From NCBI GenBank assembly GCA_030149295.1, contig JASBRV010000105.1, positions 1-39,121 on the forward strand: DNA of 39,121 nucleotides. Direction: 5' to 3'. The notes beneath the pieces were generated by a model, which searched no databases, had not been told where the DNA came from, and worked only from the letters and a program-made list of their open reading frames with translations. A program made the position numbers and the translations under genes. Positions 1 to 39,121 of the stretch are shown here, piece by piece. The DNA is from Bacteriovoracales bacterium (GTDB lineage: Bacteria; Bdellovibrionota; Bacteriovoracia; Bacteriovoracales; Bacteriovoracaceae). Numbering within the stretch: position 1 is the first letter of the stretch; each line of letters begins with the position of its first letter.

Positions 1-132
1 ACCTTCAAGGCAAAGGATGAATCATCCCTTAAAGAACTTTCATCCTATTTGAAAAACTCTGGTTTAAAGAATCTTAAAATGAATACCAAGGGCAGCTTAA
101 TCAATTTCTCTTTTGGTAAGGGAGCTCGTTAA
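1..132 (+). CDS. gspL: C-terminal end of a probable type II secretion protein GspL (partial)
   Basis: Only the last 43 codons are in the window; the reading frame is open from base 1 and stops at TAA 130-132. The visible peptide alternates a helix (SSLKELSSYLKNSGLKN) with short strands ending in INFSFGKGAR, which fits the small ferredoxin-like periplasmic domain that closes GspL. The name rests mainly on position: it sits directly before a GspM-like gene and gspN, the usual L-M-N order. GspL would couple the GspE ATPase to the inner-membrane platform. The fragment alone would not identify the family. Confidence 0.55.
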   Translation, partial: TFKAKDESSLKELSSYLKNSGLKNLKMNTKGSLINFSFGKGAR

Positions 133-133
133 T

Positions 134-751
134 ATGGCCAAAAAAGTTTTTCACTTCTTAGACGAGGCAACCTTTAAAGGGGTAGACAACTTAAAGTCCC
201 AGCCCCAGTTCTCCCAAGCTTCAACGGCTATGGAGGGACTCCCAGATGAATACCAAAAATGGATTAATCAAGGTCTCACTTATATTATCAGTTTCTTTCC
301 CATCCTTATTTTTCTCATCGTCCTCGTTTTTGCAGCCCTTCAAAGAGGAGAAACCGAAAGTAGAGAGGAGCTCATTCAAGAGATTAGTAAATTCAATTCT
401 CTTAATTCTCAAATCAATACCCTAGGGAATAGCCTCTTAGGAAGAACCAGCCTCAAAGATGAAGCCGCTTTAAGAGATGTTCTCAAGTCTTTCGAAAATG
501 ACTATAACATCAAACCAGGTAGTCTTAAGGTGATTTCCTTTGAACCAAAAAGCTATGGCTCTCTCGTGGAAGCCAAAGCTGACATCGTTTTTCAAGGACT
601 TTCAACTCCTAAAGTTGTGGCCCTCCTTGAAATGCTCTCAGTTCGTGAGAATTCTAAAATCTATAACTTAAGCTTAAAAAAAGGAAAAGATGTCGTTAAG
701 GGAGAGATCTCTTTTATTCACTTTTCCAAGATTGAACAGGCAGCACCGTGA
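134..751 (+). CDS. gspM: GspM-like type II secretion inner-membrane protein
   Basis: A 205-residue bitopic protein. About 49 mostly polar residues precede one transmembrane helix at roughly residues 50-69 (YIISFFPILIFLIVLVFAAL). A periplasmic part follows with a helical stretch (about 72-125) and an alpha/beta region (about 130-200). GspM has this plan: short cytoplasmic part, one helix, ferredoxin-like periplasmic domain that pairs with GspL. The ATG at 134 is preferred over an in-frame TTG at 113 because AAGGGAG at 118-124 lies at correct spacing before it, overlapping the end of the upstream gene. The stop overlaps the next start (GTGA), so L, M and N are translationally coupled. GspM diverges strongly in sequence, so the name depends on topology and context. 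The N-terminal extension is longer than in enterobacterial GspM. Confidence 0.6.
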   Translation: MAKKVFHFLDEATFKGVDNLKSQPQFSQASTAMEGLPDEYQKWINQGLTYIISFFPILIFLIVLVFAALQRGETESREELIQEISKFNSLNSQINTLGNSLLGRTSLKDEAALRDVLKSFENDYNIKPGSLKVISFEPKSYGSLVEAKADIVFQGLSTPKVVALLEMLSVRENSKIYNLSLKKGKDVVKGEISFIHFSKIEQAAP

Positions 752-1665
752 GACTACCAGAAGACCGCGCCGTTGATGAAATCTATGCTAGTAATACGAC
801 TTTTATCGTTAAGATCGTAGCCGCTGTCGTTATCGCTTTTCTTTTAGCCTTTCTCTTCAATTTTCCTCTTGGAAAAAACATTAAAAATTACGTTGAAGGA
901 GCTATTGCCAAAAATAGAGCCTGTCCACTCACTTATGATGAACTCACTGTAGGATTCTTTCTTCCAAAACTCTCTTTTTTAAATCTCAATGTTCCCGGAA
1001 GATGCTTTCAAAAGCCTGGTCAAAACCTTAAGTTTAGTGAAGCTAACGTAAGGATATCAATGCCAAGTATCTGGCCACTTGGTATTAAATTAAAGATAGA
1101 AGCAAGAGGTGACGGATTAAGAATCAATGCTTTTCCTCGTCTTAGTGTTACTGGTACTGATATTCAGATTGAAGATTCCTATATTCAAGGTCGCTTTTTA
1201 AGAAGCTTCCTCCCTGTTAACCTTCAAGGTGATATTAAGATTCAAGGAAATGGTAAATTAGAAGGAAAAAAAATTACCCAAGGAAGTTTAAAAATAGAAT
1301 CAGAGAATCTCTATGTTCCCGCTCAATCAATTATGGGCTTCAACCTTATTCCCTTGCCTCTAAAAGCTTTTCAATTGGCAGGAACATACATTAATAAGAC
1401 CTTTAACATAAAGGCCTTAAGAATTGGCGAGCAAATGGCTCCTCTTCATGCAGAGTTCAGAGGCACTATGAAACCAAACAATAGCAATCTCAACCTTTCT
1501 CCTCTGTCTCTGGATGGAAGAGTCAAGTTCACAGATCAGTTTCTTAATGAAATAAGCCTTTTAAGAATTCTTCTTAATGGTAAACCCAATAGAGAAAGTT
1601 ACTATTATTTGAGACTTGATGGTACCTTAGGTGCTGCCAAACCTACCTTTGTTGACCCCCCTTGA
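748..1665 (+). CDS. gspN: type II secretion system protein GspN (delta-type)
   Basis: A 305-residue protein with a single N-terminal transmembrane helix at about residues 19-38 (FIVKIVAAVVIAFLLAFLF), then a long beta-rich periplasmic domain rich in alternating hydrophobic strands (for example residues 135-260). This is the shape of the long GspN found in myxobacteria and Bdellovibrio relatives, with an AsmA/LEA-like strand pattern, rather than the short enterobacterial protein. The start is GTG at 748, overlapping the TGA of the upstream gene by four bases. It is the last gene of the secretion cluster here: the next gene starts 20 bases on but belongs to isoprenoid synthesis. It probably contributes to the inner-membrane or periplasmic part of the secreton; its exact role is not established in any organism I can cite. 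Confidence 0.7.
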   Translation: MRLPEDRAVDEIYASNTTFIVKIVAAVVIAFLLAFLFNFPLGKNIKNYVEGAIAKNRACPLTYDELTVGFFLPKLSFLNLNVPGRCFQKPGQNLKFSEANVRISMPSIWPLGIKLKIEARGDGLRINAFPRLSVTGTDIQIEDSYIQGRFLRSFLPVNLQGDIKIQGNGKLEGKKITQGSLKIESENLYVPAQSIMGFNLIPLPLKAFQLAGTYINKTFNIKALRIGEQMAPLHAEFRGTMKPNNSNLNLSPLSLDGRVKFTDQFLNEISLLRILLNGKPNRESYYYLRLDGTLGAAKPTFVDPP

Positions 1666-1685
1666 GCTACTTGTTATAAAGTCGC

Positions 1686-2636
1686 ATGAAAGAAATCCGG
1701 CTACTTCTAGAAAAGAACTTACAAAATCACCTTTCATTAGTGAAACCAACCCAAGATGATTTTTTTGAGGTGCTTAGTTATTCTCTTCTTCCTGCAGGAA
1801 AGCTCTTTAGGCCCTTTTTATGTGCAAGCAGCTATGCTGATCAAAAGGGACTCGAAAGAACCATTAATGAATTAAAAAACCCTAAAAGTGCTTTAAGTTT
1901 ATGCTGTTCAGCGGTAGAAATTCATCATGCCTACACTCTTATTCATGATGACCTTCCCTCGATGGATAATGATGATATGAGAAGGGGCAGACCCTCTACT
2001 CATAAGAAGTTTGGACAATGGCGGGCCATTCTTGCGGGAGACTCTCTTCTTCATTTGAGCCACACGCTATTGTCTAAAATACAAACGAAGTATCTTCAGC
2101 AGCCTTTGAGTTTTTTTAATTGGGCATTGGGAGCGAAAGGTCTCATATTAGGTCAAGTCTATGACCTCGGAGGTGAGATCAATCAAAACTTTCAAAGTCT
2201 CCTGCAAACACATATTCTCAAAACGGCAAGGCTCATCCAAACCAGTTTATTACTAGGAGAATGGGCAGTAGAGGAAAATCTATCCTACTCTCAAATAAAG
2301 AAAAACCTCCGCTTTGGGGAATCGCTAGGGCTAAGCTTTCAACTCCTTGATGACTTGAGTGAGATCACTGAAGAACTAAGCACCCACGAGTTAGAAGTGA
2401 ATCCCTTTCTCAATTTTCAAAATGAAGCTTATTCAAGATTAAAGAGCGACCTCACTAATATTCAAAGTTCAGTAAAAGATACTAATAAAGCTTTTACCAA
2501 GCAATGCCTCGATCTCTACTTTCGCAAAATGAATGCCACGATAAGCGCTGATCTCAAAAGTGAGGAAAGTAAAATCTCCCAAACCTTAGGAGAGCAAAAA
2601 AACTGGCATCATATCAGTGAACTATTAAATCGTTAA
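1686..2636 (+). CDS. ispA: farnesyl diphosphate synthase (polyprenyl synthetase family)
   Basis: Head-to-tail prenyl transferase of 316 residues, cytosolic, supplying C15 diphosphate for quinone and undecaprenyl synthesis. Visible motifs: GKLFRPFL near residue 38; the first aspartate-rich motif DDLPSMDND at 88-96 followed by MRRGRPSTHKKFG; KT at 179-180 in the substrate pocket; and the second aspartate-rich region FQLLDDLSE at 218-226. Tyr83, five residues before the first motif, is the aromatic position typical of bacterial FPP synthases. Oddities: the last acidic residue of the second motif is Glu226 instead of Asp, and the usual Gly-Lys about ten residues later is absent. No strong ribosome site precedes the ATG. 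The 3' end overlaps the convergent merR gene by 12 bases. A geranyl or geranylgeranyl synthase is possible but less likely. Confidence 0.85.
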   Translation: MKEIRLLLEKNLQNHLSLVKPTQDDFFEVLSYSLLPAGKLFRPFLCASSYADQKGLERTINELKNPKSALSLCCSAVEIHHAYTLIHDDLPSMDNDDMRRGRPSTHKKFGQWRAILAGDSLLHLSHTLLSKIQTKYLQQPLSFFNWALGAKGLILGQVYDLGGEINQNFQSLLQTHILKTARLIQTSLLLGEWAVEENLSYSQIKKNLRFGESLGLSFQLLDDLSEITEELSTHELEVNPFLNFQNEAYSRLKSDLTNIQSSVKDTNKAFTKQCLDLYFRKMNATISADLKSEESKISQTLGEQKNWHHISELLNR

Positions 2637-3032
2637 AATCTCACGTAAGAGATTTTTGGCCATCATAAGCTTATCTAAATCACATTCTGATAAGCCCATT
2701 CTTTGGATCTTTACCATTTCAGTAGTGGCAGTCATGGTTGGGTGATCAGGAATATCTTTCTCTAGATCATCTTGAGGTCCTAAATAGTCTTTTAAGACCG
2801 CCTTCGCTTGCTCTATTTTCATTTTTTCATCAAAAAGAAGTTTTTTAATTGTGGCAATAGCTTCAATATCTTTGGGCTCATAGAGCTTTTGCCCTGTGCT
2901 TGACGTGATAGGTTCGATTTCATCAAATTCACTTTCCCAGAATCGGAGGACATAAGGTTTGACGCCAGTAAGACCACAAACCTCATTGAGTTTGAAAAGT
3001 GATTTATTGGGAATCTCCAAAGTTTCCAACAT
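2625..3032 (-). CDS. MerR-family transcriptional regulator
   Basis: 135 residues with a MerR winged-helix domain at the N-terminus: LFKLNEVCGLTGVKPYVLRFWESEF (about residues 13-37), then the wing (STGQKLYEPKDIEAIATIKKLL) and a predicted dimerisation helix (EKMKIEQAKAVLKDYL). The C-terminal tail is short and has no metal-binding cysteine cluster; the single Cys19 lies in the DNA-binding domain. It starts 33 bases after the ihfA stop with a good AAGGAG site, so the two form an operon. The ihfA-merR order is also common in other delta-type proteobacteria, where this regulator has no firmly known effector. It is not a classical mercury or SoxR-type sensor. The stop lies inside the convergent ispA gene. 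Confidence 0.85.
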   Translation of the reverse strand: MLETLEIPNKSLFKLNEVCGLTGVKPYVLRFWESEFDEIEPITSSTGQKLYEPKDIEAIATIKKLLFDEKMKIEQAKAVLKDYLGPQDDLEKDIPDHPTMTATTEMVKIQRMGLSECDLDKLMMAKNLLREILTI

Positions 3033-3065
3033 TGCTTACTCCTTCAGGGATTCTTTAAAAAAGAT

Positions 3066-3500
3066 CTAGTAGAAACCAGAGCCTTTTGGAAAATCATCCC
3101 CATCATCATCTTCGCCATCTTCCGTGTTATTCATAAAACTAGAAAGGGCGCGGTTTGAACCTTCTTTAGCAGGAATAGAAGTATCCTCTTTTCCTTTGTC
3201 ATCAAGTCGGTGAGCATAACGTGCCGTCACATCTTCTTTAAGAACCTGCGAAGGTTTAAAGGTCAGCACACGTCTAGCAGAAATCTCCATCGCCTCACCT
3301 GTTTGGGGATTTCGCCCCACACGAGTAGCTTTGTCGCGAATTGAGAAGTTACCAAAACCTGAAATTTTAACTTTTTCACCCCGGGCAAGAGTGTCTTTAA
3401 TGATTTTAAACACTAAATCAACAAGGTCTGCCGCTTCCTTCTTGGAAAATCCAGCTTCCTTATAAACCCGTTCAACGATATCAGCTTTCGTCAGACTCAT
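3066..3500 (-). CDS. ihfA: integration host factor alpha / HU-family DNA-bending protein with acidic tail
   Basis: Residues 1-95 are a complete HU/IHF fold: LTKADIVERVYKEAGFSKKEA, the ISGFGNFSIRDK strand pair, the arm motif GRNPQTGE with the intercalating Pro65, and FKPSQVLKEDV. The pattern is closest to IHF alpha. Typical IHF subunits are about 95-100 residues. This one has about 45 extra residues, ending in a strongly acidic low-complexity stretch (NNTEDGEDDDGDDFPKGSG, about 124-142). Such a tail could modulate DNA affinity or protein contacts; that is inference. A strong GGAGG site precedes the ATG and merR follows in the same operon. Upstream, a 15-base palindrome lies in the shared intergenic region. 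IHF beta was not seen in the window, so whether it acts as hetero- or homodimer is open. Confidence 0.88.
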   Translation of the reverse strand: MSLTKADIVERVYKEAGFSKKEAADLVDLVFKIIKDTLARGEKVKISGFGNFSIRDKATRVGRNPQTGEAMEISARRVLTFKPSQVLKEDVTARYAHRLDDKGKEDTSIPAKEGSNRALSSFMNNTEDGEDDDGDDFPKGSGFY

Positions 3501-3545
3501 ACTTTCCTCCGTGAAACTAAGTCTCTGTCTGATTTGGAAATATTT

Positions 3546-3560
3546 CCTATTATTAATAGG
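3546..3560. promoter_or_regulatory. 15-base perfect palindrome in the ihfA / SUI1 intergenic region
   Basis: CCTATTATTAATAGG has two perfect 7-base arms around a central T. It lies 46 bases upstream of the ihfA start and just before the promoter region of the divergent SUI1-family gene. It is short and AT-rich, so it is more likely an operator than a terminator. The binding protein is unknown; autoregulation by IHF or by the MerR product is possible but not shown. Confidence 0.4.
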
Positions 3561-3602
3561 TTAGCAAGAAAGCCTATGGGAAGCTAGAAAAAAATCAGGG
3601 AT

Positions 3603-3630
3603 TTGCAAAATGATTTAGAGTGCTTACACT
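3603..3630 (+). promoter_or_regulatory. putative sigma-70 promoter for the SUI1-family gene cluster
   Basis: TTGCAA at 3603-3608 and TACACT at 3625-3630 are separated by 16 bases, giving good -35 and -10 matches about 40 bases before the ATG. Assigned by eye only. Confidence 0.4.
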
Positions 3631-3668
3631 ATTACCCGACCTCAAAAATCAGAATAAGTGAGTAGTCC

Positions 3669-3998
3669 ATGGCAGAAGGAAAAATTGTTTGGTCAGACGA
3701 AGAGGGTGACCTTCGAAAGAAAAAACCTAACAAAGGCCAAGAAGCCCCTGTGAACGAGTCTAAGGTCATTTTATTGATACGAAGATTGACTACAGGCAAA
3801 GGACGCGCCGTGATAGAGATCACAGGTCTTCCCTCCAACAAGAAATGGTGTCAAAAATTAGCAAAAGATCTCAAGAAGTCTTTGGGTGTTGGCGGTGCCT
3901 TTAAGAATGATTTTATCGAGGTTCATGGGGAAAAAATTGACCAGGTCAAGGCCCTCTTAGAGAAGAAAAACTTAAAATACAAACAAACTGGAGGTTAA
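3669..3998 (+). CDS. yciH: SUI1/eIF1-family translation factor (YciH-like)
   Basis: 109 residues. The C-terminal two thirds match the SUI1 fold: VILLIRRLTTGKGRAVIEITGLPSNKKWCQKLAKDL, then a GVGGAFKNDFIEVHGE segment corresponding to the conserved GxGG...IxxQGD core. Bacterial YciH-type proteins resemble eukaryotic eIF1 and are thought to influence start-site fidelity during initiation; their role in bacteria is still poorly defined. The N-terminal 35 residues are charged and Lys-rich, as usual for the family. The gene heads a short run: its last codons carry the ribosome site of the next gene. Confidence 0.88.
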   Translation: MAEGKIVWSDEEGDLRKKKPNKGQEAPVNESKVILLIRRLTTGKGRAVIEITGLPSNKKWCQKLAKDLKKSLGVGGAFKNDFIEVHGEKIDQVKALLEKKNLKYKQTGG

Positions 3999-4000
3999 AA

Positions 4001-4342
4001 ATGATCCCTATGCCCTTATTTATCTACCTAGGTGTTGCCATGTGGATTGGCCTCTCTGATGGATTAGAGAATGTCGAAAAAGCCTTAATCGTAAAAAGAA
4101 TCAATGAGCTCTTCCCCGATGAAGAGACAGAAACATACTTTGATGAGCTGATGGAAGACTTCCAAGATGGTTTTCACCAAACGACTGAAGACATCCGTGG
4201 TGCCATCCTTAACTACAATAAGATTGATGAACACAGAGAAAAGCTCTTAACCTTCGCTCGTCAATGCGTTCTTGATGATGGAAAGCTAACCAAACAAGAA
4301 GAAACGGCCATTTCAGAAATTGAAAAAGTTCTTGTGCCTTAA
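4001..4342 (+). CDS. TerB-like small protein
   Basis: 113 residues, with a hydrophobic first 20 residues (MPLFIYLGVAMWIGLSDGL) and then an all-helical acidic body. The C-terminal segment LLTFARQCVLDDGKLTKQEETAISEIEKVL matches the TerB/DjlA-type signature in which an Asp-Gly turn is followed by a helix containing a conserved Glu. TerB-like domains bind divalent metal and occur in stress and membrane-associated proteins; the specific role here is unknown. A GGAGG at 3990-3994, inside the end of the SUI1 gene, fixes the ATG at 4001 and shows translational coupling. It is much shorter than canonical TerB, and the similarity is modest. Confidence 0.55.
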   Translation: MIPMPLFIYLGVAMWIGLSDGLENVEKALIVKRINELFPDEETETYFDELMEDFQDGFHQTTEDIRGAILNYNKIDEHREKLLTFARQCVLDDGKLTKQEETAISEIEKVLVP

Positions 4343-4384
4343 GATCTTTCAACGTTTGAATTGAGGAAAACAAGGAATTTATAG

Positions 4385-5386
4385 CTGAATAAACCACTTC
4401 TTTTTAAACTTATCATCTTTTTCTCACTCACTTCCATCTTTATTGCCATAGATCAGTTGGTGCTGTTTGAATCAGGCTATTGGCATTCACACATATTGGC
4501 CTGTAGGTTTAGAAAATGTGAAGGTAAAGTATTTTTTAAAAGAGATGATGTCACTGGCTTCTTATTGGATAGAGAGGCGGTAAAAAAGTATAAACACCTG
4601 AATCGTTATGTTCCCAACATTAAAGATCCTAATGACTATATTTTAGATGAAAATGGTTTTCGACAAGATGAAAGTCTACTTGATCTCAGCAAAAAAATAG
4701 TCAACGTTTATGGTGACTCGTTTACTTTTGGTGTCTTTTTGAAAGAAAAGGACACTTTTGTTCATCAGTTGAATCAATCAAGCCCATATTGCACATTCCT
4801 AAATTATGCTGTTCCAGGCTTTGATATTTACCAAATGTTAAAGCTAGCTAAAAGTCACTATATCAAGCAAGAATCTTTCCTTGACCTTTATTTTATGATT
4901 GAAAACGACATCACAAGGATGATTCGTAAAGACATAGCTCCACCCGGTGCTAGGAATCACAATATTTGGAGTATTCAGACATTTTTCCTAGAAGAAAAGG
5001 TCACCTTCTTACCACCAATACCAGACTTTTTTATTGAAAATTCTTATATTGGACAGCGCTACCATGGAATTGCCAGTAAAAGTTATTATGAGGATTCAAA
5101 CCTCCCCAATAAAATAGCCAAAAGCTTTGTCAAAAAGCTTAATCAAAATAACAAACGCTATGAATTATTTTTCATACCATCGTTTCATGATATCTACGTC
5201 AGTGAAAAGAAAGAGAAGATAGATATAACTCCAGATTTTCTCAGAAGATACGCTGTAAATTTTCCCTATGATCCATTAAGCCCTGACTTTAAAAAGCTCT
5301 TTCTCAAAGACGGTCATCCAAATGCCCTGGGAAGCAGCTTTATCGCAAAAAGCGTGAAAGAAAGATTAAAAGGCATTTGCTTCTAA
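4385..5386 (+). CDS. SGNH/GDSL-family hydrolase with N-terminal membrane anchor; apparent CTG start
   Basis: SGNH core: VNVYGDSFTFG supplies the nucleophile Ser (residue 112 counted from the CTG), and the C-terminal KDGHPNALG supplies the Asp/His pair (about residues 309 and 311). Such membrane-anchored enzymes usually esterify or deacylate envelope polysaccharides; the substrate is unknown. The frame is open back to a TAG at 4382-4384, and the first codon after it is CTG at 4385. That codon sits eight bases after an AAGGA (4372-4376). Translation from there adds the hydrophobic segment PLLFKLIIFFSLTSIFIAI, a normal inner-membrane anchor. Starting at TTG 4457 would lose the anchor and has no ribosome site. 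So either CTG is used, or the ATG was lost by mutation. Confidence 0.65.
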   Translation: MNKPLLFKLIIFFSLTSIFIAIDQLVLFESGYWHSHILACRFRKCEGKVFFKRDDVTGFLLDREAVKKYKHLNRYVPNIKDPNDYILDENGFRQDESLLDLSKKIVNVYGDSFTFGVFLKEKDTFVHQLNQSSPYCTFLNYAVPGFDIYQMLKLAKSHYIKQESFLDLYFMIENDITRMIRKDIAPPGARNHNIWSIQTFFLEEKVTFLPPIPDFFIENSYIGQRYHGIASKSYYEDSNLPNKIAKSFVKKLNQNNKRYELFFIPSFHDIYVSEKKEKIDITPDFLRRYAVNFPYDPLSPDFKKLFLKDGHPNALGSSFIAKSVKERLKGICF

Positions 5387-5395
5387 AATATTTTA
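5384..5395. repeat. 12-base palindrome made of two opposing stop codons
   Basis: TAAAATATTTTA is a perfect palindrome. Its first three bases are the stop of the SGNH gene (+) and its last three are the stop of topoisomerase subunit A (-). No room remains for a separate terminator between these convergent genes. Confidence 0.7.
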
Positions 5396-6820
5396 GGTGC
5401 GCTTTCTTTTTCCACTAGCCTTCTTTTGTAATTTCTTTTGGAGCTCTTTCTTTTCTTTTGCCTGGGTTTTGAGCCAATCATTGAGTTTATCTTTGACTTC
5501 ACTCAACTCTTCCACAAGTTTAGCGCGAATGAGCTTATCCGATTTTGCGATTCGCTGAAACTCTTTTAGCTTTGCTGAATCGTCTTTCACCATGAGCTTA
5601 CGTTTTTCCACTTCCTCTTTGGTCATACGATAAATGGGCATATCAGCAAGATAATCACTAAAGGTAAATTTCTTCTTATTGAGATGCTCTACGAAGCTAC
5701 GACGATTTTTTGAACGCGTTGCTACTTCATATTCTTTTTGACGAATGAATTTAATAATTTCGTTATTTTGGCGAATTCTTCTTTCAAACTCTTCACACAG
5801 AAGTTCGTAGCGGCGCTTAACTACAACCAAGCGTTGCTCAGTAAAGATTTGAATAATCTCTTCTGGTCTATTGAAAATTCTCACCCCTCTCTCACTAATA
5901 AGAGTGTAATTGGGGGTCATGGAGGAGCTTGCCAGCATCTTCTTTTCAACTTCGCCAAGAGTTGGCTGTTTCCCTCTTTTGAAAATCAACTCAATCATAA
6001 TGTCATTACTAACAGAAGAGTCGATATAGTCTTTGATAAAATCCGCTTCGATGTGCTTGTTTAGGAGTCGATAGATTTTTTTTGCATCGTAACCGCGAGG
6101 AAGTTCTGTAATAAAAATCTTTCCATCCATTTCCTCAATTTTCATAGGAAAGGTGTACTTGGTTTTTTCATCGACAATTTTTTCTTTATAGTAATTCACC
6201 CAAGGTCGTAAACGCTTAGGTTTTCCAGTCTCGACATACTGAATCATCGAATCGCAAATATCGGCGTGATTAAAACTTGGAATAACTGATGAGAAGCCGG
6301 TGCCAATCCCTTCCGAACCATTAAGAAGCATAATAGGAAGTTTTGGAAGAAGGTGCACAGGTTCGTTAACTGTTTCGTCGTAATTAGGAACCATTTCAAC
6401 TTGGTTAAGGTCGTCAAAGAGCAGGAACTCGGCAATTTTTCCCAATCGGCATTCAATATATCGAGAAGCCGCGGGCTGTGGCTCCATCCGCTCCCCAAAA
6501 TACCCCTTCTTATCAATGAGAGGATAGTTATTCGAGAAGGTAAAGTCTTGGGCCATATTGACGATGGCAGTTTCAATCGAAGCGGGCCCATGAGGGTGCA
6601 AGGTCAACACAAGTCCTGTAGCCGAACTCACTTTAGTAAGACCTTTACTTTGGTTACGGTAGAGAGTGTAGAGAATGCGACGTTGACCGGGCTTAAGACC
6701 ATCTTGCAAATAAGGAATAGCACGGTCCATAAGAGTATAAATTTGATAGGTGCGATACTCTTCTTTAACGACCTCTGATAAAGGCACAGACTCTAGGGCA
6801 TGGAGTAGATTTTCTTCCAT
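5393..6820 (-). CDS. type IIA DNA topoisomerase subunit A, T4 gp52-like, without C-terminal domain
   Basis: 475 residues. It has the breakage-reunion core: DGLKPGQRRILY (residues 40-51), HPHGPASIETAIVNMAQ (75-91), and the active-site Tyr121 in PAASRYIECRL. LPIMLLNGSEGIGTGFSS and the tower follow, then a coiled coil and a Lys-rich end. It stops where the core ends, so the beta-pinwheel domain of GyrA/ParC (total length about 750-870) is missing. Length and motif wording resemble T4 gp52 (about 440 residues) and the eukaryotic enzyme. With its upstream partner it should pass one duplex through another using ATP, for decatenation or relaxation. The start is ATG at 6820, 12 bases after the subunit B stop, with AAGGAT overlapping that stop, so the two are co-translated. 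An annotation pipeline would probably call it ParC. Confidence 0.85.
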   Translation of the reverse strand: MEENLLHALESVPLSEVVKEEYRTYQIYTLMDRAIPYLQDGLKPGQRRILYTLYRNQSKGLTKVSSATGLVLTLHPHGPASIETAIVNMAQDFTFSNNYPLIDKKGYFGERMEPQPAASRYIECRLGKIAEFLLFDDLNQVEMVPNYDETVNEPVHLLPKLPIMLLNGSEGIGTGFSSVIPSFNHADICDSMIQYVETGKPKRLRPWVNYYKEKIVDEKTKYTFPMKIEEMDGKIFITELPRGYDAKKIYRLLNKHIEADFIKDYIDSSVSNDIMIELIFKRGKQPTLGEVEKKMLASSSMTPNYTLISERGVRIFNRPEEIIQIFTEQRLVVVKRRYELLCEEFERRIRQNNEIIKFIRQKEYEVATRSKNRRSFVEHLNKKKFTFSDYLADMPIYRMTKEEVEKRKLMVKDDSAKLKEFQRIAKSDKLIRAKLVEELSEVKDKLNDWLKTQAKEKKELQKKLQKKASGKRKRT

Positions 6821-6832
6821 CGTATACTATCC

Positions 6833-9112
6833 TTAATATTCTAAGTGGCCGACCAGGTTGCCACGGGCTTTTTTCTTAGTTTTCTTTTTCGTTTTTTTGG
6901 CAGTTTTCTTGGTGACCTTTTTCTTGGTCGCTTTTTTTGCTGTTTTCTTGGCCACTTTTTTCTTGGCTGCCTTTTTTGTCGTTTTCTTTGCTGCTTTCTT
7001 AGTAGCTTTCTTTGCCACTTTTTTCTTTGCTGCCTTTTTAGCTGTTTTCTTTGTTACTTTTTTTGCGGCCTTTTTGGCCGTCTTTTTGGCAGGAGCTTTC
7101 TTCTTGGTTGTCTTTTTTGAAGATCCCCCCTCAAGACCTGTGCTTAGGGAGATCGCTTCACCTGAAGAATTCTCATCAAGAAGTAAGGCCTTTCGTGGAT
7201 TAGAATCTTTTCCAAAACAAACATTAAGCATTTTCTTCGCCTCACTGGCATGCTCAACGGTGATCTTGGTGTAATTTTCCTTACTCATCACATACTTCCA
7301 AGCTTCTGGAGACATCTCCCCTAAACCTTTGTTACGATGAATGGCCTTAATTTTGGTGTCACTCGTTTTCATTTTTTCAAGCTGGCCAGGAGTTTCCACA
7401 TATTGAGTGGCCTTATCGGTTACCACCTCAAAAAGTGGTGCCTTAGCTAATTGAATGGCCTCATTTTCAAAAAGTTCAGGCCAGAAGCTGTAGAAAAAAT
7501 TGGTTAAGAGTGTGTTGATATGTCCGCCATCAACATCAGAGTCGGCAAGAAAAACAATGGTCGAATAGCGAAGATTGTCCCAATCTACTGGCTGTCCAAG
7601 AACAAGGCCAATCGAACTCATAATATCTGAAAACTCTTGGTTATTGAGAATATCCTTAATGGTCGCTTGAGCGACATTCATCGGTTTCCCTTTGAGGGCA
7701 ATGCCTCCTTGATAAAGTTTATTACGGGCAGAGCGTAAACCACCGATGGCCGAATCCCCCTCACAAATAAAGAGGGTACATTTGGAGCGGTCTTTTCTCT
7801 CATTGGCATCAAGAAGTTTTTCGACTCTTTGTTTCTTTGCCTTTCTCCCCTTTTTGGAGGCTTCTTTGAGCATTTGAAACTTGTGACGACTTTTCGCTCG
7901 CTCCATCACCAGCTCAAGATAGTCCTTATTCTTGCGAAGGAACTTATCCATGGCCTTACCCATGACTTTCTCAATACCTTTTTCCAAATTGAGGTCACGG
8001 ACAAGTTTACGTTTGGTTTGCGACTCAAAGCGTGGATTAGGCATAGTCACACCTAGGACAAAAGTTAAGCCGGTTAAAACATCATTATCAACTAGGTTTA
8101 CTTTTTCTTTTTTAGTTTGTCTCTCTAGCTTTTCTTTGATGGCATTTATAAAGAGTCTTCTAAAACGATCTTGGTGAAAGCCCCCATCAAAGGTTGGAGT
8201 TGAGTTCACAAAGGAGACAAAGTTTTCTCGATCATCACTTTGAGGATCAATCGTCAGAGAAAGGTGCATATCCACCTTCCCTTTTACTTTCTTCCCTTTG
8301 GTATTGGTGTCTTCGTAGATATAAACTTCATCCAGAATATTTTGAGCGCTATTTTCATCAATCCTTTTTGCCAGCTCAAAAAGTCCTTTGTCATAAGAAT
8401 ACTTCTCTTTATTAAAATAAAAAGTGAGACCTGGGTTGTTGTAGGCGAGGTCAATAATTCGTTTTCTCAAAAGATCTCTATCGATAAATTCATTCTTATA
8501 AACTTCTTTTGAAAGCTCCACGGTGATGGAAACACCAGAGTGCCCTTTAAAAGGTTTCGCACGAGTTTGAGTAATTTTAAGAGCCCCGTCTTTAAAGGTC
8601 GTCGTCTGCTCTTTTTTGGTGTTGTAATGCTTAATCGTAACCTTAAAAAGATCAGAGGTAAGACAAGTCGCTGCCGCACCAAGACCATTTTGACCGAGGG
8701 TTCGATGGAGAAAACCCTTCTCGTCCACTTCTTCATCTTTAAATTTTGAACCCGTTCGAAACTCTGAATAAACTTGCTTCACTTTATTGAGAGGAAAACC
8801 AATTCCATTATCAGTCACGGTAACTGTTCGTCCGTCTTCAGAAAGGTCGGTGTGAATCTCAGTGACGTGGCCTCTGTAAAACTCATCAATACAATTATCG
8901 AGAATTTCCTCAATGGCCTTACTCTTTGCTTGGTGAAATTTCACCGTCTTAAATTCAAGGCCACCATCGTTATAAAGATAAGTATCTAGCTCTTCGATAT
9001 CGTTGGAGCCGAAAACGAGGGTGATTCTATTTCGGCAGTGCCAACGCTGATCTTTACTCTCAATAACCGCGTCTTTGGTCTTTCCTCGACGCTTCACGGA
9101 TTCAATGGCCAT
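6833..9112 (-). CDS. type IIA DNA topoisomerase ATPase subunit B, T4 gp39/60-like, with histone H1-like tail
   Basis: 759 residues from the second ATG, chosen because AGAGGA lies nine bases before it and abuts the first ATG (9119-9121). GHKL ATPase motifs are EEILDNCIDE (about 68-77), DNGIG (101-105), GQNGLGAA (140-147) and the SQTK loop (364-367). The TOPRIM domain has EGDSA (451-455) and DSDVDGGH (524-531); KGLGEM is at 595-600. The usual N-terminal RPGMYIG is absent. NPRFESQTK, SIGLVLG and FWPELFE closely recall T4 gp39/60. From about residue 666 to 750 the protein is almost only Lys, Ala, Thr and Val in KKxxKK repeats, ending in GNLVGHLEY. Such H1-like tails bind DNA non-specifically. The tail may replace the DNA-wrapping domain missing from subunit A; that is inference. 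Confidence 0.88.
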   Translation of the reverse strand: MAIESVKRRGKTKDAVIESKDQRWHCRNRITLVFGSNDIEELDTYLYNDGGLEFKTVKFHQAKSKAIEEILDNCIDEFYRGHVTEIHTDLSEDGRTVTVTDNGIGFPLNKVKQVYSEFRTGSKFKDEEVDEKGFLHRTLGQNGLGAAATCLTSDLFKVTIKHYNTKKEQTTTFKDGALKITQTRAKPFKGHSGVSITVELSKEVYKNEFIDRDLLRKRIIDLAYNNPGLTFYFNKEKYSYDKGLFELAKRIDENSAQNILDEVYIYEDTNTKGKKVKGKVDMHLSLTIDPQSDDRENFVSFVNSTPTFDGGFHQDRFRRLFINAIKEKLERQTKKEKVNLVDNDVLTGLTFVLGVTMPNPRFESQTKRKLVRDLNLEKGIEKVMGKAMDKFLRKNKDYLELVMERAKSRHKFQMLKEASKKGRKAKKQRVEKLLDANERKDRSKCTLFICEGDSAIGGLRSARNKLYQGGIALKGKPMNVAQATIKDILNNQEFSDIMSSIGLVLGQPVDWDNLRYSTIVFLADSDVDGGHINTLLTNFFYSFWPELFENEAIQLAKAPLFEVVTDKATQYVETPGQLEKMKTSDTKIKAIHRNKGLGEMSPEAWKYVMSKENYTKITVEHASEAKKMLNVCFGKDSNPRKALLLDENSSGEAISLSTGLEGGSSKKTTKKKAPAKKTAKKAAKKVTKKTAKKAAKKKVAKKATKKAAKKTTKKAAKKKVAKKTAKKATKKKVTKKTAKKTKKKTKKKARGNLVGHLEY
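6863..7117 (-). repeat. low-complexity Lys/Ala-rich coding repeat (about 85 codons)
   Basis: This stretch encodes repeated KKxAKK, KKVTKK and KKTAKK units at the C-terminus of topoisomerase subunit B. At DNA level it is a run of imperfect short repeats (on the + strand TTCTTGG, CTTTTTT and variants), so it is prone to slippage and length change between strains. Long open frames on the opposite strand arise from this composition. Confidence 0.85.
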
Positions 9113-9209
9113 GGGCAACATTCCTCTTTTTTGAATGGTATGCTAGGTTAGTGCGAGACAAGGCTCACCTTTTTAGACTAAAGGGCCTTCGGACTCACGA
9201 AAAGGCTAG

Positions 9210-9809
9210 ATGCATCAAATGCTTGTTTTCATTCCAATAATTCTCATTTTGTTCGGACCTCTCAAAGCAGAGCAAGATTTCTACCATTGGGAAACCCTTC
9301 CCCTTAAAAAAAGAATCAAAAAAAGCCTTTTTAAAGAACCTTACATATTAAGTGAAGTTTTAAGCGTGAGTGATAAAGAGCAAAAACTTAACTTCACTTC
9401 GGCAGGCCTTCATAAGAAGAAATGCTCTTTTGCCCTAGTTAAACTTTCCCGTTATGAAAATTTCTCGCAGCATATCAATTTCATCAAGAAAAGTAGTTAT
9501 GATGAAGCTTCCCAAAAGATTTCTCTTAGTCTTTCCCATACTCTTATGCCTTTTGATATGGGTTTAAATTTTAAAATTGCCCGCATCAAAGGACCTGGAA
9601 ACTACCCTTTTCGCTTCGAAAGAGGTTTTTTAAAGGGACTAAAAGGACAAATTCATGTCTCAGAGCATCAAAAACGATGCTTGTTTTATGCTGTGGCAAG
9701 ATGGCAAGGGCCTGACACCGGTATTAATGACAGTGTCTTTTCCTTCTTTTCTCAAGCACTTGGCCGCATGGCCTTTGAAAGATTATTCCGTATTTCAGAA
9801 ACCCTTTAA
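9210..9809 (+). CDS. exported protein of unknown function
   Basis: 199 residues. A clear Sec signal peptide (MLVFIPIILILFGPLKAEQ, cleavage near residue 21) implies export. The mature part is basic, with alternating strands such as ISLSLSHTLMPFDMGLNFKIARI and QIHVSEHQKRCLFYAVARWQGP, and a final helix (SFFSQALGRMAFERLFRIS). The order of strands, a twisted sheet and a C-terminal helix is reminiscent of START/SRPBCC lipid-binding folds, but no signature residue confirms it. Two cysteines occur in the mature chain. It is divergent from the topoisomerase operon and followed by an acetyltransferase 40 bases on. I do not recognise the family. Confidence 0.6.
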   Translation: MHQMLVFIPIILILFGPLKAEQDFYHWETLPLKKRIKKSLFKEPYILSEVLSVSDKEQKLNFTSAGLHKKKCSFALVKLSRYENFSQHINFIKKSSYDEASQKISLSLSHTLMPFDMGLNFKIARIKGPGNYPFRFERGFLKGLKGQIHVSEHQKRCLFYAVARWQGPDTGINDSVFSFFSQALGRMAFERLFRISETL

Positions 9810-9849
9810 AATGGTCTATACTCACTAGGCTTGAGAAAGGAAAAATTGA

Positions 9850-10287
9850 TTGAAAGTATTAAGAATTAGCGCCCAAGACACATACGAAATTCGCCAACAA
9901 ATGTTAAGGCAAGGCAGACCGATTGAAGAGGTCCACTTTCCAAAAGACGACGATGATCAAACTTTTCATTTAGGCGCTTTCATTGAAGGAAAGCTAGTGA
10001 GCGTGGCTTCTTTTTACTTTGAAAACCATCCCGACCTTCCAGATGAGTACCAGTACCGACTTAGGGGTATGGCCACTTTAGCGGATCATCAGCATATAGG
10101 ACTCTCCAGTGCTCTATTGAGAATGGCCTTTCCTATTATCAAACAAAACCTTTGCAGTCTTCTGTGGTGTAATGCCCGAACCAGTGCCATGGGATTTTAT
10201 CAAAAGGTCGGATTTGAAAAAGTGGGAGAAGAATTCGAAATCCCAACTATTGGCCCCCACGTCCTGATGTTCAAAAAGATTATTTAA
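9850..10287 (+). CDS. GNAT-family N-acetyltransferase
   Basis: 145 residues. GNAT features are LGAFIEGKLVSVASFYFENH (strands 3-4), then the acetyl-CoA region YRLRGMATLADHQHIGLSSALLRMAF (about 69-94), where Q-H-I-G-L-S-S-A stands for the Q/RxxGxG/A pyrophosphate loop in a relaxed form. The closing segment NARTSAMGFYQKVGFEKVGEEFEIPTIGPHVLMFKKI is typical of the family. The substrate cannot be read from the sequence. The start is TTG at 9850, preceded by GAAAGG; no ATG gives the full first strand. The stop overlaps the stop of the convergent gene by four bases. Confidence 0.85.
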   Translation: MKVLRISAQDTYEIRQQMLRQGRPIEEVHFPKDDDDQTFHLGAFIEGKLVSVASFYFENHPDLPDEYQYRLRGMATLADHQHIGLSSALLRMAFPIIKQNLCSLLWCNARTSAMGFYQKVGFEKVGEEFEIPTIGPHVLMFKKII

Positions 10288-10760
10288 CGAAGATCTGGAT
10301 GCAAACAAAAGATTTTAGGCACTTGGTTATGGAGCTTTTCATACTGAGCCTTAAAACATCTCTTTTGCGTTTTAAACTTTTTAAGAGGTGTACAGCCTAA
10401 CTGAGGATTCTTGTCGCCTATTCTCTCTGAGCGCTGATTTTCACATTTAATAAAAGAACTTTGATTCACACAGGCAAAATGAGCACTGTCACAATCATAA
10501 ATGAGATAATTCCCTCGAAACCATTTGTTGGAAAGACGGGGCTCCTGCTTAGATCGGTCGATCTCATCGAGTTCGTCTTCCACAAATTCATCTTCATCGG
10601 TGGCCTTTTCTTTATCTTTATCCTTGCTTTTTGCTTCACTCGCCACCTTCTGCCCTGCCTCACTTTCGGAGGACTTCACAGGTTTAGACTCTTGAGGACT
10701 CTCCTCCAGAGCAAAAGGGTACAAACAAATAAGGAAAAGAAGGGTACTCCATACTGACAT
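10284..10760 (-). CDS. exported, highly charged protein with six mature cysteines
   Basis: 158 residues from the ATG at 10760, chosen because it starts a good signal peptide (MSVWSTLLFLICLYPFALEES). The frame extends upstream but that part has no export signal. After cleavage comes a low-complexity linker of about 55 residues dominated by Lys, Glu, Asp and Ser, then a compact domain of about 80 residues (NKWFRGNYLIYDCDSAHFAC onward) with six cysteines and an aromatic core. The even cysteine number suggests three disulfides in the periplasm or outside the cell. I do not recognise the family. It is divergent from argS, whose start lies 44 bases away. Confidence 0.6.
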   Translation of the reverse strand: MSVWSTLLFLICLYPFALEESPQESKPVKSSESEAGQKVASEAKSKDKDKEKATDEDEFVEDELDEIDRSKQEPRLSNKWFRGNYLIYDCDSAHFACVNQSSFIKCENQRSERIGDKNPQLGCTPLKKFKTQKRCFKAQYEKLHNQVPKIFCLHPDLR

Positions 10761-10803
10761 AACCACTTCATTATAGCATACTAAGGGCTTACGCGAGGTT
10801 CTC

Positions 10804-12594
10804 ATGGAAACAGAAGTCAAACTTACCCTATTCAATGATGTCCACCGGCAAATAGCAGAAGCCCTCCATCATGCTATTAATGGCGCCTTCCCTGAGCTTC
10901 AGGAGAAGCCGAACCTCGAAGCACTTGGCTCCTCCCTCAGTAGTGCACCCAATTTTAAAATGGGGCATATTGCCTTTGCCTGTTTTCCCCTAGCAAAAAT
11001 TTGTCGCAAAGGTCCTCCCCAAATTGCCCAAATGCTTTTGGAGCAAAAACCACTTAAAGAATGTCCTGTTATTGAAAAAGCCCAGGCTCAAGGTCCCTAC
11101 CTTAACTTTTTTCTGAGTCTAGAAACTCTTGGAAATATCGTCATTGGAGATATTAATAATGGCGAATACTTTCAACATAAACTGATTGCTGGTGCTGAAA
11201 AATGGATGATTGAATATTCTCAGCCCAATACTCATAAAATTCTCCACGTGGGGCACATGAGAAATTTATGCCTTGGTAATGCCCTGGTTCGTATGTGTCG
11301 TTACGCCGGTGTTGATATGAGTGCTGTGACCTATCCTGGAGATGTGGGCACTCATGTCGCAAAATGTCTGTGGTACCTCAAAAAGCACAATAAAGAAGAA
11401 CCTCCTAAACAAAATAAAGGGGCTTGGTTAGGTGACATGTACACCAAAGCGAATTCTCTTTTAGAGGATCAAAGAGGAACAGAGAATGAGGATCAAAATC
11501 GTGCCGAGTTAACGGCCATCCTCAAAGAACTCCATGACCAAAAAGGTGAGTATTATGACCTTTGGTTAGAAACAAAGAAGTGGTCTGTTGAACTCATGAA
11601 AGAAGCCTATTCTTGGGCCGATGTAGAATTTGATCGTTGGTTTTGGGAATCAGAAGTGGACGCCCCCTCCCTCAATTACGTCAATGAACTCTTTAAAGAG
11701 GGAAAGCTTGTTAAAGATGACGGTGCTGTAGGAATGGATTTAAGTGAGGACAAACTCGGTTTTTGTCTTTTGATTAAAACCGATGGAACGGGTCTTTATG
11801 CCACTAAAGATGTTGAACTTGCACGTAAGAAGTTTGAAGAATATGGGATTAAAAGAAATATCTATATCGTTGATGATCGCCAAGCCTATCACTTTAAGCA
11901 GGTCTTTAAAGTTCTTGAAAAAGTAGGTTTTGAACAAGCAAAAGATTGTTACCACCTCCAATATGCTATGGTCGAACTACCCGATGGGGCCATGAGTAGT
12001 CGCAAGGGAAATATTGTCCCCCTTATGGATCTTGTCAGTGAGATGGAAAAAAGAATTAAAGAGCAATTTCTCAATCGCTACCTTGAAGATCAATCTTGGA
12101 GTGAAGATGAAGTCAATAAGACGGCAACGATGATTGCCAATGGTGCCATCAAGTACGGCATGATCCGAGTGGATAATAATCGTAAAATTACATTTAATAT
12201 GGATGACTGGCTCAAACTAGACGGAGAAACAGGCCCGTACCTTCAATACGTTCATGCTCGTATTGCTAGCCTTTGTGAAAAACTCCATTACAATGATGAC
12301 CTAATTGTGAATTGGGAGTCTCTGACTAAGGATCAAGAAATCGCTCTTATGGTTAAACTTCTCAGCTTCAATGATGTGGTCGCCTCAGGGGTGCAAAAAC
12401 TGCAAACCATGCATCTTTGCGGTTATCTTTATGACCTAGGGAAACTCTTCAATAGCTTCTATGCCGAATGCCCTATCGCTAAAGCAGAAACCGAGGAGCT
12501 TAAGAACACTCGTTTGGCCTTAGCCCATGCAACAGGCATGGTGATGAAGGAAGGATTGGCGTTATTAGGTATTCAAGCCCCTGAAAAGATGTAG
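10804..12594 (+). CDS. argS: arginyl-tRNA synthetase
   Basis: Class Ia synthetase of 596 residues that charges tRNA-Arg in the cytosol. The N-terminal Arg-tRNA-recognition domain (about 1-100, with VIEKAQAQGPYLNFFLS) is followed by the catalytic core. HVGH at 148-151 is the HIGH motif in the context NTHKILHVGHMRNLCLGNALVRMCRYAG. MSSRKGN near residue 397 is the KMSKS-equivalent, which in many ArgS enzymes lacks the first Lys. The anticodon-binding helical domain includes the typical GPYLQYVHARIAS and ends in a short Met-terminated tail. Length is normal for bacterial ArgS. It is transcribed alone, convergent with the giant gene that follows. Confidence 0.95.
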   Translation: METEVKLTLFNDVHRQIAEALHHAINGAFPELQEKPNLEALGSSLSSAPNFKMGHIAFACFPLAKICRKGPPQIAQMLLEQKPLKECPVIEKAQAQGPYLNFFLSLETLGNIVIGDINNGEYFQHKLIAGAEKWMIEYSQPNTHKILHVGHMRNLCLGNALVRMCRYAGVDMSAVTYPGDVGTHVAKCLWYLKKHNKEEPPKQNKGAWLGDMYTKANSLLEDQRGTENEDQNRAELTAILKELHDQKGEYYDLWLETKKWSVELMKEAYSWADVEFDRWFWESEVDAPSLNYVNELFKEGKLVKDDGAVGMDLSEDKLGFCLLIKTDGTGLYATKDVELARKKFEEYGIKRNIYIVDDRQAYHFKQVFKVLEKVGFEQAKDCYHLQYAMVELPDGAMSSRKGNIVPLMDLVSEMEKRIKEQFLNRYLEDQSWSEDEVNKTATMIANGAIKYGMIRVDNNRKITFNMDDWLKLDGETGPYLQYVHARIASLCEKLHYNDDLIVNWESLTKDQEIALMVKLLSFNDVVASGVQKLQTMHLCGYLYDLGKLFNSFYAECPIAKAETEELKNTRLALAHATGMVMKEGLALLGIQAPEKM

Positions 12595-12631
12595 ATAATC
12601 GTTTTTTGACCATCTTTACCAACTTAAGCAT

Positions 12632-12652
12632 GAAAATGACCTAGTCATTTTC
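12632..12652. terminator. perfect 9-base-pair hairpin with a stop codon as its loop
   Basis: GAAAATGAC and GTCATTTTC are perfect complements separated by CTA. The CTA at 12641-12643 is the TAG stop of the giant gene read on the minus strand, so the last codons and the 3' flank form the stem. It lies between convergent argS and the giant gene and may terminate either, but no T-run follows. Confidence 0.5.
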
Positions 12653-15600
12653 CCCCATAGCATCTTTCACAAGATCCGTAATTTCTTCCGTTACCGCTTC
12701 CTCTTGTTCAGCAGTAAGCTCACCACGCAACATTGGCTTTAAAAGCCTTTCAGAAAAAACCTCTACTGCCTTTTTTCCTGAAGGAGTAAAACGTAGGTAA
12801 TTAGGGTCTTTTGTCGGGTCAAAGCGATTACCCCACTGGAAATCCTCATTAACCCTATAACCCATGACATAGGCTCCCACTTTTTTAAAGGGAGACCAAA
12901 AGCCTGTCGTTATCCATTCTCTTTCATCGTTTAATTGCTTTTGTATAATCGGTCCAAAAAGAGTTTCAGCAAAACCGTTCACGGCAGTATCCTGTGCCAG
13001 AACATCCGTGACATTACCCATAAGTTCTTTCGGTACCTCAAGTGTTTTAATTTCTCCCTTGAGAAAAGGCAGAATAAATTCACGTTTGAGATTATCAAGA
13101 GCTTCTTTCCCAGGACCACTACCGAAGAGGCGGTTAATCATGAGTTTAGAGCCGAGAAGCTTAGTTACTGTAGTTGATGCCCCTTCTTCCTCAAGAGCAG
13201 CCTTCGTTTGACTCTCAACCATACCTGCAATCATACTTTCAAGAAGGACATCCATAAGAGGACTATCCGCAAGATGTTCTCCGAGTTCCCCCAAAGTTAC
13301 TTTATCCGTACGCTCTCCAAATTTCTTTTCCATGCTTTTCTTAAACTCCTTGAGAGCATGATTAAGAGCTTCAGAGTCATAATTAGCCACTCCATTAAGG
13401 AGTTCCACAACTTTAGGTTCGAAATCTTTAACTAGGCTTTCAATAGGAGTTGGCTCAGGCGCTCCTTTAGCCCTTTCCTCATCTGTTGGAGGATTTGAAA
13501 CTTCCTCTTTAATCCAATTAAGGATTGGACTATAGTCAATATCAAGACCCCCATCTCCTGCCACATTGGTGAGATGATCAAGAGTTCCCGTCAAAGTAAT
13601 CACAGCTTCCTTGGTCTCTGGGTCTAAGTTTGCCTCTTGGCGTTTCATAAACCCTTCAGTGACTTCATTAAGAGCTCCACCAATTTCATTTTCAAAGGCA
13701 CAGGCAGCAAGAGCAGGGATAAGCCAATCAATGTCTGGCACTCTTTTGGGACTCAGAGATTCTCCATGAAGAAATAATTCTTTATAGAGCTCTTCACTTT
13801 GAAGATTTTTTAAGTTTTCTGGAATTTTATCTCCATGGACATGCTTAATGGCCCGTTCTTCGACGTCCGTCACACAAGCATTCCAATCAGCACTCTTATC
13901 ACTTTCTTTGAGAAGACCTTTGTCTCGAAGATCAATTAAGACATCGCCAACGAAATTTGTGATGGCCAAATTTAAGCAACCATCCAAATGGGCACCATAG
14001 ACTTTGCCATTAATTTCTGAATTCATTTTGTCACTACATGAGTCAAAATGAGACTTTCCGTAAGCAGCTAATTTTTCACGATCCAAATCACTCTCATTTA
14101 CCCATTTAAGAATAAACTCTAATCTCTTTGGCAAAATTTCTCTGGTTGCGATCAAACGAGCATCATTGATACAGCGATCTAACTCAATTTCTGTCACACC
14201 ATGATCCTTTTCTTTCATTCGCTCTTTTAAATCTTTTGTACACAGACTGAGCTGTTCACTCGTTTCTTTCCCAAGTTGTTCTCTTTGGCGAGCTAGATCG
14301 GCAATTTGATCTTTGGTAAAGGACAGAGGAGCAGGTAATTTTTCTTCAATAATATTAACAATGGCCTTCTCAAAAACTCGATCAGTAGCATCAATTTTAA
14401 AAGTAAGGACAAAGTCGTCCATTGCCTTATCTTTCTCTACCCCTTCTTCCATTTGGGAGATCACTTTTAATTTATCCATTCTTTCTTCACTAATGAGCTC
14501 ATTGGCGAGAGCATCACGCTCTTTTTGATCAAGAATATTTCCGATTAAACTGTGATTAACGATATTTTGCTCTAGCTTTTGTCTTAAGAGATACTCAGTG
14601 GTCTTGACTGTTGTATCGATCACACAATGATCAATAGGATTCTTTAATCCTGCTGCTTTAGCGTCCTCTAGACATTGAGAAAGAACTTCACTTCCCTTTT
14701 CCACCAGAAGTGTGGCATCTTCTTCACCGTCAAGAACACCATCTTCCACCAATTTAAGCGCGGTCGCCTCTAAAACAGAGGGGCCTAAGACATTAGTTGC
14801 CGCTAATTCAATGGCATTAATCGCCTTGGCCATTTGCGCCTCATCACCAGAGTCAACAGCTTTAATTAGATTAACCCCTAATTCCCCGTCACCATTTTCA
14901 CCAAAAACTTCCTTTTTTACGAGTTGAACAAGTCTTAGGCTTTCTGCCTTTTCTGTTTCTGTCTCTGGTCTTGTGATTTCAAAAATTTTCTCTTCTAATA
15001 TTCCTTCCAAGACTAGGGGAATGGCCTTAGGAGTAAAGTTTTCCAGTTTCCCCATGGCCTCATCCATAGTCTTTATGTCTTTGAGATCTTTTCCAAGTTC
15101 TGCAATAACCAGCTCAATTACGCGCTCTTTTGTTTTTTCACCCATTTCAACTTGTGTGATCGCTTCCTCAACAAAAGGTGTAAAAAGGTGCTTTTGTACA
15201 TCCGAGTTCTTAAAGAGTTCAGCCGCACAAACATCTTTAAGTTTTTCTTGCTCCTCTAAAATTCCATCAACACTATGATAATCTTTTAATTTATCATCAA
15301 AGCATCTTTTAACACTAAGACCAACGGCCATCTTAGCTTCATTAGATATTTTTATATCTTTATACTGAGGATTCTCTAAAAGAGTTTCTAAGAGCATTTT
15401 TTGAGCGGCATAAAAACTTGCTTCAGAGATAGCCCCTTTGAGACATTTTGCTGTTTGATGTTCCATCTCCTGATCTCTTCTTCGAGAAAGTTCTTTTTTC
15501 TCATCGGGTGTCTTTCCTTCATATTGGAGAAGCCAGGTAGGAAGAGATTCCATCATAAATTCATGTTCTTTTTCAAAACAAGCTGTCGGATTAAATCCTC

Positions 15601-18334
15601 GATTTTCGGTCACATCTTTAAAGATCGCATCGCCCAAAAGATCACGAAGGGTTTGAGCTGCCGCTTCTCCTGTGGCCAAATTTGTAACCACACGATTACA
15701 TTCTAAAGGATCAAAACTAGGAACAATCTTATCCACTTTTGCTTCTTTATTTCCTGTTTGTGCGATAAGCTCTTCTTTTCTCGCGCGATAAATCTCTTGA
15801 TACTTATCAATGGCGATTCTTTGCGTTCTTAAACAACTCTCTAAAGTCCCTTTACTCTTATTGAGCACAATATTTCGAGACTCTTCAGATAACTCCACGT
15901 CATTAAGCTTAGCAGCGATGCTCACTTCTCCCACAGAAAGCGCGACATCTTCCACCAAGATATTCATACAGCTCATAAAATTTTGTTCAAAAATATCAGC
16001 AGCTGCTCCCCCCAGTCTTCTTATATTAAACTCAAAGCCTCTCACTCCATATTTTCCAAGGCCCCGACTGCCAAGACAGCTTCTTACATTTTGTTTGGTC
16101 TTTTGTAGGCGATCTCTTGAATAACTTAACGTTAGTCCTAGTTCGCGGCCAATATCACCCAATTGAGTATCAACAATGGCCTGGGATGTATTATCAACTG
16201 TTACGATAAGTGATTTATAAAGACAGCCTTTAACAATATCCATTCCCAATGCACTATCCTCTCCCCTCTTTATAGGTTCATAGTGTTCTTGGGTGCAAGC
16301 GAGAAATTCTGCTTCCGCCACTTTGGAAAAGTCTCCAAGACCTGCTTGCGAAATTTTGAGCTTTAAAATTTCTTTTGCCACATCAATTGGAGCTTCTTGC
16401 ATAAAAATATTTAGGCACTTTTCGGCCATATCACTATTTCGTGCGTCACTAGCTAGACGGATACAAGCCCTAAAGTCTCTCATCACACTTTCAACAAGCT
16501 CTTCGATGTTTTCACTTTTTTCAGTAGGCATAAGTTCAGCGACTAATCTTTCAAGGGCAAGCTCGCCAAAACGAGAATAGGCTTCTTCCGTAGCAACCGC
16601 AGTAATGCGATTTGAGCTTTGATCAAAATTATTTGTTCTCTTCCCAGTCGCAGTGGCAACCTCTTCAGCAATGACCTCAATATCATGATCAGTAATGAGA
16701 CCATTGAGTAGTGGACTATTGAGGGCTTCTTTAGCCTCCTCCACGATGGTGTCTCTGACCTTTTCGCGACGTCCATTTTTAGAGAAAAAGATTTGAAAGG
16801 CAATATTCGTTAAACCTCCAGGGCCTTCTCTCTCAAAGTTCACATTATTATATTCATTCGATCTTGTGCCATCAAAACGCAATCGTGGACGAACTCCCCC
16901 TACTCCATTTTGGGTAAGGACGAGAGGATAAACAGACTTTTCAAAACTTTGATAATTGAAACGTCCTTCTTTCTTTTCGCCTTTTAAATAAGCTGCTAAT
17001 CGCGCCTCCCCTTTACCTTGAGCATTCATGATGAATTCACTTTCAAGGACCAGTTGGTTTTCCCACTCGCCTGTTGCTTCATTAAAGGCTTGAACCATAA
17101 ATTGCTTTTGACCCCGATCATCTTTTAAATGACGAATCCTCATTTGCTTTTCACGGGCGAGAGCAACGTTATTAAAATTCGCATCAATTAAACGCCCATG
17201 CTTATCAAAGTCGAGGCGTAGAGGATGAAGTTTTCCAAAAAGAGAAAAATTCAACATCATTTGATTCTTTCCTGGCCCTAATTGGGGCGTATTAGGAAGG
17301 CCAGCATCGAGTTGTTCGCGCCACATGTGATCAAGAATAGCGTCAAATTGATCAAGTTGTTGTCCTAAATCTTTATCAACTGGAGTATTTTCTACAAAAG
17401 GCTCAGCACACCCAACATTTGAGTTAAAGATCTCTTCGGTATCGAGACCTATTTGACCAAAATAAGTGAGAGCTCCTTGATAGTCGCCGTCCAAATTCAG
17501 ATCAAATACCTTCTCTGAAATAATCACTTGCTCACCATCATCATTATAACGCAATTTTCTAATCAGAATTTCATTGGAGAGAGGATTGAAAAGAACCTCT
17601 TCAAAAACTCCTGTTTCTGTTTCCTTGAGATGAAGACGGTTAAACTCATTTTGATATTTATTTACAGAAGCCTTTAGTTCTTCAAAAGCATCTTCAGGAA
17701 GTTTAAAGCCATGATTGGCCATATCCTCTTTTAGAGTTTCTATATGGTTATTAAGTTGGCCTATCGTCTTAAAGGGAAGAACCTTAAACTCAACAACATC
17801 GCCTGCTGTATTTTTAATGTCCGTACGCAAACCCGCGGTGAAGGGAAAGCTGTGGTGATCTTCATCATTGACGACTTGGATAAGAAGCTCACCTCTCTTT
17901 TGATTGAGGAAAACTCCGAGGTTGGTATTTTCTTTTTTCCCTACCTGCATAAGTTTATAGCGACTTGGCCCCTTGCGAAGATCATCGATTAATTGTCTGT
18001 ATTGGGAATCGCCTAAAACTTCTTTTGCTCCAGACTGACCGTCGGTTGTTCCCATATCATACGAAGTTGTTCTTAGAGGTGCCCAACCTTGAGGTGCTGG
18101 ATTCCATGGCTCTGCCAAACGATCAACGTTATCTCGATTGAGACTCACAATTTGCGGCTCTTTAGAAAATTCTTTTACAATGACTTTTTGAGTTTTGGTG
18201 TCGAGGTAGACTTCTTTAACTTGGGTTCCCTCTGAATTTTCTATGGTGGCTTTTCGCACAAAGCGTTCTTCGCCGTAGGCATGGTTAACCATACAAAAAA
18301 AGCTAATAAAAATGGTCATGACCACTCTCACCAA
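12641..18334 (-). CDS. giant exported protein of unknown function with ten cysteine pairs
   Basis: 1897 residues, by far the largest gene here. A Sec signal peptide (MTIFISFFCMVNHAYGEE) implies export. Residues about 25-520 are beta-rich with Asn/Asp/Gly turns (for example 361-440). From about 520 the protein is helical and acidic. Between residues 624 and 1545 there are exactly 20 cysteines falling into ten pairs: 624/640, 680/704, 753/789, 834/879, 919/964, 1011/1036, 1221/1237, 1365/1388, 1433/1453 and 1487/1545. The second member usually starts a helix (EKCLNIFM, KGCLYKSL, DGCLNLAI, DRCINDAR). Outside this region the mature chain has only Cys309. This looks like a tandem array of disulfide-pinned helical hairpins. 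The start is TTG, nine bases after AAGGAG. I recognise no family; it could be a periplasmic or surface scaffold. Confidence 0.8.
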   Translation of the reverse strand: MVRVVMTIFISFFCMVNHAYGEERFVRKATIENSEGTQVKEVYLDTKTQKVIVKEFSKEPQIVSLNRDNVDRLAEPWNPAPQGWAPLRTTSYDMGTTDGQSGAKEVLGDSQYRQLIDDLRKGPSRYKLMQVGKKENTNLGVFLNQKRGELLIQVVNDEDHHSFPFTAGLRTDIKNTAGDVVEFKVLPFKTIGQLNNHIETLKEDMANHGFKLPEDAFEELKASVNKYQNEFNRLHLKETETGVFEEVLFNPLSNEILIRKLRYNDDGEQVIISEKVFDLNLDGDYQGALTYFGQIGLDTEEIFNSNVGCAEPFVENTPVDKDLGQQLDQFDAILDHMWREQLDAGLPNTPQLGPGKNQMMLNFSLFGKLHPLRLDFDKHGRLIDANFNNVALAREKQMRIRHLKDDRGQKQFMVQAFNEATGEWENQLVLESEFIMNAQGKGEARLAAYLKGEKKEGRFNYQSFEKSVYPLVLTQNGVGGVRPRLRFDGTRSNEYNNVNFEREGPGGLTNIAFQIFFSKNGRREKVRDTIVEEAKEALNSPLLNGLITDHDIEVIAEEVATATGKRTNNFDQSSNRITAVATEEAYSRFGELALERLVAELMPTEKSENIEELVESVMRDFRACIRLASDARNSDMAEKCLNIFMQEAPIDVAKEILKLKISQAGLGDFSKVAEAEFLACTQEHYEPIKRGEDSALGMDIVKGCLYKSLIVTVDNTSQAIVDTQLGDIGRELGLTLSYSRDRLQKTKQNVRSCLGSRGLGKYGVRGFEFNIRRLGGAAADIFEQNFMSCMNILVEDVALSVGEVSIAAKLNDVELSEESRNIVLNKSKGTLESCLRTQRIAIDKYQEIYRARKEELIAQTGNKEAKVDKIVPSFDPLECNRVVTNLATGEAAAQTLRDLLGDAIFKDVTENRGFNPTACFEKEHEFMMESLPTWLLQYEGKTPDEKKELSRRRDQEMEHQTAKCLKGAISEASFYAAQKMLLETLLENPQYKDIKISNEAKMAVGLSVKRCFDDKLKDYHSVDGILEEQEKLKDVCAAELFKNSDVQKHLFTPFVEEAITQVEMGEKTKERVIELVIAELGKDLKDIKTMDEAMGKLENFTPKAIPLVLEGILEEKIFEITRPETETEKAESLRLVQLVKKEVFGENGDGELGVNLIKAVDSGDEAQMAKAINAIELAATNVLGPSVLEATALKLVEDGVLDGEEDATLLVEKGSEVLSQCLEDAKAAGLKNPIDHCVIDTTVKTTEYLLRQKLEQNIVNHSLIGNILDQKERDALANELISEERMDKLKVISQMEEGVEKDKAMDDFVLTFKIDATDRVFEKAIVNIIEEKLPAPLSFTKDQIADLARQREQLGKETSEQLSLCTKDLKERMKEKDHGVTEIELDRCINDARLIATREILPKRLEFILKWVNESDLDREKLAAYGKSHFDSCSDKMNSEINGKVYGAHLDGCLNLAITNFVGDVLIDLRDKGLLKESDKSADWNACVTDVEERAIKHVHGDKIPENLKNLQSEELYKELFLHGESLSPKRVPDIDWLIPALAACAFENEIGGALNEVTEGFMKRQEANLDPETKEAVITLTGTLDHLTNVAGDGGLDIDYSPILNWIKEEVSNPPTDEERAKGAPEPTPIESLVKDFEPKVVELLNGVANYDSEALNHALKEFKKSMEKKFGERTDKVTLGELGEHLADSPLMDVLLESMIAGMVESQTKAALEEEGASTTVTKLLGSKLMINRLFGSGPGKEALDNLKREFILPFLKGEIKTLEVPKELMGNVTDVLAQDTAVNGFAETLFGPIIQKQLNDEREWITTGFWSPFKKVGAYVMGYRVNEDFQWGNRFDPTKDPNYLRFTPSGKKAVEVFSERLLKPMLRGELTAEQEEAVTEEITDLVKDAMGEND

Positions 18335-18362
18335 AAGGTCATACTCCTTGTTTTCTCAAACT

Positions 18363-18380
18363 CTCCCTAAACATAGGGAG
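18363..18380. terminator. short hairpin between the rhomboid gene and the giant gene
   Basis: CTCCCTA and TAGGGAG form a 7-base-pair stem around AACA. It lies 55 bases after the rhomboid stop and 28 bases before the giant gene start, both on the minus strand. No T-run follows, so it may be a weak terminator, an attenuator or an mRNA 5' stem. Confidence 0.35.
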
Positions 18381-18434
18381 GAACTAATCTTATCGACATA
18401 CAAGGAGATTTCTTGATGGGAATTCTGGACTAAA

Positions 18435-19328
18435 TTAAAGGGACTTTTTAATAATTTCGATGAGATAAGTGCCCACACTAAAAAAGAGAGCAAGAAAAAC
18501 CATCAAAAGTTTTTGTTTGAGCTCTCCTCTTTGCCAAGGAAACAAACCCCAAATCATCCCCACTGCTAAACCTACACCGTGGGCGATGTTGGCAATATTT
18601 CCGATGGCACCAAAAAGACAAAGAAAATACCAACCAATCATTAAGTAAACATCTCTTTTGGGCAGACGAAATTCGGCGTCTTCATGAAAGCGACCAAAAA
18701 TCCACAGGTAACCTAGAAGCCCATAGACAAGACCACTTAAACCACCAAAGCGCGGGCCAAAGGCAAAATATTGCAAAAGATTAGAGCTTATTGAAACGGC
18801 TAAGACAAAGAGTAAAAAGTGTTTTGAGCCCTTTTGATTTTCAAAGAGTGAGCCTAAGTCCTTAATCCACATACCGTTAAAAAAGATATGAAGGAAACCA
18901 AAATGAAGAAAAATAGGAGTCAAAAGACGCCAAAACTCGAAGGCCTTTATATCCGAGAGAAAAGGCTCTCCTGGTGTATTGATAAAAAAGAGAGCGAGAA
19001 CTTTTTGAAAATACTCAGGTGTAAAGCTAGTAACAAAAACAGCTCCAGAAATCCCTAATAAAACCGTGGTCAACTGACCCATAGGAATGGAGCGCATTTT
19101 CTCCCACTCCGGATCAACTTCAGGAGGTGGACCAGGCAGCCCCATTCTTACCCGAAAGAAATCAGCCGCAGGTTCGGCCTGGGCGGGATCATTGACATAG
19201 AGGCGATAGATCACTCCTCGCTCAGTTCGAACTTCGTTAATTTCTACCTGAAAACCTCGCTCTTTAGCCTCACCTACCAGCTTTAATGCCTGTCTTTGGT
19301 CAAAGAGCTCACCAACGATATATTCCAT
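18435..19328 (-). CDS. glpG: rhomboid-family intramembrane serine protease (GlpG-like)
   Basis: 297 residues. The first about 80 form a soluble cytoplasmic domain of the GlpG type (ELFDQRQALKLVGEAKERGFQVEI, then a Pro-rich linker). Six hydrophobic segments follow. Catalytic and structural residues are in place: HIFFNGMW with His147 and Asn151; GGLSGLVYG with nucleophile Ser198; NIANIAHGVGLAVG with His250 completing the dyad. It cleaves membrane-spanning substrates within the bilayer; the substrate is unknown. Start: the ATG lacks any Shine-Dalgarno sequence, and a TATAGT sits about ten bases before it, so the mRNA may be nearly leaderless. It is divergent from the SUF operon and 100 bases upstream of the giant gene on the same strand. 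Confidence 0.9.
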   Translation of the reverse strand: MEYIVGELFDQRQALKLVGEAKERGFQVEINEVRTERGVIYRLYVNDPAQAEPAADFFRVRMGLPGPPPEVDPEWEKMRSIPMGQLTTVLLGISGAVFVTSFTPEYFQKVLALFFINTPGEPFLSDIKAFEFWRLLTPIFLHFGFLHIFFNGMWIKDLGSLFENQKGSKHFLLFVLAVSISSNLLQYFAFGPRFGGLSGLVYGLLGYLWIFGRFHEDAEFRLPKRDVYLMIGWYFLCLFGAIGNIANIAHGVGLAVGMIWGLFPWQRGELKQKLLMVFLALFFSVGTYLIEIIKKSL

Positions 19329-19444
19329 GAGGCGATACTATATGGATTTTCAATAAGTTACAACTTTTGTCTTACTTTATGCACTAAATAAGGGTATTTT
19401 TAACGTATTTCCATGTTATAGTCTGAACCAAAATAGGTTTTTTT

Positions 19445-19475
19445 TTGACCCATTTTAAGGTATTGAGAATACTCA
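19445..19475 (+). promoter_or_regulatory. putative SUF operon promoter with palindromic operator
   Basis: TTGACC (19445-19450) and AATACT (19468-19473) are separated by 17 bases. The -10 is embedded in a palindrome, TGAG-AATA-CTCA (19464-19475). A repressor bound there would block RNA polymerase, and the Rrf2 protein encoded immediately downstream is the obvious candidate. Assigned by eye; no consensus site was matched. Confidence 0.4.
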
Positions 19476-19495
19476 CATTTTTATGATGGAACGCC

Positions 19496-19930
19496 ATGAT
19501 TAAGATTAACAAAAAGATCGAATACGCAATGATCGCACTCAAGTTTATTGCTTCTGAGTCCCTTCGGGATGAAGAAAAATTAACAAGTGCGAGAGAGATT
19601 TGTGATCGCTTTGGAACTCCCTTTGATACCACGGCGAAGGTCTTGCAGATCATGAATAGCAAGGGCCTACTTAATTCCACCAAAGGAATTAAAGGGGGCT
19701 ACAACCTCGCGCGCCCTCTCAGTGAAATCACATTTACTGAGCTTGGAAAAATGATCGAGGGAAAAGATAACTTTTCCAATTTCTGTGAAACCCCAAAAGG
19801 ATTGTGTGACCTTTATAGCATTTGCAATATTGTCACTCCCATCGACACCTTAAATAACAAAGTGAATACCTTTTTAAGTGAATTAACACTCGAAGAGCTT
19901 TTAAAAGTGGAGCAACCCCATGAGCACTGA
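19496..19930 (+). CDS. Rrf2-family iron-sulfur-sensing regulator of the SUF operon
   Basis: 144 residues. The N-terminal winged helix ([60 protein letters not shown]) is the Rrf2 signature, including the G-x-x-GGY wing. The C-terminal part has Cys97, Cys104 and Cys110 (spacing C-x6-C-x5-C), like the Fe-S ligands of IscR, NsrR and RirA. It would sense cluster status and control the sufB-nfu genes, which start inside its own 3' end (11-base overlap). It probably autoregulates through the palindrome overlapping its -10. It is functionally like IscR or SufR, but which ortholog it is cannot be told from sequence alone. Confidence 0.88.
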
Positions 19931-21353
19931 AGACGTATTAAAAGATGACTATAAATATGGTTTTTACACCGACATCGAAACAGAAGAGTTTCCTAAAGGT
20001 CTCAATGAAGATGTCATCCGTCTTTTGAGTAAAAAGAAAAATGAACCCGAATGGCTACTTGATTATCGCCTTAAAGCCTTTCGTCACTGGCAAACGCTGC
20101 CCCTTCCCGATTGGGCAAAACTAGAAATTCCTGAAATTAATTTTCAGGATCTTTATTACTATTCGGCTCCCAAGAAAAAAGAAAACGCGCCCGAGAGTCT
20201 GGATGAAGTCGATCCCGAGCTTTTAGCCACATTTGAAAAACTTGGTATCCCCTTAGCCGAACAAAAGCGCCTCACAGGTGTTGCTGTTGACGTAGTTTTT
20301 GATTCTGTCTCGTTAACAACAACATGGAAGGAAGACCTTGAAAAAGTGGGCGTTATCTTTTGCTCAATCAGTGAAGCCATTCAAGAGCATCCGGAGCTGG
20401 TCAAAAAATACCTCGGAACCGTTGTTCCTTATTCTGATAATTTTTATGCTGCCTTAAACGCTGCTGTTTTTTCTGATGGCTCTTTTGCCTACATCCCAAA
20501 AGGTGTGACATGTCCCATGGACCTTTCCACCTACTTTAGAATTAACGCTAAAGAGACCGGTCAATTTGAAAGAACTCTTATCGTTGCTGATGAAGGCTCT
20601 TATGTGAATTATCTCGAAGGCTGTACCGCTCCCCAAAGAGATGAAAATCAACTTCACGCGGCCATTGTTGAAATCGTTACTCTCGATGATGCTGAAGTTA
20701 AGTACTCTACAGTACAAAATTGGTATGCCGGAAATAAAGAAGGAAAGGGTGGGATTTATAACTTTGTGACCAAACGAGGAAATGCTCTGGGGAGAAACTC
20801 AAAAATTTCTTGGACCCAAGTAGAAGCTGGCTCTGCTATCACTTGGAAGTACCCTTCTTGTAATTTGATTGGTGACAACTCTCAGGGAGCCTTTTACTCA
20901 GTGGCCCTTACCAACAACAAAATGCAGGCGGATACTGGAACGAAAATGGTTCACATCGGCAAGAACACAAAGTCGACCATAATTTCTAAAGGAATCTCTG
21001 CTGAAACTTCTGAGAATAATTATCGTGGTCTTGTTAAGATCATGCCAGGGGCTCACAACGCAAGAAACTATTCTCAATGTGACAGCATGCTTGTGGGTGA
21101 TAAGTGTTCCGCTAACACTTTTCCCTATATCGATGTCAAAAATAATACAGCGACTGTCGAACATGAGGCTTCCACAACCAAAATTAGTGAAGATCAACTG
21201 TTCTATCTCCAGAGTCGAGGTCTAGATATGGAAAAATGTATTTCTCTTATCGTTAATGGATTTTGTAATGAAGTTTTCAAAACCCTTCCCCTAGAGTTTT
21301 CGGTTGAAGCTGTAAAACTCCTAGAGATGAAGTTAGAAAACTCTGTTGGTTAG
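19920..21353 (+). CDS. sufB: Fe-S cluster assembly scaffold SufB
   Basis: 477 residues, normal for SufB, the scaffold subunit of the SufBCD complex on which new clusters are built. Recognisable segments are [19 protein letters not shown] (about 191-209), [20 protein letters not shown] (233-252), the parallel beta-helix ([17 protein letters not shown]), and [15 protein letters not shown]. In the last, Cys396 matches the cluster-assembly cysteine (Cys405 in E. coli), and EHEAST follows. The ATG is preceded by GGAG and overlaps the regulator gene by 11 bases. sufC begins 34 bases after the stop. Confidence 0.96.
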
Positions 21354-21387
21354 CAATTTAAAAACAAAACTACTAAGGACTAAAGAT

Positions 21388-22164
21388 ATGATTGAAGTAA
21401 AAGATGTACACGCAAAACTTGCCGATGATTCTGACGGCGTAAAACAAATCCTGAATGGCATCAGTCTCACCGTCAAGCCGGGCGAAGTTCATGCCATCAT
21501 GGGACCTAATGGTTCCGGAAAATCAACTCTAGCAAAAGTGATTGCTGGACACCCTGCCTTTGAGGTTACTTCTGGTGACATCAACTTTAATGTTAATGGG
21601 AAGAACAAAAGCATCATCGAAGATGAGCCAGACGAAAGAAGTAAAAATGGCATTTTCTTAGGCTTTCAATATCCTGTTGAAATTCCCGGTGTCTCCAACC
21701 TTTCCTTTTTAAGAGAGTCTTTTAATGCTGTCTGTAAGGCCCAAGGGGCACCAGAAATGGAAGAAGAAGAATTTCGTACTTACCTAAAACCTAAGCTTGA
21801 GCTTCTTGAGATGGATGAGTCTTTTCTCGATCGTGGAGTGAATACTGGATTCTCTGGTGGTGAGAAGAAGAAAAATGAAATCCTTCAGATGGCGGTTCTT
21901 AATCCTCGCCTAAGCCTACTTGATGAAACTGATTCAGGTCTTGATATTGATGCTCTTAAAGTTGTCGCCAAGGGAGTCAATGCTCTTAAAAATAAATACA
22001 ATGCGACGATTTTAGTCACTCACTATCAAAGGCTTCTAGATTATATTGTTCCAGATTATGTGCATGTTCTTTACAAAGGAAAAATTATTAAATCTGGCGG
22101 TAAAGAGCTTGCCCTTGAGCTTGAGAAGAAAGGTTATGACTGGCTAATTGAAGGACAGGAGTAA
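21388..22164 (+). CDS. sufC: Fe-S assembly ATPase SufC
   Basis: ABC-type ATPase of 258 residues that drives conformational change in SufBCD. Walker A is GPNGSGKST near residue 36. The SufC-specific signature is [10 protein letters not shown], Walker B reads [15 protein letters not shown], and the H-loop is VTHYQRLL. No membrane domain accompanies it, as expected for SufC. The ATG at 21388 is chosen because AAGGA lies eight bases before it. An in-frame TTG at 21346 overlaps sufB but has no ribosome site and would add a non-conserved 14 residues. The stop is three bases before the sufD start. Confidence 0.96.
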
Positions 22165-22167
22165 ATC

Positions 22168-23367
22168 GTGTCAGAGCTTTATACGAATCAACTTGGTCGT
22201 GCCACCAAGAAAAATGAAAATTATAAGTACACGAATTTGCAAAAAGCTTTTCCAGAAGTTTTTGATCGTGCTGTATCCACCCCGACGGGTGAAGGTTTTA
22301 AATCTTTCTTAGACTCCCTCCCTTCCCAAAATGTCATCATTTTAGGAAATGGAACTTTAAATAAAGATCTTACTCACCTTCCGGAAGGTCTAGAAATCAT
22401 GGGTAAAGAGAGTACTTTTGAAGGCACTCAAAAGGAAGATCCCTTTTATCTTCTCTCCCAGGAACTTGGGGAAAAGGTTGTTAACCTTACCCTCAAAAAA
22501 AATAGTCAGATTCCTTTAACTGTTATTGTTCACGATCTTGATCTTGCAGAAAACCAAACGAGTCTTCCACGCTTAAATATTCAATGTGAAAGTGGCTCTC
22601 AAGGATACTTTTTGGAAGTTTATAGAACTAGCGATGGTTTTGATTCCCAAGTAAGGGCCCAAAGTATCAGTGCAACTCACTTTGAAGTGGGGGCAAATGC
22701 TCATATTGGTCACACCAACCTCATTTTAGCAGGTATGAATCACACTCATGTGGGAAGCCTCACTGCCAACCTTGAAAGAGATGCCAACTTTAACTCCCTC
22801 ACCTTTACAGCAACGGGAGGCACAAACCGTAATAACATTGAGATTAATGTACTAGGTGAAGGTGCTCACGCTACAATTAACGGTCTTTATACCGGAAGAG
22901 AGTCTCAACATCACGACAACTTCACACTCATTCATCATAAAGCTGCCCACACGACCAGTGAGCAGCTTTTTAAAGGCATTATGGATGAAAACTCACACGG
23001 GGTTTTTACGGGGAAAATTGTTATTCATAGAGACGCTCAACAGGTGGATTCAAGCCAATTGAATAAGAACATTCTTCTTAGTAAAAAAGCCCATGTTGAC
23101 ACCAGACCTCAAATTGAAGTTTATGCTGATGATGTAAAGTGTGGTCACGGAGCAACTGTGGGACAAATCAATCAAGAAGAAGTTTTTTATCTTGAAAGCC
23201 GTGGTATCGAAAAGTCGAAGGCCCAAAAAATTCTCTGCCACGCCTTTGGTCAAGACGTTCTTGATACATGCCCTAATAAAGACGTGACAAATTTTCTTTC
23301 AAATATACTCTTTGAGCAATTTGAAAAATTTGCGCTAGAAAATCTCGAAGAAAAATTGGTGGATTAA
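22168..23367 (+). CDS. sufD: Fe-S assembly protein SufD
   Basis: 399 residues; partner of SufB in the SufBC2D complex. The C-terminal half is the right-handed beta-helix shared with SufB: GTNRNNIEINVLGEGAHATINGLYTGRESQHHDNFTLIHH, FKGIMDENSHGVFTGKIVIHRDAQQVDSSQLNKNILLS, and VKCGHGATVGQINQEEVFYLESRGI. His in KCGHGAT matches the residue that co-ligates the nascent cluster with the SufB cysteine. The N-terminal about 120 residues are variable, as is usual. The start is GTG with GGAG seven bases upstream. The stop codon directly abuts the sufS ATG. Confidence 0.94.
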   Translation: MSELYTNQLGRATKKNENYKYTNLQKAFPEVFDRAVSTPTGEGFKSFLDSLPSQNVIILGNGTLNKDLTHLPEGLEIMGKESTFEGTQKEDPFYLLSQELGEKVVNLTLKKNSQIPLTVIVHDLDLAENQTSLPRLNIQCESGSQGYFLEVYRTSDGFDSQVRAQSISATHFEVGANAHIGHTNLILAGMNHTHVGSLTANLERDANFNSLTFTATGGTNRNNIEINVLGEGAHATINGLYTGRESQHHDNFTLIHHKAAHTTSEQLFKGIMDENSHGVFTGKIVIHRDAQQVDSSQLNKNILLSKKAHVDTRPQIEVYADDVKCGHGATVGQINQEEVFYLESRGIEKSKAQKILCHAFGQDVLDTCPNKDVTNFLSNILFEQFEKFALENLEEKLVD

Positions 23368-24582
23368 ATGAATATAAAAGAGGCACGCTCACAATTTCCC
23401 GCCCTCGATCAATTGGTTCATGGACAACCACTGGTCTATCTCGATAGTGGCGCTTCTTCACTCAAACCTCAATCCGTCATTGATGCCCTTTCTCAACATT
23501 ATGCTAAAGAAACAGCTAACGTTCATAGAGGTATCCACTTTCTTTCGGCTCAGGGAACGATGAAATACGAAGCTTCCCGAAAGGCAGCACAAGAATTTAT
23601 TAAAGCTCCCCATGAGCACGAAGTAATCTTTACTGGTGGTACGACTGATGGAATCAACCTCGTGGCAAACTCATGGAGTGACATTTTTCTCAATAAAGGC
23701 GATGAAATCCTTGTGACTACAATGGAGCACCATTCAAATATTGTCCCTTGGCAAATCGCTGCCGAAAAGAAGGGCGCTAGAGTAGTCGAAGTTCCTATTA
23801 CTGATGCTGGTGAAATAGACCAAGCAGCTTACGAAAAGCTTCTCTCTAGTGGAAAAGTTAAAATGGTGGCCATGACTCATATTTCAAACACCCTCGGCAC
23901 CATCAATCCCATATCACAGTTTTCAAAGATGGCCCATGATGTGGGATCTCACTTTCTTGTAGATGCGGCCCAGTCGGTTGCCCATATGGCCCTTGATGTG
24001 AATGAGCTAGGTGTAGATTTTCTCGTTTTTGGTGCCCATAAAATGTTTGGTCCCACAGGTGTCGGCATTCTTTGGGGCAAGGAAGAACTTCTCAATCAAA
24101 TGCCTCCCTATCGCAGTGGTGGGGCCATGATCAAAGAAGTAACGATTGAAAAAACAACCTATAATGAGCTTCCTGAAAAGTTTGAAGCCGGTACTCCTCA
24201 TATTGCAGGTGTCAATTGCTTAAAGGCCGCCATCGATTTCATTCAAAGTATCGGCTACGAAGCGATTCATAAACACGAAGAAGAGATTCTTAAATACGCG
24301 ACCAGCGAGCTAAAAAAAATAAAAGGTCTTCGCATTATTGGCGAAGCCAAGGACAAAGCTTCTGTCATTAGTTTTGTTATCGAAGGCACTCACCCACACG
24401 ACATTGGCATGATACTCGATGAACAGGGTGTAGCCGTAAGAACAGGTCATCATTGCACTCAACCCCTTATGAGACGCTATAATGTGCCCGCCACTGTCCG
24501 CGCCTCATTTTCACTTTATAACAACTTAGAAGACGTAGATCGCTTAATTTCTGCCCTTAAAAAAGCGAAGGAATTATTATGA
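23368..24582 (+). CDS. sufS: cysteine desulfurase SufS
   Basis: PLP enzyme of 404 residues that takes sulfur from cysteine for cluster assembly. LVYLDSGASSLKPQSVI opens the fold, TTMEHHSNIVPW binds the cofactor face, DAAQSVAHM carries the PLP Asp, and Lys225 in FGAHKMFGPTGVG forms the Schiff base. The sulfur-accepting Cys363 lies in RTGHHCTQPLM, the short type II (SufS) loop rather than the long IscS loop. No SufE or SufU acceptor gene is in the cluster, so the sulfur relay partner must lie elsewhere or be bypassed. Confidence 0.96.
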   Translation: MNIKEARSQFPALDQLVHGQPLVYLDSGASSLKPQSVIDALSQHYAKETANVHRGIHFLSAQGTMKYEASRKAAQEFIKAPHEHEVIFTGGTTDGINLVANSWSDIFLNKGDEILVTTMEHHSNIVPWQIAAEKKGARVVEVPITDAGEIDQAAYEKLLSSGKVKMVAMTHISNTLGTINPISQFSKMAHDVGSHFLVDAAQSVAHMALDVNELGVDFLVFGAHKMFGPTGVGILWGKEELLNQMPPYRSGGAMIKEVTIEKTTYNELPEKFEAGTPHIAGVNCLKAAIDFIQSIGYEAIHKHEEEILKYATSELKKIKGLRIIGEAKDKASVISFVIEGTHPHDIGMILDEQGVAVRTGHHCTQPLMRRYNVPATVRASFSLYNNLEDVDRLISALKKAKELL

Positions 24583-25154
24583 GTAGTGAAGTCGAAACTC
24601 TAGACATTTATGTTCAACCCACACCTAACCCAAACGCTTTAAAGTTTATTCTCAATAAACCGGTTAAGCTTGAGGGAAACTCTACTTATCGTAGTCCTAT
24701 CGATTGTGGTGAAAATAAACTGGCCTATGAACTCTTTAAAGTAAGAGGCGTGGATCAAGTACATTTTTTTGATCAGTCCATCACCATCACAAAGTTTACT
24801 TACGAAGATTGGGACAATATTGATGAACCTCTTCAAGAAAAAATTAAAGAACATTACCCAGCCCATAACCCCGACTATCATGATCCCGATCCAGAAGCTG
24901 ATCGTCGTGCGGCCTTAAGCCCTGAGCTTCAGGAAATTGAAAAGATTCTTGATAAAACGATCCGTCCCGGTTTGCAAGGAGATGGTGGGGATATCCAAAC
25001 GATCAGCTATGAAGACAATATTTTGTTAGTGAAGTACATGGGAGCCTGCGGTACTTGCCCAAGCTCAACAACGGGCACTTTGTATGCCATCAAATCCATC
25101 CTCCAAGAAGAGTACAACCCCGAAATCGACGTCTACATCGCCCCCGACTTCTAA
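24579..25154 (+). CDS. nfu: Nfu-type Fe-S carrier with N-terminal Nfu domain
   Basis: 191 residues in two domains. The first (about 8-90, VQPTPNPNALKFILN...) is the Nfu_N domain best known from mitochondrial NFU1 and alphaproteobacteria. The second (about 115-191) is the NifU C-terminal domain with the cluster-binding C157-G-T-C160 in MGACGTCPSSTTGTL. It would receive clusters from SufBCD and deliver them to targets. It overlaps sufS by four bases and closes the operon. The stop codon TAA (25152-25154) overlaps the first REP-like repeat by two bases. Confidence 0.93.
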   Translation: MSSEVETLDIYVQPTPNPNALKFILNKPVKLEGNSTYRSPIDCGENKLAYELFKVRGVDQVHFFDQSITITKFTYEDWDNIDEPLQEKIKEHYPAHNPDYHDPDPEADRRAALSPELQEIEKILDKTIRPGLQGDGGDIQTISYEDNILLVKYMGACGTCPSSTTGTLYAIKSILQEEYNPEIDVYIAPDF

Positions 25155-25207
25155 GTGCGTAATACCTTTTTCCCAAAAAGTGCGTGATACCTTTTACGGG
25201 TATCGCG
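25153..25207. repeat. two tandem REP-like repeats with hairpins after nfu
   Basis: Unit one is AAGTGCGTAATACCTTTT (25153-25170) and unit two is AAGTGCGTGATACCTTTT (25178-25195). Between them CTTTTT-CCC-AAAAAG (25166-25180) forms a hairpin. Unit two continues into CGTGATACC / GGTATCGCG (25183-25191 with 25199-25207), a 9-base-pair stem with one G-U pair and a 7-base loop. Together these hairpins probably also end the suf transcript. Confidence 0.75.
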
Positions 25208-25738
25208 TTAAATTTCATACTTTCGAAGCTTTTTCCTCATCAACTCATTTTCATTTGGACTAATAGATAAGTTAATCCAATCTCGCCACTCTTTGCCAAA
25301 AGGTCCAGTTTCAAAATTAGAAAATGTATAATCCTCACAATTCTCACAAAGGCCTGCCCGTACAGGATTTTGATAAATATAGCGAACGACATTGAAATAA
25401 TAAGCTTCACTACTAATGAGTGACCAACGATAAGGAGCTCCAAAAATTCGATTGATTCGGTCCGCATGCCTAGCGATACTTTTTCCAAGGGCCTGATTAA
25501 AAAATTGCATAAACTCATCAATATTTGCCCGTGGAGTATAAAGACACATGTGATAGTGATTTCTCATCAAAATATATGCTTCCACTTTTACACCAAATCT
25601 CTTCTCACCTTCTATAAGGTGTTTCAAAAAGTACTCCCATACATCCTCTATGGGAATATAAAACCATTCTTTATTATTCGAACGGCTGGTCACATGGTAA
25701 GGCAACTCATCACTTCTAATTAATTTTCTTCTCGGCAT
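25208..25738 (-). CDS. REP-associated tyrosine transposase (Y1/IS200-like, RAYT)
   Basis: 176 residues of the HUH/Y1 superfamily. The HUH motif is His61-Tyr-His63 in ILMRNHYHMCLY. The catalytic tyrosine is probably Tyr120 in VVRYIYQNPVRAGL, the typical RAYT tail. LPYHVTSRSNNKEWF near the N-terminus is also characteristic. The protein nicks single-stranded REP hairpins. The ATG at 25738 is preceded by AAGGAG; a frame extension to 25765 has no ribosome site. The repeats either side suggest it recognises the GTGCGTGATACC family. There are no terminal inverted repeats of a classical insertion sequence. Confidence 0.9.
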   Translation of the reverse strand: MPRRKLIRSDELPYHVTSRSNNKEWFYIPIEDVWEYFLKHLIEGEKRFGVKVEAYILMRNHYHMCLYTPRANIDEFMQFFNQALGKSIARHADRINRIFGAPYRWSLISSEAYYFNVVRYIYQNPVRAGLCENCEDYTFSNFETGPFGKEWRDWINLSISPNENELMRKKLRKYEI

Positions 25739-25830
25739 TTTTTCTCCTTTTGAGAATAAATACAAAGTCTGCTCACAATCAGGTTTACTAAGCCATGAAA
25801 ATTAATAAGAATGTCTACGCTTCGCGCGCA

Positions 25831-25848
25831 AAAAGGTATCACGCACTT
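25831..25848 (+). repeat. REP-like repeat upstream of the CoA-transferase gene
   Basis: AAAAGGTATCACGCACTT, the reverse complement of the copies after nfu. It ends 18 bases before the ATG at 25867, so it lies in the presumed 5' leader of the CoA-transferase gene. Confidence 0.8.
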
Positions 25849-25866
25849 TTAGAATTGAGGAAAGTT

Positions 25867-27165
25867 ATGACAGTTAATTTGAAAATAAAGATCATTTCTC
25901 CAGAGAAAGTTTCGGACCTGATAAAATCTAATACCGATATTATTGTGGCGATGTGTGCGTGTGAACCACAAACAACAATGGCGAAACTTCACTTGGCAGC
26001 GCCACGAGTAAAAAACGTCAATGTCTTTAGCTGTTTGACTCTTAAAAGTTACCCATTTTTTGATCAAAAAGAAATGGAAGGACATTTCACTCTTGCGAGT
26101 TGGTTTCATGGTGCTCCCGCGCGCGCTGCTCAGAAAAAAGGTATCGGGACCGTTAGCTTTGTGCCCAATATGCTCCATCGTGCTGTACTTGATCGCCTTC
26201 ATGTTAGACGCCCTCACCTTTTTATTGGTTCATGTACTCCTCCTGATGAACATGGCTTTGTAAGCCTTGGCCCCAATTTAGTTTATGAAAAGCATGCCCT
26301 CTTTGAGGCAGATATTGTCGTTCTTGAAATTAATAAAAATCTTCCGCGAACTTATGGAGATACCCACATCCATGTAGATCAGGTGACTTATTTCACGGAA
26401 GCTGAGCATGAAATCCCTGCCTTAAATCCCATGGAGCCTGATGAGATTGAAAGACAAATTGGTCGCCATATTGCTGGCCTCGTTGATGATGGGGCGACAA
26501 TTCAATTGGGCATTGGTGGAATTCCTAATGCCGCTGCACTCGAGTTGAAAAATAAAAATGATCTCGGTGTTCATACAGAAATGTTGGTAGACTCCATGAT
26601 GGAGCTTTATCTTAATGGAAATATCACCAACAAAAGAAAGGCTTATTACCCTGGGAAGTTTGTCTGTACTTTCGCCATGGGAAAAAAGGAGCTTTATCCA
26701 TGGCTTAATAACAATCTTGCGGTGGAATTTCGCCAAGGAGAATGGTGTAACGATCCAAGTGTCACCAGAAAAAACTCACGCATGACCTCTATTAATACTT
26801 GTATGCAAATTGATCTTACGGGGCAGGTTGCTTCAGAAGGGTTAAGTGGCATTCAGTATTCGGGAACAGGCGGTCAGGCGGATACGGCGGTTGGAGCGAA
26901 GGAAGGCTATGACAATCTTGGAAAATCCATTATCGCGTGTCGCTCTACTGCTAAAAATGGAAGCCTTTCAACTATCACCATGGGCCTAAAAGCGGGTACA
27001 CCCGTGACTCTCCATCGCTCTCATACAGATTTTGTGGTAACGGAGTTTGGAGTCGCGAAATTACGAGGACGTACTTTAAGGGAGCGTGCCGAAGCATTGA
27101 TCAACATTGCCCACCCGGACTTTCGCGATCAATTGAGAGAAGAAGCGAAGGGAATTTATCTCTAG
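25867..27165 (+). CDS. acetyl-CoA hydrolase/transferase family protein (4-hydroxybutyrate CoA-transferase-like)
   Basis: 432 residues. Family features: GATIQLGIGGIPNAAAL, LGVHTEMLVDSMMELYLNG, NDPSVTRKNSRMTSINTCMQIDLTGQVASE, the GTGGQADTAVGA glycine loop, and the C-terminal FVVTEFGVAKLRGRTLRERAEALINIAHPDFR. It moves CoA between short-chain acids through an enzyme-bound glutamyl-CoA; the wording is closest to 4-hydroxybutyrate or acetate/succinate CoA-transferases. Which acid is used cannot be read from the sequence. The start is ATG 25867 with GAGGA five bases upstream. The same frame runs back through the REP repeat to 25795, but that extension is repeat-encoded and unlikely to be translated. 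REP-like repeats lie on both sides of the gene. Confidence 0.88.
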   Translation: MTVNLKIKIISPEKVSDLIKSNTDIIVAMCACEPQTTMAKLHLAAPRVKNVNVFSCLTLKSYPFFDQKEMEGHFTLASWFHGAPARAAQKKGIGTVSFVPNMLHRAVLDRLHVRRPHLFIGSCTPPDEHGFVSLGPNLVYEKHALFEADIVVLEINKNLPRTYGDTHIHVDQVTYFTEAEHEIPALNPMEPDEIERQIGRHIAGLVDDGATIQLGIGGIPNAAALELKNKNDLGVHTEMLVDSMMELYLNGNITNKRKAYYPGKFVCTFAMGKKELYPWLNNNLAVEFRQGEWCNDPSVTRKNSRMTSINTCMQIDLTGQVASEGLSGIQYSGTGGQADTAVGAKEGYDNLGKSIIACRSTAKNGSLSTITMGLKAGTPVTLHRSHTDFVVTEFGVAKLRGRTLRERAEALINIAHPDFRDQLREEAKGIYL

Positions 27166-27191
27166 AGACTTTTGATAACGCATCTTTTCAT

Positions 27192-27209
27192 AAAAGGTAT
27201 CACGCACTT
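27192..27209 (+). repeat. REP-like repeat downstream of the CoA-transferase gene
   Basis: AAAAGGTATCACGCACTT, identical to the copy at 25831-25848 and in the same orientation, 26 bases after the stop codon. CTTTT-CAT-AAAAG at 27184-27196 makes a small hairpin at its left edge. Confidence 0.85.
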
Positions 27210-27241
27210 TAGGCGGTGCGGCGAGAGTTTCTGACGGAGCT

Positions 27242-27250
27242 TGTTATAAT
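27242..27250 (+). promoter_or_regulatory. extended -10 promoter for the coiled-coil gene
   Basis: TGTTATAAT is a perfect extended -10 (TGn plus TATAAT). No convincing -35 is present, as is common for this promoter class. Transcription would start near 27257, leaving a short leader with a GGAAGGAT ribosome site before the ATG at 27280. Confidence 0.65.
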
Positions 27251-27279
27251 AGAGGAAATGCTCATTCAGGAAGGATGAT

Positions 27280-27996
27280 ATGAAGAAATCAGGAAGTCGC
27301 CCCTTTTCCCCTATTTACGAGAATTTTCAAAATCTTCTCGACAACAATCAAGGTGTATTTCGCCTTTTTCGAAAAACCAAAAACCCAGGAATGTACCAAG
27401 CTGTATGGCAAGCACGTCAGGGAGAAGTGGATACATTAAAAGAGCGACTCAAGTTTTGTGAAGAAAGCATTCGCCAAAAAAATGAAATGCTCGAGGAAAA
27501 AGAAAAATCTTGGCAGTCACGAGAACGTGATTGGTTTGAGCAACATGTAGACACCATGGATCTCCTTCAAAGCTCACAAGAGAAAATCCGTGACCTCGAA
27601 GAGGAAACGATCGAAGGCCTTGAAAAAGAAATCGAAGCTTGGAAAGAAAAAACGATCTCTCTTAGAGAAGATCTTGAAAAACATAAAACTCTCACTCGTT
27701 CTCTTAATCGCGTGATTGAGATGAAGACAGAGGAAAACAAAAAGCTCAGCGCAGATTTTAAAAAGCAGCAAAATCACCTCAATCTTTCTCAGCATGCTCT
27801 AATAAAGCTTGATGACGAATACGAAGCTGTAAGGTCACAAAATGAAGATCTTAAAGAGCGAGTGGCCTATCTTGAGGATGAACTCAAACAAGCACAAACT
27901 TACGCTAAAGAATTTAAGAAAATCAATCATCGCATGGAAAATGAGCTTTATCGTGTCAATCACGAATTAGAAAGGGCTCAATCCTTAATGAATTAA
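27280..27996 (+). CDS. coiled-coil protein of unknown function
   Basis: 238 residues, cytoplasmic, with no signal or membrane segment. The first 45 residues are not coiled coil (SGSRPFSPIYENFQNLLDNNQGVFRLFRKTKNPGMYQAVW). From about residue 46 to the end the chain is one long heptad-rich helix with many Glu, Lys, Leu and Gln (for example EEKEKSWQSRERDWFEQ and LEDELKQAQTYAKEF). Such proteins act as spacers, in cell shape, chromosome or motility systems, but nothing here says which. It has its own promoter and terminator, so it is a single-gene unit. Homologs would be hard to tell from other coiled coils by similarity alone. Confidence 0.75.
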   Translation: MKKSGSRPFSPIYENFQNLLDNNQGVFRLFRKTKNPGMYQAVWQARQGEVDTLKERLKFCEESIRQKNEMLEEKEKSWQSRERDWFEQHVDTMDLLQSSQEKIRDLEEETIEGLEKEIEAWKEKTISLREDLEKHKTLTRSLNRVIEMKTEENKKLSADFKKQQNHLNLSQHALIKLDDEYEAVRSQNEDLKERVAYLEDELKQAQTYAKEFKKINHRMENELYRVNHELERAQSLMN

Positions 27997-28023
27997 TTCT
28001 TAAAACATAATAGATAGGAAAAT

Positions 28024-28053
28024 AAAAAAGGCTCCTTTTGGGAGCCCTTTTTT
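28024..28053. terminator. bidirectional rho-independent terminator
   Basis: GGCTCC-TTTTG-GGAGCC stem (28030-28046), flanked by an A-run on the left (28024-28029) and a T-run on the right (28048-28053). It can end both the coiled-coil gene (+) and the HiPIP gene (-), which converge here. Confidence 0.9.
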
Positions 28054-28078
28054 ATTGGAATTTTTTTTAAATTCTTAC

Positions 28079-28444
28079 TTATTTTTCGCGATAAGACTTA
28101 CACCATCCAGCACCTGCTACATAGCGGTTTGCGGCCATGGTACATTTACCCCATTCAGGCTCACCTTTATCTGCTTTGTAGAATTTACAGTTGGCGCAGT
28201 TAGAACCTTCTTTAAATTTTTTGTAATTCTTATCCCCAGAAGCGTTAAGTTTCTTTGCTTCCGCTGCATCAGCAACGTACTTAAGTCTTTTCGCTGTTTT
28301 GTCGTTGATCATTTTAGACTTAATGGCCTCGGACTTTGGCATCGCTGCAGCTGCGAAAACTTCAGCAACTCTTACGAAAGGAGCAATAGCAAGTGCCCCA
28401 AAAGCGAGTTTAAAAAATTGGCGTCTTGTGTTGGTTGTTTTCAT
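28079..28444 (-). CDS. high-potential iron-sulfur protein (HiPIP) with Tat signal
   Basis: 121 residues. The N-terminus TRRQFFKLAFGALAIAPFVRVAEVFAA is a twin-arginine signal, fitting export of a folded cluster protein to the periplasm. The mature domain has four cysteines in HiPIP spacing: Cys83, Cys86 (C-x2-C), Cys101 and Cys115, in NCANCKFY and AGAGWCKSYR. These bind one 4Fe-4S cluster working between the +2 and +3 states as a soluble electron carrier. Its partner is unknown; cytochromes or a terminal oxidase are usual. AAGGAT lies eight bases before the ATG. The mature domain is about the normal length for a HiPIP. Confidence 0.92.
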   Translation of the reverse strand: MKTTNTRRQFFKLAFGALAIAPFVRVAEVFAAAAMPKSEAIKSKMINDKTAKRLKYVADAAEAKKLNASGDKNYKKFKEGSNCANCKFYKADKGEPEWGKCTMAANRYVAGAGWCKSYREK

Positions 28445-28507
28445 GTCTTGAGATCCTTAGTTAATTCTTTAGTAGATTTAGTTCATGCTCATTCATACTA
28501 CAATCTA

Positions 28508-28537
28508 GTTATACCAAAGAACTATGATCCTTCTCAA
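28508..28537 (-). promoter_or_regulatory. putative promoter for the HiPIP gene
   Basis: On the minus strand TTGAGA (28537-28532) and TATAAC (28513-28508) are separated by 18 bases. This would give a leader of about 55 bases. Assigned by eye. Confidence 0.4.
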
Positions 28538-28560
28538 CGTTTGTTGAAGTTTTGATCAAG

Positions 28561-28596
28561 GTAGGCACAGTCAAACTTTTGCTTCCATGTGCCTAC
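28561..28596. terminator. 9-base-pair hairpin after hemF
   Basis: GTAGGCACA (28561-28569) and TGTGCCTAC (28588-28596) are perfect complements around an 18-base loop, just after the hemF stop on the minus strand. There is no T-run on the exit side, so it may be a processing or stabilising stem rather than an intrinsic terminator. Confidence 0.5.
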
Positions 28597-28604
28597 TCGT
28601 TAGA

Positions 28605-29507
28605 CTACCAACTCTTTGGATAATAATAACTCAACATCTTTTCGTGAGGAGAGCCTTTTTTGGGATGGTATTTGTAGGTATAGCGGCATCTGGCAGGGAG
28701 AGAGATGAGAATGCTATCGGTACGTCCATTACTTTTTAAACCAAAAGAAGTGCCGCGATCATGAAGGAGGTTAAACTCAACATAACGCCCTCTTCGATGA
28801 AGCTGAAAATCTTCATCTTCATCGCTAAAAGATTCATCTTTTCGCTTTTCAAGGATGGGAAAATAGCTTTCTATAAAGTTTTCACTCACATCTTTCACCA
28901 TGGCCGCATCTTTAGGAGTATCTCCTGTATTATAATGATCGAAAAAGATTCCCCCAATACCACGCATTTCGCCACCACGATGATGATTCACAAAATATTC
29001 ATCACAGGTTTTTTTCCAAGCTTCATAAGTTCCATAAGGGGCGCAGGCTTTTTTCCACACCTCATGAAAGTATTGAAAGTCCTCTTCATGGGGATAAAAA
29101 GGAGTGAGGTCAGCACCTCCACCAAACCAAAACTTCTCCCCCGCTTGGATCATGCGAAAATTGGCGTGAACTGTCGGAACTCTGGGATTTCTTGGATGAA
29201 GAATTAAACTAATTCCCGCCGCCCACATTGAATTGTTTGTTCCCCCAATTTTCTTGGCAAAGGACGGATCAACCGTTCCGTGAACGAGAGAAACATTCAC
29301 TCCAGCATTTTCAATAATCTCGCCACTAAAGGCACGAGTTCTGCCTCCACCACCTGGGTTCCCATCAAAATCTTTTCGCTCCCATGGATCTTCGGTAAGG
29401 CCCTCGGTAAGCGACGCATCAATTTCTTGCATCTTATTTGTAATACGATCCTGAAGGTCTAAGACGTGGTTATGAAAGTCTGTTTTAATTTCATCAAGTG
29501 AGCCCAT
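28605..29507 (-). CDS. hemF: oxygen-dependent coproporphyrinogen III oxidase
   Basis: 300 residues, matching E. coli HemF (299). It oxidatively decarboxylates coproporphyrinogen III to protoporphyrinogen IX in heme synthesis and needs oxygen. Conserved parts are WERKDFDGNPGGGGRTRAFSGEIIENAGVNVS, SLILHPRNPRVPTVHANFR, FWFGGGADLTPFYPHEED, EMRGIGGIFFDHYN and GRYVEFNLLHDRGTSFGLKSNGRTDSILISLP. The ATG at 29507 is chosen because AAGGA is six bases before it and the length then fits; the frame extends eight codons further to 29531 without a ribosome site. Its presence implies an aerobic lifestyle. It is divergent from the DUF3943 gene. Confidence 0.96.
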   Translation of the reverse strand: MGSLDEIKTDFHNHVLDLQDRITNKMQEIDASLTEGLTEDPWERKDFDGNPGGGGRTRAFSGEIIENAGVNVSLVHGTVDPSFAKKIGGTNNSMWAAGISLILHPRNPRVPTVHANFRMIQAGEKFWFGGGADLTPFYPHEEDFQYFHEVWKKACAPYGTYEAWKKTCDEYFVNHHRGGEMRGIGGIFFDHYNTGDTPKDAAMVKDVSENFIESYFPILEKRKDESFSDEDEDFQLHRRGRYVEFNLLHDRGTSFGLKSNGRTDSILISLPARCRYTYKYHPKKGSPHEKMLSYYYPKSW

Positions 29508-29577
29508 GAATTGTCCTTGTCTTTTGAGCATGCTAAAAAATGAGCTGTTTTCTTATCACAATTAGGACATCAAAAAC

Positions 29578-30291
29578 ATGGGCCAATTGCGCCAAATTCT
29601 CACTATTTTTTGCTTTCTTTTAGCAACTCTTTGCCCAAGCCTCATTTATGGCGAGGATATGTCCAATGAGCAAAAAGCCCGTGCCCTTCAAAAACAAAAA
29701 GAAGCGAAGAAGGCAAGAAAGCGCCACAGTGAGTTTATTTACGGCTATATTGATCGCAAGCATACTCTATCGGAATCCCTGAAGCATATCGCTGCTATCT
29801 ATGGCGTCACTTGGGTCATCTATCCCCTCACCCAACCCGATGTCGTTCGTGAAAATGGCTCATGGAAAAACTATAGGGAAAATTTTGGTGAACTCGTTTT
29901 TGATAAGGACGAACCTTTTTGGAATTGGTTTGTGCATCCCATATCGGGCTCCCAACTCTATCTCTATTACCGTGCCGTAGGCTACAGCCGCATTGATTCC
30001 ATGGGCATGGCCTTTATTTCTTCAATGCTCTTTGAGTTTACAGTAGAGATTTATACCGAACCCGCTTCCATCCAAGATCTCTACCAAACTCCGGTCATTG
30101 GATCTTTTTTAGGAATGGGATTAGAAAATCTCTCTCTTTACCTTCTCAATTCTGGAAATGCCTTTGGCCGGACCATTGGTCACATTCTCAATCCAGCCAC
30201 TCTCTTTTGGTTTTATGAAGGCAAGGTTCAAATCGTGCCCCAAACAAATCTTAGAGATCGTCACGGTCTTTATATATCGGTGGGCTTCTAA
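29578..30291 (+). CDS. DUF3943-like exported protein
   Basis: 237 residues with a signal peptide (ILTIFCFLLATLCPSLIYGED). The central and C-terminal parts follow the DUF3943 pattern: EPFWNWFVHPISGSQLYLYYRAVGYSRIDSMGMAFISSMLFEFTVEIYTEPASIQDLYQTPVIGSFLGMGLE. This family sits in the bacterial envelope and its function is unknown. A basic helix (about residues 32-60, KARALQKQKEAKKARKRH) follows the signal. It ends in the strand-like GLYISVGF. The following outer-membrane protein gene starts on the last base of its stop codon, so the two probably work together. Confidence 0.75.
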   Translation: MGQLRQILTIFCFLLATLCPSLIYGEDMSNEQKARALQKQKEAKKARKRHSEFIYGYIDRKHTLSESLKHIAAIYGVTWVIYPLTQPDVVRENGSWKNYRENFGELVFDKDEPFWNWFVHPISGSQLYLYYRAVGYSRIDSMGMAFISSMLFEFTVEIYTEPASIQDLYQTPVIGSFLGMGLENLSLYLLNSGNAFGRTIGHILNPATLFWFYEGKVQIVPQTNLRDRHGLYISVGF

Positions 30292-30971
30292 TGAGAATTC
30301 TTACCACTATTTTTTTCTTTCTTTTACTCAACATAACAGCCCATGCCTATCGTTATGACTTCTCTTTAAAAGGAGGCTTTAGTCAGACTTGGGCCAGCCT
30401 CAATGGCACAAATGGTACCGCCGATGAAATGCATGGAACTGGATTTAACACCCACTTTGGTTACAAGTGGAAATATTTTGAGCTCACCTTTTCAAGTTAT
30501 ATTTACTGGGGAAGCATTGAAGATCTCGCTTTCCAAGCGAGAGGAGAAACCATCAATATTGACGAGGGAACATTTCGCCATGTGAGCTTTGGCCCCATTC
30601 TTCGCTATCAATTTCGTGGTGTTCAGCCCTTTAAGAATTGGTTTCTCTTCGCGGGACTAGGGCCTGTATGGTCGCTTCAGACGATCAAAGTTGATGAGTT
30701 CCGAAGTTCCGGTCCCCTTTACACCAGCAACGATAAACTGGCTTTTGAATCAACAGGAGGCTCACTCGTCTTTGGCCTAGAGGAGGACCTCCCTTACAAA
30801 GAGATGCATCCGGTGATTATTGAATTCATTTACTCCTATAAGAAATCTCAAGAAGTCTCCGTTGTTGATGCCAGTGATTTTGTAGAAACCAATATCCTAT
30901 CCACTGAGGAGGCCACTCAGGACCTTAGTGGCCACTTTTTCGGTATCTCCATCGGCTTTACAGTCTTTTAG
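30291..30971 (+). CDS. outer-membrane beta-barrel protein
   Basis: 226 residues: signal peptide (RILTTIFFFLLLNITAHA), then amphipathic strands throughout. Aromatic girdles are visible (YRYDFSLKGGFSQTWASL, FNTHFGYKWKYFELTFSSYIYWG, HVSFGPILRYQF, NWFLFAGLGPVW), and the chain ends FGISIGFTVF. A C-terminal Phe is the usual recognition signal for the BAM complex. About 8-10 strands are expected from the length. No specific family was recognised. The start overlaps the DUF3943 stop by one base, so the two are translationally coupled. Confidence 0.75.
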   Translation: MRILTTIFFFLLLNITAHAYRYDFSLKGGFSQTWASLNGTNGTADEMHGTGFNTHFGYKWKYFELTFSSYIYWGSIEDLAFQARGETINIDEGTFRHVSFGPILRYQFRGVQPFKNWFLFAGLGPVWSLQTIKVDEFRSSGPLYTSNDKLAFESTGGSLVFGLEEDLPYKEMHPVIIEFIYSYKKSQEVSVVDASDFVETNILSTEEATQDLSGHFFGISIGFTVF

Positions 30972-31001
30972 CCCTCCTTATTCCAGTAACTTAGAAATAT
31001 T

Positions 31002-31069
31002 TATAAATTCCCCGTTAAACTTGTCGATAAGGTTTGTAGAGGACCGGAACCTCCACAACCAACAAGGAT
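31002..31069 (+). promoter_or_regulatory. putative promoter and structured leader of the fecR-TPR-cyclase operon
   Basis: TATAAA at 31002-31007 is a possible -10 with a weak -35. The leader contains an imperfect stem pairing 31031-31042 with 31050-31060 (one bulge and one mismatch), ending four bases before the AAGGAT ribosome site. It could affect translation of the first gene. Confidence 0.3.
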
Positions 31070-31077
31070 GATAGCCC

Positions 31078-32478
31078 ATGCGCTTCACTGGAATTTTAAT
31101 ATTTTTTCTTTTGACGTTACCCTCCTTTGCCTCCGACCAAGGCGCGGCTAAGGCCATTATCGTGCGTGGTGATGTCAAGGCCATGATCGATGGAAAAGTC
31201 GTACCGGTTAAAAGAGGTGAATGGTTACCCGAAGGTGCGCAGGTACGAACCAAAGCTAAGAGTTTTACGAAACTTCTTTTTAAAGATAAGTCCACTATGA
31301 ATGTGGGGCCTGAGTCTCAGATGAAAATCGATGCCTTTCCGGAAAAAGAAGCAGGAATTATCACCTTAGTGAAAGGAACCATTAGATCAAAAGTCACAAA
31401 GAACTATATGAAAATGGATGATAAAGAGAAATCCAAACTCTTTATCAAAACCAAAACTGCGGCCATGGGGGTTAGAGGTACAGACTTTCAGGTAGCCTTT
31501 AATCCGGTAAACCTCAACACGTCATTGATTACCTTTGAAGGTGCTGTTGCCATGGCAAAAATTGCAGAGAGCATGGGTGGAGGATTCAATCAGGGAAATC
31601 TCGAGGCTGCCGTTTCAGGGCCAAATGCCGTGATGGTAAAAAGAGGTCAGTTCTCTGCCGCTAATGGTAATGCCGCAAAAGTTACGATCCCTGTTAAAAT
31701 TTCTCCAGTTCAATTAGAAACACTCGAAAGTAATGAGGGTATGGGAACAGATATTCCAGAAGGTGACGCCACAAGTGTTGCACCCCCAAAGAAAAAATTT
31801 AAAAGTATCGTTCCTCCGGGAATGGATGCCAAAGATGTGGCGAATGACTTATCTACAGCAGAGGGTGTCATAGGAGACACTATGGGTGCAGAGGTCATGG
31901 CGGAAGTGACTGTTGCCGTGGAAACTGAGCAAGCCGTCGATACTGCTCCCCCAGAAGGTGGTGTTATTAATGGTCAAGTGGCTCCTAAGGCCGGAGGTTA
32001 TATTGACCTCGCTACATCTCAATACATTCCACCCCCAGAAGGGTCAGTATTTGACGCTTCTGCTGGAGTTTACACTATGGATGCCACTGCAGGTTATGTT
32101 GATCCAGTGACTGGAAGTTTCACCAACGATAATTACACTCTTACTGAAAGTGGTGAATGGGTAGAAAAACCAAAGACCGATGATGGTGGTCGAGAAATTG
32201 CGAGTGTCGATGGCGGACCTGCTGATGGTGGTACTGCCGAGGGTGATAGCTCCGCTACTGGAGATGCCCCACCACCGCCACCAGAAATTCAAAATATCGA
32301 TGCGGACTTTGAAATAGCAACAACAGAGTTTGACACGACAATTGATGTGAACAATTACGACATGACGACTCTAGAAACAACGACGAGTGATCCTGATGCT
32401 CTTCCTCCTATTATCAACCAAACCATTCAAACTGGGGGAACGACCACTAAAGTTAACTTTGATGTAGTAACTGAGTAA
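31078..32478 (+). CDS. FecR-domain exported protein
   Basis: 466 residues with a signal peptide (FTGILIFFLLTLPSFAS). Residues about 22-165 are a FecR domain: AIIVRGDVKAMIDGKVVPVKRGEWLPEGAQVRTKAKSFTKLLFKDKSTMNVGPESQMKI, then KTKTAAMGVRGTDFQVAF. The rest is acidic and low in complexity, rich in Gly, Pro, Thr and Asp. It has a degenerate GY-(I/V)-D-x-x-(T/S) unit seen at GGYIDLATSQY, AGVYTMD and AGYVDPVTGSF (about residues 308-352). FecR domains in this setting are thought to act as periplasmic sensors or assembly partners; here the downstream barrel and cyclase suggest signalling. It is not the classical iron-dicitrate FecR, as no sigma factor or TonB receptor is adjacent. Confidence 0.85.
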   Translation: MRFTGILIFFLLTLPSFASDQGAAKAIIVRGDVKAMIDGKVVPVKRGEWLPEGAQVRTKAKSFTKLLFKDKSTMNVGPESQMKIDAFPEKEAGIITLVKGTIRSKVTKNYMKMDDKEKSKLFIKTKTAAMGVRGTDFQVAFNPVNLNTSLITFEGAVAMAKIAESMGGGFNQGNLEAAVSGPNAVMVKRGQFSAANGNAAKVTIPVKISPVQLETLESNEGMGTDIPEGDATSVAPPKKKFKSIVPPGMDAKDVANDLSTAEGVIGDTMGAEVMAEVTVAVETEQAVDTAPPEGGVINGQVAPKAGGYIDLATSQYIPPPEGSVFDASAGVYTMDATAGYVDPVTGSFTNDNYTLTESGEWVEKPKTDDGGREIASVDGGPADGGTAEGDSSATGDAPPPPPEIQNIDADFEIATTEFDTTIDVNNYDMTTLETTTSDPDALPPIINQTIQTGGTTTKVNFDVVTE

Positions 32479-32523
32479 GTAACTTCACTAATCCAATTTT
32501 TCTAAACTGTCTCTAAACTAATG

Positions 32524-32543
32524 GAGGGGATTTTTCGCCCCTC
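32524..32543 (+). terminator. GC-rich hairpin between fecR-like and TPR genes
   Basis: GAGGGG (32524-32529) pairs with CCCCTC (32538-32543) around an 8-base loop. No T-run follows, so it may only attenuate transcription into the next gene. Confidence 0.45.
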
Positions 32544-32568
32544 TGTAGAATAAAATCAAACCTTTACC

Positions 32569-32596
32569 TATAATAAAGAAAATTGTTTTTCTTTAT
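32569..32596 (+). promoter_or_regulatory. possible promoter and AT-rich hairpin before the TPR/barrel gene
   Basis: TATAAT at 32569-32574 is a perfect -10 but lacks a clear -35. It runs into ATAAAGAAAA / TTTTCTTTAT (32573-32582 with 32587-32596), a 10-base-pair AT stem in the leader of the next gene. Confidence 0.4.
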
Positions 32597-32623
32597 ATTC
32601 TACTTTGAAAAAGGTTTTAACTT

Positions 32624-34204
32624 TTGAAACTAATCACGTCTTTTCTTCTCTTTTTCTTGCTCCTCCAACCCGCTAATGCTCAATATAAAAATAAATACAT
32701 CATTGAAGCATTTAAGCAGTTCAAACTGACTCGTTATCAAAAGAGCTTAGCTGAGCTAAAAAAGGTAAGAGGAAATTCTCGCGTCATGGGAATTCGCTAC
32801 TACCTCGAAGGGATTATCCTCAATCGTCTTCAAGAGTACGATAAGGCCATCATCAGTTTTAAAAAATCCCTCAAACGAGGCCATAAGAGTGATGACCTTT
32901 ACTACGAGTTAGCTCAAGCTCAATACGCCAACAGTGAGCTCATCATTTCAAGAAAAAACTTTCTTAAAAGCTATGAATCTAATTTTAAAAAAGAAAGCTC
33001 CCTTTATTATTGTGCCTATATCTCTCAGCTTTTAGAAGAGTATAAACTTGCAAAGAAATACTACGTTAAACTAATTAAAGAAACCAAAGACGATAAAAGA
33101 CTACAACAAGTCGCCCGTTTTCAATTGGCTGAGAGTTTTCTCTCTATGGTAGAAAATCAAGATGATCCGGCCAGACTTGTTAGTAAGTACATTATTCCCA
33201 ATATGGATGAGGCCTATGAGACCCTTCCAAAAGGGGACCTCGCTAAAGACATAAAAAATCGGAAAAAAGAAATTCTTAAAAAATATGGTCTTGATCCCAA
33301 CATCATGAAAAATGGTAAGAACTTAGGAGAAGATCGCCTCGCGATTTCTTTGAAACATAAGTATAGCTATGACAGTAATATTACTCTCGAAACAGACCAA
33401 ACCACCAATCCTATCTCTCAAAAGGATTCAATGATTCATAGTACGACCTTTAATATTCAAAGGCTCTACAGTGCAGCAGGAAGATTCACCTTCACTCCCT
33501 ATATGCGTCTTAAAAATGTTTTTCACACAAATAGAGAAGAACCCACCGTTCACCAAAACGACAGCCAAAACTTAGCGGTCGGTTCAAGAAATACACACGA
33601 ACACACTCTTTTTGGAGCGCAAGCAAGCTTTCAGTTTAATTACGAACACAATTATGGTCGTCGGGATAGAAACCAAAATAAAGACGTTCGCTTCTTTTCA
33701 CGAACCAATCAATTTTCTATTGGCGAACAATTTCGCTATTTTAGCATGGGACCAACCACGGTCAGCATTGAGCATAAAGACTACAAAGCATGGACGAGAA
33801 CTCTTGATTTTAGAAACTTGGCTTTTAGTATCAACCAGATCATTGCTAGTAAAAACGGCTACTTATACAATGTTCTTTTAAGAACAGATCGTCTTGATAC
33901 ATACAACAACCCCGGCACGATCAGTGATTCATACCTCTTTAGTTTGGCCCACATCTATCCCGAGATTTTTCCTTCTTATACATTGACCTCTAGTCTCTCC
34001 CTCACCCATCTCATTCCAAAGAATGCAAGGGATACAAGAGGGGTGGAAAGAACGATTGCTCCCTCCATTGAGATGAGTAAGCTTGTTAGTAAAAATGTTT
34101 CGGCCAGTTTCGGATACGATTTCACCAGAAATATTTCAAAAAACAAACAAAGTTTTGATTATAAAAAACATGTGGTGCGCTTTCAGTTAAGCGCCAACTT
34201 TTAA
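32624..34204 (+). CDS. TPR-repeat protein with C-terminal outer-membrane beta-barrel
   Basis: 526 residues. A signal peptide (LITSFLLFFLLLQPANAQ) is followed by about 175 residues of TPR-like helical pairs (YLEGIILNRLQEYDKAIISFKKSLKRG, DDLYYELAQAQYANSELIISRKNFLKSYES, SSLYYCAYISQLLEEYKLAKKYYVKLI). From about residue 235 the chain turns into amphipathic strands (LAISLKHKYSYDSNITLETDQ, FTFTPYMRLKNVF, VSIEHKDYKAWTRTLDFR) ending HVVRFQLSANF, a BAM-type C-terminus. This puts TPRs in the periplasm and a barrel in the outer membrane. The start is TTG, nine bases after AAGG; no ATG would keep the signal. It lies between the FecR-like and cyclase genes and probably links envelope state to the cyclase. 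Confidence 0.8.
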   Translation: MKLITSFLLFFLLLQPANAQYKNKYIIEAFKQFKLTRYQKSLAELKKVRGNSRVMGIRYYLEGIILNRLQEYDKAIISFKKSLKRGHKSDDLYYELAQAQYANSELIISRKNFLKSYESNFKKESSLYYCAYISQLLEEYKLAKKYYVKLIKETKDDKRLQQVARFQLAESFLSMVENQDDPARLVSKYIIPNMDEAYETLPKGDLAKDIKNRKKEILKKYGLDPNIMKNGKNLGEDRLAISLKHKYSYDSNITLETDQTTNPISQKDSMIHSTTFNIQRLYSAAGRFTFTPYMRLKNVFHTNREEPTVHQNDSQNLAVGSRNTHEHTLFGAQASFQFNYEHNYGRRDRNQNKDVRFFSRTNQFSIGEQFRYFSMGPTTVSIEHKDYKAWTRTLDFRNLAFSINQIIASKNGYLYNVLLRTDRLDTYNNPGTISDSYLFSLAHIYPEIFPSYTLTSSLSLTHLIPKNARDTRGVERTIAPSIEMSKLVSKNVSASFGYDFTRNISKNKQSFDYKKHVVRFQLSANF

Positions 34205-34217
34205 TTAAGGAAGGCCT

Positions 34218-36446
34218 ATGTGGTCCAAAATTTTAAAGTACCTAGGTGTTTTTCTCATCCTAGGCTTCTCATCATTAAGTATTCTCATTTCCATTGGTTT
34301 TAGAGAAGAATCCTATGCCACCAAACAGCAGTGGGCCTTTACTTCTCTTTTTGAGTCACGTTTCTACGACTACAGAGAAAACCTGATTCGTGACAAATCA
34401 AAGATAGATAAGAGGATTACTCTAGTTGCTATTGATGATGCGTCCATTAAGGCCGTAGGTCGCTGGCCCTTTCCCCGTGAAAACTATACAAAACTGATGA
34501 AGAAGCTTAAAAACTTCGGCGCTAAAGTGATTGCTTACGACGTTTTCTTTTCAGAGGCCTCTCTTACTTGCCCAGGCTCAAATACAGATGAGGAGTTCAC
34601 CAATGCCATGGCGGATTTCCAAAGTGTACCAGGAAATCGCATCATTCTTCCCTACTCGCTATCTGCCTACCCTGAAGAAGTTTATGAAACCATGCCTGAC
34701 GTCCTTTACAACTTCGTGATGGATGCCAAGCAAAGTGAGGGCCTTAACACTCGCCAAATGTATGTCGAAAGAAGAGTATTTCCCATTCCTCAAATTTCAG
34801 AAAAGGACGTGGCTTTAGCGCACATTCAAGTCGAAGCCGACAAAGATGGTCTCCTTCGTCATTATCCCCTCATTGGAAATGTGGAAACTCTTTACCTACC
34901 TGGTTTTTCTCTTGCGACCTATGAAGCTTATACCGGCGATAGCCCTACTCTTGAGATGCTCAACTTAGGAGAGAATATTCTCAAGTTTCAAACAGGCGAT
35001 CTCTATTTAAATAACTTAGGGGAAACAAAGGTACGCTGGCTTGGAGGAGAAGAGCATTTTCCCACTTTTAGTTTTTGGGACGTGATGACTGCACCAGACG
35101 ATGATCCCGTTCTTAAAGAAGCCTTTCAAGGCAATGTCGTCTTTATCGGATCAACTGCTTATGGGGCTCATGATCTGCGCCACACTCCTGTTGATCCTCT
35201 TATGCCAGGAGTTTTCTTTCACATGAATATGCTTCATATGCTTCTTGAAGGAAAATTTTTTAAAGCACCAAGTGAATCAGTTATGTGGTCTTGGTATCTT
35301 CTTTTAGGGGGAACCATTCTTATGGTCCTTATCCAGTTCTTTGGCAATGCTTTAGTTGACGTTTTAGGTGTCGTCGCTATTTCTGGAGGGCTTATTTTTG
35401 CCGATCTACAACACTTCACTCCCGAAGGATATGAGATTAAACTCTTCTTTATCCTCTTCTCAGTGATAGGTTGTTATTCTTGGTCCACCTTTCTCCACTT
35501 TTATTTGGCTAATAAAGATAAGGCCTTTCTTAAAAGTGCTTTTGGAAACTACATCTCCCCTGAACTTATTGATGAGATGTATAAAAGCGGAGAGCCACCA
35601 AAACTTGGAGGTGACTCTGGAGTGAGAACCGCTTACTTTACAGATATCCAAAGCTTTTCAACTTTTTCGGAAAAACTTTCCGCCACACAACTAGTTGAAC
35701 TTCTCAATGAGTACCTCACGGCCATGACGGATATCCTTCTTGAAGAAAAAGGAACTCTCGATAAGTACGAAGGTGATGCTATCATCGCCTTCTTTGGTGC
35801 TCCGATGCCTCTTGAAGATCATGCACGCCGCGCTTGCTTGGTTGCCCATCAAATGCAAACGAAGCTCTCTGAACTGCGCCTCAAGTGGCAAAGTGAAGGC
35901 GATAAATGGCCAAAAATTGTTCACGATATGCGCATGAGAATCGGGATTAACTCAGGTGAAATCGTCACAGGCAATATGGGCTCTGCCTCGCGAATGAACT
36001 ATACCATGATGGGTGATTCAGTGAACCTCGCTGCTCGTCTTGAGGAATCGGCTAAGCAATACGGAATTTTTACCCAAGTTTCTAAAGAGACCATGGAACT
36101 TGCGGGTGACGACTTCTTGTGGCGTGAGCTTGATACTATCAAGGTAGTCGGAAAGTCGGTTCCCGTCACCTCCTTTGACCTTCTTGGTTTAAAAAGTACA
36201 GCACCAGAGTTTCTTCATAACCTCTCAGAGAAGTTTGCCCTTGGGCTTTCTCTTTATAAGTCACAGCGCTTTACTGAGGCGCTTACCCTTTTTAAGGAAA
36301 CATTAGAACTTGAATATGAGCGCTTTCCAGATCTCAAAGGGGTGAAAACAAACCCTAGCGAAATTTATATCGAACGCTGTGAGGAATATATCAAAATGCC
36401 TCCTCCACCAGATTGGGATGGCGTCTTCACCCTTACTTCAAAATAA
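34218..36446 (+). CDS. CHASE2-domain class III adenylate cyclase
   Basis: 742 residues. One N-terminal helix (about 9-26) is followed by a periplasmic CHASE2 sensor (about 30-345; AIDDASIKAVGRWPFPRENYTKL, HIQVEADKDGLLRHYPL, FIGSTAYGAHDLRHTPVDPLMPGVFFHMN). Three transmembrane helices (about 355-430) lead to the cyclase domain. Metal ligands are Asp476 (FTDIQSF) and Asp520 (YEGDAIIAFFG). Lys516 and Asp600 (MMGDSVNLAARLEE) are the adenine-selecting pair, so ATP rather than GTP is the expected substrate. Asn603 and Arg607 complete the site. A C-terminal TPR-like helix pair ends the protein. All catalytic residues are present, so it should be active and make cAMP in response to an envelope signal, probably delivered by the two upstream genes. 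It starts 14 bases after the TPR gene. Confidence 0.93.
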   Translation: MWSKILKYLGVFLILGFSSLSILISIGFREESYATKQQWAFTSLFESRFYDYRENLIRDKSKIDKRITLVAIDDASIKAVGRWPFPRENYTKLMKKLKNFGAKVIAYDVFFSEASLTCPGSNTDEEFTNAMADFQSVPGNRIILPYSLSAYPEEVYETMPDVLYNFVMDAKQSEGLNTRQMYVERRVFPIPQISEKDVALAHIQVEADKDGLLRHYPLIGNVETLYLPGFSLATYEAYTGDSPTLEMLNLGENILKFQTGDLYLNNLGETKVRWLGGEEHFPTFSFWDVMTAPDDDPVLKEAFQGNVVFIGSTAYGAHDLRHTPVDPLMPGVFFHMNMLHMLLEGKFFKAPSESVMWSWYLLLGGTILMVLIQFFGNALVDVLGVVAISGGLIFADLQHFTPEGYEIKLFFILFSVIGCYSWSTFLHFYLANKDKAFLKSAFGNYISPELIDEMYKSGEPPKLGGDSGVRTAYFTDIQSFSTFSEKLSATQLVELLNEYLTAMTDILLEEKGTLDKYEGDAIIAFFGAPMPLEDHARRACLVAHQMQTKLSELRLKWQSEGDKWPKIVHDMRMRIGINSGEIVTGNMGSASRMNYTMMGDSVNLAARLEESAKQYGIFTQVSKETMELAGDDFLWRELDTIKVVGKSVPVTSFDLLGLKSTAPEFLHNLSEKFALGLSLYKSQRFTEALTLFKETLELEYERFPDLKGVKTNPSEIYIERCEEYIKMPPPPDWDGVFTLTSK

Positions 36447-36447
36447 T

Positions 36448-36512
36448 GGTACGTGGATACTTTTGGGACCATTTGCATTAGATGCAGGTAGTCCCAAAAG
36501 TATCCACGTACC
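36448..36512. repeat. long perfect inverted repeat between convergent genes (REP-like)
   Basis: Two perfectly complementary 22-base arms (36448-36469 and 36491-36512) enclose a 21-base loop that itself holds TGCAT-TAG-ATGCA (36474-36486). It starts one base after the cyclase stop and ends on the first base of the E1 stop. It can serve as a bidirectional terminator. Each arm contains GTACGTGGATACTTTT, close to the REP-like unit GTGCGTGATACCTTTT near the RAYT gene, so it may be a paired REP (BIME) of a sister family. Confidence 0.85.
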
Positions 36513-38560
36513 TAATAAGCTAAAAGCTCGCGGGCGGCTTCGACGACTTTATCGGTGTTAGGAAGCGTCGCCTTTTCAAGAATGCGGTTAAAGCCTACAG
36601 GAGTAAAAGTCGATCCGACTCTCCTGACAGGAGCATCAAGAGTTTCAAAGCCTTTTTCATTGATAAGAGAAACCAGCTCTCCACCAAAACCTGCAAAAAC
36701 TTTATCTTCATGGACTACAAGGCAGCGATTAGTTTTAGCCACACTTGCTAAGATCCCCTCTTCATCGAGTGGACTAAGCGACCTTAAATCAACAACTTCA
36801 ATGCTTGAGCCATCTTCAGAGGCGATTTTTTCGGCTGCTTCTAGAGAATGGTGAACGGTGTTTCCATAAGTAAGAATGGTGAGATCAGTCCCCTCACGAC
36901 GAACGCGACACTTTCCAAAGGGAACTTCAAAATCCTCTGGAACCACGGCCATCGCCTGCTTGGCATTGTAAAGTGACTTTGGCTCTAGAAAAACAGAAGG
37001 CCCTTTAGAGCGCATACAAGTTCTTAAAAGCCCTGCCGCATCATCGGCAAAGGCCGGGACGACAATACGAATGCCCGGAAGAGGCGCAAGAGAGGCTTCA
37101 ATATTTTGAGAGTGATAAAGACCACCACCGATGTAGCCACCACTGGCAATTCTAATGGTCACGTTGGGAGAAAAAGCGCCATTACTTCTCCAGTAGTCAT
37201 GACTTGTCTCTACCATTTGTTCCATGGCAGGCCAAAAATAATCGGCAAACTCAGCCCCTTCAACCACGACACGAATGTCCTCGCGAAAACGGGAAAAGCC
37301 ATTGGCCGTTCCTAAAATATAATCTTCTGCAATGGGACCGTTAAAGACGCGCTCTTTACCAAATTCTTTTTGCATGCCTTTAGAGACATTGAAAATCCCG
37401 CCTTTGTCTTTGTTGGCCATATCCTGGCCCCAAATAAAGGTATCGGGGTTGTGACGAAATTCGGCCTTAAGAGTTTCATTGAGAGCGTCAATGAATTTCA
37501 TCTCCTCACCCTCTGCATCATGAAGACCTTCAGGGTATTTTTCTGATTCATAAGCTTCAGGAATAACGAAGTCATAAATGCTTTCGGGGTCAGGATTAGG
37601 AGCTTTCATCGCCGCCTTATGGGCTTCAAGAAGCATCGCTTGCGCTTCTGAATCCATTTCTTCCATTTCTTTTTTGGTCAGAAGCTTATTCTTGGTCATT
37701 GCCTCACGAAAATGTTTTAGCGGATCTTGAGCGGCCGCTTCAGCAAGTTCCTTTTCATCTCGATAGAGCTCATGCTTATCAGAATTTGAGTGAGAGTGAA
37801 TACGCACACAACGAGCGTGAACAATCACAGGTTCCCCTTTTTCAAGAACATGCTTTCTTGCTTCACTCATAGCATTCATAGAATCAAAGACATCTTTTCC
37901 ATCACAGTGAATGATACGAAGGTTTTTAAAGCCAGTGAAATTATCCGCGACAAACTCATTGGCCGTCTGATCACGTTTAGGAACAGAAATTCCATAGCCA
38001 TTGTCTTGAAAGACAAAAATGACGGGAAGCTTTTCATTAGAAGCGCCATTAATCGCTTCATAGCAATAACCTTCACTTACGGAGGACTCACCTTGAGAAG
38101 AGATCGCCACGCCTTTATGACCATAGCGCTTCATAGCGCGCGCTACACCTACAGCGTGAAGAACGTGATTGCCAGTACAACTTGAGACGTTATGAATATT
38201 CCATTCTGGTTTAGCAAAGTGATTAGACATATGGCGGCCACCAGAGGCTAAATCGGTGGCTTTAGAGATGCCATTAAGGATGATTTCCTCGGCACTTAGG
38301 CCAGCGCTGAGACAAGTTTGCAGGTCTCGGTAGTAAGGAAAGAGATGATCTTCGCCAAGAGTAAAGATTTGACCAATAGCGAGTTGAATGGCGTCGTGGC
38401 CAGCACAAGGAGCGTGGTAAGACCAGCCAATGGCCTGTTTTAGGTAATTAGGTGCTCTGTCGTCTAGTTTTCTTCCCAGGGTTAAAAGGGAGTACCAGGT
38501 CTTGAGAGTGGATTTTTCTGTATTTTTGGTGGTGTATTTCTTGGCTACTTTCATAAGCAT
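36512..38560 (-). CDS. fused alpha/beta E1 component of a 2-oxoacid dehydrogenase (branched-chain type)
   Basis: 682 residues joining E1 alpha (about 1-345) and E1 beta (about 353-682), normally two proteins. It decarboxylates a 2-oxoacid with thiamine diphosphate and passes the acyl group to E2 lipoate. The alpha part has SYHAPCAGHDAIQLAIG, ASGGRHMSNHF, and the cofactor region from QGESSVSEG to FQDNGYGISVPKRDQ, where G157-E-S replaces the usual GDG and D186-N the usual NN. This variant appears typical of fused enzymes. The beta part has the transketolase pyrimidine domain (FIWGQDM, VFNGPIAEDYILGTANG, VEGAEFADYFWPAMEQM) and C-terminal domain (LTILTYGNTV, EVVDLRSLSPLDE). AAGGAT fixes the start at 38560. 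No E2 or E3 gene is adjacent. Pyruvate cannot be excluded as substrate. Confidence 0.88.
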   Translation of the reverse strand: MLMKVAKKYTTKNTEKSTLKTWYSLLTLGRKLDDRAPNYLKQAIGWSYHAPCAGHDAIQLAIGQIFTLGEDHLFPYYRDLQTCLSAGLSAEEIILNGISKATDLASGGRHMSNHFAKPEWNIHNVSSCTGNHVLHAVGVARAMKRYGHKGVAISSQGESSVSEGYCYEAINGASNEKLPVIFVFQDNGYGISVPKRDQTANEFVADNFTGFKNLRIIHCDGKDVFDSMNAMSEARKHVLEKGEPVIVHARCVRIHSHSNSDKHELYRDEKELAEAAAQDPLKHFREAMTKNKLLTKKEMEEMDSEAQAMLLEAHKAAMKAPNPDPESIYDFVIPEAYESEKYPEGLHDAEGEEMKFIDALNETLKAEFRHNPDTFIWGQDMANKDKGGIFNVSKGMQKEFGKERVFNGPIAEDYILGTANGFSRFREDIRVVVEGAEFADYFWPAMEQMVETSHDYWRSNGAFSPNVTIRIASGGYIGGGLYHSQNIEASLAPLPGIRIVVPAFADDAAGLLRTCMRSKGPSVFLEPKSLYNAKQAMAVVPEDFEVPFGKCRVRREGTDLTILTYGNTVHHSLEAAEKIASEDGSSIEVVDLRSLSPLDEEGILASVAKTNRCLVVHEDKVFAGFGGELVSLINEKGFETLDAPVRRVGSTFTPVGFNRILEKATLPNTDKVVEAARELLAY

Positions 38561-38661
38561 GGCTTTATCCTTAAAGGGTTTAAACAGTCCTCATAGTCAA
38601 TTTAATGTATTGCTTAAGGTAACTAACCTCTTTATAGGGGTCAACTTTTTAGGCATAGAAA

Positions 38662-38681
38662 AGGGCCTCATTCGAGGCCCT
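38662..38681. terminator. strong hairpin terminator, best oriented for the minus strand
   Basis: AGGGCCTC-ATTC-GAGGCCCT is an 8-base-pair stem (38662-38681). Read on the minus strand it is followed by TTTTC, which fits termination of the gene entering from the right edge, before the E1 gene is reached. Confidence 0.75.
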
Positions 38682-38690
38682 AACATACTG

Positions 38691-38727
38691 ATTTTATAAA
38701 ATTTAGCGAGGGTTCGCCCTCCTTTTT
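38691..38727. terminator. second hairpin plus 12-base palindrome directly after the right-edge gene
   Basis: GAGGG-TTCG-CCCTC (38708-38721) is followed on the + strand by CTTTTT, whose last bases touch the stop codon of the right-edge gene. To its left lies the perfect palindrome ATTTTATAAAAT (38691-38702). With the stem at 38662-38681 this makes three symmetrical elements in 66 bases. Confidence 0.6.
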
Positions 38728-39121
38728 AGTAGGTGGGAAAGCCAGCACTTCGCGGAACCTCAATTGTGAGCCCGGTCGTTTCAGTGTAGGGAAACTTAAA
38801 CTCAAATTCCAGATCAGTGACGTTAGCTCCATCGTCAAAGACATTTTTTACTCTAGCAGGAATTTGGGTTCCATTATTAGTGGTGATACGAATCACTGTG
38901 CCTGGAATAATGTAAGTGTTTCTAGGTACAGCAGTTCCCCCAAGGCTAGCGAGAGAAGTATCCCTTGTGAAGGTAATGGTTGTGGCACCACCAACGCCTG
39001 CAGCGAGTACGAGAGGTGGTGTGGCCGGAAATGCAGTTCCATCTATTTCCATGCGAGTTGCAGCGGGAAGGTCTCCAATAAAGTCCGTCCAATCATCAAA
39101 ACTATTACAGGAAAAACCAAA
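38726..39121 (-). CDS. C-terminal part of an exported or surface protein (partial, unknown)
   Basis: 131 codons are visible; the frame is open to the window edge, so the true start is outside. An internal ATG at 39052 is unlikely to be the start, because the upstream part (FGFSCNSFDDWTDFIGDLPAATR) continues smoothly. Composition is rich in Thr, Gly, Val and Pro with repeated beta strands (ATTITFTRDTS, NTYIIPGTVIRITTNNGT, LEFEFKFPYTETTGLTIEV), as in secreted or pilus-associated beta proteins. One cysteine is visible near the left part. I do not recognise the family. Two hairpin terminators follow it. Confidence 0.55.
   Translation of the reverse strand, partial: FGFSCNSFDDWTDFIGDLPAATRMEIDGTAFPATPPLVLAAGVGGATTITFTRDTSLASLGGTAVPRNTYIIPGTVIRITTNNGTQIPARVKNVFDDGANVTDLEFEFKFPYTETTGLTIEVPRSAGFPTY

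What the first reader, a model, noticed from the sequence alone, without database searches (positions are those of the whole stretch)
12641..18334. Giant exported protein with ten regularly arranged cysteine pairs
Twenty cysteines, all between residues 624 and 1545, fall into ten pairs spaced 16-58 residues apart (624/640, 680/704, 753/789, 834/879, 919/964, 1011/1036, 1221/1237, 1365/1388, 1433/1453, 1487/1545). The rest of the mature 1897-residue chain has one. The second Cys is mostly followed by a hydrophobic helix (CLNIFM, CLYKSL, CLNLAI, CINDAR). This looks like a repeat of helical hairpins pinned by disulfides, so diverged that only the cysteines show it. I know of no described family with this plan. 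A periplasmic scaffold, attachment or prey-interaction role is speculation.
Basis: partly seen in the sequence, partly recalled or inferred. Interest (0 to 1): 0.82.

Follow-up and report, generated by a model that had tools for sequence, protein, structure and literature searches.

The report
Disulfide-stapled giant helical-repeat exported protein
Some bacteria of a predatory lineage carry a very large exported protein that looks like a chain of helical hairpins, each apparently pinned by its own pair of cysteines kept almost unchanged through evolution, which points to an undescribed kind of stiff protein scaffold outside the cytoplasm.

Summary
The 1897-residue minus-strand protein has 22 Cys: one in the signal peptide, Cys309, and the 20 listed. 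In 18 aligned giants (the window protein and 17 orthologs 20-57% identical to it) all 20 are invariant; 21 of 43 invariant columns are Cys. A shared C-terminal module leads to shorter relatives with a regular array of up to 12 pairs, one per ~64 residues. A repeat model from these hits the giants 38 times at 5 bits or more, each time touching a listed pair, though only five of the ten pairs; 255 other proteins give 3 hits. In 38 divergent relatives listed pairs show 10 single-loss cells of 380, shifted pairing 90 of 342, but most losses are deletions. AlphaFold2 gives a beta-rich N-terminus and then helices; no bond or distance was measured. No Pfam, NCBIfam or PDB family fits. Helicobacter Hcp proteins already show disulfide-pinned helical repeats. 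Best reading: a new Bdellovibrionota superfamily of exported stapled alpha-solenoids, probably scaffolds; function not shown.

The parts
12641..18334 (-). giant exported protein, 1897 aa
   Evidence: ORF and translation; aligned with 17 orthologs
18272..18334 (-). signal peptide, about residues 1-21 (cleavage site inferred)
   Evidence: hydrophobic N-terminus; N-termini of the orthologs listed (L020 and L068 are cut by contig ends)
16871..18271 (-). N-terminal beta-rich region, residues 22-488, strands in groups with helical inserts
   Evidence: AF2 model mb01b1f860468, block pLDDT about 29-84 here
17408..17410 (-). Cys309, the single conserved cysteine outside the pairs
   Evidence: Cys in 17 of 17 aligned giants that reach it
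13637..16516 (-). helical repeat array with ten cysteine pairs, residues 607-1566
   Evidence: AF2 models; conservation; repeat model hits
16415..16465 (-). pair 1, Cys624/Cys640
16223..16297 (-). pair 2, Cys680/Cys704
15968..16078 (-). pair 3, Cys753/Cys789
   Evidence: both substituted in L030
15698..15835 (-). pair 4, Cys834/Cys879
15443..15580 (-). pair 5, Cys919/Cys964
15227..15304 (-). pair 6, Cys1011/Cys1036
14675..15226 (-). Cys-free helical stretch, residues 1037-1220, length of about two unstapled units (inference)
   Evidence: spacing; profile similarity S6b-S7b 96% probability
14624..14674 (-). pair 7, Cys1221/Cys1237
14243..14623 (-). Cys-free helical stretch, residues 1238-1364, length of about one unstapled unit (inference)
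   Evidence: spacing; S3-S7b 85%
14171..14242 (-). pair 8, Cys1365/Cys1388
13976..14038 (-). pair 9, Cys1433/Cys1453
   Evidence: both substituted in L077
13700..13876 (-). pair 10, Cys1487/Cys1545
12644..13102 (-). C-terminal module (D...GGF.E ... DF.W ... G), residues 1745-1897, found in 57 of 69 superfamily members tested
   Evidence: alignment A7
18435..19328 (-). rhomboid protease gene just upstream, same strand
   Evidence: Pfam PF01694; NCBIfam GlpG model below its cut-off; neighbour in 17 of 18 giant loci with that flank; also present where the giant is absent
10804..12594 (+). argS, convergent neighbour marking the fixed locus
   Evidence: Pfam; synteny

Best explanation
The protein is exported by a signal peptide and, by inference, oxidised outside the cytoplasm by a DsbA/DsbB system. 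Its middle is a long alpha-solenoid of degenerate ~64-residue helical units (about 13 by length, an inference), ten of which carry one cysteine in one helix and one in the next long helix, joined as a disulfide that closes a loop. A beta-rich region precedes the solenoid and a conserved module ends it. It belongs to an undescribed Bdellovibrionota superfamily whose regular members keep up to 12 such units. Shown: signal-peptide-like start, cysteine invariance, homology of the C-terminal module, repeat-model hits on five of the ten pairs, presence of DsbA and DsbB family genes. Strongly inferred: the pairing. Inferred only: that it is a stiff, protease-resistant scaffold in the periplasm or on the surface, with the beta-rich end for binding, the C-terminal module for assembly or anchoring, and Cys309 for a bond to another chain.
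For: Cys invariance in 18 of 18 giants. Length between paired cysteines varies in several pairs (680/704 17-39, 834/879 16-50, 919/964 28-65, 1365/1388 11-35, 1487/1545 26-72), while from one pair to the next it is nearly fixed in seven of nine cases (40; 49-54; 45-56; 38-42; 47-48; 45; 34-37), as for stapled loops on a rigid stem. Co-loss, with both-substituted cases; in L030 the span from 704 to 834 keeps its length of 130 while both cysteines between are gone. Regular relatives with alternating gaps of 10-22 and 39-57 (6 of 7 full-length ones; L159 is less regular), and members of one genus differing by two whole units (1178 aa, 25 Cys; 1034 aa, 21 Cys). Repeat model: 38 hits at 5 bits or more in the 18 giants, 34 over both cysteines of a listed pair and 4 over one; 3 hits in 255 other proteins (one, in L119, lies in a locus fetched as a distant match) and none in 18 shuffled giants. 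Helices in AF2. DsbA and DsbB families in the same genome. No CXXC.
Against: No disulfide was measured and no model coordinates were available. AF2 used 4 sequences; mean pLDDT 71.5 and 63.7, pTM 0.43 and 0.36, and the last 116 residues of the second model are below 50. In the models short helices lie between the partners of pairs 2, 3 and 5 (at least in one model) and a 15-residue helix in pair 10. With cysteines masked the repeat model barely sees the window protein (best 0.2 bits), so the signal is mostly cysteines. Five of ten pairs were never hit at 5 bits. Pairs 1, 3 and 6 have a fixed internal length. Most pair losses are deletions, and in group D the shifted pairing does as well. Nothing tests scaffolding. 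Three genomes of the own genus show no long form, so it is dispensable.
Confidence: 0.6

Rival explanations
1. It is a predation factor: a surface or injected adhesin/effector that touches prey, with staples protecting it from proteases.
For: Present in Halobacteriovorax marinus SJ, identified by its 3,435,933-base chromosome (PMC5760749 Table 2, passage), a predator; the long form was found only in the window's family among 368 phylum genomes; the related B protein lies beside a MnuA-like nuclease with a signal-peptide-like start.
Against: By my reading only 20 of 129 family genomes have the long form; three of seven of the own genus (G002, G004, G006) show none; no expression data were found.
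Confidence: 0.2
2. It is a periplasmic chaperone, inhibitor or maturation platform for exported enzymes; the rhomboid next door may cut its partners.
For: Rhomboid gene next to it in 17 of 18 loci, and a nuclease-like gene beside B in 19 of 21 loci.
Against: The rhomboid stays at the locus where the giant is missing, and the giant of G026 (L025) has no rhomboid beside it.
Confidence: 0.1
3. The cysteines are real but pair otherwise: the second Cys of one pair with the first Cys of the next.
For: Those distances are the more constant ones; both partners would also lie on neighbouring helices in the models; equal fit in group D.
Against: 90 single-loss cells of 342 against 10 of 380 for the listed pairs; in the regular relatives the short 10-22 gaps fit closed loops.
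Confidence: 0.05
4. The pairs are reversible redox or metal sites.
For: Conserved thiols in pairs.
Against: No CXXC; DsbA and DsbB families are present for an exported protein; loop lengths vary.
Confidence: 0.04

Closest known systems
Helicobacter cysteine-rich proteins (HcpB, HcpC; Sel1-like repeats)
   Same: Alpha/alpha solenoid repeats with conserved disulfides in the repeats (PMC4746701 passages).
   Different: No Sel1 or TPR model among the families listed for 17 giants (capped list of 25) or for 9 further members; unit about 64 residues with 9-21 or more residues between the cysteines; far longer; beta-rich N-terminus and own C-terminal module.
GLG1-type cysteine-rich repeat (PF00839), recalled
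   Same: Secreted helical repeats with several cysteines (recalled).
   Different: Not among the Pfam families listed; two, not four, cysteines per unit (four is recalled).
Nucleoporin and APC1 type beta-propeller plus alpha-solenoid proteins
   Different: TM-score about 0.08, so no real structural match; eukaryotic and intracellular (recalled).

Membership tests
Sel1-like repeat / Hcp family | Sel1 repeat profile match | tested here: not met
   hmmscan: no Sel1 for the window protein, none in the 25 families listed for 17 giants or for 9 further members
Sel1-like repeat / Hcp family | disulfide within the alpha/alpha repeats | tested here: inconclusive
   cysteine pattern and co-loss fit; no bond measured
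Sel1-like repeat / Hcp family | structural match to Hcp in the PDB | tested here: inconclusive
   Foldseek: no Hcp in the 50 rows shown of 655 and of 78; models of modest quality
PF00839 cysteine-rich repeat | Pfam profile match | tested here: not met
   (capped list)
Twin CX9C (CHCH) | two CX9C motifs in one hairpin (recalled) | tested here: not met
   smallest Cys spacing in the window protein is 16
New Bdellovibrionota stapled-solenoid superfamily (this report) | C-terminal module A7 | tested here: met
   window residues 1745-1897; the window protein is one of the 20 rows of the model, so its own match is by construction
New Bdellovibrionota stapled-solenoid superfamily (this report) | unit found by a repeat model made from other members | tested here: met
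   window hits at 611-661 (12.1 bits, pair 1) and 783-811 (5.9 bits, one cysteine of pair 3); its other hits are below 5 bits

The most novel reading that the evidence does not exclude
A new class of extracytoplasmic architecture: a solenoid with a disulfide rail along one edge, cross-linked to further copies through Cys309, that builds a covalent protein framework in the envelope of Bacteriovoracaceae or inside the prey.
Probability: 0.1. Interest if true: 0.85.

Novelty: new variant of a known kind. Interest (0 to 1): 0.62.

Why it matters
No Pfam, NCBIfam or PDB family was found for these proteins of up to about 2000 residues. They give an unusually clean case in which cysteine pairs, and little else, outlast sequence divergence, and a defined target for work on what this predatory lineage places outside its cytoplasm. 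Disulfide mapping and a deletion in a laboratory strain would make structure and role directly testable.

Tried and rejected
Rhomboid as dedicated partner: next to the giant in 17 of 18 loci but also kept where the giant is missing; downgraded. Repeat detection inside the giant alone by profile comparison: 13 of 66 segment pairs exceeded 20% probability, 0 of 28 control pairs and 2 of 96 mixed pairs, one of the two because the segments overlap in sequence; with cysteines masked 8 of 66, 0 of 28 and 2 of 96; suggestive only, so relatives were used. Weak family hits set aside: DUF445 in one relative, E 4e-4, 20.8 bits under a cut-off of 33.8; Fel d I-B in one giant, E 0.001. The 1434-residue 22-Cys ORF beside the rhomboid in G029 looks like a glutamate synthase large subunit (recalled motifs), not a relative. 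The single-protein scan of named genomes found nothing; plasmids gave no match. A tree of the C-terminal module clusters the A, B and E types, but A is not one clean clade and L025 is a long branch; rows L161 and L162, first labelled E, fell with C and B. Literature searches showed no paper on the family in the listings seen; opened were PMC5760749 (passages), PMC11656739 (term search with 0 hits, then outline with abstract) and PMC4746701 (passages).

Full report
What is there. The finding's coordinates hold one open reading frame on the minus strand, 1897 codons. It starts at TTG with AAGGAG nine bases upstream and a hydrophobic N-terminus that reads as a signal peptide. Pfam, NCBIfam and PDB sequence searches gave nothing of weight for the single protein, nor did Pfam for 17 giants or the PDB for their profile.

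Orthologs. The first search found matches in 10 of 59 genomes, the own genome included. A profile search found some match in 43 of 129 genomes of the family and, with a broader profile, 40 of 129; by my reading of the rows, 20 of the 129, in 8 genera, have the long form, three of them as fragments at contig ends (G109, G111, G138). Three loci found in the named collection are titled Bacteriovoracaceae (two) or Bacteriovoracia (one), all metagenome-assembled. G008 is Halobacteriovorax marinus SJ by its chromosome length of 3,435,933 bases (PMC5760749 Table 2, passage). The gene lies at one fixed place, between argS and a rhomboid gene and near the suf genes. In two species of the own genus argS and the rhomboid gene stand side by side without it: 18 bases apart in G006, about 570 in G004. 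The shared place in 8 genera favours loss over gain; this is an inference.

Conservation. Eighteen giants were aligned: the window protein and 17 orthologs, 20-57% identical to it, one of them (L068) cut by its contig end. All 20 cysteines are Cys in 18 of 18 and Cys309 in the 17 that reach it; 21 of the 43 invariant columns (at most one gap allowed) are Cys, and the few other cysteines lie in or next to the signal peptide. The distance within a pair varies up to about threefold in several pairs, while the distance from one pair to the next mostly changes little. Exceptions: pairs 1, 3 and 6 have a fixed internal distance, and the gap 1237-1365 ranges from 117 to 169.

Wider family. Besides the long form (A) there are a B form (21 loci aligned, 1147-1430 aa; one in the window's own genome, L111), C and D forms, and regular E forms. 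A, B, E and part of C share a C-terminal module; it was not found in 12 of 69 members tested, 7 C and 5 D. A search with that module found 48 of 368 genomes of the phylum, four of them outside the family; a search with the E form found 52 of 368, six outside the family, many of these through the module alone. Six of seven full-length E members have gaps that alternate 10-22 and 39-57 over up to 12 pairs plus one odd cysteine; L159 is less regular. Within genus g15 members differ by two whole units. A model of 67 such units, with no sequence of the giants in it, hit the 18 giants 38 times at 5 bits or more, 34 times over both cysteines of a listed pair and 4 times over one; only pairs 1, 3, 7, 8 and 9 were hit. 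The B set (21) gave 8 hits and the D set (5) none. Of 255 other proteins three gave a hit, one of them in L119, a locus fetched as a distant match; shuffled giants gave none. The 9 proteins of loci L098 and L099 were taken out of that control because those loci hold true E members. With cysteines masked the window protein scores nearly nothing, so the cysteines carry most of the signal.

Are they pairs? In 57 members of 1000 aa or more (five shorter fragments of group 0 dropped) each position was tabulated. Leaving out two contig-cut rows and the 17 full giants, 38 members give 290 cells with both cysteines, 80 with none and 10 with one for the listed pairing, against 229, 23 and 90 for the shifted pairing; of 5000 random pairings the lowest had 30 single cells and the mean 129. 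In group D the two pairings tie, 5 single cells each. The caution is that most lost pairs are gaps, so both cysteines go together by deletion. Double substitutions are seen in L030, L077 and group D (five rows, perhaps one event); L091 lost one of two by substitution; the other nine single cells stand opposite gaps. Related rows are not independent events.

Structure. AF2 with four sequences gives a beta-rich N-terminal part and then helices almost only (residues 22-1200, mean pLDDT 71.5; residues 698-1897, mean 63.7). Each listed pair lies on neighbouring long helices; short helices of 5-6 residues come between in pairs 2, 3 and 5 in at least one model, and a 15-residue helix in pair 10. Cys834 and Cys964 lie more than 20 residues away from the connecting loop. 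Foldseek found no convincing match.

How it probably works. The genome has DsbA and DsbB family genes. I infer that the exported chain folds into a long solenoid whose loops are stapled one by one, which would make a stiff and protease-resistant body; stretches 1037-1220 and 1238-1364 have the length of about two and one unstapled units. Which partner it holds is not known. The fixed rhomboid neighbour is weak evidence, since the rhomboid gene stays without the giant. The B form lies beside a ~322-residue protein (21 of 21 loci) and a ~537-residue protein (19 of 21 loci); two of the latter were scanned and match the MnuA nuclease model below its cut-off, and the nine N-termini printed for each look like signal peptides. 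This hints at a place in exported equipment.

Known or new. Conserved disulfides in alpha/alpha repeats are known from Helicobacter HcpB and HcpC (PMC4746701, passages), so the idea is not new; the family, its unit and its spread were not found described in the searches named above.

Noticed in passing
L111 2176-8909 (own genome, contig C21) and 20 further B loci: The B paralog (1286 aa in the own genome) lies beside a ~322-residue protein (21 of 21 loci) and a ~537-residue MnuA-nuclease-like protein (19 of 21 loci; two scanned, below cut-off); some B members have an extra close cysteine pair near the C-terminus.
   Followed up: partly
L130 7289-10099 and L131 1-2804: Sites in two species of the same genus where the giant is missing between argS and the rhomboid gene.
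   Followed up: yes
L154, L156, L163, L098, L099: In these five loci the gene for the regular stapled-repeat protein is followed within 0-6 bases by a gene of one cluster (a response-regulator receiver domain in the one scanned, L154) and then by an isocitrate dehydrogenase-like gene (scanned in L154).
   Followed up: partly
window 25208-25765: Y1 (IS200-like) transposase domain protein on the minus strand.
   Followed up: no
window 34218-36446: CHASE2 plus adenylate/guanylate cyclase protein; upstream at 31078-32478 a FecR-domain protein.
   Followed up: no
L027, L075, L076, L161: C-type members with 29-32 cysteines, including extra ones in the N-terminal part, which may be added stapled units.
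   Followed up: no
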